Shown here piece by piece: positions 1 through 64,000 of a DNA stretch of 64,000 nucleotides. Below the pieces are notes generated by a model. The model had not been told where the DNA came from. It searched no databases and saw only the letters and a list, made by a program, of their open reading frames with translations. Both the position numbers and the translations under genes were made by a program. This DNA comes from Desulfobacula toluolica Tol2 (GTDB taxonomy: Bacteria; Desulfobacterota; Desulfobacteria; Desulfobacterales; Desulfobacteraceae). The stretch spans positions 4,536,001 through 4,600,000 of the forward strand of contig NC_018645.1 of the NCBI RefSeq assembly GCF_000307105.1. The letters are read 5' to 3'. Position 1 is the stretch's first letter. Every line of letters starts with the position of its first letter.

Positions 1-338
1 TACTGTACTTTACAAGCATTTGAACCTTAATGGTTTTCATAATCACACCCGATTTTACAATAATTAATAATGGAGAACCTTCAAGAGCCTCTCCGTTTAA
101 GATATATTATCGTCATACGATTTTTTTTAAAAGTTATGCCTCCGATGCTGATGATGAGGTTAAAAATTCCGATAATTTTTTAATATTTTCATATAACAAC
201 ATAATAATTTTTTTCCTCTTTTCTAGTTTATTAAATTCACACAATAATTAAAAAAAAGAAAACTTGTCAAGTGAATTTAAAAAAATCGGGCAGATGCATG
301 TGGCGATGAAATCAAAACAATCTTATTAAACCAATACG
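1..338. other. AT-rich region without a supported gene
   Basis: The stretch before the first gene is very AT-rich. The only open frame (30-251, plus strand) has low-complexity composition, no ribosome binding site and no recognisable domain, so it is not called. The region lies downstream of the minus-strand regulator ending at 339, and no convincing terminator hairpin was seen in it. Confidence 0.5.
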
Positions 339-977
339 TTATAATTCAACCAGCTTGTTTTGAATGGCATACCTGGATAACTCGGCATTATTTCTTAAAT
401 TAAGTTTTTTTAAGATTCTTGACCGGTAGGTGTCAACGGTTTTTACGCTGATATTATATGATGTTGCAATTTCCCTGTTTGTCGAGCCCATGGCAAGTTT
501 GCGCAATACTTGAAGCTCGCGCATGGACAACGATTCCGTGAGTGTTTGGCTTTTATTTCCACGGATAACCCTGAGGGCCAGAGCTTCACTGGCTTTTTCC
601 GTCAGATACCGCCGGCCTTCATGAATTTTTTTTACGGCAGCCACAAGCTGTTCAGGAGCGGACTGTTTGGTGACATATCCCATTGCGCCAGCTTCTATGG
701 CTCTTATAACGTATTGCTCTTCATCATGCATTGTTAAAATAAGAACAGGAACATCCGGGCAGTAACTGTTCAATCGGGTCGTCACCTCAAGCCCATCCAT
801 TCCCGGCATGGAAATATCAATCACCGCCACATCGGGCTTTTTATTCATGGCTTCGTCCAAAGCGGCCTGACCGTCTGCTGCCTCGGCTATCACTTCAATC
901 TCATTGCTGTCTTCCAGAACTTTCCTTAACCCTTCCCTGACAATACTGTGGTCGTCGGCAAGCAGCACTTTAATCAT
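339..977 (-). CDS. NarL/FixJ-family response regulator
   Basis: This 212-residue DNA-binding response regulator is the likely partner of the kinase ending 3 bases upstream. Residues 1-120 form a receiver domain with the acidic pair DD at 8-9, the phospho-acceptor Asp in the VIDISMPGMDG segment near residue 54, and a conserved Lys in the GYVTKQS segment. Residues 145-210 form a LuxR-type helix-turn-helix (segment GSTNREIATSYNISVKTVDT). The start is an ATG preceded by AAAGGATAATTC, a good ribosome binding site. The gene follows the histidine kinase in the same direction, so the two are almost certainly cotranscribed. The target genes cannot be told from the sequence. Confidence 0.93.
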   Translation of the reverse strand: MIKVLLADDHSIVREGLRKVLEDSNEIEVIAEAADGQAALDEAMNKKPDVAVIDISMPGMDGLEVTTRLNSYCPDVPVLILTMHDEEQYVIRAIEAGAMGYVTKQSAPEQLVAAVKKIHEGRRYLTEKASEALALRVIRGNKSQTLTESLSMRELQVLRKLAMGSTNREIATSYNISVKTVDTYRSRILKKLNLRNNAELSRYAIQNKLVEL

Positions 978-980
978 GAA

Positions 981-3113
981 TTATCCTTTAATTTTTACTT
1001 TACAGCAAACGGTTGTCCCTTCCGACAATCGGGAAGATATGTCAAGTTTTCCTTCGACAAGATCGGCCCTTTCTTTCATTCCCTCCAGACCGAATCCGGC
1101 AAATTCTTTATCATTAAACAGATCAAAACCACATCCGTTATCCTGTATGGTCAAAACAATACCGGCTTCATCTGTTTTCAATTCAACCGTAATGGTTGTG
1201 GCATTGGAATGCCGAAGTGCGTTGGTTACAGCTTCCTGACCGATCCTGTAAAGTGCCGTGGCAAGGGTGTCGTCAATTTTCGGAATTTGGCCGGCCTTGA
1301 ACACACAGGAGATATTGGACCGCTTTTCAAAATCCGAGAGCAATGATTCCAGCGCATCCACAAGCCCAAGGTCATCCAGCACCCTTGGCCTTAAGCGATA
1401 GGCCATGGCCCTTACATCCGTAATGGTATCATCAATCAGGGAACACATTTTTCCAGCCCTTTTCCCGGCGGCTTCATCAATGCCAGTTAAATATTTTTCC
1501 ACCCATACCGCATCAAAGCGCAGGGCGGTAAGCACCTGCCCCAAATGATCGTGAAGTTCCCCTGCTACAACTGCTTTTTCCCTTTCCTGGGAATCAATAA
1601 TGTTCTTTGACAGATTTTTCAAATTATCCCGGGTTTTTTCAAGCTGAGCAGTCCTCTTTTTTACCTGTTGTTCCAAGTCATGAGAATATTGCGATAATTT
1701 TTCTTTTGCGATCTGAAGATCTTTTTGCGTGCGGTTTTTTTCCGTCACATCCACGCTAACAGCAAGGGATCTGACAATATCGCCGTTTTCATCCTTGACT
1801 CCGTAGCATGACAACATGATATCCAAAGTTTCCCCATTTTTTTTAATATATGTATAGGGGATATTTTTACAGAATCCAGTACTGAAAAATCGGGGAAAAA
1901 CAACATTCACGGCATAGTTTTTGGACTCAGGCGTAAAAAAGCTGATGAGCTGCCTGCCAATAACATCCTCGCGTTGATACCCCATTACCTCCACCCAGTG
2001 ATCGGAAACCCGTATAATCCTTCCCCGGATATCAATTGAATGAAGCATGACCGGGGTTTTATGGTAGATGTGTCTGTATCGCTCTTCACTGAGCCGAAGT
2101 TCTTTTTCCGCTTTTTTCCGTTTTGTTATTTCCAGGCTTCCCAGCCGGTAAAGAATCAGGGCTAAAAAACCGGTCAGGATCAACACGCAAATGATAACCG
2201 GTCCTGTAACCCTGACAAAGGGTTGGACTGCCTGCCGTTCAATTTCTTTGTAATTTCTTAAACTAATAATTTTCCAACCCGGATAATTTGTAACATCAAG
2301 GCTTGTAAACAGGTATCGGGCATTGTGTTTATCAATTACATACCCTTCTTTTATATGACTATTTTTGTCTCTTGAAAAACCGGACCAGGACCAGGGGCCG
2401 TTTCCAAATTGTCTTGAGTTCTCAATTGAGCTTATATCCTCTTCATTCAACTGCCATAGAAGCTTAAACCTCAATTCTTTTTTGTTTGAGATGAATATAA
2501 CCCCATTTTGATCGACAAAAAGAAGAGAGTCCTCTGAGTTTGAAAACAATTTTGTTTCAACAAATTCAACCGATGTTTTGATAACAACTACCCCAAGGAT
2601 GTCACTATTTTTTTCATCATAAACCGGGTGGGCGTAATAAACTCCTCTTTTGTCAGAAGTTGTTCCAAGGGCAAGATAGGTTGATGCAATGCCGTTAACG
2701 GCTTTTTTATAATAAGGCCTGAAGGAAAAATCATGTCCCACAAAACTGTCGTGGGCATTGCGATTGCTGGAACATAAGGTAATACCGTTTTTATCCATGA
2801 GGTAGCTGACATCAAGATCAAGGGAGTGTGTGAAATGATCAAGGATCTTGTTGGCCCTGTAAATCGTTTCCAGGTTGGTGTCGGTAAGTGCTGTTTGTAA
2901 TTCTCTGATACCCGAAATGGCCCTGACCGGTTTAATATGCTCTGAAAGATAAGAAGACAGTTGACCTGTAAGAAGTTTCAGCCTGGAATAGGCATTGGTT
3001 TCCGTCTTTTGAAAGGCAGCCTTTCGAAAGGAGTAATAGTATAAGAATCCGCCGGTTGAAGCGGATAAAAACACAAACAGCGCCAATATCAATATGATGA
3101 TTCGAAGTCGCAT
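981..3113 (-). CDS. membrane sensor histidine kinase (Cache-PAS-HisKA_3)
   Basis: The protein is a transmembrane sensor kinase of the NarX/DegS-like HisKA_3 class. From the chosen ATG (710 aa) it has a membrane segment at about residues 4-22, a long periplasmic region with Cache-like features (segment DVSYLMDKNGITLCSS), and a second membrane segment near 305-325. It then has a PAS domain (about 345-460), a coiled coil, the phospho-acceptor segment AGELHDHLGQVLTALR and a HATPase domain with EAVTNALRHS and DNGCGFD. A longer frame opens with a TTG 57 bases upstream, but the ATG at 3113 followed at once by the hydrophobic segment is a better start. It precedes the NarL-type regulator by 3 bases. 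The sensed ligand is unknown. Confidence 0.9.
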   Translation of the reverse strand: MRLRIIILILALFVFLSASTGGFLYYYSFRKAAFQKTETNAYSRLKLLTGQLSSYLSEHIKPVRAISGIRELQTALTDTNLETIYRANKILDHFTHSLDLDVSYLMDKNGITLCSSNRNAHDSFVGHDFSFRPYYKKAVNGIASTYLALGTTSDKRGVYYAHPVYDEKNSDILGVVVIKTSVEFVETKLFSNSEDSLLFVDQNGVIFISNKKELRFKLLWQLNEEDISSIENSRQFGNGPWSWSGFSRDKNSHIKEGYVIDKHNARYLFTSLDVTNYPGWKIISLRNYKEIERQAVQPFVRVTGPVIICVLILTGFLALILYRLGSLEITKRKKAEKELRLSEERYRHIYHKTPVMLHSIDIRGRIIRVSDHWVEVMGYQREDVIGRQLISFFTPESKNYAVNVVFPRFFSTGFCKNIPYTYIKKNGETLDIMLSCYGVKDENGDIVRSLAVSVDVTEKNRTQKDLQIAKEKLSQYSHDLEQQVKKRTAQLEKTRDNLKNLSKNIIDSQEREKAVVAGELHDHLGQVLTALRFDAVWVEKYLTGIDEAAGKRAGKMCSLIDDTITDVRAMAYRLRPRVLDDLGLVDALESLLSDFEKRSNISCVFKAGQIPKIDDTLATALYRIGQEAVTNALRHSNATTITVELKTDEAGIVLTIQDNGCGFDLFNDKEFAGFGLEGMKERADLVEGKLDISSRLSEGTTVCCKVKIKG

Positions 3114-3399
3114 GAAAATAAGTATATCCGCATAGTTAAACTTTTTCAATGAATTTGCACAAAGTGACAATACCCAGACTCTTTTAACGTCTTTATCCGC
3201 AACATAAAACCCTGAAGAGTATGCCGGCAGTTACCAAAGCCATAACCTCAAAACAATCAAAAAAACTTAACCCATCTTTTCGACCTAATGTTAAAATCGC
3301 CTATAATTACAGCTTGTTATATTTTTAATTTGTTCGTTATGGCACTACTTTTATTGATTACTCTTTTAACCGTTGCTCCCGGATGAAAACTGATCCCCA

Positions 3400-4205
3400 A
3401 GGCAGAATAAATTTCCTGTTGCCTTGGTTCGGGGCGGCTACTCTTTCTAACATGCACGATATTATCATTTTCAGGCCGTAATAGGCCAGTAATTGTTTGT
3501 CGTTTTTCATGATGTTCCTTTTATTGTTTCAGAAGGCCTCTTGCTCCCCGTTTTGGTATGACGAATACGGCAGTGTGGTTTCATGGTTGATGCCCAGTTT
3601 TATAAGGCCGTTACAGGTTTCATGGGCAATCATGGCTGCACCTTTGTCCGTCATCAGGCTCCTTGGAAGTCCTCTTTTGTAAAACGCCTGGGACAGCCCG
3701 TGGATTAAAACTTCGGCTGTTTCATTCAAATACCATTGAATGTGGCAGCACAGGCGGGAATGATCATCAAGAACAAACAATGGACATGCCCATATCTGAA
3801 CGAACTTTACGGCCCAATTCCATAATGGGGTCCTGGGCATTTCTTGCCTTGTAATACCAGCTTTCAATTTCAGGTTTAAAAAACTTAAAAAATTTGGATA
3901 AAAATCCAGGACCAGTTGGTAAAACATCTGAATTTTAAAAGCTATGCCCATCTTCTGCGCGGAATCAACCGGCCCTGATTTTTTGACACATGCCGGACCT
4001 TCCGGACAAAAATTCAAGGCAGGATAAAAGCGCATCCCAGGCACAGGAGTTGAATCTTAAAAAGTAATTGATCAGGTAGGCTGGAAGCTGGCTGTTTTTA
4101 ATACAAGAAGGTGCCCGACCTCGAATCCTTTGCAATCATGATAAGACTATGAATACAAGTCTCTGCTTTTTGTTGCCAGGTCAAACCAAAGACTGATACC
4201 ATAAG
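3400..4205 (-). pseudogene. decayed transposase with rve-type integrase core
   Basis: The minus strand carries a broken transposase. The longest open piece (3529-4044) contains an integrase-core stretch around FVLDDHSRLCCHIQWY, a second acidic site in SLMTDKGAAM, and a terminal SYQNGEQEAF segment that normally leads to the catalytic-Glu helix but here runs into a stop. Upstream, in other frames, 4060-4205 still encodes N-terminal-like sequence (WQQKAETCIHSLIMIAKD), separated by stops and frameshifts. The residual reading continues to about 3400 without an open frame. No terminal repeats were found. It is an inactive insertion-sequence relic, and its limits are approximate. Confidence 0.75.
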
Positions 4206-4305
4206 TGCTTGGTCAACTTTTGTGTAAAAAAATTACTCTGGTAAAAATATTTTGGTTCAGCTATATCTCCAATAGTTGATTCAGCTAATAATTCTAAAAT
4301 AAAAG

Positions 4306-4854
4306 TTGAGCAAAGGCAGAATATTGACCGAACAAGACCAGAAAAAATGGAACGAAAGATATCTCAATAATATTGGGAATCAAGAACCTTCAGATATCAT
4401 ACTAAAATACGTATCTCTTGCACCAACAGGGAATGCCCTGGATATCGCTTGTGGAAATGGCAGAAATAGTAAATTCCTTGCCCAAAAAGGTTTCCACGTA
4501 GATGCAGTGGACATATCAAACATTGCTTTAAGCCAATTCACGGGCGATGATACACATATAAATGTAATTTGCCAGGATATAGATACCTGGCAAATTCCAC
4601 AGAACCATTACCAGCTTATCATAAATATCCGTTTTCTGGACAGACGTTTGTTTCCAATGATTAAAAATGGACTTAAACCCGGAGGTGTTCTCATATTTGA
4701 ATCCTTTATTGATGATAAAAAGGATTATTGTTTGAAGTCGAATGAACTATTACATGCCTTCAAGTCCTTTCGTATTGTCTACTATGAAAAAAAAGAGAAT
4801 GAACCCTCTGAGAAATTTGATCAATCTGTATATTTTGTTGGAATTAAAAAATGA
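4306..4854 (+). CDS. class I SAM-dependent methyltransferase
   Basis: This 182-residue protein has the Rossmann-fold glycine motif I (ALDIACGNGRNSKFL, about residues 44-58) and an acidic residue ending strand 2 (VDAVDIS), both diagnostic of SAM-dependent methyltransferases. The compact size and the motif resemble TehB/UbiE-like enzymes, but the substrate cannot be assigned. The frame has no good ATG at its front. The TTG at 4306 is the likely start, although its ribosome binding site is weak, so the N-terminus is uncertain. The stop overlaps the next gene by four bases (ATGA), which implies translational coupling with the hydrolase. Confidence 0.8.
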   Translation: MSKGRILTEQDQKKWNERYLNNIGNQEPSDIILKYVSLAPTGNALDIACGNGRNSKFLAQKGFHVDAVDISNIALSQFTGDDTHINVICQDIDTWQIPQNHYQLIINIRFLDRRLFPMIKNGLKPGGVLIFESFIDDKKDYCLKSNELLHAFKSFRIVYYEKKENEPSEKFDQSVYFVGIKK

Positions 4855-5510
4855 AACAAATCATTAAAAACATTTATCATGTAGGCGACAATGAGTGTTC
4901 GGTCTATATGGTTGATACACAATCGGATCAGGGCTTAGTCTTAATTGATGCAGGTATGAATTTAAATATGATCAAGCAGATTGCCTCCCATGGGATGCGT
5001 TTCGAAGATATCCAGCACTGCATTTTAACCCATTGCCACATTGATCATATTGGTGCATGCGCAGAATTAAGCCGGGCATTACCGGGTATAAAATTTTACG
5101 CCCATGAATTAGATGCTGTTCCCATTGAAGAGCCTGGTCATGATGGCCGGACTGCAGCATCTTGGTATGGGGTAAAGTATAAGTCCATCAAATTGTATGA
5201 AAAATTTAAAACAGACACGATTCTCAGTCTTGGCAATTATAAATTCCAATGCATCCATACACCTGGTCACACACCCGGATCAATTTCCATTCTTGTTGAA
5301 TCAGAAGGTAAAAAAGTGTTGTTCGGACAAGATTTGCATGGCCCTTTCAATGACAGTTTTTTATCAAACCTTCATGATTATCAATCTTCCATGGAGAAGC
5401 TCTTGGATTTAGATACTGATATTTTATGTGAAGGCCATTTCGGAATTTTTCAGCCTGCTAATAAGGTCCGGCATTACATTGAAAAACACAAATCACTGAA
5501 TCAGCCTTAA
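4851..5510 (+). CDS. metallo-beta-lactamase-fold hydrolase
   Basis: This 219-residue protein carries the binuclear zinc motif HxHxDH (THCHIDHIGA, His61, His63, Asp65, His66). Further metal ligands are seen in HTPGHTPGS near residue 138 and in the FGQDLHG segment. The family includes glyoxalase II-like thioesterases, lactonases and RNA-processing enzymes. The short form without extra domains fits a small thioester or ester hydrolase. It starts inside the stop of the methyltransferase gene and is followed after 6 bases by a zinc-ribbon regulator, so the three genes form a likely operon. The natural substrate is unknown. Confidence 0.88.
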   Translation: MKQIIKNIYHVGDNECSVYMVDTQSDQGLVLIDAGMNLNMIKQIASHGMRFEDIQHCILTHCHIDHIGACAELSRALPGIKFYAHELDAVPIEEPGHDGRTAASWYGVKYKSIKLYEKFKTDTILSLGNYKFQCIHTPGHTPGSISILVESEGKKVLFGQDLHGPFNDSFLSNLHDYQSSMEKLLDLDTDILCEGHFGIFQPANKVRHYIEKHKSLNQP

Positions 5511-5516
5511 ATATAA

Positions 5517-5816
5517 ATGAGTAACGAAAGAACACAAACAATCAGACAGGAAATTATAAGCCACCTTGAAAGTGGTCCCATGACTGTACGAGATCTTTCC
5601 CAAACAGTGGGTATAATGGAAAAGGATGTTGTCCATCATTTGGAATTCATCGAGAAAACAATCCAGAGTAAAAAGAAAAGAATCAGGATGGAGCCTTATT
5701 ATTGCTTGAATTGCGGATTCGAATTCAAAAACAGAAAAAAGTTCAAAAAGCCTGGAAAATGTCCGGCATGCAGGGATGGCAGAATCGCTCCAGCTATATT
5801 CTGGATTGAATCTTAA
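5517..5816 (+). CDS. winged-helix/zinc-ribbon transcriptional regulator
   Basis: This small protein (99 aa) has an N-terminal helix-turn-helix (residues about 8-50, segment GPMTVRDLSQTVGIMEKDVV) and a C-terminal zinc ribbon with CxxC pairs at Cys63/Cys66 and Cys82/Cys85. The arrangement matches the predicted HTH plus zinc-ribbon regulators best known from archaea and some anaerobes (the COG3357-type family, from memory). The gene lies 6 bases downstream of the hydrolase and probably regulates this small cluster. No operator was identified. Confidence 0.78.
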   Translation: MSNERTQTIRQEIISHLESGPMTVRDLSQTVGIMEKDVVHHLEFIEKTIQSKKKRIRMEPYYCLNCGFEFKNRKKFKKPGKCPACRDGRIAPAIFWIES

Positions 5817-5850
5817 TTCTACAAACCGCTTATACCAGGGATAAAAAAAT

Positions 5851-6453
5851 ATGCCCCAATTTAAAAAATATCGTGAATCCGTACGCCCCCCGTTATCTAT
5901 TCGGTTATCCTTATCTATTTTTATCGGATGTGTTTTTTTGGGCGGCTTAACCTGGATTATGTACCCCGGTATTAACAGGCTACCAGCATTACTTCCTTCA
6001 TTGATATTTGTTCTGGCTGTTGGAACGGTAGCGTTTTTATTGTTGTCACTGTTCTACAAAGTATCGATTCGGATATCAAAAAAGTTGATGGCAAGCAGCG
6101 CAGAAAAAGAAATTATATTAAGGGTTTCCGGTGTTAAAAAAGATGGGAGTTCATATATTCGATGTGAGAATATTCAGGCCTTAAATATTCGTCCTTATAA
6201 TGTTCCAGGTTTTGCTAGCATTAATCCTTTTTGTTCAAGGAAAGGTGATGAGGGGGAACAAATTGTTATTTTGCCTGGATTTAAAGGAGAAGGCATATTG
6301 TTGACCTACACCTATGAGGCGTTCTTTTCGCAAAAAGAAAAAACCCATACCATTCTTTTTCCCACGAATAATGCTAAAGGCTTGTCCGAAATCTTAAATG
6401 ATATTATTGACAAGACAGATGATACGAATAAACAACCGGAAGGTATTGAATAA
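5851..6453 (+). CDS. small membrane protein of unknown function
   Basis: I do not recognise this 200-residue protein. It has two predicted transmembrane helices near the N-terminus (about residues 22-42 and 50-72) followed by a soluble, probably cytoplasmic domain of about 125 residues. That domain is rich in beta-prone stretches (segments IILRVSGVKKDG and GEQIVILPGFKGEGILLTY), reminiscent of PH-like or membrane-anchored bacterial domains. The ATG is preceded by AGGGATAAAAAAAT, an acceptable ribosome binding site. It follows the regulator by 34 bases in the same direction. Confidence 0.7.
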   Translation: MPQFKKYRESVRPPLSIRLSLSIFIGCVFLGGLTWIMYPGINRLPALLPSLIFVLAVGTVAFLLLSLFYKVSIRISKKLMASSAEKEIILRVSGVKKDGSSYIRCENIQALNIRPYNVPGFASINPFCSRKGDEGEQIVILPGFKGEGILLTYTYEAFFSQKEKTHTILFPTNNAKGLSEILNDIIDKTDDTNKQPEGIE

Positions 6454-6455
6454 CC

Positions 6456-6548
6456 ATGAATCCCAAAATCAGAAAAGAGACAGATGGTGACACGGATGCT
6501 ATAACCGATGTGATAATGGCAGTCTTCAAAGATTTAGTTTGCTGTTGA
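6456..6548 (+). pseudogene. truncated GNAT acetyltransferase N-terminus
   Basis: A 30-codon frame starts with MNPKIRKETDGDTDAITDV, which looks like the first strand and helix of GNAT-family N-acetyltransferases (typical opening: IRxExxxDxxAIxxV). It then stops after DLVCC. No continuation of the fold (for example the acetyl-CoA loop) was found downstream in any frame. It begins 2 bases after the preceding stop and ends just before a terminator hairpin. It is therefore best read as the remnant of a deleted gene. Confidence 0.55.
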
Positions 6549-6551
6549 AAC

Positions 6552-6576
6552 CCTGGCCCTCAGGGTCAGGCTTTTT
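6552..6576 (+). terminator. rho-independent terminator
   Basis: The stem CCTGGCCC / GGGTCAGG (6552-6559 with 6563-6570, one G-T pair) closes a 3-base loop and is followed by CTTTTT. It lies immediately after the GNAT stub and ends the 4.3-6.5 kb gene cluster. Confidence 0.75.
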
Positions 6577-6972
6577 AAAATTCAAAAAAGATCCCGGACT
6601 ATTATTAAAAGTTCTGGAGCTTTAAAACTGTAGCTAAGCGCAACTTCTTGCAGTTTGTGGTAATTTCATCCATCAAGCGGATAATATAAAAAATTGAGAA
6701 CCTTATTGAAGTCATGAATAGTTATCCTATAATTTAATCTTCTCATACAACTGTTAACTTTTTAACAAAAGTTAATATTCTTTTATAATGCTGATTGACA
6801 TCTATTAGAGTACGAATCCGGCACATGTATAAAAGACACATGTATAAAATAGATTGACAACAAAAGGAGGTTTCTGGTTTTATGTCATGTTTGATTTAAA
6901 TACCCGTGGATGAAAAGATACAATAACCCTTCCCGGGTCTAAAACATGAAAATAAAATAAAGGAATGATCTA
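6577..6972. promoter_or_regulatory. 396-bp intergenic region with perfect palindrome and orphan SD
   Basis: No gene is supported here. It contains a perfect 9-bp inverted repeat TTAACTTTT / AAAAGTTAA (6754-6775, 4-base centre), a direct repeat of CACATGTATAAAA near 6822-6850, and TTGACA followed by a strong Shine-Dalgarno AAAGGAGG around 6854-6871. Only a five-codon frame follows that site. The region leads into the hypothetical gene at 6973 and probably holds its promoter and operator. Confidence 0.45.
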
Positions 6973-7908
6973 ATGGACCCGATTGCCAAAAAAGCAAAAC
7001 AATGGATTGATGAAAAAAGAGACCCCAGGAGTGCCTATTGGCAAGCCGCTCTTGAAGCCAACATGGACCTTTTTTCACCTGATCTGGAAAAAGGAAAACT
7101 AACACCGGTCCATTCGCTGGAAGAAAAAGACCTGCCCGTATTCAAGGCGGCTTTGGAAGTGACGGACCTGAGTCCCGGCCTTTTAGCAGCCTTTTTAACC
7201 CCTTCTGTTGCCAACTCCATTATTCCGCCGGATTCAGCTGAAGAACTTATGCGCATTGAAAAAGGCAAACCCTCCTATAAAATAATTATCCTGAGACCGG
7301 GCAAGGAAGAACGGATAATCTGTATTGAGATTTCAGAACATGCCCACAAGCCGGGCATGGATATTTTCCAGTCCGGCGCCCTGTTGGGAACATTTGATTA
7401 TCAGACCCATGAAATCTGTCTGTCGGAATTGACCAAAGCCATCCGTGCCCATGCCTGGGAAAAAGACAAATGGCAGCACAAAGATCATATTGCCTATACC
7501 TTGAACTGGTTTGAAAAAATTGAATACCTCGGCAAGGCAGATGTGAGTGTGGACAAAACCCGTTCTGTTTTTCACAGCCCCACATTGATCAGAACCAATC
7601 GGGTCGATGCTTTGTTCCTGATAATATACGAAATATTGCACAATCGTTTCCAGGAAAATTTTCAAGCCCTGTCTCAAGACCTGATAAGTGCAGGGGCAGG
7701 GAAAAATTCTGAAGACAAAGAAACAAGGCTTTCAGCCTGCCACACCCTTGCAGAGACCAGTATGCTCGATATGCTTAATATGGTAAAAAAATTTAACCTG
7801 CTTGATTTTACAAGTTTTAACGATGCGGAAAGCCGGAATTTTAAAAACGAGTTTGTCAGAACAGCCAGGAAACTTTCCTCAAAACTGGATAAAATGTTGG
7901 TATCGTGA
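6973..7908 (+). CDS. hypothetical protein, 311 aa
   Basis: I do not recognise this protein. It is soluble, has no signal peptide or membrane segment, and is mixed alpha/beta with a helical N-terminal part (AKKAKQWIDEKRDPRSAYW). A central segment (SYKIIILRPGKEERIICIEI) is strand-rich and the C-terminal third is helical and basic. The ATG is preceded by AAGGAATGATCTA, a good ribosome binding site. Codon use resembles neighbouring housekeeping genes. It is monocistronic, with a palindrome-bearing upstream region and a hairpin downstream. Confidence 0.7.
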   Translation: MDPIAKKAKQWIDEKRDPRSAYWQAALEANMDLFSPDLEKGKLTPVHSLEEKDLPVFKAALEVTDLSPGLLAAFLTPSVANSIIPPDSAEELMRIEKGKPSYKIIILRPGKEERIICIEISEHAHKPGMDIFQSGALLGTFDYQTHEICLSELTKAIRAHAWEKDKWQHKDHIAYTLNWFEKIEYLGKADVSVDKTRSVFHSPTLIRTNRVDALFLIIYEILHNRFQENFQALSQDLISAGAGKNSEDKETRLSACHTLAETSMLDMLNMVKKFNLLDFTSFNDAESRNFKNEFVRTARKLSSKLDKMLVS

Positions 7909-7996
7909 CAACGAAAAGCAAGCGGCTTAATTTTGTTAAAGGACTTCCAATCTCTGCAAAGTAAAATAATGACATAAAATCTTTTGCTAAAACAAA

Positions 7997-8028
7997 CACT
8001 GTGTGCCGGTCAAACCCGGAACACAGTG
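7997..8028 (-). terminator. hairpin between convergent genes, terminator for metF
   Basis: Arms CACTGTGT-CCGG and CCGG-ACACAGTG form a stem with one internal mismatch and a 6-base loop. On the minus strand it is followed by TTTGTTTTAG, so it most likely terminates the reductase gene at 8070. On the plus strand the trailing sequence is only weakly T-rich. Confidence 0.65.
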
Positions 8029-8069
8029 CTTATCCCTTCTGTGCTACATATGACGGCAAGTCCGCCGGA

Positions 8070-8933
8070 TCATTGTGCAATAAGGCTGCGGGTAAATTCG
8101 ATAATATGGTTGGTGCCTTTTACATCTCCCATTGCCATAATATGAATACCGTCTGCATATTCAATAATATCCTTTATAAAATCGCAGGTAATCTCAATCC
8201 CGGTTGCGCCTTGATTTTCCATACGAGAAATAACGTCTTCCGGAACATCAATACCCTCAACATTTTTATCCATGAACCTTGCCATCTTTACACTTTTGAG
8301 CGGCATTACTCCGATTAATATCGGTTTGTCCAGTTTCCGGGCGGCTTTAAGAAACGTCACGGCTTTTTCAGAATCATACACAACCTGGGTTTGAAAAAAA
8401 TCCGCTCCGGCTGAGATCTTTTTTTCCATTTTTTCCATCTCATGTTCGGGTTTCCTGGATGTTGGCATGGCAGTACATGCAATGTTAAAATCCGTGCTTC
8501 CGCCGAATTCTTTTTCATCATAATCCAACCCGTTGTTCATTTTTTTTATCAGTCGGATCAGGTCAACCGTATTGTAATCATAAACCGCTTTGGACGGATA
8601 AGGCCCGTGTTTCGGCGGATCACCTGTTGTAACAAGGATGTTGCGGATGCCAAGGGTGTGTGCCCCCAGCAGGTCAGCCTGTGTTCCCAGCAGGCTTCGG
8701 TCTCTACAGGTAAAATGGGGCACGGTTTCAACATCAAGGCTGTTCTGGATCAGGCTTGCCATGGAAATCGAATTGATCCGCAGGTTGCCCATGGGGCAAT
8801 CATGAATATTGATGCCGTCCAGTGGGAGATAATCGCGGGCCTTTTCCAGAGATTCATCTGCCAGGACACCCTTTACCGGCCCAAGCTCAGTGGTGATAAC
8901 GAAATTTTTGCCTAATTTTTGTGATAGCTTCAT
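8070..8933 (-). CDS. metF: methylenetetrahydrofolate reductase family protein
   Basis: This 287-residue TIM-barrel protein matches the MetF family, which interconverts 5,10-methylene- and 5-methyl-tetrahydrofolate with FAD. Typical segments are the early strand VITTELGPVKG, PHFTCRDRS, the nucleotide-binding NILVTTGDPP, FFQTQVVYD and PILIGVMPL. It is close to the roughly 290-residue length of stand-alone MetF. The start is the ATG at 8933 with AGGAGTT-like sequence (GTTTCTTATGAAGC on the plus strand) nearby. In sulfate reducers the enzyme serves methionine synthesis and the Wood-Ljungdahl methyl branch. No carbon-monoxide dehydrogenase genes are present here to decide between these roles. Confidence 0.87.
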   Translation of the reverse strand: MKLSQKLGKNFVITTELGPVKGVLADESLEKARDYLPLDGINIHDCPMGNLRINSISMASLIQNSLDVETVPHFTCRDRSLLGTQADLLGAHTLGIRNILVTTGDPPKHGPYPSKAVYDYNTVDLIRLIKKMNNGLDYDEKEFGGSTDFNIACTAMPTSRKPEHEMEKMEKKISAGADFFQTQVVYDSEKAVTFLKAARKLDKPILIGVMPLKSVKMARFMDKNVEGIDVPEDVISRMENQGATGIEITCDFIKDIIEYADGIHIMAMGDVKGTNHIIEFTRSLIAQ

Positions 8934-9236
8934 AAGAAACTCCTGTAAGTTAAAAAGATGGTAATTTCAATTAAAAAAAATTCAAGCTGTGTACCGGGCA
9001 CTCATTGATTCAACCTTTTCCTTTTCTAGTAAAACTGCGCGAATTTAAAGCAAAGACCCTCCAGTGTCAAGATGTTTATCATTTTGTGCAGCTGCCATTC
9101 GGTCATGATATCCAGGGTGATATGCTCATGCTTGCATCCTGCCGGCAAAATCGATAAACTGTCCTGAATCATATGAAATAGGATAGTATGAAAATAGGAC
9201 AGTATAAAAATAATATAAAATTAAAGGAGATTAAAA
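8934..9236. promoter_or_regulatory. divergent intergenic region with inverted repeat 9158-9203
   Basis: This 303-bp region separates metF (minus) from the thiamine-binding-family gene (plus). It contains a perfect 8-bp inverted repeat ACTGTCCT / AGGACAGT (9158-9165 and 9196-9203) and two near-direct repeats of ATAGGAYAGTATRAAA (about 9179-9209) just before the gene. These look like operator sites. No TPP-riboswitch core (CTGAGA and ACCTGA motifs) was found. Confidence 0.45.
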
Positions 9237-9533
9237 ATGAACGTAATCATTGATCTTTGCGTGGTACCCATCGGTGTTGGCCTTTCCGTATCAAAATATG
9301 TGGCAGCATGTCACAAGATCATCAAAGACGCCGGTCTTGAATCCGAGCTTCATGCCTATGGCACAAATATAGAGGGGAACTGGGATGCCGTATTTGACGT
9401 GGTAAAAAAATGCCATGAAAAAATTCATGACATGGGAGCCCCCAGAATCACAACCACCATAAAGGCCGGCACACGGACAGACCGGGACCAGACCATGGCG
9501 GATAAGGTTGCCAGCGTTAAAGCCAAACTTTAA
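9237..9533 (+). CDS. MTH1187/YkoF-type thiamine-binding family protein
   Basis: This 98-residue protein belongs to the MTH1187 (UPF0045/YqgV) family of small ferredoxin-like-fold proteins that bind thiamine or related ligands. Characteristic features are the N-terminal strand with VPIGVGLSVSKYVAA, the HAYGTNIEGNWD segment and the C-terminal RITTTIKAGTRTDR segment. Length agrees with the family (about 100 aa). The ATG follows AAAGGAGATTAAAA, a strong ribosome binding site. Its stop overlaps the convergent phosphoesterase gene by four bases. The physiological role of the family is poorly defined. Confidence 0.85.
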   Translation: MNVIIDLCVVPIGVGLSVSKYVAACHKIIKDAGLESELHAYGTNIEGNWDAVFDVVKKCHEKIHDMGAPRITTTIKAGTRTDRDQTMADKVASVKAKL

Positions 9534-10429
9534 GAATCTTTTTTGTTTTCAAACAAGATGTTCAGGATCTCTTCAATGTCTTGGTCGGCAGTTTGCACAT
9601 TTAACGTGCAGCCTCCGGCGCCTGCGTGGCCTCCCCCGCCAAATCGGGCCAGAAGATTTCCAATGTTGACATGACATTGTTTGTTGAAAAGACTGCGACC
9701 GATGCTGAGCAGCACAGAATTATGTTCAGGGCCGTCATACCTTATTTTTACACTGGCAATGGTTTCCGGGAACAATGTATATGTCAAAAACCTATTGCCG
9801 CCGGGAACAGTGTCAAGAGATCGAAAATCGGTAATGGATATGGCGTGACGGATTGTTGTATGGGCTGTTAAATGATTTTCATAGGCTGCATTTTCTTTAA
9901 TGACCCTGGCGCAACGGATTTTCACGTCCGGGTCTTCAAGAACACGGTCAATGCCTTTGTCCATCAAAAGATTCACCAGCTTTTCCCAATAGGCTGAATC
10001 CGCATAGTCACGGTTCTGGATGGTCATGGAGAAAAGAATATACGGGTATTTTTCCGGATATCGCACCTGGTCTTGGTCAAGATCGGCAGCATCAATGATA
10101 TCCGTGTTCAAGACCAGTTCATCATAATGGTCGTCCAGTTTGCCTTTGTCTTGATAATAGTTGTAAACAACACGGGCGGCGGATGGCGCAATATCAAAGC
10201 CACCGTTAAATGGAGTTTGAGGCTTATTGGAAACATGGTGGTCAAACCATAAGGCACATTGGGGCGAATAGGGCAGATTGGCCATAATATCAGTGTTTAA
10301 AATAACGGCTTTTCCGGTTTGAATCTCATTGGGTTCAACCCATTTAATATTGGGCTCAATATTTTCAGCACGGCACAGCAGAACCGCACATACAATTCCG
10401 TCAAAATCAGGCCTGGTAACTATTCTCAT
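9530..10429 (-). CDS. DHH-family phosphoesterase
   Basis: This 299-residue protein has the N-terminal DHH domain (TRPDFDGIVCAVLL, NTDIMAN and the signature segment WFDHHVS) and the C-terminal DHHA1 domain with the glycine-rich RFGGGGHAGAGG motif. DHH proteins include NrnA nanoRNases, c-di-AMP/pApA phosphodiesterases and exopolyphosphatase-like enzymes. The sequence does not decide between them. It is convergent with the gene at 9237 (four-base overlap) and is followed upstream by purine nucleoside phosphorylase on the same strand, about 100 bases away. Confidence 0.87.
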   Translation of the reverse strand: MRIVTRPDFDGIVCAVLLCRAENIEPNIKWVEPNEIQTGKAVILNTDIMANLPYSPQCALWFDHHVSNKPQTPFNGGFDIAPSAARVVYNYYQDKGKLDDHYDELVLNTDIIDAADLDQDQVRYPEKYPYILFSMTIQNRDYADSAYWEKLVNLLMDKGIDRVLEDPDVKIRCARVIKENAAYENHLTAHTTIRHAISITDFRSLDTVPGGNRFLTYTLFPETIASVKIRYDGPEHNSVLLSIGRSLFNKQCHVNIGNLLARFGGGGHAGAGGCTLNVQTADQDIEEILNILFENKKDS

Positions 10430-10530
10430 AAGGTAACTCTTTTCAATTTAAAAGGGTTTTGGATATTTTGGGTTTTTGGTATTAGATGATGGTTTTCGGG
10501 TAATGGTTGCTGACAAATCATGATAAATCC

Positions 10531-11361
10531 TTACTCCCTGACCTGTCTGATCACATTGCAAAGCAATCGGTTAAGGGGTTTTAACGCCCCTTGGGCGGTT
10601 TCCAGAACAGCTTCCAGCGTGGTTTTAACAGGAGCATCAGGATTATTTATATTGGTGATCAACGACAGTCCCAGAATTTTCATGTCGGCATGAACGCCTG
10701 CAATGGCTTCCATAACTGTGGAAAACCCCACGGCATCACTGCCAATTGCTTTTAGGAACCTGATTTCCGCAGGTGTTTCAAGGCTTGGCCCCAAAAGACC
10801 GGCATACACACCTGTTTGAACAGGAACCTGATGAGTTTGGGCTGTTTTCTGGGCCAGGCCCACAAGATCCTGATCATACACCTGTGTCATATCAGGAAAC
10901 CTCAGTCCCCAGGCATCCTCATTGGGACCGGTCAAGGGATTTTTCCCGGTGAGATTGAGGTGATCTTTGATGATCATGATATCACCCGGCGAAAAATTCA
11001 GATTGATACCCCCGGCAGCATTGGTTAAAATCAATGTTTTGACGCCCAGTTCCTGCATTACCCGCACCGGGAAAGTGACCTGGGCCGGTGAATATCCTTC
11101 ATACAGGTGGAAACGGCCCTGCATCATCAGAATCGGTATGCCACAGATGTTGCCGTACACCAGTCTGCCTTTATGGCTTTCAACCGTGGATATCGGAAAA
11201 TTGGGCAGTTGTGAATATTCAAACTCTTTTAGCACCTCAAGGTCATCAAGAGTATCGGAAAGCCCTGTGCCGGTTAACACCCCAATGGAAGGCGGCCGCT
11301 CGCCTATTGCCTGTGTTAAAAAGTGAACTGTTTTACCAACAAGTTGCCGATCATTTTTCAT
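10531..11361 (-). CDS. punA: purine nucleoside phosphorylase
   Basis: The protein matches trimeric class I purine nucleoside phosphorylase, which splits guanosine or inosine with phosphate in purine salvage. Visible motifs are GVLTGTGLSD near the N-terminus, MQGRFHLYEGYSPAQV (phosphate and purine site), TNAAGGIN and DAVGFSTVMEAI. The Glu in the base-binding loop is present. Length (276 aa) is normal. Two ATGs are adjacent. The second (11361) is chosen because AAGGAG lies five bases before it, whereas the first is too close to that site. A methylthioadenosine phosphorylase is a less likely alternative. Confidence 0.88.
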   Translation of the reverse strand: MKNDRQLVGKTVHFLTQAIGERPPSIGVLTGTGLSDTLDDLEVLKEFEYSQLPNFPISTVESHKGRLVYGNICGIPILMMQGRFHLYEGYSPAQVTFPVRVMQELGVKTLILTNAAGGINLNFSPGDIMIIKDHLNLTGKNPLTGPNEDAWGLRFPDMTQVYDQDLVGLAQKTAQTHQVPVQTGVYAGLLGPSLETPAEIRFLKAIGSDAVGFSTVMEAIAGVHADMKILGLSLITNINNPDAPVKTTLEAVLETAQGALKPLNRLLCNVIRQVRE

Positions 11362-11609
11362 CATGACTCCTTATGCTGTGGTATTCCGTTTTTTTGCATC
11401 TGTCCGCTTTTATCAATTTTACCGATTTTACCGACCTTTACCTATCTTATCCTTACCGACAAAAAAAATTCAATCGTATGATATCCGGGCACACCGAGTA
11501 TACGGCATGAGGTGATGCAAGCCGTTTTATGACGGCTCTTTCTTTTTGGGTGAATTTATACTATATGCGGAGCATAAGGTCAATTTAGGAGCTATATTCA
11601 TTTCAAGGC

Positions 11610-12257
11610 ATGAATGATCATATGACGGATGAACAGATGGATGAAAATTATTTTTACTCAATTGAACATCAACGAACCTCAACCATAAAAATAAGGCGGT
11701 CTGTTTTTATCTGCACTTTGGAATTTGTGGACTCCATTGAAAACGCCAAAGAATTTATTTCCAGGATTTCAAAAGAAAATAAAACCGCCACTCATAATTG
11801 CTGGGCATATGTTTTAGGAGACAAAGGAGAAATTTTTCATTGTTCCGATGCAGGCGAACCTTCCGGAACAGCAGGCAAACCCATCCTCAACACATTAAAA
11901 AGCCATTGCATGACAAATATTGCAGCTGTTGTGACCCGGCATTTCGGCGGTGTCAAACTGGGTGTCAGGGGGTTGATTGAAGCCTATTCAGCGTCTGTGA
12001 AAGAAACCATTGACCTGAAAAAATTAAAAAAACTGATACATACGGTAAGTATTGATATCAAGGTGTCCTATGAGTTTAATGATACGCTGCTCAACCAGAT
12101 AAAAAAATATTTAGACAGGATAACAAATACTGCCTATACAGATAAAATTGTACACAGGGTTGAAGTTGAACTTAAAAATTATGCCCGGATGGAAAGCCTG
12201 CTGCTGGAATATCAAGCCCGGAAAAAATTAAAATTTACCATTATACCACAAGACTGA
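11610..12257 (+). CDS. yigZ: YigZ/IMPACT family protein
   Basis: This 215-residue protein has the IMPACT N-terminal domain with the signatures KTATHNCWAYVLG, DAGEPSGTAGKPIL and VVTRHFGGVKLGVRGLIEAY, and a shorter C-terminal DUF1949-like domain. The biochemical role of bacterial YigZ is not settled. Eukaryotic IMPACT interferes with GCN1-dependent stress signalling. The start at 11610 is an ATG with AAGG close by, and an ATG twelve bases further is also possible. The gene is monocistronic. Confidence 0.88.
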   Translation: MNDHMTDEQMDENYFYSIEHQRTSTIKIRRSVFICTLEFVDSIENAKEFISRISKENKTATHNCWAYVLGDKGEIFHCSDAGEPSGTAGKPILNTLKSHCMTNIAAVVTRHFGGVKLGVRGLIEAYSASVKETIDLKKLKKLIHTVSIDIKVSYEFNDTLLNQIKKYLDRITNTAYTDKIVHRVEVELKNYARMESLLLEYQARKKLKFTIIPQD

Positions 12258-12329
12258 TCTTGCAAGCTTGAGCCGAATATGATTGTCACATCTGCATTTA
12301 AAGGCATCCCGGACAAATAAAAAAAGATA

Positions 12330-12384
12330 TTGACAATAAACCATATTTAAGTATTATTAAATTTTAATTAATTATACTTAAATA
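12330..12384 (+). promoter_or_regulatory. promoter with large operator-like inverted repeat
   Basis: TTGACA (12330-12335) and TATTAT (12352-12357) with a 16-base spacer form a plausible sigma-70 promoter for the regulator at 12397. A perfect 11-bp inverted repeat TATTTAAGTAT / ATACTTAAATA (12344-12354 and 12374-12384) overlaps the -10 element and transcription start. This suggests autorepression by the XRE-cupin protein. Confidence 0.6.
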
Positions 12385-12396
12385 ATTGGCGGATTC

Positions 12397-12981
12397 ATGA
12401 AAGCAAAACTCGGCGCACTGCTCAGGGCCATCAGAAGTTCACGGCACATTACAATTAAAGAAGTTGCAGGAAAAGCCGGTGTCAGTTCAAGCCTGCTGTC
12501 ACAAATAGAAAGGAACCGGATATCCCCTTCCCTGGATACCCTGCTTCAGATTCTGGAAGTGTATGGCGTTACGCCGGATAAATTTTTCAAAGATTATGAA
12601 ACAAATTCCCGGGTTGAGATTATCAAAAGGGATGATCGAAAAATTTATCAGCGAAAAGGCTTTAAATATGAAAAGCTTTGCGGAGACAGCCAGACCAGGG
12701 GGAACCACTCGTTTAATGCCTTTTTTCTGGAACTGGCCCCGGGCCAGTTGAGAGGGGATGCCGGCAACGGGCATCTTGGACGTGAGTTGGGAATTGTTGT
12801 TAAGGGATCTGCACAGCTTGTTTATGGTGAAGAGACATACGAAATTCAAAAAGGCGACTCAGTGTCCTTTTTTTCACAGATCCCCCATGTGATTCAAAAC
12901 TCATCGGATCAGATATTCCAGGCATACTGGGTGGTAACACCGGCAGACGGGGAAGACTATTTTGGAGAAAAAACATCATAA
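12397..12981 (+). CDS. XRE-family regulator with C-terminal cupin domain
   Basis: Residues 8-62 form an XRE-type helix-turn-helix (segment ITIKEVAGKAGVSSSLLSQI), and residues about 105-190 form a small cupin (segments GHLGRELGIVVKGSAQL and YEIQKGDSVSFFSQIPH). This architecture is common in metabolite-responsive regulators of amino-acid and polyamine metabolism (PuuR-like). The gene is followed by leuC and leuD in the same direction, which suggests, but does not prove, that it controls them. Its TAA stop is also the first three bases of an interspersed repeat. Confidence 0.87.
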   Translation: MKAKLGALLRAIRSSRHITIKEVAGKAGVSSSLLSQIERNRISPSLDTLLQILEVYGVTPDKFFKDYETNSRVEIIKRDDRKIYQRKGFKYEKLCGDSQTRGNHSFNAFFLELAPGQLRGDAGNGHLGRELGIVVKGSAQLVYGEETYEIQKGDSVSFFSQIPHVIQNSSDQIFQAYWVVTPADGEDYFGEKTS

Positions 12982-13090
12982 CTGCCACAGGCAGGTCCGG
13001 CCATTTTTTACAACAATCTGGTCATACAGGTCTTGCCACAGCAAAGATTTAAAGCAGTTGTTTGGATTTTTAAAGACTTTCTTATAAAAA
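12979..13090 (+). repeat. two-hairpin interspersed repeat, copy 1
   Basis: It begins TAACTGCCACAGGCAGG, with the TAA being the stop of the upstream regulator, and ends GACTTTCTTATAAAA. The central linker is TTGCCACAGCAAAG. It shares an ACCATTTTTTACAACAATCT-like insert with copy 2, so these two form a subgroup. The second hairpin is weaker here than in other copies. Confidence 0.7.
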
Positions 13091-13106
13091 TTATTTGGAG
13101 AGAATA

Positions 13107-14393
13107 ATGGGAAAAACCATCGCAGAAAAAATTTTTGACGCACATTTAGTAGATGAACCTTTTGGAGATGTCAGTGTTTTAAAACTGGACAGGGTGTTTT
13201 GTCATGAAATCACAACCCCCACAGCAATCCAGGATCTGGTGGCAAGGGGAAAGGACCGGGTGTTTGACCCGGAAAAAATCAAAGCGGTGATTGATCATGT
13301 CACCCCTGCCAAAGACTCTAAAACTGCCATGCAGGGCAAAATTCTGCGGGACTGGGCAAAACGGCACAAGATTAAGGATTTTTTTGATATCGGCCATAAC
13401 GGTGTGTGCCATGCCATTTTCCCTGAAAAAGGATTTGCCCGGCCAGGATTCACCATTATTATGGGTGATTCACATACCTGCACACACGGTGCTTTCGGGG
13501 CATTTGCAGCAGGAGTAGGCACAACGGATCTGGAAGTCGGTATTTTAAAAGGGGTGTGTACCTTTAAAAAACCTGAAACATATAAGATTGAAATCGTTGG
13601 AACCCTGCAAAATGGCGTATATGCCAAAGATATCATTCTCAAGGTCATCCAGGAGTTGGGCGTAAACGGGGCCACCAATATGGTCATTGAATTCAGAGGC
13701 AATATTGTGGATGAAATGAACATGGACCAGCGCATGACCCTTTCCAACATGGCGGTGGAAGCAGGTGCCACAAGTGGGATCTGTCTTCCTGACATGACAA
13801 CGGTGGAGTATCTGTGGGACTTTATCAAAGATGAGCATGCAAGCAAACAGGAGGCCCTGGAAACCTTTTCAACATTCAATTCCGATGAGGATGCCGTGTA
13901 TGCCAATCAGAAAACCATTGATGTCAGTGATCTTGAGCCGTTAACAACCTTTGGATATAAGCCGGACAATGTCAAACCCGTATCCCAAATGAAGGGAACA
14001 AAAATCGATCAGGTCTATATCGGCTCCTGCACAAACGGGAGGCTTGAAGATTTAAGAATTGCCGCAAAAGTTCTGGAAGGCCATACCATCAATGAAAATG
14101 TCCGGGGCATTGTATCGCCTGCCACACCCAAAATCTTTTCACAGGCTTTGGAAGAAGGGATTATCAAAATTTTCATGGAATCGGGTTTTTGTGTGACAAA
14201 TCCCACTTGCGGTGCCTGTCTTGGCATGAGCAACGGAGTTCTGGCCGACGGTGAGGTGGCTGCAGCCACAACAAATAGAAATTTTAACGGCCGCATGGGC
14301 AAGGGCGGTATGGTTCATTTGATGAGCCCTGCAACAGCAGCAGCCAGCGCAATTACAGGCGAAATTTCAAACTCCAGTCTTTTTTGTAAATAA
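13107..14393 (+). CDS. leuC: 3-isopropylmalate dehydratase large subunit
   Basis: The protein (428 aa) is the catalytic [4Fe-4S] subunit of the aconitase superfamily, the short two-subunit type found in archaea and many anaerobes. It would isomerise 2- and 3-isopropylmalate in leucine synthesis. Cluster ligands lie in GSCTNGRLEDL and NPTCGACLGMSNGV. Other signatures are MGDSHTCTHGAFGAFAAGVG and the C-terminal TNRNFNGRMG. The ATG at 13107 follows GGAGAGAATA. An upstream TTG in frame is not needed. Homoaconitase or a related hydro-lyase activity cannot be excluded because no leuA or leuB is in the window. The small subunit gene follows. Confidence 0.88.
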   Translation: MGKTIAEKIFDAHLVDEPFGDVSVLKLDRVFCHEITTPTAIQDLVARGKDRVFDPEKIKAVIDHVTPAKDSKTAMQGKILRDWAKRHKIKDFFDIGHNGVCHAIFPEKGFARPGFTIIMGDSHTCTHGAFGAFAAGVGTTDLEVGILKGVCTFKKPETYKIEIVGTLQNGVYAKDIILKVIQELGVNGATNMVIEFRGNIVDEMNMDQRMTLSNMAVEAGATSGICLPDMTTVEYLWDFIKDEHASKQEALETFSTFNSDEDAVYANQKTIDVSDLEPLTTFGYKPDNVKPVSQMKGTKIDQVYIGSCTNGRLEDLRIAAKVLEGHTINENVRGIVSPATPKIFSQALEEGIIKIFMESGFCVTNPTCGACLGMSNGVLADGEVAAATTNRNFNGRMGKGGMVHLMSPATAAASAITGEISNSSLFCK

Positions 14394-14500
14394 CTGACAT
14401 GGGCATACCTGACCATTTTTTACAACAATCTGGTCACTCAAGTTTGCCCACAACAAAGATTGAAAGTCAACACCGTGTTTGCCAGGACTTTAATATAAAA
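14391..14500 (+). repeat. two-hairpin interspersed repeat, copy 2
   Basis: It starts with the TAA stop of leuC and contains the arm pair GGGCA / TGCCC, the linker CCCACAACAAAGATT and the second arm pair GAAAGTC / GACTTTA, ending AATATAAAA. It fills the leuC-leuD intergenic space, so it is probably transcribed within the operon. Confidence 0.75.
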
Positions 14501-14515
14501 AAGAGGAACGACATA

Positions 14516-15040
14516 ATGAAAGAATTTAAAGGAAATGTATTATTTCTTGATCGCTCGGATATCAATACGGATGAAATCATTCCAGCCAAATATCTGACTG
14601 AAATTGAAAAATCAGCCATGAAACCCCATTTGCTTGAAGATTTAAAGCTTGAAGGATTTGACCCCAAAGCAGATATTGACCAAAAGGCCGTGGTTATCAC
14701 CCGGGAAAATTTCGGGTGCGGATCATCCAGAGAGCATGCACCCTGGGCTCTTGAAGAAAACAGTATTAATGTTGTGATTGCCGCAAGTTTTGCAAGAATA
14801 TTTCGTCAAAACATGTACAATTGCGGCATGCTGGCCATTGAACTGCCCCGGGATACTATCAATGCAATTTTTGATACATTTGGAAAAAGCAACGCTCAAG
14901 TCGAAGTGGATGTTGATGCATCAATGCTGACTATTCTGACAAAAGACAAAACTGAAAAAATTGAATTTCAAATTTCAGAATTTGACAAAACCCTTATTAA
15001 AACCGGCGGATGGGTAGAGTACGCAGATAAGAATTATTAG
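14516..15040 (+). CDS. leuD: 3-isopropylmalate dehydratase small subunit
   Basis: This 174-residue protein is the swivel-domain subunit that partners the LeuC-like protein. Signatures are the DINTDEIIPAKYL segment, NFGCGSSREHAPWAL (substrate-binding Ser-Arg-Glu) and ASFARIFRQNMYNCG. The ATG at 14516 follows AAGAGGAACGACATA. A longer frame upstream (from 14399) reads through the repeat and is rejected. The stop lies 10 bases from the stop of the convergent NAD kinase gene. Confidence 0.9.
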   Translation: MKEFKGNVLFLDRSDINTDEIIPAKYLTEIEKSAMKPHLLEDLKLEGFDPKADIDQKAVVITRENFGCGSSREHAPWALEENSINVVIAASFARIFRQNMYNCGMLAIELPRDTINAIFDTFGKSNAQVEVDVDASMLTILTKDKTEKIEFQISEFDKTLIKTGGWVEYADKNY

Positions 15041-15050
15041 TCCCTTTGCG

Positions 15051-15881
15051 TCAGCTTCGCCCTCCGCTCCAGTGCAGACGGGTTTTTAACACCTTATAGT
15101 AGGATTGAGCTTCAAATGATATCATTTGGATATCATTCCTACTTTTTTTAATGAAAATCTTGTCTCCAGGGTCCATTTCAAATCCCTCCTGGCCGTCAAG
15201 GGTGAGGATCATATCTTCAGGACTGCCTTCCAGGCGGATCTCTATCTGTGTTGTGTCAGGAATAATCAAGGGCCTGTTGGTCAATGTAAACGGACAGATC
15301 GGAGTCAGGATGATAGAAGAGACTGACGGGTGTACCACAGGCCCTCCCGCAGCAAGGGAATAGGCGGTTGATCCGGTTGGGGTTCCAACGATCAGGCCGT
15401 CTGCCCTGTAGGTTGTCAAATAATTTGAATCCAGGTATACGGCACATGATGCCAGCCTTGAAAGAGCTGATTTGTTGATGACCGCATCATTGAGGACATC
15501 AACATCAACAATCTGTTCACTGTTGCGCATAACTTTGATATTAAGACGGGTTCTTGTTTGAACAAGGAACCGCCCTTGAACCAGTGCGGTAATTGCCTTG
15601 TAAAGATTTTCTTCGGTTGTTTCGGCCAGGAACCCGACCTCACCGAATTTTACCCCCATCAGGGGAATGTCCCGGTTTTCTATGAATCGTGCAGCACTTA
15701 AAAATGTGCCGTCTCCGCCCAGGACAATGATACACAACAAATTATCAGGAATAGCAGTACTCTCCGAGTGCTGGATATCAATGACAACACATTGGTTTCC
15801 CAGTTTTTTTTCAATTTCCAGGGCCTTTTTTTCAGCCTTTTCATCATTTTTAATTACAAGCCCGATCCGTTTTGCACTCAT
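15051..15881 (-). CDS. nadK: NAD kinase
   Basis: This 276-residue protein is an ATP- or polyphosphate-dependent NAD kinase, which makes NADP. It shows the GGDGT motif (VLGGDGTFLSAARF), the conserved VLNDAVINK segment, the diglycine-type TPTGSTAYSLAAGGPVV loop and TPICPFTLTNRPLIIPD. Length is typical. It starts about 75 bases downstream of polA on the same strand and is probably cotranscribed with it. The stop faces leuD only 10 bases away. Confidence 0.94.
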   Translation of the reverse strand: MSAKRIGLVIKNDEKAEKKALEIEKKLGNQCVVIDIQHSESTAIPDNLLCIIVLGGDGTFLSAARFIENRDIPLMGVKFGEVGFLAETTEENLYKAITALVQGRFLVQTRTRLNIKVMRNSEQIVDVDVLNDAVINKSALSRLASCAVYLDSNYLTTYRADGLIVGTPTGSTAYSLAAGGPVVHPSVSSIILTPICPFTLTNRPLIIPDTTQIEIRLEGSPEDMILTLDGQEGFEMDPGDKIFIKKSRNDIQMISFEAQSYYKVLKTRLHWSGGRS

Positions 15882-15955
15882 GATTATTCGCTGCCTCCGT
15901 CATATGATCTGGAAGGCTTCTTGCCTCATATCTGCCATAAAGTCAAGGTTTAAAG

Positions 15956-18691
15956 TTAATGAGCCTGTGCCCAGTTTTCACCGATACCAAAATTTACAGT
16001 TAAAGGAACTTTCAGGGGATGAACCTGTTCCATAACGGTTTTTGCCAGATCAATCAATTGCTCTTTTTCTTCAAGCGGGCATTCAAATATGATCTCATCA
16101 TGAACGGACAAAAGCATTTTTGAAGCCATGTTATTTGCTTTCAAGGCATCTGCCATTTTGATCATGGCCATTTTGATCAAATCAGCGGCACTGCCCTGTA
16201 TGGGCGTGTTGATGGCTGCCCGCTGTGCAAAATTGCGAACATTTGCATTGGAAGAGTTGATGTCATCCAGGCGGCGTTTTCGACCAAAAAGCGTTGAAAC
16301 TTCACCTGTTTTGCGGGTTTCTTCTATGGTGGTATCAATAAATTTTTTCACACCTGCATACCGTTTAAAATAATTATCAATATAGGCTTTGGCCATTTTC
16401 CTGCTGATGGACAGCTCATTGGACAGCCTGAACCCGCTCATGCCATAGACAATGCCAAAATTTATGGCTTTGGCCTGGCTTCTTAAATCTGCGGTAACAA
16501 ATTCGGGCAAAACCTGGAAAACCTCCAGGGCTGTCCGGGTATGAATATCCTCACCCTCATTAAACGCCTCAATGAGAATATCATCTTCGGCATAATGAGC
16601 CAGGATTCTAAGCTCTATCTGGGAATAGTCTGCTGAAATAAGGGTATGGCCCTTTTTCGGAATAAAGGCTTTGCGGATCTCTTTTCCTTCTTTTTTCCGG
16701 ATGGGAATGTTTTGAAGATTTGGATGGGAACTGCTCAACCGGCCGGTAACTGTAATGGTCTGGTTAAAAGAGGTATGAATTCTGCCGGTCTCTTTGTTGA
16801 TCAGCTGCTGCAAAGAATCCGCATAGGTTGACTTAAGCTTGCCAAGAGTTCGGTATCTCAGCAGCTTTTCAGGCAGTTCATGTGTTTGTGCAAGCTTGGT
16901 CAGCACTTCCACATCTGTTGAGTAACCGGTTTTCTTTTTTGTCTTTTTGGCGGTTTTCAGTTGTAATTTTTCAAACAAAATAACCCCCAACTGCTGAGAA
17001 GAATTGATGTTGAATTCCTCGCCTGCAAGGGCATAAATCTCTTTTTCCAGACTCTTTAATTCCAGGTCAAAGGTTTGGGAAAGATGCTGTAACGCATCCT
17101 CATCCACTTTAATCCCTTCCATTTCCATGTTTGCCAGAACAGTTATCAAGGGGATCTCGATCTTTTCCATCAGATCGGAAAGGTTTTGATCCTGTATTTG
17201 TTTTTTAAACTGCTGATAGGCCATAAAGGTAATATCCGCATCTTCAGAAGCATAATTCACGGCCTGGGCAATGGGAACATCCTGAAATCCGATCTGGTTT
17301 TTCCCTTTACCTGTCACATCTTCATAAGAAATGGTCTTATATCCAAAAAGATTCATGGCAATCCGGTCCAGACTGTGACCCCGTGTTGCTGGGTTTAAAA
17401 GATAAGAGGCAATCATGGTGTCAAATGCAATGCCTTGCAGTGTGATGCCGAATCTTGACAAGACAATATAGTCATACTTGATATTTTGCCCCACTTTTTT
17501 GATGTCCGGGTTTTCAAGTATTGGTTTAAAAATCCTTAATATGTCATCCTTGTCCGGTTGATTAATTTGGTCAGGTTGATCAAGATCATCCGATTGAGCA
17601 ATATCATCCGGGCTTGTATGGCCGATGGGAATATAAAACCCCTGGTTTTCCTTGAAAGAAAAAGAGATTCCCACAAGCTGCGCATCCATGGGGGTTTTGG
17701 ATGTAGTTTCCGTATCAACGGCAAAAATTTTTTCCTTTTCAAGGGTATGAGCCAGGTTTTCAAGATCCTTGATTTTGGTGACCAGAGTATATTTTTTTTC
17801 AGAACTGTCTGTTTTTTGAGCAAATTCTGCAGCCAGTGTCTTGAATTCAAACTCCCTAAACAGTTCAAATGCTTTTTTTGTATTAATATTGTCTATTTTA
17901 AAATCTTCAATCTGTCTTGTGACCTCTACGGACTGATCAATGGTGGCAAGATCACGGCTTAAAAAAACTATATCCTTGCTGGTAGAAAGATTTTCATATA
18001 ATTTTTTCTTTTTTTTAAGCTCATCAATATTTTCATACAGATTTTCAATGGAACCAAACTGGGCAATCAGTTTTATGGCGGTTTTAGGCCCGACCCCCCG
18101 GACACCTGGAATATTGTCCGAACTGTCTCCGGCAAGCCCTAGAATGTCAATAAATTGTATTGGGTCTATTCCCATGTCTTTTTTTATTTTGGCCACATCC
18201 GTTATGGTATCTTTCATGGGATCCCAGAGAGTGCAGTGGTCGGACACCAACTGCATAAAGTCTTTATCCCCGGTGACCATGACAACCTCAAATCCTTTTT
18301 CCCGGGCCAGTTTTGCATAGGTGCCCACAAGGTCATCTGCCTCAAATCCCTGCTTTTCTTCAATTGGAATATTGAATGCCTCAATAACCCGTTTGATATC
18401 CGGAATCTGAACCGCCAGATCTTCTGGCATTGGAGGCCGGTTGGCCTTGTATTGATCATACATCTGGTGGCGGAATGTGGGTCCTTTAACATCAAATATG
18501 ACCACGGCATATTCAGGAGTGTTGTCCCTTAATAATTTTAGCAGAATCCGGGCAAACCCGAATGTGGCATTTGTGGGGTGCCCTTTTGAGGTGTTCAGAC
18601 TCCTGATGGCATGAAATGCACGGTATAAAAATGCACTGCCGTCAATGAGAAATATTTTTTTTCTGGAATCCGCTTTTTTTGAATCTGCCAT
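15956..18691 (-). CDS. polA: DNA polymerase I
   Basis: This full-length (911 aa) family A polymerase has the 5'-3' exonuclease domain (residues 1-300, LIDGSAFLYRAFHAI and AGDSSDNIPGVRGVG). It also has an intact 3'-5' proofreading domain (FAVDTETTS with both acidic residues, DADITFMAYQQF) and the polymerase domain. The latter shows motif A SADYSQIELRILAHY, motif B KAINFGIVYGMSGF and motif C LLSVHDEIIFECP. It repairs DNA and removes Okazaki primers. A TGA/TAA-free run and normal codon use give no sign of damage. Confidence 0.96.
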   Translation of the reverse strand: MADSKKADSRKKIFLIDGSAFLYRAFHAIRSLNTSKGHPTNATFGFARILLKLLRDNTPEYAVVIFDVKGPTFRHQMYDQYKANRPPMPEDLAVQIPDIKRVIEAFNIPIEEKQGFEADDLVGTYAKLAREKGFEVVMVTGDKDFMQLVSDHCTLWDPMKDTITDVAKIKKDMGIDPIQFIDILGLAGDSSDNIPGVRGVGPKTAIKLIAQFGSIENLYENIDELKKKKKLYENLSTSKDIVFLSRDLATIDQSVEVTRQIEDFKIDNINTKKAFELFREFEFKTLAAEFAQKTDSSEKKYTLVTKIKDLENLAHTLEKEKIFAVDTETTSKTPMDAQLVGISFSFKENQGFYIPIGHTSPDDIAQSDDLDQPDQINQPDKDDILRIFKPILENPDIKKVGQNIKYDYIVLSRFGITLQGIAFDTMIASYLLNPATRGHSLDRIAMNLFGYKTISYEDVTGKGKNQIGFQDVPIAQAVNYASEDADITFMAYQQFKKQIQDQNLSDLMEKIEIPLITVLANMEMEGIKVDEDALQHLSQTFDLELKSLEKEIYALAGEEFNINSSQQLGVILFEKLQLKTAKKTKKKTGYSTDVEVLTKLAQTHELPEKLLRYRTLGKLKSTYADSLQQLINKETGRIHTSFNQTITVTGRLSSSHPNLQNIPIRKKEGKEIRKAFIPKKGHTLISADYSQIELRILAHYAEDDILIEAFNEGEDIHTRTALEVFQVLPEFVTADLRSQAKAINFGIVYGMSGFRLSNELSISRKMAKAYIDNYFKRYAGVKKFIDTTIEETRKTGEVSTLFGRKRRLDDINSSNANVRNFAQRAAINTPIQGSAADLIKMAMIKMADALKANNMASKMLLSVHDEIIFECPLEEKEQLIDLAKTVMEQVHPLKVPLTVNFGIGENWAQAH

Positions 18692-18780
18692 GGTAACACC
18701 CTTTTTTTTATATTGAATTTTTCATGAATTAAAGGCATATATACTATCTTTTTTATGAAAGGAGAAGTATATTCAGCAAG

Positions 18781-18999
18781 ATGAAATCAAAAGCCCAAAC
18801 AAGAAAAGAAAACCGGCGTAAAAAAAAGTCAAAACTCTGTCATTGCTGCGGCAAAACCGTTATGTTCTGCTGGAATTGCAGATGCGGATTTTCCATGTGC
18901 CAGGACTGCATGTATGAAAATCAATGGGGCATGACCTGCAATGGCATTACCTGGGAATGTCCTGATTGCGGTGGACAGAACGGATTTGGTAATCAATAA
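18781..18999 (+). CDS. small cysteine-rich protein, probable zinc finger
   Basis: This 72-residue protein has a basic N-terminus (residues 1-18) and 11 cysteines (20, 22, 23, 30, 33, 35, 40, 43, 53, 60, 63), several in CxxC pairs, which suggests two zinc-binding knuckles. I do not recognise a named family. The ATG follows GGAGAAGTATATTCAGCAAG. It lies divergent from polA and 56 bases upstream of purN, so it may be cotranscribed with purN. Confidence 0.72.
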   Translation: MKSKAQTRKENRRKKKSKLCHCCGKTVMFCWNCRCGFSMCQDCMYENQWGMTCNGITWECPDCGGQNGFGNQ

Positions 19000-19055
19000 G
19001 ATTTTTAAAATTCAGCCAAGAATCTTTGTGTAAAAACATGTAAAAGGAAAAAAAT

Positions 19056-19778
19056 ATGGCAAAAAAAATCACTGTAGGCACCTTGATATCAGGTGGCGGG
19101 ACAAACCTTCAGGCAATCATTGATGCATGCCGCGACAACAGAATTGATGCAAATATTGTTTTTACTGGCTCTGACACGCCAGGAGTCAAAGGGCTTGAAC
19201 GGGCGCAAAAAGCCAATATCGACACCTTTGTTGTGGATTACGCCCACATCATTGAAGACTGCAAAAAAAACGGAATAAAGGACACGGATCTGCCAAAAGA
19301 TTTTAATCTGAAAGAAATTCAGTCAAAACAAAAACTGGTTGTATCTGATGCATCCAAAGAACAGGTGGAATTTTTTTTAAAAAGCCGGGCTATTGCAGAA
19401 AAAAAACTGTTGGATATTATCCTTGACTATGACATGGATCTTCTTGTCCTGGCAGGATTTATGCGGGTTTTAACCCCTTATTTTATTGACCGGATCAACA
19501 TTGAGCCAGGAAAACACAAAATCATGAATATCCATCCCGCACTTTTACCGTCTTTCCCAGGCACGGACGGATATGGGGACACGTTTCGGTACGGTTGCAA
19601 AATCGGCGGATGCACGGTTCATTTTGTTGATTACGGGGAAGATACAGGTCCAATTATCGGACAAAAGGCATTTGAAATTGAAGACAAAGACACCCTTGAC
19701 GACATAAAGAAAAAAGGCCTTGAAAAAGAGTGGGAACTTTACCCCCACTGCATTCAAAAGTTTGCTGATAGGGTTTAA
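19056..19778 (+). CDS. purN: phosphoribosylglycinamide formyltransferase
   Basis: The protein transfers a formyl group from 10-formyltetrahydrofolate to GAR in purine synthesis. Signatures are the phosphate loop LISGGGTNLQAII, the catalytic region MNIHPALLPSFPG (Asn and His) and GCTVHFVDYGEDTGPII (His and Asp). At 240 aa it is about 40 residues longer than common PurN. The extra length sits between residues about 65 and 110 (FNLKEIQSKQKLVVSDASKE region), as seen in some anaerobe homologues. The ATG follows AAAAGGAAAAAAAT. Confidence 0.92.
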   Translation: MAKKITVGTLISGGGTNLQAIIDACRDNRIDANIVFTGSDTPGVKGLERAQKANIDTFVVDYAHIIEDCKKNGIKDTDLPKDFNLKEIQSKQKLVVSDASKEQVEFFLKSRAIAEKKLLDIILDYDMDLLVLAGFMRVLTPYFIDRINIEPGKHKIMNIHPALLPSFPGTDGYGDTFRYGCKIGGCTVHFVDYGEDTGPIIGQKAFEIEDKDTLDDIKKKGLEKEWELYPHCIQKFADRV

Positions 19779-19798
19779 TGCGTAACATTGCCGGTGAC

Positions 19799-19823
19799 AA
19801 GCCCCTATATGAACAGGGGCTTT
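19799..19823. terminator. bidirectional terminator hairpin
   Basis: A perfect 8-bp stem AAGCCCCT / AGGGGCTT (19799-19806 and 19815-19822) with an 8-base loop lies between the convergent purN and EAL/HDOD genes. It has a short T-run on the plus strand. Confidence 0.65.
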
Positions 19824-19902
19824 AGGATACCGCCGTCAAATAGACTGGATAAAAAAAGGTCCTTCTGGATTCCGGATCAGATTTCCGTATTAATTTATCG
19901 CA

Positions 19903-21114
19903 TCAGGAAAGAAAAGAATTCACCATTTGTATGGCGTCAAGATAGAACTGAGGCAATTTCTTTTCTATGGATTTGCCGGCGATCAGCGTGTAGAAATTAT
20001 TATCCCACTCTCCTCTTTCAAGACTGACAACAATCTTTAAAATCTTTTTAAATTCCTTGTCTTTTCCCAGCAAGCCATCCTTTATCTTTTCCGAAAAAGT
20101 GATGTTTTTAAGAACATCTTTCATCTTTATATCCAGCATGGCATCCATAACGGAAAACAGGCCGAGAGTAAAAAGTTCCTCGGTTGTGAAATGGGTTTTG
20201 AAAACCGTTCCGAATTGTTCGCACAGCCTGGCACGAATGACTGAAGACCGGATCAGTTCGTTGGGTTTGCTTTCACTCAGGTCTGATACTGCAATAATGT
20301 TGATGAATTTTCTGAGTTCCTCCATACCAAGATAAGTAATGGCGTCTTTAATGGTGTTGATCGGGGTGGGCCGGGCAAAATATGCTGAATTGATAAATTT
20401 TAAAAGCTTAAACGATACTGAAACGTCTTTTTTAATCAAAGATTCAATTTTTTTTATATCAAGCTCTTTTTTTCCAACTTCGTTTATCAGCTTTAATTTG
20501 GTGATTTGGCTGGATGATATCTCTTTTTTTGATAATATTTCCGGCCTGGAAAAAAAATATCCTTGAAACAAGTCGAACCCCATCTCTTTTGCCAGTTCAA
20601 ACTCTTCATAGGTTTCAACCTTTTCCGCCAGCAGGGTGATAGAATAATTGGATCGAATATCTTTTACAATGCCGGTCAGTGTTTCCAATGGGGTGGCCAT
20701 CAGGTCAAACTTAATGATGTCGCACATTTCCATCATGGGAGTAAATTTTTCATGATAGACAAAGTCATCCAGAGCAATTTTAAACCCTTTTTCATGAAAT
20801 TCTTTCAAGGCCAAAAGAATTTCATGGTCAGGCTCAATATTTTCCAGCACCTCTATGATGAAATGCTGTTGAGGAAAGAGAAGCGGGGTTTTTTGAAGAA
20901 TAAGTTCTTTTGTAAAATTAATAAGGCCTGGTTTGTTGCCCAGGATTTCTTTGATTTCAAAAGAAAAAAAAGTGTTGGCCAGCACATTGGAAGTGGCAAC
21001 ATCCCCGTCAATATCCGGAAAAGCATTTTTAAAACCAAGCCTGAACAAAAGTTCATATCCCCAAAGTTTTTTTTGCGCAGTAAAAACAGGCTGTCGAGCA
21101 ACGAAAATATCCAT
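19903..21114 (-). CDS. EAL-HDOD signalling protein (YuxH-like)
   Basis: This 403-residue protein combines an EAL-like domain (residues 1-200) with an HDOD domain (about 205-400). The opening DIFVARQPVFTAQKKLWGYELLFR is typical of the YuxH family. The EAL catalytic signature is degenerate (the family usually keeps only part of the metal ligands), so c-di-GMP hydrolysis is doubtful and binding or scaffolding is more likely. The HDOD part shows FKLLKFINSAYF. The ATG at 21114 is chosen over upstream codons in the same frame because conserved family sequence starts there and GGAG lies upstream. Confidence 0.85.
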   Translation of the reverse strand: MDIFVARQPVFTAQKKLWGYELLFRLGFKNAFPDIDGDVATSNVLANTFFSFEIKEILGNKPGLINFTKELILQKTPLLFPQQHFIIEVLENIEPDHEILLALKEFHEKGFKIALDDFVYHEKFTPMMEMCDIIKFDLMATPLETLTGIVKDIRSNYSITLLAEKVETYEEFELAKEMGFDLFQGYFFSRPEILSKKEISSSQITKLKLINEVGKKELDIKKIESLIKKDVSVSFKLLKFINSAYFARPTPINTIKDAITYLGMEELRKFINIIAVSDLSESKPNELIRSSVIRARLCEQFGTVFKTHFTTEELFTLGLFSVMDAMLDIKMKDVLKNITFSEKIKDGLLGKDKEFKKILKIVVSLERGEWDNNFYTLIAGKSIEKKLPQFYLDAIQMVNSFLS

Positions 21115-21234
21115 ACAAAAATCCACTCCAAATACAATTAACTGCAATCAATAATTTTAAATGATATGACTATTTAACATTTATTGAAATTATTTGCAAA
21201 AAAACGAATTGCAGCAGACATACAACAGTTGGCA

Positions 21235-22437
21235 TCAATTGATCAGTTTCAGCATCAAAGGCAAGGCTGTCATGGTTCCGATGGATGACCCCAGGTTGGT
21301 GAAAACAACCACCAGAAGTATCCGGGTCACATTGTTACGCCAAAAGCCTTTTATGGACCCGATATCATTTGGAATGTCTTCAAGATCCTTGACTTTAGGC
21401 TTTCTTGAAAAAGCTTCCACAAGCCCGGACACCCAGCCGGCAGCAATCATGGGATTTAAAGAGGTTAACGGGGCTGCAATAATTGACGAGATAATGGTCA
21501 AAGGATGAGCCAGTGCCAACAATGCGCCAAGACCTGCAAAAATACCATTGGCAGCGATCCAGATCCAGATCATATCCGATCCTGCGGATTTCCCTTCCAT
21601 AAGAAACCCTGTTGCAAACAGCAATAAAATCAAAGATGGAATAAGCCATTTTAAGATTTTTCCGGTGTTGCCTGCCGGGGGGACACTGTTTAATTCATCA
21701 AGGTCTATGACATCATTTAGCGCCAGGTATTTTTTTATTCCAGGTGCATGAGCAGCCCCGACAACGGCCACGATTTTTTCACCCGGTGCAGACCTGATTT
21801 TTTCCGTCAGGAAGCGGTCCCGTTCATTGATCAAAGTTTTTTCAATAATGGGGTGGGTTTTTTTTACATCTGCCAGAAGGGTTTGCAGAATATCTTCCTG
21901 CTTCATTTTTTCAATATCTTCTTCCTCGATATCATCAGAGGCACCAAAGGAGAACACAAGAGAAGCCATCAATTTTAGTTTTTCCCACACCCCCATGCCT
22001 CTCCATACCCTGGAAAGAGTGACCTGAATATCCCGGTCGGCCGGAACTATAAGGGCATTAATTTTTTCTGCTGCTGCAATGGCATTGATCATTTCCTGGC
22101 CCGGCTTGATATTAAATTTATCCGCCATTTTTTTCTGAAAAGAAGCCAAGAGAAGATTCATGAACAACAGCAAAGCTTTTTTCTCTTTAATGACCTTGAC
22201 AATGTCCATGTTTTTCCACCTGTCTGCATCCTTGAGAGCTGCAAGCCTTGTCCGGCAAAGTTCCACACAGACCGTATCCGGATTTTGTTCATGGATGGTA
22301 TCTTGAACAAGCTGTGCGCTCTGTTTTGATACATGTGCGGTGCCGATTAAAATAATTTCTTTTCCATTGCAGGAAATACGGGTTATCATTTTATCGTCTT
22401 TATCCGGTTCAGCCAATTTGTTCGAAGAATTTTCCAT
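21235..22437 (-). CDS. TraB/PrgY-family membrane protein
   Basis: This 400-residue protein matches the TraB (pheromone shutdown) family. The N-terminal domain has LIGTAHVSKQSAQLV, the conserved VCVELCRTRLAAL segment, and the histidine-containing VAVVGAAHAPGI near residue 230. The C-terminal third holds about four hydrophobic segments (about 258-276, 285-312, 318-342, 375-395). The fold is related to Tiki/GumN metalloproteases, and the GxxH and E-x-R type residues are present. The activity in bacteria other than enterococci is unknown. Confidence 0.85.
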   Translation of the reverse strand: MENSSNKLAEPDKDDKMITRISCNGKEIILIGTAHVSKQSAQLVQDTIHEQNPDTVCVELCRTRLAALKDADRWKNMDIVKVIKEKKALLLFMNLLLASFQKKMADKFNIKPGQEMINAIAAAEKINALIVPADRDIQVTLSRVWRGMGVWEKLKLMASLVFSFGASDDIEEEDIEKMKQEDILQTLLADVKKTHPIIEKTLINERDRFLTEKIRSAPGEKIVAVVGAAHAPGIKKYLALNDVIDLDELNSVPPAGNTGKILKWLIPSLILLLFATGFLMEGKSAGSDMIWIWIAANGIFAGLGALLALAHPLTIISSIIAAPLTSLNPMIAAGWVSGLVEAFSRKPKVKDLEDIPNDIGSIKGFWRNNVTRILLVVVFTNLGSSIGTMTALPLMLKLIN

Positions 22438-22561
22438 GAATTTTATTCAACCTTTCAACTCAATTTAATGGGACTCGTATTATAACCATTATATTTTTCA
22501 TGGCAATACAAATTCATCCAAATTCTTGACCTTAATAAATAGTTTTGATATTCAAAACAGT

Positions 22562-22744
22562 ATGAAATCAATAGACGAACAAATACTGAGAACAACAAAA
22601 GAAATTATCGTCAAATTCATTGAAATGGGAAGACTGTCCCCCTCAAATATTCATGAATCATTTAAAGATATTTATACGACGGTCAATGAAACGGTCAAGA
22701 AAAATGTCAATACGACTGTCCCTTCCAATGACAAACAAGACTGA
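22562..22744 (+). CDS. small conserved-looking hypothetical protein
   Basis: This 60-residue frame starts MKSIDEQILRTTKEIIVKFI. Its amphipathic pattern TxEIIVKFIEMGRLSPSN resembles the N-terminal helical part of MucR/Ros-type regulators and small Desulfobacterota proteins that carry only that part. No zinc-finger follows. The ATG has only a weak ribosome binding site, and a TTG in frame at 22526 is an alternative. It precedes recN by about 84 bases. Confidence 0.55.
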   Translation: MKSIDEQILRTTKEIIVKFIEMGRLSPSNIHESFKDIYTTVNETVKKNVNTTVPSNDKQD

Positions 22745-22827
22745 AGATAATTTTTTTCCAAGACTAAAATCCGGGATAAAACAGGACTTGATCCAGAAAA
22801 CTATTTTTTTATCTGCACGGAGGCTTT

Positions 22828-24534
22828 ATGCTGAGCGCACTGGCCATAAAAAACTTTGCGATCATTGATGATGTACAGATTTCATTTAAGGATGGATTTT
22901 CCGTATTGACCGGGGAAACCGGGGCGGGAAAGTCCATTATCATTGAGGCGGTCAACCTGCTGCTGGGTTCACGGGCATCAGCCGATCTGGTCAGGGCAGG
23001 CTGTGACAATGCGGAACTGGAAGCCTTTTTTGACATTGAAGAGCAGTCAAAAACCGCAAAGCTTTTAAAGACCCAGGACATTGACGGTTCCGAAGGTCTG
23101 ATCGTTCGCAGGGTAATCTCGTCGTCAGGCAAAAGCCGTGTGTTCATCAACTCACGACAGTCAACCCTGGACCTTTTGAAAAAGGTCACCCGGGACCTTG
23201 CCGGTATTTCAAGCCAGCATGCCCATCAAGGGCTTTTAAAAGAAGAAAACCACCTGGAAATTCTGGATGAATTCGCAGATACGACACTCCTGAAAAATGA
23301 AGTCAAAGGCCTGTATCAAACCATTGTCCCTTTGAAAAACAAAATAAAAGAACTTACTCAAAGCCTGGAGGCAAAAAGAAAAGAACAGGACTTTTTAGAG
23401 TTCCAGATAAATGAAATCAGTTCTGCCGATATTCTTCCCAACGAAGATGAAGAGCTTGAAAAAAAACGCAAAACCCTTTTAAATGCTTCAAAAATATTTG
23501 AGGCGGTCAATCGCTCCATACATGAAATTCATGACAGGGAAGGCTCTCTTATCGAAAAATTGTCTTTTTTAAAAAATAATATGGAAAAACTGGAGGAAAC
23601 AGAAGCCACCCTTGAAAAAACAGTTCAAAAATTATCGGGAACCATCTTTGATTTGCAGGATATTTCCGATGAATTAAGAGAATTTTCTTTTACCATTGAT
23701 CTTGATCCGGCTTCACTTGAGATGACAGATCAAAGGCTGGACCTGATTTCCAAGCTGAAAAGAAAATATGGTCCAAGCCTTGAAGATCTGTTTTCTGCAT
23801 ATGAAGGCATGCAAAACAGGTTCTATCAAACAACCGGAACAGCAGAACAGATTAAAACGCTTGAAAAAGACGTTAATGAAATTTTAAAACAGATCAGTCA
23901 AAAAGCCGCGCAATTATCAGTCTTAAGGAAAAATGCCGCCAAAACATTATCCCGGCTTGCCGGAAAAGAATTGGAAGCCCTTGAAATGGGAAACGCAAAC
24001 TTTGAAGTTTGTTTTTCCCATCAAATCGCAACGGGTTCAGACGATATTTCAACTCCTGATCAAAAAAAAATAGGACCGGACGGTATGGACAAAGTGAGGT
24101 TTTTGCTCAGTCCGAATCCGGGGGAAGCATTAAAGCCTCTGGTGAAAATTGCTTCAGGCGGTGAACTGTCAAGGATTGTTCTGGCACTAAAAGCTGTTTT
24201 ATCAAAGACCAGATCCCTTGAAACATTGATTTTTGATGAGGTGGATGCCGGTATCGGCGGAGCAACCTCTGAAAAAGTCGGCCTTAAATTAAACCAATTG
24301 TCAAAAAAACATCAATTGATCTGCATCACCCATTTGGCACAGATTGCAAAATATGCTGAGAACCAGTTCCGAATATCCAAAAATGTTGTCAATGGACGGA
24401 CCTTTACTACAATTGTTCCATTAGAACAGGGGCAGGCAAGGATAGAAGAGATCGCCAGGATGATCGGCGGAACGGATATTACAGGTGCAACCCTTGACCA
24501 TGCCAGGGAACTTCTTGAACAGGCATCATCTTGA
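22828..24534 (+). CDS. recN: DNA repair protein RecN
   Basis: This 568-residue SMC-like ATPase of double-strand break repair has Walker A at the N-terminus (TGETGAGKSIIIEA), a long coiled coil (about residues 150-370), the signature IASGGELSRIVLALK and Walker B TLIFDEVDAGIGG followed by the HLAQIAKYA switch. Length is typical. The ATG follows GGAGGCTTT, a strong ribosome binding site. No frameshift is seen. Confidence 0.95.
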   Translation: MLSALAIKNFAIIDDVQISFKDGFSVLTGETGAGKSIIIEAVNLLLGSRASADLVRAGCDNAELEAFFDIEEQSKTAKLLKTQDIDGSEGLIVRRVISSSGKSRVFINSRQSTLDLLKKVTRDLAGISSQHAHQGLLKEENHLEILDEFADTTLLKNEVKGLYQTIVPLKNKIKELTQSLEAKRKEQDFLEFQINEISSADILPNEDEELEKKRKTLLNASKIFEAVNRSIHEIHDREGSLIEKLSFLKNNMEKLEETEATLEKTVQKLSGTIFDLQDISDELREFSFTIDLDPASLEMTDQRLDLISKLKRKYGPSLEDLFSAYEGMQNRFYQTTGTAEQIKTLEKDVNEILKQISQKAAQLSVLRKNAAKTLSRLAGKELEALEMGNANFEVCFSHQIATGSDDISTPDQKKIGPDGMDKVRFLLSPNPGEALKPLVKIASGGELSRIVLALKAVLSKTRSLETLIFDEVDAGIGGATSEKVGLKLNQLSKKHQLICITHLAQIAKYAENQFRISKNVVNGRTFTTIVPLEQGQARIEEIARMIGGTDITGATLDHARELLEQASS

Positions 24535-24595
24535 CAAATAATCATAATATGGTTAGCTTAAAAAATCATTGAAAATCTGAAATAAAGGAGTTGTG

Positions 24596-24844
24596 ATGCC
24601 GATATATGAATTTAAATGCTCAAAATGTGAAGAATTCTTTGAAGTCATTGTAATGGGTTCAAATGATAATGATATAATAAGTTGTCCTAAATGCGAATCA
24701 GAAGAATTTGAAAGAGTTATCTCCAAAACCAATTTTGCCATGGCAAGTCCATCCGCAGGACAAACCAAAGGGGTTCAAACCCAGGAAAGGCAATGTTCCT
24801 CAGGATCTTGTAAAACCTACACCGTTCCAGGTGAATCAAGATAA
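24596..24844 (+). CDS. FmdB-family zinc ribbon protein
   Basis: This 82-residue protein starts MPIYEFKCSKCEEFFEV, the hallmark of FmdB-type (CxxC) putative regulators. It has a second CPKC pair and a Ser/Gly/Gln-rich tail ending in a CSSGSC motif. The ATG follows AAAGGAGTTGTG, so the GTG one codon earlier belongs to the leader. Its function is unknown. It lies between recN and citrate synthase and shares the same direction. Confidence 0.85.
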   Translation: MPIYEFKCSKCEEFFEVIVMGSNDNDIISCPKCESEEFERVISKTNFAMASPSAGQTKGVQTQERQCSSGSCKTYTVPGESR

Positions 24845-24928
24845 TTTTCATGATTCGTTTAACACCCACTGATTTTTCCCTATTTAAAATTTAATGTAAA
24901 ACTGCCGCATAAGGCAAAGGAGTTGTTG

Positions 24929-26212
24929 ATGCAAAAAGTTGCCAAACTTGTTATTGACGGAAAAGAACTGATGCTTCCGGTAGTTGAAGGGTCAGAAGGA
25001 GAAAAGGCTATTGATATCAGAAGCCTTCGGCAGGAAACCGGATACATTACATTTGATCCTGGATTTGGAAACACCGGAACATGCAGAAGTGCCATTACCT
25101 ATATGGATGGGGAAAAGGGAATTTTAAGATATCGTGGCATTCCCATTGAGCAACTGGCAGAACATTCAACATTTGTAGAAACAGCATTTCTCTTGATCAC
25201 AGGTCAGCTTCCCACCCGTGAGGAATTAACCAGGACCAGCGTTTATTTGAATGATTTTTCACCTCTGCACGAAAACATGAAGGCGTTTTATCAGAATTAT
25301 CCGCCCAAAGCACATCCCATGGGTATCTTGTCAGCCATGGTAAATGCCATGAGAAGTTTTTACCCTGAACTGATTGACCTTGAAGAAGAGATGAACAAGA
25401 CATATCTTCGCCTGATCTCCAAAATCAGGACAATGGCGGCCATGGCCTACAGGATTTCATTGGGGGAACGGGTGGTTTATCCCAGACCTGACCTGTGTTA
25501 TTGTGCCAATTTTTTAAACATGATGTTTGACAGTGTGGTGGTTCCCTATCATGTGGATGATGACCTGGTAAGGGCCTTGAACGTGTTCTGGATTCTTCAT
25601 GCCGACCATGAACAAAATTGTTCCACTACGGCGGTAAGGGTTGTGGGCAGCGGAAAAGTCAATATTTACTCTACGATTTCAGCCGGAATTTCAGCGCTTT
25701 GGGGTCCTTTGCACGGAGGTGCAAACCAGGCAGTGGTCAATATGCTTGAAGATATTCATAAAAAAGGGTTGACGATCAAAGATTGTATTGCAAAGGCAAA
25801 AGACAAAACAGATCCTTTCCGGCTGATGGGATTCGGACACAGGGTCTATAAAACCTATGACCCCAGGGCAAAGATCATGAAAAAAATGGGGGATATTATT
25901 CTTTCAAAGATAAAACGAAAAGATCCTCTGCTGGACATTGCCCAGAGGCTTGAGGAAGCCGCGTTAAAGGACTCATATTTTAAAGAGAAAAATCTCTACC
26001 CCAATGTGGATTTTTATTCCGGCATTGTATTGAGGGCCATGGGGATTCCCACCAATATGTTCACAGTGATGTTTGCAATCGGACGTCTGCCGGGGTGGAT
26101 AGCCCAGTGGAAAGAGGATGTGTCCGACCCTGAGATGAAGATATCAAGGCCCCGCCAGATCTATACCGGCCATCAGGAAAGGGGTTATATTCCAATTGAT
26201 GACCGGGAATAG
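24929..26212 (+). CDS. gltA: citrate synthase
   Basis: This 427-residue protein is a Si-type citrate synthase that condenses acetyl-CoA and oxaloacetate. Catalytic regions are visible: LWGPLHGGANQAVVNML (first His), FGHRVYKTYDPRAK (second His, Arg) and NVDFYSGIVLRAMGIP (Asp). The ATG at 24929 follows AAAGGAGTTGTTG, and an in-frame TTG just upstream is rejected. In complete-oxidising sulfate reducers the enzyme feeds the TCA cycle. Confidence 0.95.
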   Translation: MQKVAKLVIDGKELMLPVVEGSEGEKAIDIRSLRQETGYITFDPGFGNTGTCRSAITYMDGEKGILRYRGIPIEQLAEHSTFVETAFLLITGQLPTREELTRTSVYLNDFSPLHENMKAFYQNYPPKAHPMGILSAMVNAMRSFYPELIDLEEEMNKTYLRLISKIRTMAAMAYRISLGERVVYPRPDLCYCANFLNMMFDSVVVPYHVDDDLVRALNVFWILHADHEQNCSTTAVRVVGSGKVNIYSTISAGISALWGPLHGGANQAVVNMLEDIHKKGLTIKDCIAKAKDKTDPFRLMGFGHRVYKTYDPRAKIMKKMGDIILSKIKRKDPLLDIAQRLEEAALKDSYFKEKNLYPNVDFYSGIVLRAMGIPTNMFTVMFAIGRLPGWIAQWKEDVSDPEMKISRPRQIYTGHQERGYIPIDDRE

Positions 26213-26244
26213 GTTATAAGATAGCAAAAAGTGTTGCGGAAAAA

Positions 26245-27204
26245 TCATTTGATCAGACATGAGCATAAATCAACAAATATAGCTTTATTGTATTTTTCCG
26301 CAACAACATCCGTTTTTATTATTTGTAAGGCATCGTATGGTTTTAACGCTTTTCTAAACGTTTTATCCTGATATTTTAAGGCCTCGTAGCTGTCAATCAA
26401 ACCAACAAGTTGAGCTTCAAAGGATATCTGTTTTATCCCATGCGGATATCCACTGCCGTCTAATCGCTCATGGTGTTCAAGAGCGGTTATGCCAATGGAT
26501 TTATCAAAGGTCGGATATAATTCTATCTCCCTGAAACCCTTAATGGTGTGTGTCTTATAAATTGAATACTCTTTATCGGTAAGCTTTTCTTTTGTTTCTA
26601 TAATTTTTTTATCAATTTTGGAGGAGCCAAAATCATGCAACAATGCACAAAGACAAAATGTTTTAATTTGCTCTTCAGAATATCTTTTAAAAAAACAATA
26701 TTGAGCAGTAAGGGCTAAAACATTGACAGAATGCTCAACAACTTTAGAACTTTTATTGTTTATAGCGGTTAATGCGTCTAATAAATCCGAATTCTTTTTT
26801 ACGCCATAAAACAAAATTTCTATGGTCTCAGGCAATGATTCTAAAGTAACTCCTAACGGCCCTGACAGTGCCTCTTCAACAATATTACAAAGGCTTTTTT
26901 TAATTGCATAAAGACCTTTTGAAGATATGGCTCGTGCTAATTTTATATTTAAAACCCTTTGCAATTTTTCAACAACAGAAACTTTATCTTCCTTGTGGAT
27001 AAAAAACTGTGGATACTGATTTCGTTCAAGCAGGTCTTTATCCAATTTCTTATCTGCGTTTTTATAAAGAAGCGCCTCTCCATTCTTTGAAATATAATAT
27101 AAAGGAAAATTATTATAGTATTTTATATGTGATTTTTTAATCGGTATTAAATCAGGCATATTATTTAAAATTTTTCTACAAATATTGTTACATATAACGG
27201 CCAT
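26245..27204 (-). CDS. HD-GYP domain protein, putative c-di-GMP phosphodiesterase
   Basis: The C-terminal half (about residues 150-319) is an HD-GYP domain with the metal-binding HD in ALLHDFGSSKID and the HHERLDGSGYP signature. The N-terminal part (about 1-130) is not recognised and resembles uncharacterised regions preceding HD-GYP in Desulfobacterota proteins. The first ATG (27204) lies inside an interspersed repeat, and the Met at residue 16 (27159) is an equally plausible start. Neither has a strong ribosome binding site. Confidence 0.87.
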   Translation of the reverse strand: MAVICNNICRKILNNMPDLIPIKKSHIKYYNNFPLYYISKNGEALLYKNADKKLDKDLLERNQYPQFFIHKEDKVSVVEKLQRVLNIKLARAISSKGLYAIKKSLCNIVEEALSGPLGVTLESLPETIEILFYGVKKNSDLLDALTAINNKSSKVVEHSVNVLALTAQYCFFKRYSEEQIKTFCLCALLHDFGSSKIDKKIIETKEKLTDKEYSIYKTHTIKGFREIELYPTFDKSIGITALEHHERLDGSGYPHGIKQISFEAQLVGLIDSYEALKYQDKTFRKALKPYDALQIIKTDVVAEKYNKAIFVDLCSCLIK

Positions 27205-27277
27205 GGCATATCACTCTGCCACAACAAATAATGAAAGATATTTAATTTCAGCAGGTTAAAAGTTCTTTAATATAAAA
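27195..27277 (+). repeat. two-hairpin interspersed repeat, copy 3
   Basis: It contains the first stem TGGCA / TGCCA (loop TATCACTC), the linker CACAACAAATA and the second hairpin GAAAGA...TTCTTTAATATAAAA. It overlaps the 5' end of the HD-GYP gene on the opposite strand, and another copy follows it directly. Confidence 0.7.
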
Positions 27278-27279
27278 CA

Positions 27280-27322
27280 TACATGGCAAATTTGTCTGCC
27301 ACAACAAAAACGAAACTCTTAT
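27280..27322 (+). repeat. two-hairpin repeat, copy 4, left part (split by IS)
   Basis: It starts ACATGGCAAATTTGTCTGCC (stem TGGCA / TGCCA), then the linker CACAACAAAAAC and the arm GAAACTC (27309-27315). The remainder, with the matching arm GAGTTTC, lies at 29642-29670 beyond the insertion sequence. Confidence 0.75.
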
Positions 27323-27390
27323 TCTGGGGTGTCTAAAAAACCGCGTATTAGCCCATTTTTTTTGCTCGGTTTTTGGGCCTCTTATTCGGG

Positions 27391-27696
27391 TTAATATCGT
27401 GGTACATTGTTAGGATCATGGAAAGCCGCTTTAAAATCATCTTCACCGAGCAGATCCCTGCATTCTTCGCATTCTTGCCATTTTCCGGAATGCCCGTCAT
27501 TGTAATGGAAATAGCAAACGCTGTATTGCTCATGGTGATATTGACAATACCCTCCACCTTCGATGGAAACATAAGAAGTGTCGCAGCAAATCCATTGATC
27601 ACAACATTTAGTTTTCACAAGAGGAACCGAATCATTACCGCAAAATCTGCAATATTCACCTGGGATCGTTTTAGCTTTCAATCTATCATGTGTCAT
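27391..27696 (-). CDS. cysteine-rich protein carried by the insertion sequence
   Basis: This 101-residue protein has 10 cysteines in CxxC and CC pairs (16/19, 31/32, 37/38, 51, 61, 76/79) plus a histidine cluster around QYHHEQYSVCYFHYNDGH, so it probably binds two or more zinc ions. I recall similar short proteins in Desulfobacteraceae but no named family. The ATG follows AAGGATCTCTA. It sits between the left terminal repeat and the transposase, in the opposite direction, and is therefore an IS passenger or accessory gene. Its role is unknown. Confidence 0.75.
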   Translation of the reverse strand: MTHDRLKAKTIPGEYCRFCGNDSVPLVKTKCCDQWICCDTSYVSIEGGGYCQYHHEQYSVCYFHYNDGHSGKWQECEECRDLLGEDDFKAAFHDPNNVPRY

Positions 27697-27831
27697 TAGA
27701 GATCCTTCTCTATTTTCATTAACCCAATATCTAACCGCACAATAGCAAACCCCACTGAATGACTCAAGATTGTTGTAAAATTCCTTTTGCGCCTTATGTT
27801 TTCTGTTTTTTCAACTGAAATCGGTTTTTTT

Positions 27832-29477
27832 ATGAGTAAAATTTCAAAATTAAAAAAAGTAGATCGGCCTGGAAAGGGAAAGCAGTTGATCGAAATCAAA
27901 CGATTAAGTATCAAAAAGCTGAACTGAAACGCATTAGAAACGATCGAGACAAATACAAGTTTCAATTTCGAAAGACCAGGCAGCAGCTGGTTGAAGAGCG
28001 CAAAAAAGCCACCTTGCCTGCCAAGGAAAAGAAAGAATTGCTGATTTATATTTCATTGAGCCTATTCCTGATCGGTCGTATTGGATTCAGAGCCATATCC
28101 AGGGTGCTTGGCGTATTAGCCCCATATTTTGGAATTGACGGCAAAGTTCCTTGCCCTCAAACGATCATCAACTGGCTCACTCGCTATTCATTGTCAAAAA
28201 TTTGGACTTACAGTGGTCTGCCTTCAGTTTCTTTTGAGAAAAACAAATTTGTAAACGGTGCCATCTGGATCATAGATACTTCTATCGCCTTGGGTGTCGG
28301 TAAAATTCTTGCTGTTCTCGAACTTAACATCAATCATCATGCCACCAATGAGAGCGCGCCTGCCCTTAAAAACATAAATTGTGTTGCCATTTCTGTGGCT
28401 TCCTCATGGACTGGAAAATCCATTGCGGATTTTTTACAACAGGTGATCCATATTACGGGAAAGCCTGCGGCATATTTAAAAGACGGTGGATTGGATTTGA
28501 AAAAAGGTGTCAGACTTCTGAAGGAAAGAGGGCTGTATAGTCATTCCATCGATGATGTCTCTCATGTCGTTGCCAATCTGCTGAAAAAAGAATACAATAG
28601 GCATCCTTCTTATGATGGCTTTATCTCTGCATGCGGTCAAGCCTCAAAAAAAATGAAACAGACGGATCTTGGCTGTCTGGTTCCTCCAAAAGTATCGACA
28701 AAAGCCCGATTCATGAATATTCATCGACTGGTGAAATGGGCTGAAATGATTCTTCAACACTCCCCACGAGGGCGAACATCAGAGGGATCTGTCATTGCAA
28801 AGCTTAGAAATTCCATCGGTAAGCTTTCTGAACACAGGCCGTTTATCAAGCGATTCCTCCGTGATGCCCGTCCGCTTTTAGAAAGCCAGAAAATCCTTAA
28901 ACATCGAGGGCTGAATTTCGAGACATACAAAGAGTGCAAAGCGATGTTACAATCTATTCCCCAGAGATCTCAGGTATCTATCGGCTTTATGACCTGGATG
29001 GAAAATCAACTGATCGTCGCATCATCATTGGGATTGAACAATATCGGGATGCCCATTTGTTCCGATAATATTGAATCCCTGTTTGGCCTTGGTAAAACCC
29101 ATGGCGTCGGCGAAGTAAAAGACGCCAACAGAATCGCACTGCGCTTGCCAGCTTTTTGTGGAACCTTACCTGAAGACGCAGCAAAGATGGTCATGAGAGT
29201 GACTGTAAAGGAACAACAGGAAATTGAAAAAAAACTGTTGTCTTTAACCCGGCAACGCCGGGAAATTTTACCGAACCCCGGAAGTATGACAGCGGTTTTT
29301 TCTTCTGAAAAGAGATGCTATTTATCTCTTTTGCCGGTACCTAAAAACGGTGAAAAAACAGAAAATATAATTGATATTACAGCGAGTTGTGGAAAATTTA
29401 TTGGTCACATGAAATCTATCCCAGACAATACAAATAATTCAGACGTCACGTCTCAAATCAGATCTGTAATCGCTTGA
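27832..29477 (+). CDS. transposase, probably made by -1 frameshifting
   Basis: The main frame (from about 27840, with no early ATG) encodes a basic coiled N-terminus (SRSAWKGKAVDRNQTIKYQK) and a long transposase body with candidate DDE residues in IWIIDTSIALG, AAYLKDGGLD and SDNIESLFGLG. An ATG at 27832 opens the other frame (MSKISKLKK) and ends after 31 codons. The heptamer A AAA AAA at 27852-27858 would move ribosomes by -1 exactly into the main frame and give a 548-aa protein. A homopolymer sequencing error or a decayed copy would look the same. A TTG at 28014 is a poor alternative start. Confidence 0.8.
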
Positions 29478-29641
29478 GAATGGCTTGCCTGGTCATTATT
29501 GATCGAAAACGTATGTGCGATCAGCGTGTTGAAATGCATGAGTTACAGGTGGATAGATTACCTGCAACTCAAGCAGGTTCAATGGAGGGCCAAATTATGA
29601 GCAAACTAAACAGGAAGATTTAGACGTCCCACTCTTATTCT

Positions 29642-29670
29642 TACAAGATGTTGAGCTGAGTTTCATATGA
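29642..29670 (+). repeat. two-hairpin repeat, copy 4, right part
   Basis: This is the continuation of the repeat interrupted by the insertion sequence. It ends with the arm GAGTTTC (29658-29664) and the family tail CATATGA. Rejoined with the left part, it forms the stem GAAACTC / GAGTTTC. Confidence 0.75.
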
Positions 29671-30040
29671 ACGATTTTAGATGAAAGCCCTAAAAATTCA
29701 CACAGAAACTTTCAATCTTTGTTATGGGCAAATCCTCAATAAAACACAAAGTCTGCCTATAGCAGCTATCGTAGATACTCTTTTTTGAAATTATTGTAAA
29801 GTTGAAATTGCCAATGAAAAAAACCCACCCATAACAGTAAGGGGTGAACTTAAAGTGCTGTTGTGCGGACTTTTCAGGCTGACAAACATCCCATGTTTTC
29901 TTGATTACGGGAAGTAAAATTAAAAGTGTTATTAGTTTTTATCATACCTCTATTGACAAACAGCAAAACCCTGCCCTATCATTGAAAATTTCAACACTGA
30001 TAAGTATTAGGGTTGATTTAATACGATTGGAGTAAAAGCT
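29671..30040. promoter_or_regulatory. intergenic region with sigma-70 promoter 29953-29982
   Basis: No convincing gene was seen in this 370-bp stretch (a 35-codon frame at 29681 lacks a ribosome binding site). TTGACA at 29953-29958 and TATCAT at 29977-29982, 18 bases apart, form a good promoter about 50 bases before the J-domain gene. Confidence 0.6.
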
Positions 30041-30427
30041 ATGAATTCAAAAGATTACTACCGCCTGTTGAAGATCGACAGAAACGCTACAGAGAATGAT
30101 ATCAAAAAAGCCTATAGAAAACTTGCCATGGAATTTCACCCGGATGTTAATACGGAAGAAAATGCAGAAGAAAAATTCAAAGCAATTAGTGAAGCCTATG
30201 CTGTTTTAAAAGACAATCAAAAACGGCAGATTTATGACCAGACAGAAAGCACTGATTTTAATGGATTTGGCAGCATGGGAAACCGCATGGGCCGTGGCAT
30301 GGGACGATGCATGGGCCGGGGTATGGGTATGGGCATGGGGAAATGCAGCGGTATAGATGCTCTTTTCCAGAGGCGCTCCAGGTACAGCAAAAGAAGACCG
30401 GCAACACCAGGTGTCATACCGGAATAA
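30041..30427 (+). CDS. J-domain protein with Met/Gly-rich tail
   Basis: Residues 4-68 form a J domain with the HPD motif at 33-35, so the protein should stimulate an Hsp70 ATPase. The DnaJ zinc finger and C-terminal client domains are absent (type III co-chaperone, 128 aa). Residues 77-103 are instead a run of Gly-Met and Arg-Gly units (seven Met and two Cys), reminiscent of copper- or silver-binding methionine-rich segments. A basic tail follows. The ATG is preceded by GATTGGAGTAAAAGCT. Confidence 0.85.
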
Positions 30428-30573
30428 TCATTCAAACGGCAGGGAATTCATATTCATAGGACAATGGCGATTGTAAAGGCATGTCGTCCTCATATCACAT
30501 GCTTCAACACTGTTTTATTTGAAAAAGGGTTAAACTATTGTGATAAATTAATGGATTTTTCGTGGTATCTGTG

Positions 30574-31836
30574 ATGGCATTTTCTCTTTATTTAATGGCT
30601 GCGGTGTGTTTTTATGCCGGCCTGTATCATTTTATATTTTTTTTAAGGAGAAGAACCTACGGATTAAACAGTTTGTTTTCCTTTTTTTGCTTCACCCATG
30701 TTCTTTATTTTGTGGCCCAGGGCCAATGGTATTCTTCTGAAACTATCGAACGTGCCCTGATTTGCGTTCAATTTGCTTATGGATCAATATCCCTTATATT
30801 GATTTTGCAACTGTGGTTTTTCTACTATTATTGCGAAAAACCATTTTCCCAATTTATAAACATTTTAAGCACTGCACTATTTAGTATCTTTTTGATTGCA
30901 AGTTTTACCACAAGTGACCTGACACTATCTGCTGATAAAGCCTATATAAAAGAATTTGAGTTATTCGGGACAGCAAAATTCACAGCATATGAATTTGCTC
31001 CGGGGATATTGTTTGAATTGTTTATGTTGTTAGGTTTTGCTGAAACTATTTTTCTGTTTGTCATTATTTTGAGGTATTATCACAAGCGTTACGGCACGGT
31101 ACTTAAACCCATGCCAATTGTTTTCAGCATCCTGCTTGTGGCCGGAGGGTATGACATTTTTTCTGCCCTGGGTTTGACAAATTCCATCTATATGAGTGAA
31201 TTTGCTTTTATGATATTGCTTCTAACCATGGCCTACAGACTCACAAGTAATTTTATTGATGCAATAGATGAAGTAGAACGCCTTAACCTGTATCTTGATA
31301 CCATCGTAAAAGCAAGAACCCGCGAACTGGAAGAAAAAAACAATACACTTCAAATGTTATCCACCACAGATCCTCTGACAAAACTGTTTAATCGCCGCTA
31401 TCTGGAAGATAAATTGAAAAAAAAAGTTGTTCAAAGTGAGCGGTACGGCACCCCTTTTTCCGTGATCCTTATGGATATAGACAAGTTCAAATCCGTTAAC
31501 GACAACTATGGCCATGATTTGGGGGATCAAGTTTTGATCAGCATATCACAAACCTTATTGGATAACATCCGTGAAACAGATGTTGCAGGACGCTGGGGTG
31601 GTGAAGAATTTTTAATCTTGACCCCTGAAACAGATATTGTAGTTTGCAAAACATTGGCAGAACGGCTGAGAATTCAAATACAAAACAAATCCCACGCATC
31701 CATTGATCAGATAACTGCAAGTTTTGGCATTGCCCAGTTCAAGCCCGATGATTCGATCAACTCTCTTATCAAAAGATCTGACAACAGGTTGTATAAAGCC
31801 AAGGACAGTGGACGCAACCAGGTTATAGCAGGGTAG
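30574..31836 (+). CDS. membrane diguanylate cyclase (GGDEF)
   Basis: The N-terminal half holds about seven hydrophobic helices (residues 5-225) of the 7TM sensor type, followed by a short coiled coil and a GGDEF domain. The active-site loop is GGEEF (RWGGEEFLIL), a functional variant, with the upstream DPLTKLFNRRYLED and substrate-binding FSVILMDIDKFKSVND segments intact. It should make c-di-GMP. Start choice is uncertain: a GTG four codons upstream is possible and no clear Shine-Dalgarno is seen for either. Confidence 0.9.
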   Translation: MAFSLYLMAAVCFYAGLYHFIFFLRRRTYGLNSLFSFFCFTHVLYFVAQGQWYSSETIERALICVQFAYGSISLILILQLWFFYYYCEKPFSQFINILSTALFSIFLIASFTTSDLTLSADKAYIKEFELFGTAKFTAYEFAPGILFELFMLLGFAETIFLFVIILRYYHKRYGTVLKPMPIVFSILLVAGGYDIFSALGLTNSIYMSEFAFMILLLTMAYRLTSNFIDAIDEVERLNLYLDTIVKARTRELEEKNNTLQMLSTTDPLTKLFNRRYLEDKLKKKVVQSERYGTPFSVILMDIDKFKSVNDNYGHDLGDQVLISISQTLLDNIRETDVAGRWGGEEFLILTPETDIVVCKTLAERLRIQIQNKSHASIDQITASFGIAQFKPDDSINSLIKRSDNRLYKAKDSGRNQVIAG

Positions 31837-32150
31837 CGCTTCCATCTTCTGTATTGTGCCGTACTTAAATTTTTATCAAAAGATAAAAGTTGACATACAT
31901 TTTTAAATATTCTAATGAAACATCTAACTAAGCCACGAAGGCTGTTTTGCTTAAAATATAAAAATTAATTATTATTTATAAATAAACCACGAAGGTAACC
32001 AAAGTCAGAAGACTTGAAAATTCCTTGTGGTTTTTTGTTTTTTATAACTGCCAATGACAGCCCCGGCATTTTTCCTGGGTTTGTTCAAAACAAATATTGA
32101 AAGTTAATGCTTGGATTAGCAATCGCTTTCATAATAATGAGGTGGGCAAA
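31837..32150. promoter_or_regulatory. intergenic region with terminator-like hairpin 31984-32038
   Basis: The stem AAACCAC-AAGG / CCTT-GTGGTTT (31984-31995 and 32023-32033, one bulged G) encloses a smaller AAGTC / GACTT stem and is followed by a T-rich tract, so it can terminate the cyclase gene. A TTGACA lies at 31890 without a convincing -10. The CCACGAAGG unit also occurs at about 31937 and in the palindrome at 57190-57257. Confidence 0.55.
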
Positions 32151-33776
32151 ATGGCCAACAAAAAATATGAGTTTTCATGTGTGGCATATGTATTCTCAGT
32201 TCTTTTTTTCATCGTTCTTTTATCCGGTTCCATTGTTCTTTTGTCTGATTCTATTGCATATGCTCAAGATCAGATCAAAGAAATCCGAATTGCTGATGCC
32301 AAAGGAGACTGGGGATACCCAAATCCCTACAGGCATTATCCAAGGGGGCCGGGCTATATTCGCATGAGCTGGGTGTTTGACACCCTTGTGTGGAAAGACA
32401 AAGACAAATATATTCCCGCACTGGCAAATTCCTGGAAATTCGATAAAAAATCAATGTCATATGTGTTTGAACTGAACAAACAAGCCAGGTGGCACGACGG
32501 GCAGCCGGTCACGGGTGAAGATGTTGTTTTTACAATTGACTATATGAAAAACCATCCCTACCACTGGATTGACTTAAGCCGCATTGCCGGTGCAAAACTG
32601 CTAAAAAAACATACAGTGGCTGTTTTGCTTAAAAAAGGCTATGCACCGTTTCTTTCGGATATCGGCGGAACAATGCCCATATTGCCCAAACATATCTGGA
32701 AGGACATTAAAAATCCCAAGGCCTTTGATGAACCCCTTGCCTATATCGGTTCCGGGCCTTACCGGTTTAAAGATTATGACCGGGCAAACAAGACATATTT
32801 GTATGAATCCTTTGATACCTATTATCTGGGAAAGCCAAAAGTTCATAAACTGATCTATATCAAAACAGGCAATCCCATTATGGCCCTTTCAACCCGCCAG
32901 GCATCCCTGTCAGCTATCCAGCCGGATATGGCGACCTTTTTGAAACAAAAAGGCTTTACCATTCTTGCAGATCAATACGGATGGAATAAAAAGCTGATGA
33001 TCAATCATACCACAGCTCCTTTCAATAACGTAAAATTCAGGCAGGCCCTGGCTTTTCTGATCAACCGCCAGGAAATCATCGACAAGGCGCACAGGGGATT
33101 TGGCAAGATTGCTTCCTGCGGACTTTTGTCCATGGATCATGATATGTATAACCCTGATACAGCTAAATATACTTTTAACCCGTCAAAGGGACACGATTTG
33201 ATAAAATCCCTCGGGTATAAAAAGAATAATCATGGATACTATGAAAAAGACGGAGCGATTTTAACCATTGAACTGCTTTCCTCCAATATCACGGTGGCAG
33301 GCGGCACTGCCAATGACCGGGATGGAGAGATTATAAAAAAACAGCTTGATGATGAAGGCATTAAAACACAATTGATCCATATGGAACAAACCACAGTTGA
33401 CTCAAAGATCAGAAACTGGGATTTCATGCTGGCTGTTTCCGGGCACGGTGGAATCATGGGTGATCCCAAAGTGTTGAATGAAATGATAGGATCAAAATAT
33501 GGGGCAGGATCTGTTAACAGTGCCAGGTTTGATACAGACACCCGGCTGAACAGCCTGATGGAAAAGCAGATGGAAACAATGGACCCGGAAAAAAGAAAGG
33601 CCGTGGTATTTCAAATCCAGGAACTGCACGCACAGCTTTTACCGGCAATCCCTCTGTACTGCCCGGATACTTACAGTGCATTTGATCCGTCTGCCAAAAT
33701 TGACTGGTTTTACACAAAAGGCGGCATTTCAAAAGGAATTCCCATTTCTCAAAACAAAATGTCATTGGTCAGATAG
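32151..33776 (+). CDS. ABC transporter substrate-binding protein (family 5, peptide/nickel type)
   Basis: From the ATG at 32151 (ribosome binding site GAGGTGGG) this 541-residue protein has a signal peptide (hydrophobic residues about 11-38 ending near AYAQ) and the SBP_bac_5 fold. Segments include WVFDTLVWKDKDKYIPALANSW, WHDGQPVTGEDVVFTIDYM, YIGSGPYRFKDY and NNVKFRQALAFLINR. The family binds oligopeptides, nickel chelates or heme, and the substrate is not decided by the sequence. It is followed with no gap by two permeases and a fused ATPase. The longer upstream frame lacks a start site. Confidence 0.9.
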   Translation: MANKKYEFSCVAYVFSVLFFIVLLSGSIVLLSDSIAYAQDQIKEIRIADAKGDWGYPNPYRHYPRGPGYIRMSWVFDTLVWKDKDKYIPALANSWKFDKKSMSYVFELNKQARWHDGQPVTGEDVVFTIDYMKNHPYHWIDLSRIAGAKLLKKHTVAVLLKKGYAPFLSDIGGTMPILPKHIWKDIKNPKAFDEPLAYIGSGPYRFKDYDRANKTYLYESFDTYYLGKPKVHKLIYIKTGNPIMALSTRQASLSAIQPDMATFLKQKGFTILADQYGWNKKLMINHTTAPFNNVKFRQALAFLINRQEIIDKAHRGFGKIASCGLLSMDHDMYNPDTAKYTFNPSKGHDLIKSLGYKKNNHGYYEKDGAILTIELLSSNITVAGGTANDRDGEIIKKQLDDEGIKTQLIHMEQTTVDSKIRNWDFMLAVSGHGGIMGDPKVLNEMIGSKYGAGSVNSARFDTDTRLNSLMEKQMETMDPEKRKAVVFQIQELHAQLLPAIPLYCPDTYSAFDPSAKIDWFYTKGGISKGIPISQNKMSLVR

Positions 33777-34733
33777 ATGAAACAAAAAAGCTTCACTGTT
33801 ATTGCATACACAACAGCTCTTTTGATTTTAATCTACTTGAGCTATGCACTCCCCAAATGCCTTCCCGGAGATTTTGTTACAGCCATGTATTCGTGTTCCA
33901 ATGTGATTTTAACCCAGCAGCAAGAGACTCAGCTAAAAGAATTTTATTCTGATAATGAAGATTTCAAAACTTATCTGTTCCGGGTTATAACGCTTGATTT
34001 GGGCTATTCCCATGCGTTTTTGGCCCCCATCTGGACATTAATCAAAGAATCACTGCCCTGGACCATTCTTCTTTTGGGCGGTGCCAATGTCATTTCCCTG
34101 GTGGCAGGATTTATCATCGGTGTTGAAACAGCCTGGCGAAAAGGCAGCCGGTTTGAAAAAAATACCGTAGGATCAATGACTGTGCTGGAGGGATTTCCTG
34201 AAATTGCAACCGGTGTGATTTTGCTGGCTGTTTTTGCCCTTCACCTGCAATGGTTTCCGTCATCAGGTGCCCAGGTTGCCTATTCAGATTTTACCATGGG
34301 TGAAAGACTGACCGATATTCTTTACCATCTGGCACTCCCCCTTTTAACCCTTGTGATTGCCTATATCCCCGGAACTGCGCTTCTGGTCAGAAACACCATG
34401 ATAATGGTGCTGGGAGAAAAGTATATTCTGACGGCAAAATCAAAAGGCCTGCCCAATATCAGGATTAGATATCACCATGCTGCACGAAATGCCATCCTTC
34501 CGCTTGTCACCAGAATAGGCCTGAGAATGGCTTTTATGATAACAGGCGCCCTTGTGGTGGAAACGATTCACTCTTATCCGGGAATCGGCACCCTTCTTTT
34601 TACTGCCATTGGTACACGTGATCTGCCTTTGATCCGGGCCATTGTGCTGTATTCGTCAATGGGGGTGTTGATGATCAATCTGCTGCTTGAATTTGTTTAC
34701 CCAATCATTGATCCAAGGATAAAAGATGCATAA
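33777..34733 (+). CDS. ABC transporter permease, DppB/NikB type
   Basis: This 318-residue inner-membrane permease has six predicted helices and the binding-protein-dependent transport signature in the cytoplasmic EAA loop (VRNTMIMVLGEKYILTAKSKGL). The ATG directly abuts the stop of the binding-protein gene, so translation is coupled. Its stop overlaps the next permease gene by 8 bases. It would form the translocation channel with the DppC-type protein. Confidence 0.92.
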   Translation: MKQKSFTVIAYTTALLILIYLSYALPKCLPGDFVTAMYSCSNVILTQQQETQLKEFYSDNEDFKTYLFRVITLDLGYSHAFLAPIWTLIKESLPWTILLLGGANVISLVAGFIIGVETAWRKGSRFEKNTVGSMTVLEGFPEIATGVILLAVFALHLQWFPSSGAQVAYSDFTMGERLTDILYHLALPLLTLVIAYIPGTALLVRNTMIMVLGEKYILTAKSKGLPNIRIRYHHAARNAILPLVTRIGLRMAFMITGALVVETIHSYPGIGTLLFTAIGTRDLPLIRAIVLYSSMGVLMINLLLEFVYPIIDPRIKDA

Positions 34734-35568
34734 AAACGGTCTAAAAGAAACAATTCGTGATCCCTTGTTTATTACCGGATTTTTTTTGTTGGGATTTGTT
34801 GTGGTCACCCTGGCTGTCGGCCGTTGCCTTACGCCTTTTTCACCGGATGACATCTCTTTTACACCTCTTTCACCGCCGTCATGGGAACATCTTCTGGGTA
34901 TAAATGACGGGGGCCAGGATATTTTTTCAGAACTTGTTTTTGCCGTGGGAAATTCCCTTGGGTTTGGATTGCTTTGCGGAGGCACAACTCTTTTTATTGC
35001 AATTTTTGCAGGTCTTTTTGCCGCCTGGTATCAAGGGATAGTTGATCAGGTGATCATGCGGGTTTGTGATATTCTGCTCTCCATTCCATCAATTATGATT
35101 CTTATCTTTATTGCGGCACTGTTTCGTCCGCCTCCTTTTGTTCTTGCATTGGTTCTATCCTTTATGTCATGGCCAACCCTTGCCAGAAGTTTTCGGGCCC
35201 AAGGGTTGACACTCAGAAAAAGCCTTCATGTTCAGGCAGCCTCCCAGATGGGGGCAGGTGCTTTTTATATCATAAAAAACCACCTGGTTCCGGAATTGTT
35301 CCCTTTGTATCTTATCGGTTTTGCAGGAAAAATGAGAATGGCCATGTTTATGGAGGCAACGCTGGCTTTTCTGGGATTGTTTGATCCATCCAGAAAATCC
35401 CTTGGAATGATGATCAGTTACGCACTCAAGTACTATTATATGGATATCTGGTGGAACTGGTTTGCACCGCCGGTTGCTTTTTTATCAATCATGATCATGT
35501 CGGTTACGTTTATGGCGATTTCAATGGAAAAAGCCTTTGATCCGCGTATCCAAAACACAATGGGGTAA
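34726..35568 (+). CDS. ABC transporter permease, DppC/NikC type
   Basis: This 280-residue second permease has an N-terminal helix, the typical HLLGINDGGQDIFSELVF periplasmic segment and the EAA loop (SFRAQGLTLRKSLHVQAASQ). It overlaps the preceding permease gene and is followed after 4 bases by the ATPase gene. It is the partner channel subunit of the importer. Confidence 0.92.
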   Translation: MHKNGLKETIRDPLFITGFFLLGFVVVTLAVGRCLTPFSPDDISFTPLSPPSWEHLLGINDGGQDIFSELVFAVGNSLGFGLLCGGTTLFIAIFAGLFAAWYQGIVDQVIMRVCDILLSIPSIMILIFIAALFRPPPFVLALVLSFMSWPTLARSFRAQGLTLRKSLHVQAASQMGAGAFYIIKNHLVPELFPLYLIGFAGKMRMAMFMEATLAFLGLFDPSRKSLGMMISYALKYYYMDIWWNWFAPPVAFLSIMIMSVTFMAISMEKAFDPRIQNTMG

Positions 35569-35572
35569 CACC

Positions 35573-37498
35573 ATGAATTTAAGGATAAACAATCTGTTTG
35601 TTTCATACACAGACAATGACCATGTTCTTTCAGCTTTGAACGGCGTTGACTTTAAAATTGAAAAAGGACAAATCACCGCTCTGGTGGGAGAATCTGGTTC
35701 CGGAAAAACCACCCTTGGTCTTGCCTGTATGGGGCTGTTGCCGGAAAATGCCGAACAAAACGGCCGGATATGGCTTGGCACACAAATGCTGACCGGCCTG
35801 GATAATGAAAGTTTGAATGCATTGCGCCACAACACCATTGCCATGGTGTTTCAAAACGGCGGAGCTAATTTCAATCCGGTGATCCGTGTGATTGATCAGG
35901 TGGCAGAACCACTTGTGAGCAGAGGAACAAAGAAAAAAGAGGCCAGGCAAAAAGCAAGCGCAATGTTAAACCGCATGGGTCTTGCAGCCCCCCTTCATGA
36001 CCGCTATGCACACCAGTTGAGCGGTGGTCAGATTCAACGTGCATTGATGGCAATGGCATTGATTCTTGATCCCAAAATATTGATTCTTGACGAACCCACA
36101 GCCTCACTGGACAGCGTCACAAAATCCTTTGTCAAAACCATCATCCAAGAGGAAGCCGCATCAGGAAAGGCTATTCTGCTGATTACCCATGATCTTGGCC
36201 TGGCTCAGGATCTGGCCGATAAAACCATTGTCCTCTATCTTGGGCAGGTAATGGAAGAAACTTGTGAAAAAATCATTGAAAATCCGGGCCACCCCTACAC
36301 CCATGCCCTGGTACGTTCTTTTCCAACCCTGGATACCACACGTGATCTTGGCGGTATACGGGGCACGGCATTTTACAGGTATACCCATTGCCATAAGCAG
36401 GGAGACGGCAATCACAACCATATTCAGACGGACAGATTCCATGATGACGGTCATGTGCCGGTATCAGGCTGTATTTTCAGGCCAAGATGTACCCAGGTGA
36501 TTGACCGGTGTTACAATAGCATTGAAATCGTTCAAACCGAATCACAAAAAATCAGATGTGTCCGGGGCGGCATCACCCGGATGGTCCGTTTTAAAGGGGT
36601 TTCAAAAAAATATCACAAAAAAACCGCCTTAGCTTCCCTTGATCTGGATCTATACGCAGGAGAGTTGTTCTGCCTGGTGGGAGAGACAGGTTCCGGCAAA
36701 ACAACCCTGGCAATGATTGCATCCGGTGCAATCAAATCCGATACAGGCAGTTTTGAATTCAATCCGGAAGACATAAAAGGAAAATCAATTTCACAAATTA
36801 CCGGTGTTGTTTACCAGTCCCCCATGGAATCAGTGAGTCACAGGCTCAATGTTTTTGATATTGTGGCCGAACCCTTAAGAATTGCCAAAATTGAAAAAGA
36901 CAGGGTCAATGAAATGGTGGTCAGAGCCTTGAAAAGAGCCCAGGTTTCCACGGCTTCCGATTTTTTGTTGAGATACCCTCATGAGCTTAACATGGGAGCG
37001 GTTCAAAGGGTCTGCATTGCAAGGGCAATTGTTAACGAACCGCTATTTCTTGTTGCTGATGAACCCACAAGCGCACTTGATCCCAGTGTTCAGGCAAAAG
37101 TTTTAAAGATGCTGCTTGACTTGCAGACGCAACTGGGACTGACCCTGCTGTTTATTACCCATAATATCGGTCTTGCAAAAAAAATCGGAGACCGGGTTGG
37201 GGTGATGTTGTCAGGCCATATGATGGAACAAGGTCCGGCAAAACAGATATTTAATTCCCCCTGTCATCCCTATACCCGTCTTTTGCTTGAAGACGGTGAA
37301 GAATATCAGCCAACAAATTCTGAAAGCCGCGTTGAAAATTCAAAAGAACACATCTGTCCTTTTATATCCAGATGCGCTTTGGCACAGACTCAGTGTTTTA
37401 AAACAATGCCGTTAAAAACAATCAATGGCAAAGGGTTTGTAAGCTGTCATCAATTTGAAAAAACATTGGAACCCTTTGTTCATGGCTGTATAAATTGA
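35573..37498 (+). CDS. fused DppD-DppF-type ABC ATPase with His-rich linker
   Basis: Two ATPase domains are joined in one 641-residue chain. The first has Walker A GESGSGKTT (39-47), LSGGQ and ILILDEPTASLD. The second has GETGSGKTT, a degenerate signature (ELNMGAVQR in place of LSGGQ) and VADEPTSALDPS. Both oligopeptide C-terminal Cys motifs (FRPRC and ISRC) are present. At about residues 271-295 an unusual stretch holds six histidines (HCH, NHNH, FH, GH). This suggests metal sensing and makes nickel a candidate substrate, which the hydrogenase at 50.8 kb would need. The start is the ATG at 35573, four bases after the permease stop. Confidence 0.9.
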   Translation: MNLRINNLFVSYTDNDHVLSALNGVDFKIEKGQITALVGESGSGKTTLGLACMGLLPENAEQNGRIWLGTQMLTGLDNESLNALRHNTIAMVFQNGGANFNPVIRVIDQVAEPLVSRGTKKKEARQKASAMLNRMGLAAPLHDRYAHQLSGGQIQRALMAMALILDPKILILDEPTASLDSVTKSFVKTIIQEEAASGKAILLITHDLGLAQDLADKTIVLYLGQVMEETCEKIIENPGHPYTHALVRSFPTLDTTRDLGGIRGTAFYRYTHCHKQGDGNHNHIQTDRFHDDGHVPVSGCIFRPRCTQVIDRCYNSIEIVQTESQKIRCVRGGITRMVRFKGVSKKYHKKTALASLDLDLYAGELFCLVGETGSGKTTLAMIASGAIKSDTGSFEFNPEDIKGKSISQITGVVYQSPMESVSHRLNVFDIVAEPLRIAKIEKDRVNEMVVRALKRAQVSTASDFLLRYPHELNMGAVQRVCIARAIVNEPLFLVADEPTSALDPSVQAKVLKMLLDLQTQLGLTLLFITHNIGLAKKIGDRVGVMLSGHMMEQGPAKQIFNSPCHPYTRLLLEDGEEYQPTNSESRVENSKEHICPFISRCALAQTQCFKTMPLKTINGKGFVSCHQFEKTLEPFVHGCIN

Positions 37499-37542
37499 TC
37501 AAGGATCGTGATTGAATCAGCATAAGAAAAAAAAATTGTGCA

Positions 37543-37638
37543 TAACTGCCATGGCAGGACCTGGTCTTTCGCTCAGATTTGCCCACAACAAAACATGAAA
37601 GTCACTGTTGGAATTTTTTAAGACTTTCATATAAAAAA
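37543..37638 (+). repeat. two-hairpin interspersed repeat, copy 5
   Basis: This is a near-consensus copy: TAACTGCCATGGCAGGA head, TTTGCCCACAACAAAACATG linker, arms ATGAAAGTC / GACTTTCAT and tail ATAAAAAA. It lies between the ATPase gene and trmO. The GGTCTTTCGCTCAGA loop is shared with copies 10 and 11. Confidence 0.85.
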
Positions 37639-37666
37639 AACAATAAAAAGGTACAAGGAGAAAATA

Positions 37667-38206
37667 ATGGAAATTATTTTAAAACCCACGGGAATTGTCA
37701 AAAGTTCAATCAAAGCACCTAGTTTAAAAGCTGACCATAAAGATATAAACCCGGCAAAAGCTAAAGAAGAGATGAAACAACAGCACAGGGAGTTAAAAGA
37801 GCATATTTCACAAATTATAATTGACAAAAAATTTGAAGAAATCCTGGAGGGTATTGAGGAATTTTCCCATATTCTTGTGCTTTACTGGCCTCATTTGGTG
37901 CCTGAAAAGAGCCGCGAGCTTTTAAAAGTTCATCCTATGGGCAGAAAAGATATGCCCCAAAAGGGGATTTATGCCACCTGCAGCCCGGCAAGACCCAACC
38001 CTATCCTTGTGACAGCCGTTAAGTTATTATCACGGAAAGACAATGTGCTGGAAGTAAAAGGGTTTGAGGCGGTTGACGGCAGTCCTGTAATTGATATTAA
38101 ACCTTATGTGAGTCACTATTACAGCCCGGAAGATGTCACTGTTTCAGGCTGGATGCAGGACTTGACAGAAGAGCTTGAAACAGAAGAAATTAAAAACAAT
38201 TGCTGA
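37667..38206 (+). CDS. trmO: tRNA t6A37 methyltransferase TrmO family
   Basis: This 179-residue protein matches the TrmO/TsaA (UPF0066) family, which methylates N6-threonylcarbamoyladenosine at position 37 of tRNA-Thr using SAM. Signatures are the N-terminal PTGIVKSSIKAP, the core EEFSHILVLYWPHL and GIYATCSPARPNPILVTAVKLL, and DGSPVIDIKPYV. Divergent archaeal-type members occur in Desulfobacterota. The ATG follows ACAAGGAGAAAATA. An interspersed repeat borders the gene on each side. Confidence 0.88.
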   Translation: MEIILKPTGIVKSSIKAPSLKADHKDINPAKAKEEMKQQHRELKEHISQIIIDKKFEEILEGIEEFSHILVLYWPHLVPEKSRELLKVHPMGRKDMPQKGIYATCSPARPNPILVTAVKLLSRKDNVLEVKGFEAVDGSPVIDIKPYVSHYYSPEDVTVSGWMQDLTEELETEEIKNNC

Positions 38207-38207
38207 A

Positions 38208-38297
38208 TAACCGCCACGGGCAGACCTTGTATCTTTTCTTTTTAAAGTCCACACCTTGGTTTGCCCACAACCGGTTTGCCCGCAAAAAAGATTAAAA
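38208..38297 (+). repeat. two-hairpin interspersed repeat, copy 6 (degenerate)
   Basis: The head TAACCGCCACGGGCAGACC begins right after the trmO stop, and the middle TTTGCCCACAAC is followed by a second TTTGCCCGCAA. The second hairpin is lost. It overlaps the last six bases of aroB on the other strand. Confidence 0.6.
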
Positions 38298-39329
38298 ACC
38301 TCTAAAAAAAGACCGTATAAATTCATTCATTTCAGTAAAGCTGATCTTGTCAACCCGTGCTTTTCCAATCTGTTCAAGAAAAACATAAAAAAGGTCAGTG
38401 CCCTGCTTTTTTTTATCTTTACCGGCAGCGCTGACAATCTCTTGTGCATTGTAATTTAATGTTGTGGGAAGGTTAAGATCATTTAAAAGTGATTGGATTC
38501 GTAAAACATCGTCCCGGGAAATCAATTGCCTGGCCTGTGAAAATTCGGCTGCCGCCACCATCCCCATTGCCACTGCTCTTCCATGGCCGGCTTTTTCAAT
38601 TTTTTCAATTGCATGGCCAATGGTGTGGCCGAAATTGAGTTTACGTCTTTCTCCGGACTCTTTTTCATCCTGCTGGACAACTTGGGATTTGATGCTTACG
38701 GAATCTGCAACAAGCCGAAAAATCGTATCATAATCAAGATTCAAAGCTTTTTGTTTGTTTGATTCAATAAAATCAAACAGATTGGCATCGCAAATCAGTG
38801 CATGCTTGACGATTTCAGCAAGACCGTTTGAAATTTCTTTTTCAGGAAGGGTATTTAAAAGCTCAATGTCACAAATGACGAATTCAGGCTGGTTGAAAAC
38901 CCCCACCATATTTTTATAGGACTCCAGGTTGACACCGTTTTTGCCCCCCACACTGGCATCCACCTGGGAGAGAAGAGATGTGGAGACAAACCCGAAGTCG
39001 ACTCCCCGAAGAAAAGTAGAGGCTGCAAACCCTGTAATATCACAGACAATGCCGCCGCCGATTCCCACAATAAAGCTTGAGCGGTCACAGGAATAATGGA
39101 TCAGCTCTTTTAATATGGTTTCAATGGTTGCAAGGGTTTTAATTTTTTCTCCTGTCCCGATGGTGATAACGGGAACATCCGGAAAATCTTTTTGATAATA
39201 TTTTTTCAGGTTCTCGTCCGTGACAATGACAACCTGACTGGACGGCAAATAATTTTCCAGATTTTTAAGACGTTCTCCCACATATATGGAAGAACGTTTT
39301 GATTGACCGTTAACATGGAAGGTTTCCAT
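38292..39329 (-). CDS. aroB: 3-dehydroquinate synthase
   Basis: This 345-residue NAD- and metal-dependent enzyme makes 3-dehydroquinate, the second step of the shikimate pathway. It shows the nucleotide-binding GIGGGIVCDITGFAAS, the ATSTLLSQVDASVGGK-type loop (VSTSLLSQVDASVGGKNGVN) and the metal ligand NFGHTIGHAIE. Its ATG overlaps the stop of aroF by one base, so the two are translated as a pair. Confidence 0.94.
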   Translation of the reverse strand: METFHVNGQSKRSSIYVGERLKNLENYLPSSQVVIVTDENLKKYYQKDFPDVPVITIGTGEKIKTLATIETILKELIHYSCDRSSFIVGIGGGIVCDITGFAASTFLRGVDFGFVSTSLLSQVDASVGGKNGVNLESYKNMVGVFNQPEFVICDIELLNTLPEKEISNGLAEIVKHALICDANLFDFIESNKQKALNLDYDTIFRLVADSVSIKSQVVQQDEKESGERRKLNFGHTIGHAIEKIEKAGHGRAVAMGMVAAAEFSQARQLISRDDVLRIQSLLNDLNLPTTLNYNAQEIVSAAGKDKKKQGTDLFYVFLEQIGKARVDKISFTEMNEFIRSFFRGF

Positions 39330-40339
39330 TATTTTTCCCCAACAATTGCATGAATCGCATTCATTTTTTTCATGAGATCAAAAAACTGATCCGGGTATAA
39401 AGACTGGGCTCCATCACTCAAGGCCTCATCCGGGTTATTGTGAACCTCAATCATCACGCCGTCCGCACCCAGAGCTGCCGAGGCATAGGAAAGGGCTACA
39501 ACCTGATCCCTGACACCGGCTGCATGGCTGGGATCGACAATGATGGGAAGATGGCTTTCTTTTTTTGCGGCAGGCACAACGGAAAGATCCAGCGTATTTC
39601 TGCTGTGTCTCACAAAGGTTCTTACCCCTCTTTCACACAAAATAACATTGTTATTGCCCTCTTCCATAATATATTCAGCAGCCATCAACCACTCCTGAAG
39701 CATGGCAGACATCCCTCTTTTTAAAATCACAGGTCTGTAGGATTTTCCAGCACGCCTTAAAAGGCTGAAATTCTGCATATTCCTGGTGCCGATCTGGACA
39801 ATATCGGCATATTCTTCAACAACATCAAAATTCTCAACATCCATAACTTCCGTTACAACAGGCAATCCTGTTTCTTCCCGTACTTTTGCCAAAAGTTTGA
39901 GGCCTTGTTTCCCAAGCCCCTGGAAAGAATATGGAGAAGTCCTCGGCTTAAATGCACCGCCTCGAAATATTTTTGCCCCGGCATCTTTAACGGATTTTGC
40001 AATGGACATAACCTGTTTTTCGCTTTCAACAGCACAGGGACCGGCAATTACGGGTAAGCTCCCATTGCCGAAAACAGCATCACCAACTTTAACGTGGGTA
40101 TTTTCCTGTTGAAATTCCCGGCTGACGAGTTTATACGGTTTTGTCACCGGAATAACCTCCTTTACACCGTCAAGCCCCAGAAAATGAGCGGCATCAACAG
40201 AACCCTTGTTGTGCAGAATTCCAATGGATACCCTGTCTCCTCCGGGTATGGGCCGGGCTGTGTAACCTCTTTTTTCAATTGCGTTTACTGCAGCTTGAAT
40301 TTTTTCTTCAGTTGTGCCTTTTTCCATCACTACTAACAT
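39329..40339 (-). CDS. aroF: DAHP synthase (AroA-I beta, Thermotoga type)
   Basis: This 336-residue enzyme makes DAHP from phosphoenolpyruvate and erythrose-4-phosphate, the first step of aromatic biosynthesis. The N-terminal 70 residues are a ferredoxin-like (FLR) regulatory domain (VVMEKGTTEEKIQAAVNAIE), known in this family to bind Tyr or Phe. The TIM barrel shows IAGPCAVESEKQV, FRGGAFKPRTSPYSFQG and IVDPSHAAG. The ATG follows CGGAGGAAAACA. A long leader with tandem terminators lies upstream, so both enzyme-level and RNA-level control are likely. Confidence 0.94.
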   Translation of the reverse strand: MLVVMEKGTTEEKIQAAVNAIEKRGYTARPIPGGDRVSIGILHNKGSVDAAHFLGLDGVKEVIPVTKPYKLVSREFQQENTHVKVGDAVFGNGSLPVIAGPCAVESEKQVMSIAKSVKDAGAKIFRGGAFKPRTSPYSFQGLGKQGLKLLAKVREETGLPVVTEVMDVENFDVVEEYADIVQIGTRNMQNFSLLRRAGKSYRPVILKRGMSAMLQEWLMAAEYIMEEGNNNVILCERGVRTFVRHSRNTLDLSVVPAAKKESHLPIIVDPSHAAGVRDQVVALSYASAALGADGVMIEVHNNPDEALSDGAQSLYPDQFFDLMKKMNAIHAIVGEK

Positions 40340-40385
40340 TGTTTTCCTCCGTTTGATTTTGTATCAGTATTCAATCGTTTGAGCA

Positions 40386-40456
40386 ATAAAAAAGGCTGCA
40401 GATTTTTTACAGCCAAAAAAACAAAAAAAAGGCTGCATTGTTTGACTGCAGCCTTT
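40386..40456 (-). terminator. tandem terminator/attenuator hairpins in the aroF leader
   Basis: On the minus strand the first hairpin has a perfect 10-bp stem AAAGGCTGCA / TGCAGCCTTT (40447-40456 with 40428-40437) and a following U-run. The second is GGCTG / CAGCC (40410-40414 with 40394-40398), also followed by T6. The 5' arm of the first and the 3' arm of the second could pair instead over 13 bases. The pair lies 47-117 bases before the aroF start codon and downstream of its promoter. Confidence 0.75.
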
Positions 40457-40503
40457 TTAAATTTTAGTGTATAATTTTTATTTCAGACCGCTGCCGCAGA
40501 AAG

Positions 40504-40557
40504 TTATGCGCCACCATCGCCAAAGCGGACAACCTGCCGCAGATTTTCTATCGGCAT
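40504..40557 (-). CDS. candidate leader peptide of aroF
   Basis: This 17-codon frame (MPIENLRQVVRFGDGGA) lies between the promoter and the terminators. It has no clear Shine-Dalgarno and no run of aromatic codons (a single Phe). A direct repeat CTGCGGCAG occurs inside it and just after its stop. It may be a leader peptide or simply part of a structured RNA. Confidence 0.35.
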   Translation of the reverse strand: MPIENLRQVVRFGDGGA

Positions 40558-40607
40558 GTTGTTTTTTTGTGTTTGTTTCTGTGTATAAGAACATCATAAT
40601 AAAACTG

Positions 40608-40635
40608 ATTATAGATAATAAATGACGTTTGTCAA
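40608..40635 (-). promoter_or_regulatory. consensus sigma-70 promoter for the aroF-aroB leader
   Basis: On the minus strand TTGACA (40630-40635) and TATAAT (40608-40613) are separated by 16 bases. This predicts transcription from about 40600 and a leader of roughly 260 nucleotides before aroF. Confidence 0.75.
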
Positions 40636-40701
40636 TAAAAACATTTGAAACTTATAACTTAGTGTTTGCTTTTCCACAGCTATCACGGTAACCTTTAATC
40701 G

Positions 40702-40780
40702 TTTATATGAAAGAATTTCTAATTTCGTTGACATCATACTTCTTTCATTTTTTTGTTGTGGCAGCTTGATCTGCCATTTC
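40702..40780 (-). repeat. two-hairpin interspersed repeat, copy 7 (minus orientation)
   Basis: Read on the minus strand it gives ATGGCAGATCAAGCTGCCAC (stem TGGCA / TGCCA), the linker CACAACAAAAAA and a perfect second stem ATGAAAGAA / TTCTTTCAT with the tail ATAAAC. It is the only copy in reverse orientation and lies just upstream of the response regulator. Confidence 0.8.
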
Positions 40781-40815
40781 CATTATTCAAAGTAATATTT
40801 TTTTTCTTAATAGAT

Positions 40816-41466
40816 ATGAAAACACGAGTAATTATTGCAGATGATCATGCCATACTTCTGGAAGGATTGAAAAACCTTCTTGAAAAAAAGGGGATAATTG
40901 TTGTTGCGACAGCAAAAAATGGGCGTGAAGCCTGTGATTTGGCAATCCGGCTTCAACCCGATGTTGTTATTATGGATATTTCCATGCCAAGGCTCAATGG
41001 TGTGGAAGCAACGGAAATCATACGGCAGAAAATTCCAAATACCAAGGTAATTGCGCTTTCCATGCATTCCAACAAACAGAGCATAGATAAAATGTTTGCA
41101 TCCGGTGCATCCGGATATATCCTAAAAGAATCTACATTTGATGAATTGTATGATGCAATACAGGAAGTTAAAAATGACAAATTTTACTTAACCCCTTCCA
41201 TTGGCAAATTATATGTCGATAAAAAGGGAAAAATGCCTAATGGCATCAGTAACCATTCGAAATTCAACAAAATCTCAAAAAAAGAACGCGAAGTCCTTCA
41301 ACTGGTTGCAGAGGGACAAAGAAACCGGGCAATTGCTGAAAAACTTGGCCTCAGCATCAAAACTGTAGAAACCCATCGCAGAAATATCATGAAAAAACTT
41401 GGTATTTTCAATGTTGCAGGGCTTACAAAATTTGCAATCAAAGAGGGAATTATTTTTCTGGAGTAA
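40816..41466 (+). CDS. NarL/FixJ-family response regulator
   Basis: This 216-residue protein has a receiver domain (DD at 9-10, phospho-Asp in VVIMDISMPRLNG near residue 54, Lys in GYILKES) and a C-terminal LuxR helix-turn-helix (GQRNRAIAEKLGLSIKTVET). The ATG at 40816 begins the conserved family sequence and is chosen over the upstream TTG that runs through a repeat. No strong ribosome binding site is visible. The next gene encodes a hybrid kinase that may be its partner. The TAA stop is the start of repeat copy 8. Confidence 0.9.
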   Translation: MKTRVIIADDHAILLEGLKNLLEKKGIIVVATAKNGREACDLAIRLQPDVVIMDISMPRLNGVEATEIIRQKIPNTKVIALSMHSNKQSIDKMFASGASGYILKESTFDELYDAIQEVKNDKFYLTPSIGKLYVDKKGKMPNGISNHSKFNKISKKEREVLQLVAEGQRNRAIAEKLGLSIKTVETHRRNIMKKLGIFNVAGLTKFAIKEGIIFLE

Positions 41467-41560
41467 CTGCCACAGGCAGACCTGGTAATTCACCTTGATT
41501 TGACAACAACAAAACATAAAAATCACTGTTTGGATTTTTAAAGATTGTCGTAACAGAAAA
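41464..41560 (+). repeat. two-hairpin interspersed repeat, copy 8
   Basis: It begins with the stop codon of the response regulator (TAACTGCCACAGGCAGACC) and contains GACAACAACAAAACAT and a weakened second hairpin (AAAATC...GATTGTC). It lies between the regulator and the kinase gene. Confidence 0.7.
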
Positions 41561-41660
41561 AAATGTTTAAAAAAATAAAAGTTTTCCATGATTGTAATAC
41601 CTTTGATAGTTTAATATATTATGATGAATATTAATTTGCTTTAGGGGTGAGGTGGGTAAA

Positions 41661-42806
41661 ATGGAACATATACGATTAAACAATGAGGATCCTGATGTGG
41701 TAAAAACCCTTGCCGGAGGAATCGCTCATGATTTTAACAACCTATTGACCGCAATTAAAGGCAGAGCATCACTGATGATGAATAGCATGAAATCATCTGA
41801 TCCTCTGTATAAACATGTCACGGAAATCATCAAGTGCATTGATAAAGGCTCTGAAATGACAAACCAGCTGCTTGGCTTTGCCAAAGCCAATGAGTATTAC
41901 TTGCGGCCTATTGATATAAACCGGCTGGTTCGAAATATAGTTGAAAGCCTTGATTTCAGGCGTAAAAGAATTATTCTGGATGTGGATCTAAACCCAAAAC
42001 CTCTGATCGTTGATGCTGATCCTGATAAAATTACCCAGGTACTGATGGCAATTATTGATAATGCCCTGCTTGCCATGCCCAAAGAGGGAAAGCTTTCCCT
42101 TGTAACGGAATCTGCAGCTATTGTAAATGGAAACGCAGATTCTTACGGGCTGAACAGCGGATTTTTTGTTAAAATTACCATTGCAGATACAGGGATAGGT
42201 ATGGAAAAAGATGTGCTGGAGAATATTTTCACCTCTTTTTATTCTCTAGACCCTGAACGTTATCCTGATAAAAAGGGCTTGGGGCTAACCTTTGCCAAAG
42301 AAATTGTTCAAAATCATAATGGGGTCATTGATGTATGGAGTTCTCCAAATACAGGATCTTCTTTTTCTGTTATTTTACCCTTAAAAGAAAAACCGGATAA
42401 CATAGATATCCCGTCAGAAGATGAAAAATTGATTATGGGCAATGGATTGGTTCTTCTGGTAGATGACGAGGAACGAATTCTGACGGTTGGACGGGAAATC
42501 TGTAAGGTGCTTGGGTATAGTGTTATAACGACTGCTTCCGGAAAAGAGGCATTAAACATCTATAGAAAAAGAAAAGATGAAATAAATCTTGTTATTCTTG
42601 ATATGATTATGCCGGAAATGAATGGACTTGAGACATTCATTGAGCTCAAGAAACAAAATCCTGAAATAAAGGTACTGCTTTCAACCGGGTATTCCATTGA
42701 TGAAAAGGCCCAGGAGATGCTCAGACAGGGATGCAAGGGATATATTCTGAAACCTTACAGCGTGGTCGATTTTTCCCATAAAGTAAGAGATGTTTTGGAA
42801 TTGTAA
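41661..42806 (+). CDS. soluble hybrid histidine kinase with receiver domain
   Basis: This 381-residue protein starts with a HisKA domain (GGIAHDFNNLLTAIKGRASL, His23), then a HATPase domain (IDNALLAMPKEG, DTGIGMEKDVL, GLGLTFAKEIV) and a C-terminal receiver (VLLVDDEERIL, LVILDMIMPEMNG, YILKPYS). It has no membrane segment or input domain, so it probably receives signals from another sensor. The ATG at 41661 follows GGGGTGAGGTGGGTAAA, and the GTG three codons earlier is also possible. Confidence 0.9.
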   Translation: MEHIRLNNEDPDVVKTLAGGIAHDFNNLLTAIKGRASLMMNSMKSSDPLYKHVTEIIKCIDKGSEMTNQLLGFAKANEYYLRPIDINRLVRNIVESLDFRRKRIILDVDLNPKPLIVDADPDKITQVLMAIIDNALLAMPKEGKLSLVTESAAIVNGNADSYGLNSGFFVKITIADTGIGMEKDVLENIFTSFYSLDPERYPDKKGLGLTFAKEIVQNHNGVIDVWSSPNTGSSFSVILPLKEKPDNIDIPSEDEKLIMGNGLVLLVDDEERILTVGREICKVLGYSVITTASGKEALNIYRKRKDEINLVILDMIMPEMNGLETFIELKKQNPEIKVLLSTGYSIDEKAQEMLRQGCKGYILKPYSVVDFSHKVRDVLEL

Positions 42807-42859
42807 ATTTGTCAAACTGCCTGCAGAAAAATATTGTCAAAGGGATATGAAGACTTCAG

Positions 42860-42911
42860 GAATACTTACGTGTATTCAATCCTTGACACTTAACCTGTGA
42901 TTTTTTATAGT
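42860..42911 (+). promoter_or_regulatory. minCDE promoter with inverted repeat
   Basis: TTGACA (42883-42888) and TATAGT (42906-42911) with a 17-base spacer form a near-consensus promoter 49 bases before minC. A 6-bp inverted repeat GAATAC / GTATTC (42860-42877) lies just upstream and may be an activator or repressor site. Confidence 0.65.
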
Positions 42912-42959
42912 CCTTGGAACTTATTTGAATAAATACAAGCTTTTGCTAAAGATGCACTA

Positions 42960-43649
42960 ATGATTAATTTTGATAATTCTGCGCCGGTAAGATTAAAAGG
43001 GGTTGGGGATGGTTTCTGGATCACGCTTGACCCGTCTCAACCTGAAAATGTGCTTAAATCGGAAATAGACAAATTATTTAAAAATTTAAGGCACCTGATC
43101 ATAAACTCAAGTGTTATAATTGATGTTAAAGATGCCAGAGGACACGACGATTTGATAGAAAATATCAAATCATATTTGATAAACACATTTGAGGTCGCAA
43201 GAGTATCTAAACCATCTGAAAAGAGATCCATTCCAACAGAACGAATCCGTCAAAGGGATCTTTCAAAGGGCTGGAATCATCATAAAAGTGACGTGTTAAT
43301 GCTCAGGGGACGGGTTAGATCCGGTCAGAAGGTTGAATCAAAAAAGCATATTGTGATAGCAGGAGATGTGAATCCCGGATCGGAAATCATTGCCGGAGGA
43401 GATGTGATTGTTCTTGGCAGGCTGGCAGGAAAAGTTCAGGCTGGCTGCCCCAATGATGAAACCGCCATTATCTTTGCACTTGATTTCAATCCAAACCAAA
43501 TTGAAATCGCGGGATTTTTTGCTCCGGGAATCAATAAAAAAGCCAGCGCAAAGCCGGAATATGCCTGTGTTGAAGATAGTGGGGTAGTTGTAAAGGATTA
43601 TATGGAGGCAAATCCTTTCCGGAAATTGCCTTGGCCGGAAGCCATTTAA
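42960..43649 (+). CDS. minC: septum site-determining protein MinC
   Basis: This 229-residue FtsZ-assembly inhibitor has an N-terminal domain that is poorly conserved (residues 1-95). The C-terminal beta-helix domain has the typical stretch VRSGQKVESKKHIVIAGDVN and GAEVIAGGDVIVLG-like sequence (GSEIIAGGDVIVLGRLAGKV), which binds MinD. It is the first gene of the minCDE operon behind a good promoter. The ATG has no strong Shine-Dalgarno. Confidence 0.92.
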   Translation: MINFDNSAPVRLKGVGDGFWITLDPSQPENVLKSEIDKLFKNLRHLIINSSVIIDVKDARGHDDLIENIKSYLINTFEVARVSKPSEKRSIPTERIRQRDLSKGWNHHKSDVLMLRGRVRSGQKVESKKHIVIAGDVNPGSEIIAGGDVIVLGRLAGKVQAGCPNDETAIIFALDFNPNQIEIAGFFAPGINKKASAKPEYACVEDSGVVVKDYMEANPFRKLPWPEAI

Positions 43650-43675
43650 GAAAAATTTAAGAATAGAGGTGTGAA

Positions 43676-44476
43676 TTGGAAGGTAAAATAATCGTCATAA
43701 CATCTGGAAAAGGCGGTGTTGGAAAAACAACCGCCACTTCTTCTATTGGTGCCGCCCTTGCCCTTGAAGGCAAAAGGGTGGCAATTGTTGATATGGATAT
43801 CGGCTTAAGAAACCTTGATGTTGTTATGGGCCTGGAAAACAGGATCGTATTTAATATCGTTGATGTTGTCCAGGGAAAATGCAAAATAAGCCAGGCTGCC
43901 ATCAGGGATAGACGGATAGAAAACCTTTTCCTTATTCCGGCATCACAAAGTGACAACAAAGATGTGCTAACGACTTCCGGTGTGGAACGGGTGGCCAATC
44001 AGCTCAGAAAAGAGTTTGATTATGTGATCATGGATTCACCGGCCGGTATTGAAAAGGGATTTGAAAATTCAATTGTGGGTGCCAATGAGGCTCTGGTTGT
44101 CTGTACCCCTGATGTATCTGCTGTCAGGGATGCGGATCGCGTTATCGGAATTTTGTATTCAAGGTCGTTAACCCCGAAACTGATCGTGAACAGGATTGAA
44201 CCCAGCCGGGTGGCAAAGGGTGAAATGCTAAGTCATGAAGATGTTCTTGACGTTCTTTCCATTGATCTTGCAGGGCTTGTCCCCATGGATGAGCTTGTAT
44301 TGATTTCTTCCAATACAGGAACCCCTCTTGTTTTACAAAATGAATCAACAGCAGGCCAGGCATTTAAACGGATTGCCAGACGACTCAATGGTGAAGCAGA
44401 TTTGCCAATAGAAGTTCCAAACCATAAAACCAGCATGTGGGGCAAACTCAGCAAAACCTTTGGGTTTAAAAAATAA
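43676..44476 (+). CDS. minD: septum site-determining ATPase MinD
   Basis: This 266-residue membrane ATPase recruits MinC to the poles and is displaced by MinE. It has the deviant Walker A TSGKGGVGKTTATSS, switch residues in VAIVDMDIGLRNLDVVMGLE and IMDSPAGIEKG, and a C-terminal amphipathic membrane-targeting helix (SMWGKLSKTFGFKK). The start is a TTG at 43676 preceded by AGAGGTGTGAA, because no ATG fits the conserved N-terminus (MEGKIIVITS). Confidence 0.95.
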   Translation: MEGKIIVITSGKGGVGKTTATSSIGAALALEGKRVAIVDMDIGLRNLDVVMGLENRIVFNIVDVVQGKCKISQAAIRDRRIENLFLIPASQSDNKDVLTTSGVERVANQLRKEFDYVIMDSPAGIEKGFENSIVGANEALVVCTPDVSAVRDADRVIGILYSRSLTPKLIVNRIEPSRVAKGEMLSHEDVLDVLSIDLAGLVPMDELVLISSNTGTPLVLQNESTAGQAFKRIARRLNGEADLPIEVPNHKTSMWGKLSKTFGFKK

Positions 44477-44486
44477 GGAGAAATGA

Positions 44487-44753
44487 ATGTTCAGCGGATT
44501 AATAAAAAAATTTGCCAGTCAGAAACCAAGTAAAGATGCTGCAAAAAAAAGACTTCAATTCTCCTTAATATATGACAAGCTTGAGATAGACGATACAACA
44601 TTAACCAATCTTCAAAGAGATATTGTCGAAGTGATTTCAAATTATTTTGAGATTGATACAAGCTCTCTTGAACTCAAGGTCAAAAGGGGTGAAGAGGTGT
44701 CAGCACTGGTCTTTAACACACCCATTCTTCATATAAAACGAAAAACCGTATAA
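44487..44753 (+). CDS. minE: cell division topological specificity factor MinE
   Basis: This 88-residue protein has the N-terminal membrane and MinD-contact helix (MFSGLIKKF), the AAKKRLQFSLIYDK segment and a C-terminal dimerisation domain ending near residue 75. It stimulates the ATPase of MinD. The ATG follows AAGGAGAAATGA ten bases after the minD stop, completing the operon. Confidence 0.93.
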   Translation: MFSGLIKKFASQKPSKDAAKKRLQFSLIYDKLEIDDTTLTNLQRDIVEVISNYFEIDTSSLELKVKRGEEVSALVFNTPILHIKRKTV

Positions 44754-44772
44754 GTTAGATCTTAAATTTGAC

Positions 44773-44853
44773 TAACAGCCATGGCAGATTGAGCTTTCAC
44801 AACAAAACGTGAAAGATATTTGATTTCAACTATTTAAAAGTTCTTTCATATAA
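44773..44853 (+). repeat. two-hairpin interspersed repeat, copy 9
   Basis: It has the head TAACAGCCATGGCAGATTG, the linker CACAACAAAACGTGAAAG and the second stem GAAAGA / TCTTTC with tail CATATAA. Its last three bases are the first three of copy 10, so the two are fused head to tail. Confidence 0.8.
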
Positions 44854-44946
44854 CTGCCACGGGCAGACTTGCTCTTTCGCTCAGATTTGCCCACAACAAA
44901 AAATGCAAGTTACTGTTTGAATTTTTAAAGACTTTCATATAGAAAA
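44851..44946 (+). repeat. two-hairpin interspersed repeat, copy 10
   Basis: The head is TAACTGCCACGGGCAGAC, the middle TTTGCCCACAACAAAA, and the tail AAAGACTTTCATATAGAAAA. Its 3' part from 44915 is the left end of a 294-bp tandem duplication, so the tail appears again at 45209-45240. Confidence 0.85.
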
Positions 44947-45502
44947 GCACCAAAATGAGCTTGCAGCCTTGTTTTAGCTCTTTCTTTTTTTCCTTCCAAG
45001 TACCCTATCTATTTAAGACACCCAATCTTTTTTTGTTTTATGATCAATTCGTGATTATTTTAATAATTAAGCGGTGAATTTCAGCATCGTTAATTTAATG
45101 AACCGTCAAGGATTTCAAATTATTTCATTTGAGATCCTAAGCAATCTTTAAAAAAAAAGGAGATGCAAAATGAAACAAAAAATGATCCTGTTTCTGATGG
45201 TTATGACAGTTTGAATTTTTAAAGACTTTCATATAGAAAAGCACCAAAATGAGCTTGCAGCCTTGTTTTAGCTCTTTCTTTTTTTCCTTCCAAGTACCCT
45301 ATCTATTTAAGACACCCAATCTTTTTTTGTTTTATGATCAATTCGTGATTATTTTAATAATTAAGCGGTGAATTTCAGCATCGTTAATTTAATGAACCGT
45401 CAAGGATTTCAAATTATTTCATTTGAGATCCTAAGCAATCTTTAAAAAAAAAGGAGATGCAAAATGAAACAAAAAATGATCCTGTTTCTGATGGTTATGA
45501 CA
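44915..45502 (+). repeat. exact 294-bp tandem duplication
   Basis: Bases 44915-45208 are repeated without a visible difference at 45209-45502. The unit contains the tail of repeat copy 10, the region upstream of msrAB and the first 13 codons of msrAB. The junction shows only a GTT microhomology. The first copy therefore carries a truncated gene start (see 45170). It is either a very recent duplication or an assembly artefact. Confidence 0.85.
45170..45214 (+). pseudogene. duplicated, truncated start of msrAB (14 codons)
   Basis: The upstream duplicate keeps the AAGGAGATGCAAA ribosome binding site and the ATG, then reads [14 protein letters not shown] and stops at the duplication junction. 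Ribosomes loading here would make only a hydrophobic 14-residue peptide. Confidence 0.7.
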
Positions 45503-46645
45503 GTTATTTTGATTTTCGGAGAGTATCTTTTTGCCGACAAACAGAATGCCGTAAAAAATAAAACAAAACAAGCCTCGGAGAATATTATGATATCAGATAA
45601 AGACGAAATAAAAAAAAATATAGGAAAGCTTGCAATTGCCACCTTTGCAGGAGGATGTTTCTGGTGTACAGAATCTGATTTTGAGAAAATCAAAGGAGTT
45701 AATCAAGTAATTTCCGGATATACCGGCGGGCAAGAAACAAACCCGACCTACCAGGAAGTGTCCGGAGGCAACACCGGTCATGCCGAGGCGATACAGGTGT
45801 ATTATGACCCCGATGTTGTGACCTATGATGAACTTTTGGATGTATTCTGGCGGCATATTAACCCGACAGATCCGGGCGGGCAGTTTGTGGACAGGGGGTC
45901 ACAGTACCGGTCGGAAATTTTTTACCATACCGAGGCGCAAAAAAGAAAGGCAATGGCTTCCAAGCAGGCATTGGAAAAATCAAAGATTTTTGATACGCCT
46001 GTTGTCACCCCCATTACAAAATTTGAAAAATTTTATGAGGCTGAAGCATACCACCAGGATTATTATAAGAAAAATTCATATCGGTATAAATATTACCGAT
46101 GGGGGTCCGGCAGGGATCAGTTTTTAGACAAAGTATGGAAGGATAAGAATATGGATAAAATGGACAAAAAGAAAAATCTGCCGGAGAAGAAAAAAACCGT
46201 TAACCTGTCATCCTGGTCAAAACCGGAAGATCCGGAGATCAAAAGAAAACTTACACCTCTGCAGTACAAGGTCACTCAGAATAACGGAACAGAACAGCCT
46301 TTTAACAATGAATACTGGGACAACACCAAAGATGGGATTTATGTGGATATTGTTTCAGGAGAACCTCTGTTCAGCTCCAAAGACAAATTCAAATCAGGTA
46401 CTGGGTGGCCAAGCTTTACAAAAGTTCTTGAGCCGGATCATGTTATTGAGAAAACAGATAAAAGCCTGTTCACGGTCCGGACAGAGGTGAGAAGCAGATA
46501 TGCGGATTCCCACCTGGGACATCTGTTTGATGACGGCCCCCAACCCACGGGCATGCGATATTGCATTAACTCTGCGGCATTGAGATTTATCCCCCAGAAC
46601 GAACTTGAAATTCAAGGATATGGCAAATATCTGGAAATGTTTTGA
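45464..46645 (+). CDS. msrAB: exported MsrA-MsrB methionine sulfoxide reductase fusion
   Basis: This 393-residue protein has an N-terminal signal peptide (hydrophobic residues 5-22 ending near FADKQ). It then has an MsrA domain ([34 protein letters not shown]) and an MsrB domain ([40 protein letters not shown] with the catalytic Cys). It repairs both sulfoxide epimers of methionine in periplasmic proteins. The MsrB zinc CxxC pairs appear absent. The strong AAGGAG site and the start are duplicated 294 bases upstream. Confidence 0.93.
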
Positions 46646-46666
46646 CAAATAAAGACTTTTGATACG

Positions 46667-46701
46667 AAAGGTGTCTTCTATGCTATGGGAAAGGCACCTT
46701 T
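46667..46701 (+). terminator. possible terminator after msrAB
   Basis: The arms AAAGGTG (46667-46673) and CACCTTT (46695-46701) enclose a 21-base loop. No long T-run follows, so this is a weak candidate. Confidence 0.35.
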
Positions 46702-46734
46702 TCAAGTTTCAGTCCTTGTTTTTGACTGATTGTT

Positions 46735-47505
46735 ATGGTACTGGTGATCATGTTCCTGAGAAACAATCAAATGCAGCTTGCCATTAAGTTAAAAGACGCT
46801 ATTCTGGATGCCTATGATCCTGAAGCCGTCATATTGTTCGGATCTCTAGGGCGTGGTGATGCCGATGAGTTCAGTGATATAGACCTTTTAGTGATTATGG
46901 AAACGGTTCAAGATTCAAAAGAAGTGAGAAACAAGATATCCGAATCTCTGAACCATATCACAACCAACAAACATATTATCGTTAAAAAGGTTAACGAGTT
47001 TATTCATCAATTTGATATCCCCGGAACCCTTGTTTTCCCGGCAATGAATGAAGGACAAATACTGTTCGAAAAAACCGATATTTTGCAACAATTTCCGACA
47101 ACAGATTCATATATCACAAGAAAGCAGAAGGTGATTAAAACCGAATACCTTCAAAAAGCCCATGAATATTTGACCCTGGCTGAAGCATCGCTCAAGACGA
47201 ATCATATGTTCAGGTGCAGGGATTTTGCAAAATTTGCTGCGATACGGGCGACAAAAGGCCTTTTTGTCAGACATGATATTCATCCGCCAAGGGATACTGA
47301 TTTGGTTCAACTTTTTCACAGTATCAAAAAATTCGAACCAGGCTTGATGAAATATAACGAATTTTTGAGAAAATTAAACACCTATTGTCCTGAAAAGACC
47401 GGTGATGAGGCAGATCTGAAAAATGCTGCTGTTCTCCAAAGCACAAGAGATTTCATTGAGCATGTTAAAGATACATGCTTGGATGATAATCAAAAAAGCA
47501 ATTAG
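46735..47505 (+). CDS. nucleotidyltransferase-HEPN fusion protein
   Basis: The N-terminal part (about residues 12-110) is a minimal nucleotidyltransferase with GS at 36-37 and the catalytic DxD (Asp48, Asp50) in LFGSLGRGDADEFSDIDLLV. The C-terminal part (about 130-250) is helical and HEPN-like (KAHEYLTLAEASLKTNHMF and DFAKFAAIRATKGLFVRH). The two usually occur as separate MNT antitoxin and HEPN toxin genes. Here they are in one chain, as in kanamycin-nucleotidyltransferase-type proteins. The start is uncertain because a second ATG 15 bases on is also possible. Confidence 0.82.
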   Translation: MVLVIMFLRNNQMQLAIKLKDAILDAYDPEAVILFGSLGRGDADEFSDIDLLVIMETVQDSKEVRNKISESLNHITTNKHIIVKKVNEFIHQFDIPGTLVFPAMNEGQILFEKTDILQQFPTTDSYITRKQKVIKTEYLQKAHEYLTLAEASLKTNHMFRCRDFAKFAAIRATKGLFVRHDIHPPRDTDLVQLFHSIKKFEPGLMKYNEFLRKLNTYCPEKTGDEADLKNAAVLQSTRDFIEHVKDTCLDDNQKSN

Positions 47506-47710
47506 AATTCCATTACTTGATGCCTACATCAATTCAGACGATTTCTCCAAATTTTCTTTACACACAGGCCAGATACTGATACGGATTGATCTGAATTTTC
47601 AATCCTTTCCGGTCGGACATAATTTGATTCTACATGATGTCCGGTTTTGTACAATAAAAGAATTGAAAATTGGAAAATATAATTTTTCATTAAAAAAAGG
47701 AGGTATCATA

Positions 47711-48103
47711 ATGGCGGAAATGACGGAAAAAATCAGAAACTTGTTTGAACAGGTTCCCATTGCTTCACTTTCCACGGCAACAACGGATGGCATTCCAAAC
47801 AGTGTTCCTGTTGGGGCAAAAAAAGTAATTGACAACGAAACTTTGCTCATCTCAAATCAGTATTTTAACAAAACACTTGAAAACATAAAAGCAAATCCCA
47901 AGGTAGCCGTCACTTTCTGGGAAGGAAAGGAAGGCTACCAGATCAAGGGCACGACAACCATAGAAACGGAAGGTCCCCGTTTTGAAGAGACATGTGCATG
48001 GATTAAAGAAAAGGGACATACCTGCAAGGGTGTTTTAATTATTAAAATAGATGAAATATTCGGTGTCTCCCCCGGACCGGGTGCAGGCAGAAAACTTGCA
48101 TAG
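47711..48103 (+). CDS. pyridoxamine 5'-phosphate oxidase-like flavin protein
   Basis: This 130-residue protein has the FMN-binding split-barrel fold. Visible segments are PIASLSTATTDGIPNSVPVG, NKTLENIKANPKVAVTFWEG and the glycine-rich C-terminus FGVSPGPGAGRKLA. Small members of this family bind FMN, F420 or heme and are often of unknown function in anaerobes. The ATG at 47711 follows AAAAAAAGGAGGTATCATA, a very strong ribosome binding site. The open frame extends upstream, but without support. Confidence 0.87.
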   Translation: MAEMTEKIRNLFEQVPIASLSTATTDGIPNSVPVGAKKVIDNETLLISNQYFNKTLENIKANPKVAVTFWEGKEGYQIKGTTTIETEGPRFEETCAWIKEKGHTCKGVLIIKIDEIFGVSPGPGAGRKLA

Positions 48104-48278
48104 TTTAGCCAACTGCCTCTTACGGGTTCTACAGGATGTTAAAAAGTACCATTGATGCAAATATGATGACCGGTTATCATGAGTTTTATCTCATATTAAT
48201 GACTCAGGACATTGATTTTTAAGGAAAAACTCGATAAGAAAAAGAGAATGTTGATCAGATAATATCCTGGAGTTATGA

Positions 48279-48980
48279 ATGCGTCTTGAATGTAACAGTC
48301 TGAATTTTACCTACCCCGGCAGTGAGATTGCCGTCATTAAGAACCTTTCTTTTTCCATGGAAAACCCAGGATTCAATGCTTTGTTCGGACCATCCGGGGT
48401 TGGGAAAACATCTTTGGCAAAAATAATTGCCAATATTAATGGGAGAAATATTCGATGTGGCGGTGATCTCTTGATCAACAACATGGATACTATTCTTTAT
48501 TCGTATAACCTGGAAAGGCTTCCGGGATGGTCGAGTACGGGCAATCATCTGAACAAGGTAACACCGCCTGGAAAAGAGGCATTAAAAAAACAATTAATCA
48601 ATATTTTTGAATTAAATGATGTGCTGGGCTCAAGATTTTCCCAGCTTTCCATGGGGCAGCAGAACCGTATCAATCTCATTCGATACCTGTTACAAAAATT
48701 TGATCTTCTGATTCTGGATGAAAGCCTTGCCAATGTTGATGAAAAATTGAGGGAATCAATCATCCTTGCTATCAAAGAATTATTTGCCGATAAAATGTTT
48801 TTATATATTTCCCACAACCTCATAGAGGTATCAAAATTTTGCAAACAGATTCTTGTTTTCGGAAAACAATCAGAAAACAAGGGCTGTTTTATGGTAAACG
48901 GGCAGGATTACAGAGCCGACTATCAACTGGACAAAAAAAAGCTGGATCTCACCATGCTGGAGATTATGAATGCTTTTTAG
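48279..48980 (+). CDS. divergent ABC transporter ATPase (NitT/TauT type)
   Basis: This 233-residue ATPase has Walker A FGPSGVGKTSLAK, Walker B LLILDESLANVD and the H-loop ISHN. The signature is LSMGQQNR instead of LSGGQ, and the Q-loop Gln is not evident (YSYNLERLPGW). It is placed before a matching permease (11-base overlap) and an NMT1-like binding protein, so it energises that importer. The ATG at 48279 has GGAG eight bases upstream. Confidence 0.85.
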   Translation: MRLECNSLNFTYPGSEIAVIKNLSFSMENPGFNALFGPSGVGKTSLAKIIANINGRNIRCGGDLLINNMDTILYSYNLERLPGWSSTGNHLNKVTPPGKEALKKQLINIFELNDVLGSRFSQLSMGQQNRINLIRYLLQKFDLLILDESLANVDEKLRESIILAIKELFADKMFLYISHNLIEVSKFCKQILVFGKQSENKGCFMVNGQDYRADYQLDKKKLDLTMLEIMNAF

Positions 48981-49737
48981 ACGAATTTATCAGTTTTTGA
49001 TCGTATATGCTATTGGCATTGCTTTTTTATTGATGATAAAGATGGTATTATCATTGTCCGATTATGTGATCCCGGGTGTTCCGTTAATCATTGAAACAGC
49101 AGGCCATTTAATTAAAACCTATTTTTTTGACGTTATGAACACCTTGTCAGTAACCGTACTGGGCCAGTGCATGTCGATTATCATGGCCTTTACCGTGGGG
49201 ATTGCCGGCCGGAAGTCATCCTGGATCGGTTCTTTTATTAAGGTGACGGCCTATAATATACAGGCATATCCAATTGTTGCCCTGGCCCCAATTATTTTCA
49301 TCCTTCTGGGGGATGGATTTCTTCCAAGGCTTTTGATTGCGTCCATGATCTGCTATTTTCCACTTCTTTTATCCGTGCTGGGCATCATGGCAACCCCGGT
49401 AGAAGATATTGAACATTTTTATATTGTCACAGGCCGGATGAGGTGGCAGCTTGAGGTAAAAATAAGGGCATTTGAAAATTTAAGCAAGCTGACGACCGTT
49501 ATATCGGGAAGCGCAACCCTTGCCATGGCCGGAACCATTGTGGCGGAATTCATTGCTGCCAATGCCGGGATCGGGTACAGTATCAGGATTGCTCTGTATC
49601 AAAGCGATCTGGCTAAAATTCTGATCGCGTTATTTATGATCGGCATCATTATATCCATATACCAGGGAATGTTGGAAACAATGGGAGAACAAATTAAAAC
49701 CAAATGGTCTATTTCAAAAAAAGGAGAGGTCTTATGA
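48970..49737 (+). CDS. ABC transporter permease (SsuC/TauC type)
   Basis: This 255-residue protein has about six hydrophobic helices and the EAA-type loop around FYIVTGRMRWQLEVKIRAFEN. It is the inner-membrane channel of the importer. It overlaps the ATPase gene at its start and the binding-protein gene (ATGA) at its end, giving a tightly coupled three-gene unit. Confidence 0.9.
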   Translation: MLFRRIYQFLIVYAIGIAFLLMIKMVLSLSDYVIPGVPLIIETAGHLIKTYFFDVMNTLSVTVLGQCMSIIMAFTVGIAGRKSSWIGSFIKVTAYNIQAYPIVALAPIIFILLGDGFLPRLLIASMICYFPLLLSVLGIMATPVEDIEHFYIVTGRMRWQLEVKIRAFENLSKLTTVISGSATLAMAGTIVAEFIAANAGIGYSIRIALYQSDLAKILIALFMIGIIISIYQGMLETMGEQIKTKWSISKKGEVL

Positions 49738-50741
49738 AAAAAAGCCATTTCATAGTACTGGTGCTTTTATTGTTTCTGATCTCTGCAACATCCGTACATG
49801 CAAAGCAAATCAAATTGAATTACAGGCTTAAATGGCTGTTTAACGCCAGTGTTGCAGGGGACATTTATGCTGATGCCAAAGGCTATTTTGCTGATGCCGG
49901 TTTAACCGTCAAGGTCAAGGAGGGAAGTCCTGAAAAAAACGCCATTAACGAATTGGAACTGGGGCATGCCGATTTTGGCGTGGCGTCCGCAGACCAAGTG
50001 ATTCGTGCCCTTGATAAGGGGGCCAAAATCGTCGTTATCGCACAAATTTTCCAGGTCAATCCCATGCAATGGATTTACCGGGCGGACCAACCTGAAATCA
50101 AAAAACTTGAGGATCTTAAAGGACGCAATATCGGCATCACGTTTGGCGGAAATGATGAAACCATTATGAATACCGTTTTTGCCAGGGCGGGCATTACAAA
50201 AAAAGATGTCACCATTACAGGGGTCAGGTTTGATTTTACCCCCTTTTTCAGACAAAAAGTGGATGTCTGGCCGGTATACAGAAATTCCCAGGGCGTTATA
50301 CTCAAAGCTAAACTGGACAAAGAGGGAGAAAAAATTTATTTTTTCAATCCAGCTGATTTTGGTGTAAATTTTGTGGCCAATTCCGTGATTACCTCGGAAA
50401 CGATGCTGAAAAACAGGCCCGAAATGGTTGAAAAATTTTTAGAAGCTTTGCTCAAAGGCTGGGAAGCCGCCATGAATCCGGCAAACGAAGCCTCAGTTCT
50501 CCAAGAAATCAAAAAACTGGATCAGGGAACCAATGATGAAATCAGGCAACAGCAGCTTGTCGCCACAAGAACCCTGATCAAACCATCCGTATCAATCAAA
50601 ATAGGCACTATTGATATCAATGCCTGGAAGCAGACCGAGCATATCATGTTCAAAGAAAAACAGATAAAAAACAAGGTCAATATTGCAACTCGTCTGATCC
50701 AAAACATTAGCAAACCAGTTGAATTTAAAAAATTTAATTAG
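49734..50741 (+). CDS. ABC transporter substrate-binding protein (NMT1/THI5-like)
   Basis: From the ATG at 49734 (AAGGAGAGGTCTT) this 335-residue protein has a signal peptide ending near SVHAKQ and the NMT1 fold. Segments include LNYRLKWLFNASVAGDIYAD, YFADAGLTVKVKEGSP, ADFGVASADQVIRA and GRNIGITFGGNDE. The family binds pyrimidine precursors of thiamine, riboflavin, alkanesulfonates or nitrate. The WLFNAS motif resembles thiamine-precursor and riboflavin importers, but the ligand is not certain. It lies 82 bases upstream of the hydrogenase genes. Confidence 0.87.
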   Translation: MKKSHFIVLVLLLFLISATSVHAKQIKLNYRLKWLFNASVAGDIYADAKGYFADAGLTVKVKEGSPEKNAINELELGHADFGVASADQVIRALDKGAKIVVIAQIFQVNPMQWIYRADQPEIKKLEDLKGRNIGITFGGNDETIMNTVFARAGITKKDVTITGVRFDFTPFFRQKVDVWPVYRNSQGVILKAKLDKEGEKIYFFNPADFGVNFVANSVITSETMLKNRPEMVEKFLEALLKGWEAAMNPANEASVLQEIKKLDQGTNDEIRQQQLVATRTLIKPSVSIKIGTIDINAWKQTEHIMFKEKQIKNKVNIATRLIQNISKPVEFKKFN

Positions 50742-50800
50742 TGAGTAATGATAATGAATCATCTCTTATGATGATCTGAACAGCATAATTTTATTTATGG

Positions 50801-50815
50801 TTATTTAATAAATAA
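50801..50815 (+). promoter_or_regulatory. 15-bp perfect palindrome before the hydrogenase start
   Basis: TTATTTA-A-TAAATAA ends four bases before the AAGGA ribosome binding region of the hydrogenase large subunit. It could be an operator or a small RNA hairpin that controls translation. No consensus promoter was found in the 82-bp gap. Confidence 0.35.
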
Positions 50816-50823
50816 GGAATTCC

Positions 50824-52335
50824 ATGAAAGTAGATATTGGTCCGGTAACCCGGTTGGAAGGTCATCTGAGTATCCATACAACGGTTGAAAATAATGTTAT
50901 TACAGAGGCAAAAAGCATGGGAGAAATGTTCAGAGGCTTTGAAGCATTTCTCCGGGGCCGGGATCCCCTGGATGCACAGCAAATAACTCAAAGAATCTGT
51001 GGTGTCTGCTGCTATGCACATGCTGTAGCATCCTCTTATGCTCAGGAATCTGCATATAATCTAAGCGTACCGCCAAACGGCCGTATTTTGCACAACCTGA
51101 TACAAGGAGCAAACCATCTGTATGATTATTTGTTGCACTTTTATCAATTGTCTGCATTGGATTTTGTAGATGTTACGGCAATCCTTGAATATAAAGGGTC
51201 GGATTCCGACCTTACAGTTCTCAGGGATTGGGTAAAAACAGAACTTAATTCAAAAACAGCTTTTCCAGCAGCACCCTTTTTGCCAAGACTGTCAGGACGC
51301 TATCTTTCCGATGCACAAGTAAACATAGGGGCTTTGAAACATTATATTGAATCGCTTGAAATCCAAAAAAAGGCCAACAGGGCCTCAGCTATTTTCGGCG
51401 GCAAATTTCCGCATGCCACTGCCATATTTCCAGGCGGATGCACCCAGTCTCCAACTATTGACAATATTGCATCATACAGGTCATTAATTTTTGAAGTTCG
51501 AAATTTTATCCATCAAAAATATATCCCAGACATACTGGCTGTTGCCAAAGAATTTCCCGATTACTGGAATATCGGAAAAAGCCGGGGCGGTTTTCTGTCA
51601 TATGGACTGCTGCCCCTTGGGCCGCAATTGGACAGCAAACGATTGTTTGCGCCAGGCGTCTTGTTTCAAGACAATTTTGCCCGTGTTGACTTTGATGCCA
51701 TTCAGGAAGATGTAAAATATTCCAAATACTCATCCCCTTCAGGCTTAAAGGTAAGAAATGGGGAATTAACCCCATCCTCCCATAAAACAGGGGCATATTC
51801 ATGGGTTAAAGCGCCAAGATATCAGGAGAAAATGGTGGAGGTCGGCCCGGCAGCCAGGATATTGGTGGATTATCATCAAAACAACAACCCGAAAATCAAA
51901 CAATTGGTGGATAAATTTGCCGGTTTGGCGGGCATCAAGGCCGAAAACCTGAACTCAGTACTGGGAAGACATCTGTGCCGTGCTATATCTGCCGCAGTTA
52001 TTGCTGATTTTCTGCTGGAGGAGACGGAGCGTATTGATCTTAAAGGACAACACATGGCCCAATATAATCTTCCAAAATCAGGTGAAGGATTTGGTGCCAC
52101 AGAAGCTTCACGGGGTGCCCTTCTCCATTATATTAAAGTTAAAGATTACAAAATAAAAAAATATGAGTGCGTTGTTCCAACCACATGGAACTGTTCGCCC
52201 AAAGATGATAATGATCAGCCCGGAGCGCTTGAATCGGCTTTGATCGGAACCCGGGTTGAGAATCCTGATGAACAGATTGAGGCCAACAGAATTGTACATT
52301 CTTTTGATCCGTGCTTAGCCTGTGCCGTACATTAA
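50824..52335 (+). CDS. [NiFe] hydrogenase large subunit without C-terminal peptide
   Basis: This 503-residue protein carries the NiFe(CN)2CO active site. Ligands are Cys59 and Cys62 in the L1 motif RICGVCCYAH and Cys497 and Cys500 in the L2 motif DPCLACAVH. The chain stops exactly at the last His (503). The usual C-terminal extension, cleaved by a HyaD/HynC-type protease after nickel insertion, is missing, as in regulatory hydrogenases. The gene order, large before small, is unusual for membrane-side hydrogenases. A small subunit with a Tat leader follows after 60 bases, and a heme-c chemoreceptor follows that. No maturation genes are in the window. Confidence 0.93.
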   Translation: MKVDIGPVTRLEGHLSIHTTVENNVITEAKSMGEMFRGFEAFLRGRDPLDAQQITQRICGVCCYAHAVASSYAQESAYNLSVPPNGRILHNLIQGANHLYDYLLHFYQLSALDFVDVTAILEYKGSDSDLTVLRDWVKTELNSKTAFPAAPFLPRLSGRYLSDAQVNIGALKHYIESLEIQKKANRASAIFGGKFPHATAIFPGGCTQSPTIDNIASYRSLIFEVRNFIHQKYIPDILAVAKEFPDYWNIGKSRGGFLSYGLLPLGPQLDSKRLFAPGVLFQDNFARVDFDAIQEDVKYSKYSSPSGLKVRNGELTPSSHKTGAYSWVKAPRYQEKMVEVGPAARILVDYHQNNNPKIKQLVDKFAGLAGIKAENLNSVLGRHLCRAISAAVIADFLLEETERIDLKGQHMAQYNLPKSGEGFGATEASRGALLHYIKVKDYKIKKYECVVPTTWNCSPKDDNDQPGALESALIGTRVENPDEQIEANRIVHSFDPCLACAVH

Positions 52336-52395
52336 TAACCAGACCGATAATTACAACAGGCTGAAACTTTTTAATTTTTCGTTGAGGACAAATTT

Positions 52396-53328
52396 ATGAT
52401 AGATAGACGAGAATTTCTGAAAATGGCTGCATGTTTAAGTGCCTCCTTTGGTATTTCCAACTTCCCCGGAATTGTTAATGCAGCCTTGAAAAAGATCACT
52501 CCTGAAAATACTCCCCAACTTATTTATTTACAGGGCCAGTCATGCACCGGCTGTTCTATTTCATTGCTGCAGGCAGAATCTCCTGATGCAGTTTCCATGG
52601 TGACCCAATATTCAAAACTTTCGTTTCATGCTGACCTGTCTGCCGCATCAGGCAAACAGGCTTTGAAACTCATTGAAGAATACATTTCAGGCGATGCCGG
52701 AGAATATTTTCTTGCAGTGGAAGGAGCCATTCCCTGGGCAATGCCCGAAGCTTGTGTGATAGGAGACAAGCCGTTTGCCGATTATTTGACGGCGGCTGCA
52801 AAAACCATGAACGGTGCCGTAGCAGTCGGCACATGCGCTGTACATGGCGGTATTCCTGCTGCCGAAGGAAATTTAACCGATGCCGTCAGTCTCAAAGAAT
52901 TTTATAAACGAAAAGGCATTAACCCTTTGCTGATTGATATTCCGGGATGCCCGGTTCATCCTGACTGGGTATGGAAAACTATCATTCACCTTGCACAGGT
53001 AGGATTGCCGGAGTTAATCAATGGCCGGCCCAAATTATTTTTTCAACGCAAAGTCCATGAGCTTTGTCCAAGATATCATGATTTTCAACAGGAGATCTTT
53101 GCCGAAAAACTGGGTGATAAAGGATGTCTATTCAAGTTGGGCTGCCTTGGTCCCGACACCTATGCCGATTGTCCGACACGTTGGTGGAACGGTGGACAAA
53201 CCTGGTGCATTGATGCAAATGCACCCTGTATAGGCTGTGCCTCATCTCAGTTTGCATCAAAAAAGAATTTTCCATTTTACAGATCATTTGAACAGGCAAT
53301 GATAAAAAATTCGGAGGATAATAAATGA
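52396..53328 (+). CDS. [NiFe] hydrogenase small subunit with Tat leader
   Basis: This 310-residue subunit conducts electrons through three Fe-S clusters. The leader [14 protein letters not shown] is a twin-arginine signal, so the folded heterodimer should be exported with the large subunit. The proximal cluster uses Cys50, Cys53, Cys147 and Cys185. The distal cluster has His221, Cys224, Cys244 and Cys250. The medial site has four cysteines (259, 271, 278, 281) because Cys271 replaces the Pro of standard periplasmic enzymes, which predicts [4Fe-4S] in place of [3Fe-4S]. No C-terminal membrane anchor is present. The stop overlaps the chemoreceptor ATG. Confidence 0.93.
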
Positions 53329-54761
53329 ATCAGAAATTCTTTTCTCATCTCTCGGTAACTCACAGAGTTCTCTTTGTCGTACTTTTTGTTCTTTTTATTT
53401 CCCTTATTATAACTGTTTTATTGCTGAATGGATTTGTTGAAAGGCAAATGCGTCTCACATATACTGATTCGGTTCAAACACTTTTTAATGCATTTGAAGA
53501 TGGCGTAAAGGGCTCTCTTGAAAGAGGGCAGATGAAAAATTTTCAAAAACTGTTGCATCATCAAAAAGAGATAAAAGGGGTGCTTGGAGTTAACCTGTAT
53601 GATAAACAAGGCGACATAAACTTATCTTCAAATAATATTGCCAATGAAACACGGTTGTCTTCTGAACTGCTTGATCAGATTGATCGCTCCAAAACAGAAC
53701 AGCTTATCTTTCAAACCGACTCAAGGCTTACTGTATATGCCCCGCAATGGGTGGTTCCCGATTGTATCCGGTGTCATCCTACCTGGAAAAACGGAGATAT
53801 CGGAGGGGTATTGTCTCTTACATATAATCTGGATTCACTCAACAATGTTATTGACCGTCTGAAATATTTTACTGCCGGTGGATCTTTGATTCTCCTGTTT
53901 ATTGTCAGTATTATCATATTTTTAGTGATGCGCAAAATGGTCAGCAATCCCATTAATAGCATCATTAACAACTTAAGCACCAGTGCAAAAAGTGTTGGTG
54001 AAGCCTCCCATATGACAGCTTCAAGCAGTGAATCTTTATCTAAAAATGCATCTCTCCAGGCATCCTCACTGGAACAAACCTCGGCATCTTTGAAAAAACT
54101 GGCTGAAATGACGCATATGAATACTGAAAATGCAGCCTTGGCTGATAATATAATGAGTGAAACAAGCCAGGTCATGATTGACTCAAATCAAACCATGGAC
54201 GGCCTGAACAATGCCATGAAAAAAATTGAAGAAGCCAACAAAGAAACTGCATCGACTCTCAAGCTCATAGATGAAATAGCTTTTCAAACAAATCTGCTTG
54301 CGCTCAATGCCGCTGTTGAAGCAGCCAGGGCAGGTGAGGCCGGTGCGGGTTTTGCCGTGGTGGCGGATGAAGTCAGAAATCTGGCGTTACGGTCTTCAAA
54401 GGCAGCCAATACGATTAATGTGCTGATCAAAGGGTCTAATTCCAGAGTATCCAAAGGGGTTGAGTTTGCACAAAAAGCAGGGGAATCATTTGGCACTTCG
54501 GGAAAAAAGACCCGAGAAGCTGTTGCTTTGATAAATAAAATTGCTTGTGCATCAAAAGATCAATCCGCTGATATTTCTCAATTGTCCATTGCCGTCACTG
54601 AACTTGGAAAGGTGACTCAAAATAATTTGGGGGATTCAAACAAGGCATCTTCGGTTTCAAGTGAAATGGAATTACAGTTTAAAAAGTTAAGTCAAGATGT
54701 TGACAGCCTGATCAAATTAATAAGAGGAGAATCTGTTTTCAGGGAAGCAAATTTGAAATAA
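53325..54761 (+). CDS. methyl-accepting chemotaxis protein with periplasmic heme-c site
   Basis: This 478-residue receptor has a first transmembrane helix (about 14-35) and a periplasmic domain (36-180) with one heme-attachment motif CIRCH (Cys147, Cys150, His151). It has a second helix (182-202) and a cytoplasmic signalling domain with the conserved hairpin tip ([20 protein letters not shown] and [16 protein letters not shown]). The HAMP region between the membrane and the signalling helices looks shortened. Heme-c PAS-like receptors are known (DcrA of Desulfovibrio, GSU0582 and GSU0935 of Geobacter). The ATGA overlap with the hydrogenase small subunit implies coupled synthesis and a joint function. 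Confidence 0.92.
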
Positions 54762-54790
54762 AAAACAGCAGCAATGAAACTGCAAAAATA

Positions 54791-56125
54791 TTAAAATATG
54801 CGGATGATCTGTTTGCTTTTCGCATTAAACCGGATCATCATAAAAAATGCAGATGCGGTCAAACTGATGAGAAGGCCGTACCAGACGCCATAGATACCCA
54901 TATTGCATGTAAATGCCAGAAAATACCCTGAAGGAAGCCCTATCACCCAGTAAGCAACAAGGGTGATCAGGGTGGGTATTTTCATGTCGGTTATACCGCG
55001 TAAAATACCAAGCCCCACAGCCTGGGTTCCGTCGGAAATCTGGAAAAAAGCAACAATCACCAACAGGGCTGCGCTGATATCAATGACCTCTTTTTCGGAA
55101 ATATAGAGAGTGGGCAAAAAAAAGCGGAATAATATAAAAATTAATCCGGCTGATGCCATAAAAACGGCACACAACAGTGTGGCTGAAAATCCTGCGATCC
55201 GTGTTGCGTGAATATTTTTTTGTCCCACGGCATTGCTTACCCGGATTGTGGCGGCAGAAGATATGCCCATGGCAATCATGAATGAAATGGAGGCAAGATT
55301 TAATGCAATCTGGTGGGCTGCGAGCTCAACCGTTCCCATCCAGCCGATCATGATTGATGAGGCCGTAAATGCACTGACTTCAAAAAAATACTGGAATCCT
55401 GCCGGAATACCTATGGCCAGAAGCCGCCGCATCATGGAAAAATCTATTTTCCTGTAATTCAAGGTGGGATCAAACCGCTTCATTTTCGAAGATTTTCTGA
55501 TGACAACCATCAGCACAATCGCCATGAATGTTCTGGAACTGATGGTGGCAATACCGGCACCTGTCAGGCCAAGGGGCGGCATGCCAAGATGGCCGTATAT
55601 AAAGATCCAGTTTGCCAGGATATTCACAATATTTGCTAACAAAGTGATAAACATGGCAGGTTTCAGATAGCTTACTCCTTCGGCAAATTGCCGATAGCTT
55701 TGAAACAGCATTAACGGTATCATGGAACCGCCCAGCACTTTCATGTAAAGAGATGCCGGACCCACAATTTCTTTTGGCTGATTTAAAAACCGGATACACT
55801 CTGATAGAAGAAGGGTGACACAGCAAAGCAGAATACCAAAAAAAACATTCACGATAAGACCCTGCCTTAAGATAACACCGCATTCTTTATCATTGCCTGC
55901 ACCGTATGCCATGGCGGTTAAAGGGGTGACCGCCACGGTCAGTCCGAATCCAATAACCATAATCAAGATAAACATGGCATTTGCAATGGATGCAGCAGCA
56001 AGAGCCTGGACACCTAATTTTCCCACCATGACGTTATCCACAACCGACATTAACAATTGCCCTACCTGACCTACAACAATGGGAAGAGACAAAATAAGGG
56101 TTTTTTTTATTTCATTTTTAAACAT
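54791..56125 (-). CDS. MATE-family efflux transporter
   Basis: This protein (444 aa from the ATG at 56125) has twelve hydrophobic helices and the MATE fold. The opening is MFKNEIKKTLILSLPIVVGQ and the family features include VVDNVMVGKLGVQALAAASI. It would export cationic drugs or metabolites by Na+ or H+ antiport. A TTG-led extension upstream overlaps the neighbouring HD gene and is rejected. The ATG lies 20 bases after that gene's stop, so the two are probably cotranscribed. Confidence 0.9.
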   Translation of the reverse strand: MFKNEIKKTLILSLPIVVGQVGQLLMSVVDNVMVGKLGVQALAAASIANAMFILIMVIGFGLTVAVTPLTAMAYGAGNDKECGVILRQGLIVNVFFGILLCCVTLLLSECIRFLNQPKEIVGPASLYMKVLGGSMIPLMLFQSYRQFAEGVSYLKPAMFITLLANIVNILANWIFIYGHLGMPPLGLTGAGIATISSRTFMAIVLMVVIRKSSKMKRFDPTLNYRKIDFSMMRRLLAIGIPAGFQYFFEVSAFTASSIMIGWMGTVELAAHQIALNLASISFMIAMGISSAATIRVSNAVGQKNIHATRIAGFSATLLCAVFMASAGLIFILFRFFLPTLYISEKEVIDISAALLVIVAFFQISDGTQAVGLGILRGITDMKIPTLITLVAYWVIGLPSGYFLAFTCNMGIYGVWYGLLISLTASAFFMMIRFNAKSKQIIRIF

Positions 56126-56144
56126 GGTTTGATTCTCAAACAGA

Positions 56145-56939
56145 TTATGAGGCTGCCATTTTTTCAATATGCGTTAGGGCAATTTTTACGGCATCTTTAA
56201 TTTGTTTTTCAGGGGGGAGCGTCTGCTCGATCTTCTCAATGAACCGGGACTGACGCAGCAGTTTATAGGATTCGTTGAAATTAAGGTCATAGACCCAGCT
56301 TATCTGTAACAGCTTTAGATCTGTCAAACAGCTCAAATGGCAGGTTTGAACCAGCTGTCCATTATTGAGAGCATTGATTATTTTTTCAGAGTATGCCTGT
56401 CCTTTATCTGGAAAATTTAAAAAGATTGCATCAGTTCCCTGTTTGATTTTTTTTGAGTAATAATCAATGACCACCTTCCAGATATCAAGTTTGTCTGCAT
56501 CGCGAAGCAGTTTAATGAACAACAATTGTTTTTTGTTTTGGATATCAGGCAGTTGGTACGCGTTATGCCAGGCAATGGCTGTCACAATATACCTTTTTTC
56601 CTCTGTTGACAGGTCTTTCAGAATCTTATGAACTGATAGTTCCCGTATGCCGAGCTTGGCGTGATTTACCGATTTTTTGTCGTTAAATGTAGCATAATCC
56701 CGATATTGTTTAAACCGCCCGATATCATGAAATAATGCTGAAATTTCGACAATTTTTAATTCATCTTGTGTAAGATTCAGGGACCTGCCAAGCCTGAGAA
56801 TATTCGCACAGACCCTGAGGGTGTGGACCTCTTTTAAATTAAACATCCGGTTCTGTTCAGGAGTGTTTCCATAAAAACCGGAAACATATTCAAAAAACCT
56901 GGATTTCAACTCCAACACTTGTTTGTTCTTCATGTTCAA
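56145..56939 (-). CDS. HD-domain phosphohydrolase
   Basis: This 264-residue protein has an HD domain with the metal ligands in SALFHDIGRFKQYRDY (HD) and an upstream His in RVCANILRLG context, plus a later Asp in LRDADKLDIWKVV. HD enzymes of this type hydrolyse nucleotides or phosphate esters. The substrate is unknown. It precedes the MATE gene on the minus strand. Its start faces repeat copy 11. Confidence 0.83.
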   Translation of the reverse strand: MNMKNKQVLELKSRFFEYVSGFYGNTPEQNRMFNLKEVHTLRVCANILRLGRSLNLTQDELKIVEISALFHDIGRFKQYRDYATFNDKKSVNHAKLGIRELSVHKILKDLSTEEKRYIVTAIAWHNAYQLPDIQNKKQLLFIKLLRDADKLDIWKVVIDYYSKKIKQGTDAIFLNFPDKGQAYSEKIINALNNGQLVQTCHLSCLTDLKLLQISWVYDLNFNESYKLLRQSRFIEKIEQTLPPEKQIKDAVKIALTHIEKMAAS

Positions 56940-56978
56940 GGCCTCATTTTGTTCAACTCATATCGTTGATCCGTTCAA

Positions 56979-57070
56979 TAACTGCCACGGGCAGACCTGG
57001 TCTTTCGCTCAGATTTGCCCACAACAAAGGTTGAAAGTCTCTGTATGAATTTTTTAAGACTTTCATATAA
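56979..57070 (+). repeat. two-hairpin interspersed repeat, copy 11
   Basis: This is a consensus-like copy: TAACTGCCACGGGCAGACC, TTTGCCCACAACAAAGG, and arms TGAAAGTC / GACTTTCA with tail TATAA. It lies upstream of a minus-strand gene in plus orientation, so it is not tied to transcription direction. Confidence 0.85.
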
Positions 57071-57362
57071 ATTTTCATGGGTTTAGATTTAACCTATACA
57101 CTTTAATTTAGTCGGGCTTACAGGTCAAGCAGTGGAATAAAACTTCCAGTGTATAGTCAATGTCATAAACTTAAGCATTGAGTATTTTACCACGAAGGAC
57201 ACGAATTTTACGAAGATATTAGAGTATTCAACTTCGTGTTCTTCGTGGTTTTAATCTGAAAGTCTCTTAACTTTATGACATTGAGTGTATAGTCTATCTT
57301 CCACTGGAAGTTTTATTATATTTTATAAATCAGTCCGGTTAAATAGATTTGGTGCAGCCGGT
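57071..57362. repeat. nested long palindrome 57136-57317
   Basis: Three pairs of arms nest around one centre. AATAAAACTTCCAGTG at 57136-57151 pairs with its exact reverse complement at 57302-57317 (16 bp). CAATGTCATAAA pairs with TTTATGACATTG (12 bp). The inner ACCACGAAGGACACGAA pairs with TTCGTGTTCTTCGTGGT (16 of 17). No gene is present. It could be a terminator for the minus-strand coaX operon, a non-coding RNA or a small mobile repeat. Confidence 0.75.
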
Positions 57363-58130
57363 TTAAATTTCATAACTGATGATTCTTAACCCCTCCAGGG
57401 TCAGGGATTGTTCTACTTTTTCAATAGTTTTGGATAATCCTGATATCAGTGGTGCCAGGCCTCCCGTGGCAAGAACCCGGGGGGTGGTTGACATCTCTTT
57501 GGTCATTCTTTCAACCATTCCGTCCACCATTGATGCATTACCGTGAATTATACCGGATTTAATACTGTCAATGGTGTCCTTGCCAATTACCTTTTCAGGG
57601 GCCTTGAATATTTCCACCCTGGGCAATCTGGACGCTTTCTGAAAAAGGGCATCGGCAGAGATCATAACCCCAGGTACAATTGCGCCGCCAAGATATTCTC
57701 CTTGCTCGGAAATAATATCAAATGTGGTAGCAGTCCCGAAATCAATAATAATGAGAGCTGTCTTATATTTGTTATAGGCAGCCACGGCATTGACGATCCG
57801 ATCCGCCCCGACTTCGTTGGGGTTATTATAAAGAATAGGCATAAGTTTTTTTACGGAATCAGGATTTATCCATACAGGTGTTAAACCCAAATACCTTTCA
57901 CAAAATGCATTCAGGATAGGAACGGCGGACGGAACAACCGAGGAAATAACAATTTTTTCAATTTTGGTGCGATTCACACCCTTATCTGAAAAAAGTGCGT
58001 TGGCCAGGACATTGAATTCATCTGCGGTTGCATCCCTTACGGTTCGAATCCTCCAGTCATGCTTGAGATTCTCACCGTCATAAACACCGATAACGGTATT
58101 TGTATTTCCTACGTCAATCACAAGAAGCAT
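57363..58130 (-). CDS. coaX: type III pantothenate kinase
   Basis: This 255-residue enzyme phosphorylates pantothenate, the first step of CoA synthesis. It has the ASKHA-fold phosphate loop LLVIDVGNTNTVIGVYD, the PNEVGADRIVNAVAAYN signature, ALIIIDFGTATTFDII and YLGGAIVPG. The ATG follows AAAGGAGAAAGCA. It is the last gene of the ftsH-folP-ybbR-coaX run. Confidence 0.95.
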   Translation of the reverse strand: MLLVIDVGNTNTVIGVYDGENLKHDWRIRTVRDATADEFNVLANALFSDKGVNRTKIEKIVISSVVPSAVPILNAFCERYLGLTPVWINPDSVKKLMPILYNNPNEVGADRIVNAVAAYNKYKTALIIIDFGTATTFDIISEQGEYLGGAIVPGVMISADALFQKASRLPRVEIFKAPEKVIGKDTIDSIKSGIIHGNASMVDGMVERMTKEMSTTPRVLATGGLAPLISGLSKTIEKVEQSLTLEGLRIISYEI

Positions 58131-58141
58131 TGCTTTCTCCT

Positions 58142-59092
58142 TTATTCTATTTTTACTGTAAACACATGTGGAACCGCATCTGTCATCACCAGGCCAACCG
58201 GTATGTTAATATATGCATGCCGGGCATATACCCCTGGTTTTAAGTTCTTAAGGTCAATAAACGAATGTATTTGACCCATAATTTCCATATTATTTAAAGT
58301 TTCAAATGGACCCTTAACCCGAATCGTTATAAAAGACGGCTCAATAGTTACTCTGGATGTGCAATTCCAGACCTGGACAGGTATGTTTTCAATTGATTTT
58401 GAAACCAGCTGCTGCTGAATCGGAATGGTAACAATAATAATAGGATCTGACGAAGAAATAATGGATGAATTGTCCAGATCCAGAGGAATATTTTTTTTAA
58501 AATCTTCTTTGGCATTGTTAAGATCAATGGGTTTTGTCTTTAATTCCTTAATCGACAAAATCAAGGAAGCTGCACCGGTTAATTCAACACTGGCAGGTTC
58601 TGTGGCAGCATCCAGGGCAATATAGCCTTTGGCAGGTTCTCCTGTGTAAGGAACCGATATGGCAAATGTTTTTTTTATTTTTTTTTCAATTTGAACACTT
58701 AAATACGGGGGATTAATCGCAAGGATTTTTATGGCCGGGTTCATGGGAATTCGTTTTTTTTCAACAGGAATCAAATAGGCTCCAGGTTCAATAGAATCTG
58801 AATCACCTGCCGGATCGAATTCAAGGTCAGTATACAGATCCACAGGGTAGCGTGTACTCTCCAAGTTGATACGTTCGATCAATTTGGGGTCAGCCTGGAT
58901 TCTGATCTCTATTTTATCTGTATGAAAGTAGGTCAGCACCATATTGTCAGGTATATTGGAAAAATCAACAGGCAATAGAAGATCAGTCTGAACCTTGTCA
59001 GTGCTACAGCCGGAAATATCAAAAAGAACAGATATCAAAAAAAGAACAGATATTAAAAAAAAAACACGCTTGTTACAAGATTTCTTATGCAT
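58142..59092 (-). CDS. YbbR/CdaR-like domain protein
   Basis: This 316-residue protein has an N-terminal signal (hydrophobic residues 9-26) with a possible lipobox ISGC and two to three YbbR-like beta domains (segments IEIRIQADPKLIERINLES and VPVQVWNCTSRVTIEPSFITIRV). In many bacteria YbbR (CdaR) is encoded next to the diadenylate cyclase CdaA and regulates it, but no cdaA lies between folP and this gene. It overlaps folP by 8 bases and would be anchored at the cell surface side of the membrane. Confidence 0.82.
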   Translation of the reverse strand: MHKKSCNKRVFFLISVLFLISVLFDISGCSTDKVQTDLLLPVDFSNIPDNMVLTYFHTDKIEIRIQADPKLIERINLESTRYPVDLYTDLEFDPAGDSDSIEPGAYLIPVEKKRIPMNPAIKILAINPPYLSVQIEKKIKKTFAISVPYTGEPAKGYIALDAATEPASVELTGAASLILSIKELKTKPIDLNNAKEDFKKNIPLDLDNSSIISSSDPIIIVTIPIQQQLVSKSIENIPVQVWNCTSRVTIEPSFITIRVKGPFETLNNMEIMGQIHSFIDLKNLKPGVYARHAYINIPVGLVMTDAVPHVFTVKIE

Positions 59093-59951
59093 TCCTGATC
59101 GAATCTATGATACGGGTAAAAGAGTTGACTTTTTCAACATCATGGACTCTGACAATGTGTGCCCCTTTCAGGATAGAGGCTGCAACAGCCGCCAGTGTGC
59201 CATATTCGGTCTTTATATTATCCGGGCCAACCTGTACTTTTTCTTTTTGACTCAAAATATTTTGAATAAAAGACTTGCGGGACGGTCCCATGAGAACAGG
59301 ATACCCCAACTCAGTAATCTTATCCAGATGGTTGAGAATGACCAGATTATGTTCAACGGTTTTTCCAAACCCAATGCCCGGATCAAGGATTATATTTTTC
59401 TTTTGTATGCCTTTTTCCATGGCATGGGCCGCTCTTGACTCAAGGTAGCTCGTTATTTCAAGCATCAAATCATCATAATTGGGGTCCACCTGCATGGTTT
59501 CCGGGGTTCCCTTCATGTGCATTAGCACCACGGGAACCCCTTGCCTGGCAGCAAGGTCGGCCATGGCAGGGTCTTTTTCAAATGCGGAGATATCATTGAT
59601 TATGGCGGCTCCGGCATCCAGAGCCTCTTTGGCAACAACAGATTTCACCGTATCAATGGAAATAGGCACGTCAATTTGTTTTGCCAAAGCTTCAATGACC
59701 GGGATGACCCGGTCAAGTTCTTCTTGTTCCGATACCGGCTCGGAAAATGGCCTTGTTGATTCTCCTCCGATATCAAGAATATGTGCCCCGTCTTCAACCA
59801 GTTTGATGCCCTGAGTTACTGCTTTGTCAACAGTGTTGAAACGGCCTCCATCGGAAAAAGAATCAGGTGTTGCATTTAAAATTCCCATGATACAGGTTTC
59901 AGTACCCAGTTCGAGGTGAAATCGGTCAAAGTCAAGTGTGAATGGCTGCAT
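59085..59951 (-). CDS. folP: dihydropteroate synthase
   Basis: This 288-residue TIM-barrel enzyme joins p-aminobenzoate to hydroxymethyl-dihydropterin in folate synthesis. Signatures are IMGILNATPDSFSDGGRF, LDIGGESTRPFSEPV, AAIINDISAFEKD and the C-terminal IVRVHDVEKV. The ATG follows GGAGTAGAGCAA, 11 bases after the ftsH stop, so it is cotranscribed with ftsH. Confidence 0.95.
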   Translation of the reverse strand: MQPFTLDFDRFHLELGTETCIMGILNATPDSFSDGGRFNTVDKAVTQGIKLVEDGAHILDIGGESTRPFSEPVSEQEELDRVIPVIEALAKQIDVPISIDTVKSVVAKEALDAGAAIINDISAFEKDPAMADLAARQGVPVVLMHMKGTPETMQVDPNYDDLMLEITSYLESRAAHAMEKGIQKKNIILDPGIGFGKTVEHNLVILNHLDKITELGYPVLMGPSRKSFIQNILSQKEKVQVGPDNIKTEYGTLAAVAASILKGAHIVRVHDVEKVNSFTRIIDSIRNA

Positions 59952-59962
59952 TTGCTCTACTC

Positions 59963-61957
59963 CTATTCCCTTTTATCAGTGTCATCCGTATCATCCGAAC
60001 TTTTGCCGTCTGATTTGGAAGAATCCTGATTATCCGATGTTTCAGCCTGTTCATCCCTCTCAATGACGTTCGTGCTATCTTGCCCGGATGTCTCCTGATT
60101 TTCAGGCTCAATATGCTGTTTCGGCTTAATATAAATATTTTTTTTGCCAAAAAAATCAAACTCAGGCCGCATGGAGGCAATCATATTATCCAGCTCAGGC
60201 CCTAAAATAGTTTCTTTTTCAATGAGCAGTTCCGTCAATGCGTGGAGAATATCAATATTTTCTTCAAGGACTTTTTTCGCAGTTTTATAAGCCTTGTCAA
60301 TGATCAAGGAAACCTCTGCATCAATTTTTCTGGCGGTTTCTTCTGAGTAGGCTTTGGCCTGGGTCATTTCACGACCGATAAAAATATTGTCATCATGATT
60401 CTCATAGGACAGGGGGGCCAGATTATCACTCATGCCAAATGTTCTGACCATGCTGTTGGCAAGCTTTGTGGCCTGTTTGATATCATTGGATGCACCCGTA
60501 CTGATGCGTTTAAAAATAAGATCTTCCGCCACACGTCCGCCAAAGGCAATGGCAAGCTCATTTTCAAGCTGGTCCTTATATTTAAAATCCCCTTCTTCAG
60601 GAAGAAACCAGGTAACCCCGGCAGCCCTGCCCCTGGGAATAATGGTAATCTTGTTAACGGCATCTGTGTTGGGCAAAAACCTTGCCACAAGGGCATGCCC
60701 GCCTTCATGATATGCAGTTGTTTTTTTGTCTTCGTCCTTGATGACCTTGGATTTTCTTTCAAGACCCATGTAAACCTTGTCTTTTGAATCTTCAAAATCT
60801 TTCATGGTCAGTTTTTCATGGTCCTGTTTGGCAGCCAGGAGTGCGGCTTCATTCACAAGGTTTTCAAGGTCTGCACCGGAAAAACCAGGGGTGCCTTTTG
60901 CCAGAATCACCGGATCCACATCATTGTCCAGGGGGGTTTTTTTCATGTGAACCCTTAAAATGCCTTCACGGCCTTTAATATCAGGCATGTCCACCACGAC
61001 CTGACGGTCAAACCGCCCCGGACGAAGCAGAGCCGGGTCCAGAACATCCGCCCTGTTGGTGGCTGCCATAAGAATAACGCCTTCATTGGATTCAAACCCG
61101 TCCATTTCCACCAGCAGCTGGTTCAGGGTCTGTTCTCTTTCATCGTGGCCTCCGCCCAGGCCTGCGCCTCTCTGACGTCCAACCGCATCAATCTCATCTA
61201 TAAATATAATACAGGGAGCGTTTTTTTTACCCTGGGCAAAAAGATCCCTCACCCTGGAAGCACCAACTCCCACAAACATTTCAACAAAATCAGACCCGCT
61301 GATGGTAAAAAAGGGAACCCCTGCCTCACCTGCAACAGCCCTTGATAAAAGTGTTTTTCCGGTTCCTGGATTTCCAACCAGTAAAACACCTTTTGGAATC
61401 CGTCCGCCAAGCCTTGTATATTTTGAAGGGTTTTTTAAAAAATCAACAACCTCGGTCAATTCTTCTTTGGCCTCATCAATTCCCTGGACATTGGCAAAGG
61501 TGACTTTTTCTCCCTTATCATCTATGAGTCTTGCCCGGCTTTTTCCAAAGGACATGGCTTTTCCGCCACCTGCCCCCCCCTGCATCTGGCGCATAAAAAA
61601 GATCCACACACCAATGAGTACAATCATGGGCAACCAGGATACGATAATTGACATAAACCAGGAGTTCTCAGCCGGTGGTTTTGCTTTAATGGCAACCCCT
61701 TTGGAACGCAGAAAACTGATCAGTTCTCCATCGTCCGGCGCAAAACTTTTATACCTGGCACCGCTTCCATCGGTCAGATATAAATCCCGGCCCTGGATCA
61801 CCACACTCTGGACGCGTCCGTCTTCAACCATTGCAAGGAACTCTGAATACCCGACTTCCACCTGCCCGGTCTGTTGCTGATTGAAAATATTGTAAAGCAT
61901 GACCATCATCAGAACAATCACCAGCCACAGGGAAATATTTTTATAAAATTGATTCAA
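59963..61957 (-). CDS. ftsH: ATP-dependent zinc metalloprotease FtsH
   Basis: This 664-residue membrane-bound AAA+ protease has two membrane helices (about residues 8-26 and 105-125) flanking a short periplasmic domain. Walker A is [16 protein letters not shown] and Walker B is [15 protein letters not shown]. The SRH segment is [18 protein letters not shown] and the zinc site is HEGGH ([15 protein letters not shown]). The C-terminal tail (from about 615) is acidic and Ser/Asp/Gln-rich. It degrades misfolded membrane proteins. The ATG follows AAGGAAAGGAAAAATCTTG. Confidence 0.96.
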
Positions 61958-62154
61958 GATTTTTCCTTTCCTTAATTCTTAAATAACCCAATCATTTTTC
62001 AGAAGCCGGTTCGACCTGTTTTGATTTCAAGGTTCATGCGATTAACCGACAACTGTTTTTATCCTTAAAAAACACCCTGATCCATAAACATAAAATCAAA
62101 GTATACAAGCACATATTAAACATGAAATATGAATATACAAGAAAAATCTTAGCC

Positions 62155-63222
62155 TTAGCGACCTTGTTTTTCCCTTGCTGTTCGCCTTGATTGCTTCTCT
62201 TTGTTTCCGATTTGCCTTAAGGGTTTATCTTCTTTTTTGATTATAATGCTATCCTTGTTTTTGTAAACCCTTATCTGACCAGGCAAATCCAGACTGATGC
62301 CCGAGGGACGATCAAAGCAAAATTGTATCATATCCTCTATATGGGCAAAACAAATCCGCTTTAAATCTTTTTTAACCTTCCATATTGCCTTTCTGAAGAC
62401 ACGGTTTAAAATCGCCGGATGAAGCTCTGACATTAAGTTTTTTGACAAGGCAACAGCATGATTGTCTGTTTTGATCAAACACCTGTTAAACTGCCTGTCG
62501 GTTTCCATGTCCCAAAAATCTTCTTCCTTTCTTAATATCCGGCTCAGCCTGTCAAGGGCATCAATGATTTCAGGATTGTATTCCGACTGGAGCCGGGGAA
62601 GCAACCGGTGGCGGATATTATTTCTTAAATAGGCCATATCCGTATTGGACGAATCAACCCGGTAAGCCTGTTTTTTATCTGTTAAAAAATCAAGGATCTG
62701 GATTTTTAAAACCCGGATCAAGGGCCGGATATATCTGTTGTTGCGTATGGCCGGGATTCCTGAAAGCCCTTTGGAGCCTGCTCCCCTTAGCAGGTTCATC
62801 AATACCAGTTCAACGTTATCGTCTTTGGTGTGACCGGTGGCAATTTTTGTATACCCATGAAGTTTGGCTGTTTGTTCAAAAAAACGGTATCTGACATCCC
62901 GGCCGGCCTCTTCAATTGATAGACGATGCTGTTTGGCATACTTTTTTACATCTGTTTGCTCACCATGAAACAACAGGTCAAGATTGTGTGCAAAACTTTT
63001 TACAAAAATTTCGTCTGCTAAAGATTCATCTTCTCGAAGCATGTGATTCATATGGGCAATGCCGATATTTAAGCGGTATTTTTTTTTAACGGCCAGCAAC
63101 GACAACACCAGGGCAACGGAATCAGGGCCGCCTGATACGGCAACCAATACCTTGTCTTCCTGTTCAAGCAGGTTAAATTCATGAACAGTATCGGCAATGA
63201 TGTCAATAAATTCTTTTTTCAT
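62155..63222 (-). CDS. tilS: tRNA(Ile)-lysidine synthase
   Basis: The protein (355 aa from the chosen ATG) makes lysidine at the wobble C of tRNA-Ile(CAU). It has the N-type ATP pyrophosphatase loop VAVSGGPDSVALVL, the GIAHMNHMLR segment, IATGHTKDDNVELVLMNLLRG and a reduced C-terminal domain. The ATG at 63222 follows AGGATGTGC. An in-frame earlier Met would overlap the mqnD gene and lacks a ribosome binding site. The C-terminus is basic. Confidence 0.92.
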   Translation of the reverse strand: MKKEFIDIIADTVHEFNLLEQEDKVLVAVSGGPDSVALVLSLLAVKKKYRLNIGIAHMNHMLREDESLADEIFVKSFAHNLDLLFHGEQTDVKKYAKQHRLSIEEAGRDVRYRFFEQTAKLHGYTKIATGHTKDDNVELVLMNLLRGAGSKGLSGIPAIRNNRYIRPLIRVLKIQILDFLTDKKQAYRVDSSNTDMAYLRNNIRHRLLPRLQSEYNPEIIDALDRLSRILRKEEDFWDMETDRQFNRCLIKTDNHAVALSKNLMSELHPAILNRVFRKAIWKVKKDLKRICFAHIEDMIQFCFDRPSGISLDLPGQIRVYKNKDSIIIKKEDKPLRQIGNKEKQSRRTAREKQGR

Positions 63223-63241
63223 GCACATCCTGGTGGTTGCG

Positions 63242-64000
63242 TCAGCATGCAAACAAAGGCATCCTGGATTTTTCAATCAATCCGGATGCCCATGCTTTTT
63301 CAAAAAAAGTGGTAATGGCGGCTTCCCCGTTTTTTCCAATATCTTTTGAAAAATCATTTACATAAAGTTCGATATGCTGTTGGATCACATCTTCATCCAG
63401 CTCCTGGGCATGAGTTTGAATATAATCATAGGCCATGGCAGGATTTAAAAAAGCATGGTCAATGCTTTGGCGAATCAGTTGTTGAATCGTGCAGACCACC
63501 TTGGGGTCAATGTCTCGCTTGACAGCAATACAGCCCAAAGGGATGGGAAGGGAGGTTTTATCTTCCCACCACTGACCCAGGTCTGCTTTTAATTCAAGCC
63601 CCATGGTTTGATAAACAAACCTGCCTTCATGGATAATAACCCCGAAATCGGCTTTGTTTTCCATGACTGCGGGCATGACTTTTTCAAAAGGCATGGGCAT
63701 GACCTGCATGTCTTGGCCCTTAAAGAGATCGTCCATATAAAATTTGAAAAGATGGTAAGCTGTTGTGCCAAGACCGGGCACGGCAATCACGGGCCTGGCC
63801 TTATCATCCAGGGACCTGCCGGGATTTGATATGATCAGCGGGCCGCAGCCCATGCCCAGGGCAGACCCAGTTCGCAGCAGGGCATATTTGTCCATGAGGC
63901 TGCCAAATGCGGCAAAGGACAGTTTGGTAATATCATATGCCCCTTTGGCTGCATTCTGGTTCAAAGTTTCCACATCCTCAAGCACGATGTCAAATGCGTA
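63242..64000 (-). CDS. mqnD: 1,4-dihydroxy-6-naphthoate synthase (partial)
   Basis: The frame is open to the right edge of the window, so the N-terminus is missing (about 253 residues visible). It matches MqnD, which makes 1,4-dihydroxy-6-naphthoate in the futalosine pathway of menaquinone synthesis. Seen segments are AYDITKLSFAAFGSLMDKYA, YALLRTGSALGMGCGPLI and FGVIIHEGRFVYQTMGL. It has a periplasmic-binding-protein-like fold but is cytoplasmic. The stop lies 20 bases before the tilS start. Confidence 0.92.
   Translation of the reverse strand, partial: YAFDIVLEDVETLNQNAAKGAYDITKLSFAAFGSLMDKYALLRTGSALGMGCGPLIISNPGRSLDDKARPVIAVPGLGTTAYHLFKFYMDDLFKGQDMQVMPMPFEKVMPAVMENKADFGVIIHEGRFVYQTMGLELKADLGQWWEDKTSLPIPLGCIAVKRDIDPKVVCTIQQLIRQSIDHAFLNPAMAYDYIQTHAQELDEDVIQQHIELYVNDFSKDIGKNGEAAITTFFEKAWASGLIEKSRMPLFAC

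Follow-up and report, generated by a model that had tools for sequence, protein, structure and literature searches.

Why should a [NiFe] hydrogenase be encoded side by side with a chemoreceptor? In the 64,000-nucleotide stretch of the Desulfobacula toluolica Tol2 genome that we analysed (the window), a hydrogenase large subunit (LSU), a small subunit (SSU) with a twin-arginine (Tat) export leader and a methyl-accepting chemotaxis protein (MCP) are encoded one after another on the forward strand (Table 1). A sequence-only reading of this DNA had described these three same-strand genes, the single CxxCH motif of the MCP and an ATGA overlap joining the SSU and MCP genes; open reading frames, Pfam and NCBIfam bear out the trio and its features, and the gene ends (53328 versus 53325) bear out the overlap. 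It had also proposed a dedicated H2-sensing chemoreceptor, and this is supported comparatively by gene linkage, co-variation, neighbouring che genes and a fold match to GSU0935 and GSU0582. We put the probability that the trio is a dedicated chemosensory system, sensing H2 through its receptor, at roughly 0.75 on this comparative evidence, with the exported hydrogenase probably acting as the receptor's hydrogen detector.

Table 1 Features of the hydrogenase–chemoreceptor locus of Tol2, with positions in the window
Feature	Position	Strand	Description
LSU gene	50824..52335	+	503 aa; nearest [NiFeSe]/group 1a types; PF00374 (NiFeSe_Hases) 511 bits
DPCLACAVH motif	52306..52332	+	last nine LSU residues; gene stop directly after; no cleavable C-terminal extension
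SSU gene	52396..53328	+	310 aa; Pfam Oxidored_q6 and NiFe_hyd_SSU_C; Tat leader
MCP gene	53325..54761	+	478 aa; MCPsignal 132 bits; two transmembrane segments
Periplasmic Cache/PAS-like sensor domain (predicted)	53445..53858	+	residues about 41–178; AF2 model and Foldseek
Met70, candidate distal heme ligand	53532..53534	+	conservation with CxxCH
CIRCH c-type heme attachment motif	53763..53777	+	residues 147–151; sole CxxCH of receptor
MCP signalling domain PF00015	54162..54617	+	residues 280–431

Both subunits have respiratory [NiFeSe]/group 1a enzymes as their closest sequences, and TIGR00391 (hydA) is matched above its NCBIfam cut-off, with an LSU match to NF033181 (574.6 bits) that falls under the cut-off of 600. 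The cysteines of both NiFe-site CxxC motifs (C59, C62, C497 and C500) are invariant among 22 LSUs, the last CxxC of Tol2 carrying Cys and not Sec. The SSU begins with MIDRREFLK, scores 21.6 bits against the Tat signal model TIGR01409 (cut-off 16.7) and holds 12 conserved Cys/His residues, each present in 40 or in all of the 41 SSUs compared, at the ligand positions of what we take, from solved hydrogenases, to be three [4Fe-4S] clusters. Neither subunit has a transmembrane segment at the hydrophobicity threshold used. Compared with the periplasmic [NiFeSe]/[NiFe] group 1a enzymes (HysAB), to which it is nearest by sequence, the trio has Cys for Sec, the LSU gene before the SSU gene, no LSU extension and an adjoining receptor.

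Respiratory group 1 enzymes are recognized by a cleavable C-terminal LSU extension together with a HycI-type protease, and neither was seen in Tol2: HycI was not found in its genome, which does encode the Hyp proteins sought there, namely HypA, HypC, HypD, HypF and a HypE-like protein. A truncated or misassembled LSU gene was rejected as the explanation, as the same terminal His closes 37 of the 38 LSUs linked to a receptor (the end of the other, L069, is ambiguous) and none carries an extension. In a tree of group 1 sequences, built without group 2, the LSU lies among extension-bearing relatives and the extension-less clade has a single origin, with a branch support of only 63. LSU identity alone does not mark this clade: L056 (genome G021), at 48% identity, has an extension, an upstream SSU and no receptor. 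HycI is missing from 11 of the 29 clade-member genomes of the order, and each of these 11 has just one LSU match; among the 18 genomes that do have HycI, 17 show at least two, the exception being G138, with HycI and one LSU match. Hydrogenases that sense H2 likewise have a large subunit without the extension, according to the accessible text of PMC7294309.

The respiratory affinity of both subunits would fit a conventional uptake enzyme of the periplasm with soluble cytochrome c3 as its electron acceptor, its receptor merely co-transcribed. So would the finding that the trio enzyme is Tol2's only hydrogenase by the two families searched (no second PF00374 match and no [FeFe] hydrogenase, PF02906, in the genome) and, from what is available of PMC11887813, growth on H2/CO2 shared by six Desulfobacteraceae minus two hydrogenase-less species, Tol2 not being one of those two; Table 1 of PMC5109826 gives Tol2 as non-autotrophic. 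We nevertheless regard this explanation as improbable, given the missing LSU extension, the linkage across phyla and the stronger co-variation with the periplasmic than with the cytoplasmic receptor half (both below), and the occurrence of at least two LSU matches in 17 of the 29 clade-member genomes, which represent further hydrogenases unless fragments were double-counted. The sequence-only reading had seen no cytochrome b, c3 or anchor gene to take electrons; no partner or anchor gene is adjacent, and the receptor is the sole open reading frame that a CxxCH scan of the window flagged (stop-to-stop frames; at least two motifs, or one motif in more than 150 residues), LSU and SSU having no flagged motif. 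The hydrogenase was thus not seen to have a c3-type gene next to it.

We then asked how firmly receptor and enzyme are tied together. Among 90 loci with enough flanking sequence, the receptor domain lies downstream in 35 of the 36 whose LSU is extension-less and His-ending and in none of the other 54, counts that are not independent because the extension-less loci form one clade. The sole exception, L053 (G166), was not taken to break the rule: in its genome an SSU and a receptor adjoin on contig C871, with the LSU elsewhere. Records of at least five phyla contain the trio, so that the survey of conserved adjacency suggested by the sequence-only reading found recurrent linkage; the contrary pattern it had named, a hydrogenase pair consistently without the receptor, was not encountered. 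In the reverse direction, 30 of 32 strong receptor-domain matches in 291 genomes of the order lie beside hydrogenase genes, with L147 and L152 away from them. All 20 receptors of relatives scanned with Pfam contain MCPsignal, and the non-MCP outputs expected for longer receptors were therefore discarded. Across 38 loci, LSU distances track those of the sensor domain (r = 0.86, or 0.83 as a partial correlation that controls for the cytoplasmic half); for the cytoplasmic half the correlation is 0.42, still above all shuffles, with a partial value of 0.02. Neighbourhood survey, reverse domain search and distance co-variation together led us to reject the receptor as a chance neighbour.

The receptor has hydrophobic segments at residues 5–40 and 179–210 and no match to a HAMP domain. 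Searching PDB sequences with a profile of the sensor-domain alignment returned chance-like matches only (best E 0.017), and a fold search was therefore needed to assign the domain. With an AF2 model of residues 37–181 (pLDDT 87.8), Foldseek matches include WalK, GSU0935 (3b42_B, E 5.7e-6) and GSU0582 (3b47, E 3.4e-4), with heme-free WalK domains ranking top and the heme receptors receiving only low TM-scores. Further matches at E < 0.001 are to sporulation kinase D and to Ragulator/roadblock proteins. PF21563 and PF11845 both match the Tol2 domain below cut-off (12.4 bits against a gathering score of 27 for PF21563, which matches 10 of 22 domains at E ≤ 1). By its predicted structure, the receptor has the periplasmic Cache/PAS-like fold and CxxCH on an MCP by which heme-c chemoreceptors are recognized, and resembles GSU0935, GSU0582 and DcrA in carrying a single c-type heme motif.

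Of 42 homologous receptor domains, 40 carry the CxxCH motif, and an equivalent of Met70 occurs in all 39 CxxCH domains that cover the stretch (38 by pattern and L074 by eye; L016, which starts too late, was left out). Methionine and CxxCH are spaced alike in Tol2 (70/147) and GSU0935 (60/140), whose heme ligands are Met60 and His144 (PMC8396549, accessible text). CxxCH and the Met are both missing from L075 and L076, two Planctomycetota receptors that retain the domain and the hydrogenase linkage, and heme reduction is therefore impossible as a route in those two. Such receptors are what one would expect if H2 were sensed by contact, the conformation of the hydrogenase signalling its H2-bound or redox state and the heme serving as modulator or second input. 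Signalling of this kind is proposed for HoxBC, which presumably interacts with the kinase HoxJ (available portion of PMC6978683); but the prevalence of CxxCH with its co-occurring Met, and an SSU that retains every ligand position of a full electron relay, make sensing by contact unlikely for the trio. We consider it very improbable that the heme senses NO, O2 or general redox state while the hydrogenase merely keeps it ferrous: GSU0935 and GSU0582 are redox-responsive and also bind CO and NO (PMC8396549), but no hydrogenase input is mentioned for them in the accessible text, the word 'hydrogenase' being absent from the two texts consulted, and the domain distances of the trio receptor track the enzyme.

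For dedicated H2 sensing through the trio receptor, the sequences themselves supply the gene order, export signal, absence of an extension and of a HycI match, cluster ligands, heme motif, conserved linkage and, in some relatives, che or hyp neighbours. We infer from them that the proteins form a complex and pass electrons, that a Met/His switch operates, which way the cell responds and that H2 is what it responds to. The LSU–SSU dimer would be matured by Hyp proteins with the usual protease step skipped, exported by the Tat system and act in the periplasm on the neighbouring receptor's sensor domain. Oxidation of H2 at the NiFe site would pass electrons through three [4Fe-4S] clusters to the receptor heme c; taken as an electron step alone, reduction of this heme by the hydrogenase is rather likely. 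Met70 would then bind the iron and shift the sensor domain, which would alter CheA activity and change motility. Midpoint potentials of −156 and −251 mV are within the range reachable by H2. These are the values given for related receptor hemes in the accessible text of PMC8396549.

In some relatives the trio is flanked by che or hyp genes; a Pfam scan of the genes flanking the Tol2 trio found no adjoining che gene. In G218, CheA, CheW, CheB and CheR follow the trio (Pfam); this gene order is repeated in G237 and G269, where CheA was checked with Pfam. The tested CheA of all three genomes ends in a receiver domain, and the output might therefore not be flagellar. H2 sensing with a non-motility output, that is, an alternative cellular function of the Che pathway, would also agree with the gene listings of these genomes, where a separate CheY-like frame was not seen between CheA and CheR, and with Desulfotignum phosphitoxidans (of the same genus as L064), which reportedly is without some flagellar regulators and appears motile by gas vesicles (PMC4046663, as far as available). 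In Tol2, however, flagellin domains are matched three times and CheW domains nine times, and we hold such an output to be possible but doubtful. Because this explanation and contact sensing are both variants of dedicated H2 sensing by the trio, their odds overlap with it.

Taxis toward H2 occurs in Methanococcus maripaludis, and a 2025 paper on this archaeon (PMC12403587) contains the phrase 'taxis toward hydrogen'. In the literature we searched, with most subscription journals outside its scope, we found no bacterial chemoreceptor for H2, no described [NiFe]-hydrogenase chemoreceptor and no description of an exported, receptor-linked [NiFe] lineage. The original remark that no chemoreceptor with a hydrogenase as its input was known to have been described needs tempering, since HydDB lists [FeFe] class C2 as 'Chemotactic (putative)', MCP-associated and possibly H2-sensing (PMC5037454 Table 1, in the accessible text), an enzyme class unrelated to that of the trio and without a match in Tol2. 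The other precedent, the cytoplasmic sensory [NiFe] hydrogenases of group 2b (HoxBC/HupUV with HoxJ), has an LSU without extension and the H2-sensing role proposed for the trio (available portion of PMC7294309), but is intracellular and acts on a linked histidine kinase (PMC6978683, likewise), whereas the trio enzyme has a Tat leader, belongs by sequence with group 1 and has an MCP as its linked protein in Tol2 and the 20 scanned relatives. In PMC12727194, a table of genes that neighbour [NiFe] hydrogenases includes an MCP cluster (no. 29, with 87 genes), with no discussion of it found in the accessible text; that of PMC10116758 has no bearing on a [NiFe]-hydrogenase chemoreceptor.

Taken as a family, we lean towards a separate sensory [NiFe] lineage of single origin from respiratory group 1, located outside the cytoplasmic membrane and electron-wired to a chemoreceptor heme so that turnover would become a taxis signal, which may have reached several phyla, its receptors combining with cytoplasmic signalling halves that can be swapped. 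If so, this would be a chemoreceptor fed electrons by a partner enzyme in place of ligand binding, and some hydrogenases classed as 'respiratory' could be recognized as sensors by a suggested sequence rule: no extension and the gene order LSU–SSU–MCP. Hydrogen is a central currency in anaerobic sediments, and the trio, a short candidate H2 sensor made of one receptor and two enzyme subunits, would, if our reading is true, enable a cell to respond to molecular hydrogen.

The arrangement described in the sequence-only reading was confirmed in the window, which belongs to a genome of one contig (5,197,905 bases). Three genes encode the large (LSU) and small (SSU) subunits of a [NiFe] hydrogenase, the SSU carrying a twin-arginine leader, and then a methyl-accepting chemotaxis protein (MCP) with a CxxCH motif; the SSU and MCP genes share an ATGA overlap. 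The MCP has hydrophobic segments at residues 5-40 and 179-210 with a single CIRCH between them, and it is the sole ORF flagged in a CxxCH scan of the window; no hydrophobic segment above threshold was found in the LSU or SSU. There is no che gene among the flanking genes scanned, the next gene encoding a MATE transporter, and the window is absent from all of the 15 largest neighbour groups.

Features located in the window and in two further surveyed loci (L075 and L076)
Feature	Coordinates	Remark
[NiFe]-hydrogenase LSU, SSU with twin-arginine leader, MCP	50824-54761	single strand
ABC ATPase, permease, NMT1/THI5-like binding protein	48279-50741	directly upstream of hydrogenase
Putative exported MsrA-MsrB fusion	45464-46645	by-eye reading of ORF
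Sensor domain receptor beside hydrogenase, L075	L075:8497-10194	Planctomycetota
Sensor domain receptor beside hydrogenase, L076	L076:8503-10134	Planctomycetota

An LSU search of the order gave matches in 175 of 291 genomes. From these matches we surveyed 33 stretches, which comprise the window, top matches and some more distant ones and sample a minority of the matches below roughly 44% identity, and a further 80 loci that are the best of the matches listed in a scan of the genome collection, 113 loci in total. The LSU end was resolved in 110 of these, 42 ending at His, five at the same place with Gln and 63 with an extension. The sequence-only reading had named conserved adjacency as a check on its proposal, and the survey shows such adjacency: where the downstream flank spans 2,700 bases or more, the receptor domain follows on the same strand in 35 of 36 His-ending LSUs compared to 0 of 54 others, the 35 including the heme-less L075 and L076. 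Five His-ending LSUs have no receptor downstream, namely L016 and L041 (short contigs, receptor upstream), L055 and L070 (contig ends) and L053, whose genome carries SSU and receptor together on a different contig from the LSU. The SSU is downstream in 39 of the 42 His-ending loci and upstream in 61 of the 63 extension-bearing ones. Taking the start codon nearest the stop, the receptor begins -4 to +10 bases from the SSU stop in 21 of 37 loci; a gene intervenes in five. An additional MCP, absent in Tol2, separates SSU and heme receptor in its relatives L032, L033, L034 and L064 (435-465 residues in L032-L034; Pfam applied to the L032 copy only), and at L073 (Verrucomicrobia) two heme-motif receptors stand in tandem, with the opposite strand bearing another LSU-SSU pair.

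A tree was built from 108 LSUs, without group 2 sequences. The 40 receptor-type (extension-less, His-ending) rows make up one side of a branch whose support is only 63, and no extension-bearing row falls among them. Because the loci share one origin, the Fisher value for the linkage is not an independent-sample probability; what carries weight is the survival of the linkage across LSU divergence and record groups. Among surveyed loci it persists to about 46-47% LSU identity with the window, and among the matches listed the linked records are titled Desulfobacterales, Desulfuromonadales, Deferrisomatales, Phycisphaerae, Pirellulales, Opitutaceae, Verrucomicrobia, Spirochaetia and Riflebacteria, nearly all being metagenome assemblies. 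The Gln-ending LSUs (L104, L109, L116, L121 and L128), from four Bipolaricaulota/Acetothermia records and one Neomarinimicrobiota, form a second extension-less clade, in which the SSU lies upstream and a receptor is absent.

Searched from the receptor outward, a profile of the periplasmic domain had 39 matches in 34 of the same 291 genomes, and 30 of the 32 strong ones (at least 149 bits) adjoin hydrogenase genes, the other two being at G024:C31 (L147) and G258:C326 (L152). Of the seven weaker matches, one is a fragment; the other six were inspected, and none has such a hydrogenase within the stretch. By eye, the surroundings of L152 resemble a che operon.

The two halves of the receptor follow the hydrogenase unequally. 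Across 38 loci, LSU distances correlate with those of the periplasmic domain at r = 0.861 (partial 0.83) and with those of the cytoplasmic half at r = 0.424 (partial 0.02), a correlation that poorer alignment or possible saturation of this half could depress; both exceed all of 2,000 shuffles. Between Tol2 and its nearest relatives (L032, L033, L034 and L064), identity is 83-86% in the LSU and about 50% in the sensor domain, whereas it is 23-24% in the cytoplasmic half. This suggests exchange of the signalling half, with the periplasmic half retained alongside the enzyme.

An AF2 model of receptor residues 37-181 (pLDDT 87.8) has the heme-free WalK extracellular domain as its top PDB fold matches. 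Fold matches below E 0.001 number 30 and include two sensor domains that bind heme c, from GSU0935 (3b42, E 5.7e-6) and GSU0582 (3b47, E 3.4e-4), with low query TM-scores of 0.41-0.43; both form swapped dimers in crystals (PMC3460858, PMC8396549), which may explain the weak superposition. Sequence families of heme-c domains match the window domain only under cut-off. GSU0935 is described as ligating one heme through His144 and Met60, with Met on the reduced iron, and midpoint potentials are given as -156 mV for GSU0582 and -251 mV for GSU0935 (PMC8396549). The CxxCH is kept in 40 of 42 homologous sensor domains, and all 39 CxxCH domains that span the stretch have Met at the position of Met70 (L016 begins too late; L074 by eye), while L075 and L076 lack both. 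As this Met occurs with the CxxCH and is lost with it, the pattern points to Met70 as the distal heme ligand.

The most likely route runs from H2 through the hydrogenase and the receptor heme to CheA, of which we infer the stimulus, the electron step and the switch. The NiFe site would oxidise H2, and electrons would pass three [4Fe-4S] clusters, whose ligand positions are conserved in 40 or 41 of the 41 SSUs compared, to the heme; Met would bind the heme iron, the sensor domain would shift and the receptor would alter CheA activity. Contact signalling between hydrogenase and receptor stays a serious rival because the heme-less receptors keep the linkage, which therefore has no strict need of heme. 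For the route through the heme, we conjecture that the periplasmic cytochrome pool would reoxidise it and that the signal would be the balance of H2 versus acceptor.

Chemosensory genes accompany several of the trios. MCPsignal (Pfam) was found in 20 of 20 receptors scanned from relatives. In genome G218, the trio and one additional MCP are followed by CheA, CheW, CheB and CheR, all by Pfam; G237 and G269 have the same series (CheA by Pfam, the others by order and similar protein starts), and G013 has two MCPs, then CheB and CheR. CheW and CheR lie near the trio in L051, a CheA-type gene in L067 and L064, and, in L075, CheA on the opposite strand and a nearby CheX. Across its genome, Tol2 has nine matches to the CheW domain and three to the flagellin domain.

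The Tol2 LSU ends exactly at DPCLACAVH, a point the sequence-only reading overlooked. Respiratory [NiFe] hydrogenases are usually described as having a C-terminal stretch cut off by an endopeptidase, and the H2-sensing groups 2b and 2d, among others, as naturally without it (PMC7294309). The Tol2 genome has one LSU family match and no match to HycI or the [FeFe] family; HypC, HypF, HypD and a HypE-like gene (called from AIRS domains) are consecutive, and HypA is present, so by these searches the Hyp set is dedicated to the trio hydrogenase only. HypF and HypD adjoin the trio in L035, with homologues at L037, L039 and L042. Among 29 genomes with a receptor-type LSU, the 11 without HycI all have exactly one LSU match at 1e-30, and 17 of the 18 with HycI have at least two (the exception, G138, has one), a count in which genomes are related, matches may include fragments and hydrogenases distant from the Tol2 LSU go uncounted. 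The 29 are made up of 25 genomes and four later additions (G161 and G084 with HycI, G039 and G210 without), all four of which fit the pattern; six of the HycI-less 11 are below 90% completeness (G097, 74; G078, 65; G262, 86; G210, 86; G182, 87; G261, 89).

In its proposed working mode the trio hydrogenase is like the regulatory hydrogenases of group 2b, but it lacks their intracellular site and histidine-kinase partner; it places among group 1 sequences, in a tree without group 2, but has no C-terminal extension. The sequence-only reading had claimed novelty. The general concept of a hydrogenase-fed chemoreceptor is not new, since HydDB lists [FeFe] class C2 as putative chemotactic (PMC5037454); of an exported [NiFe] hydrogenase tied to a heme receptor, no description was found in the literature searched. 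Tol2 is entered as non-autotrophic in one source (PMC5109826, Table 1), and another includes H2/CO2 use in the repertoire shared by strains including Tol2, two other strains excepted (PMC11887813). The Tol2 hydrogenase may have a double role.
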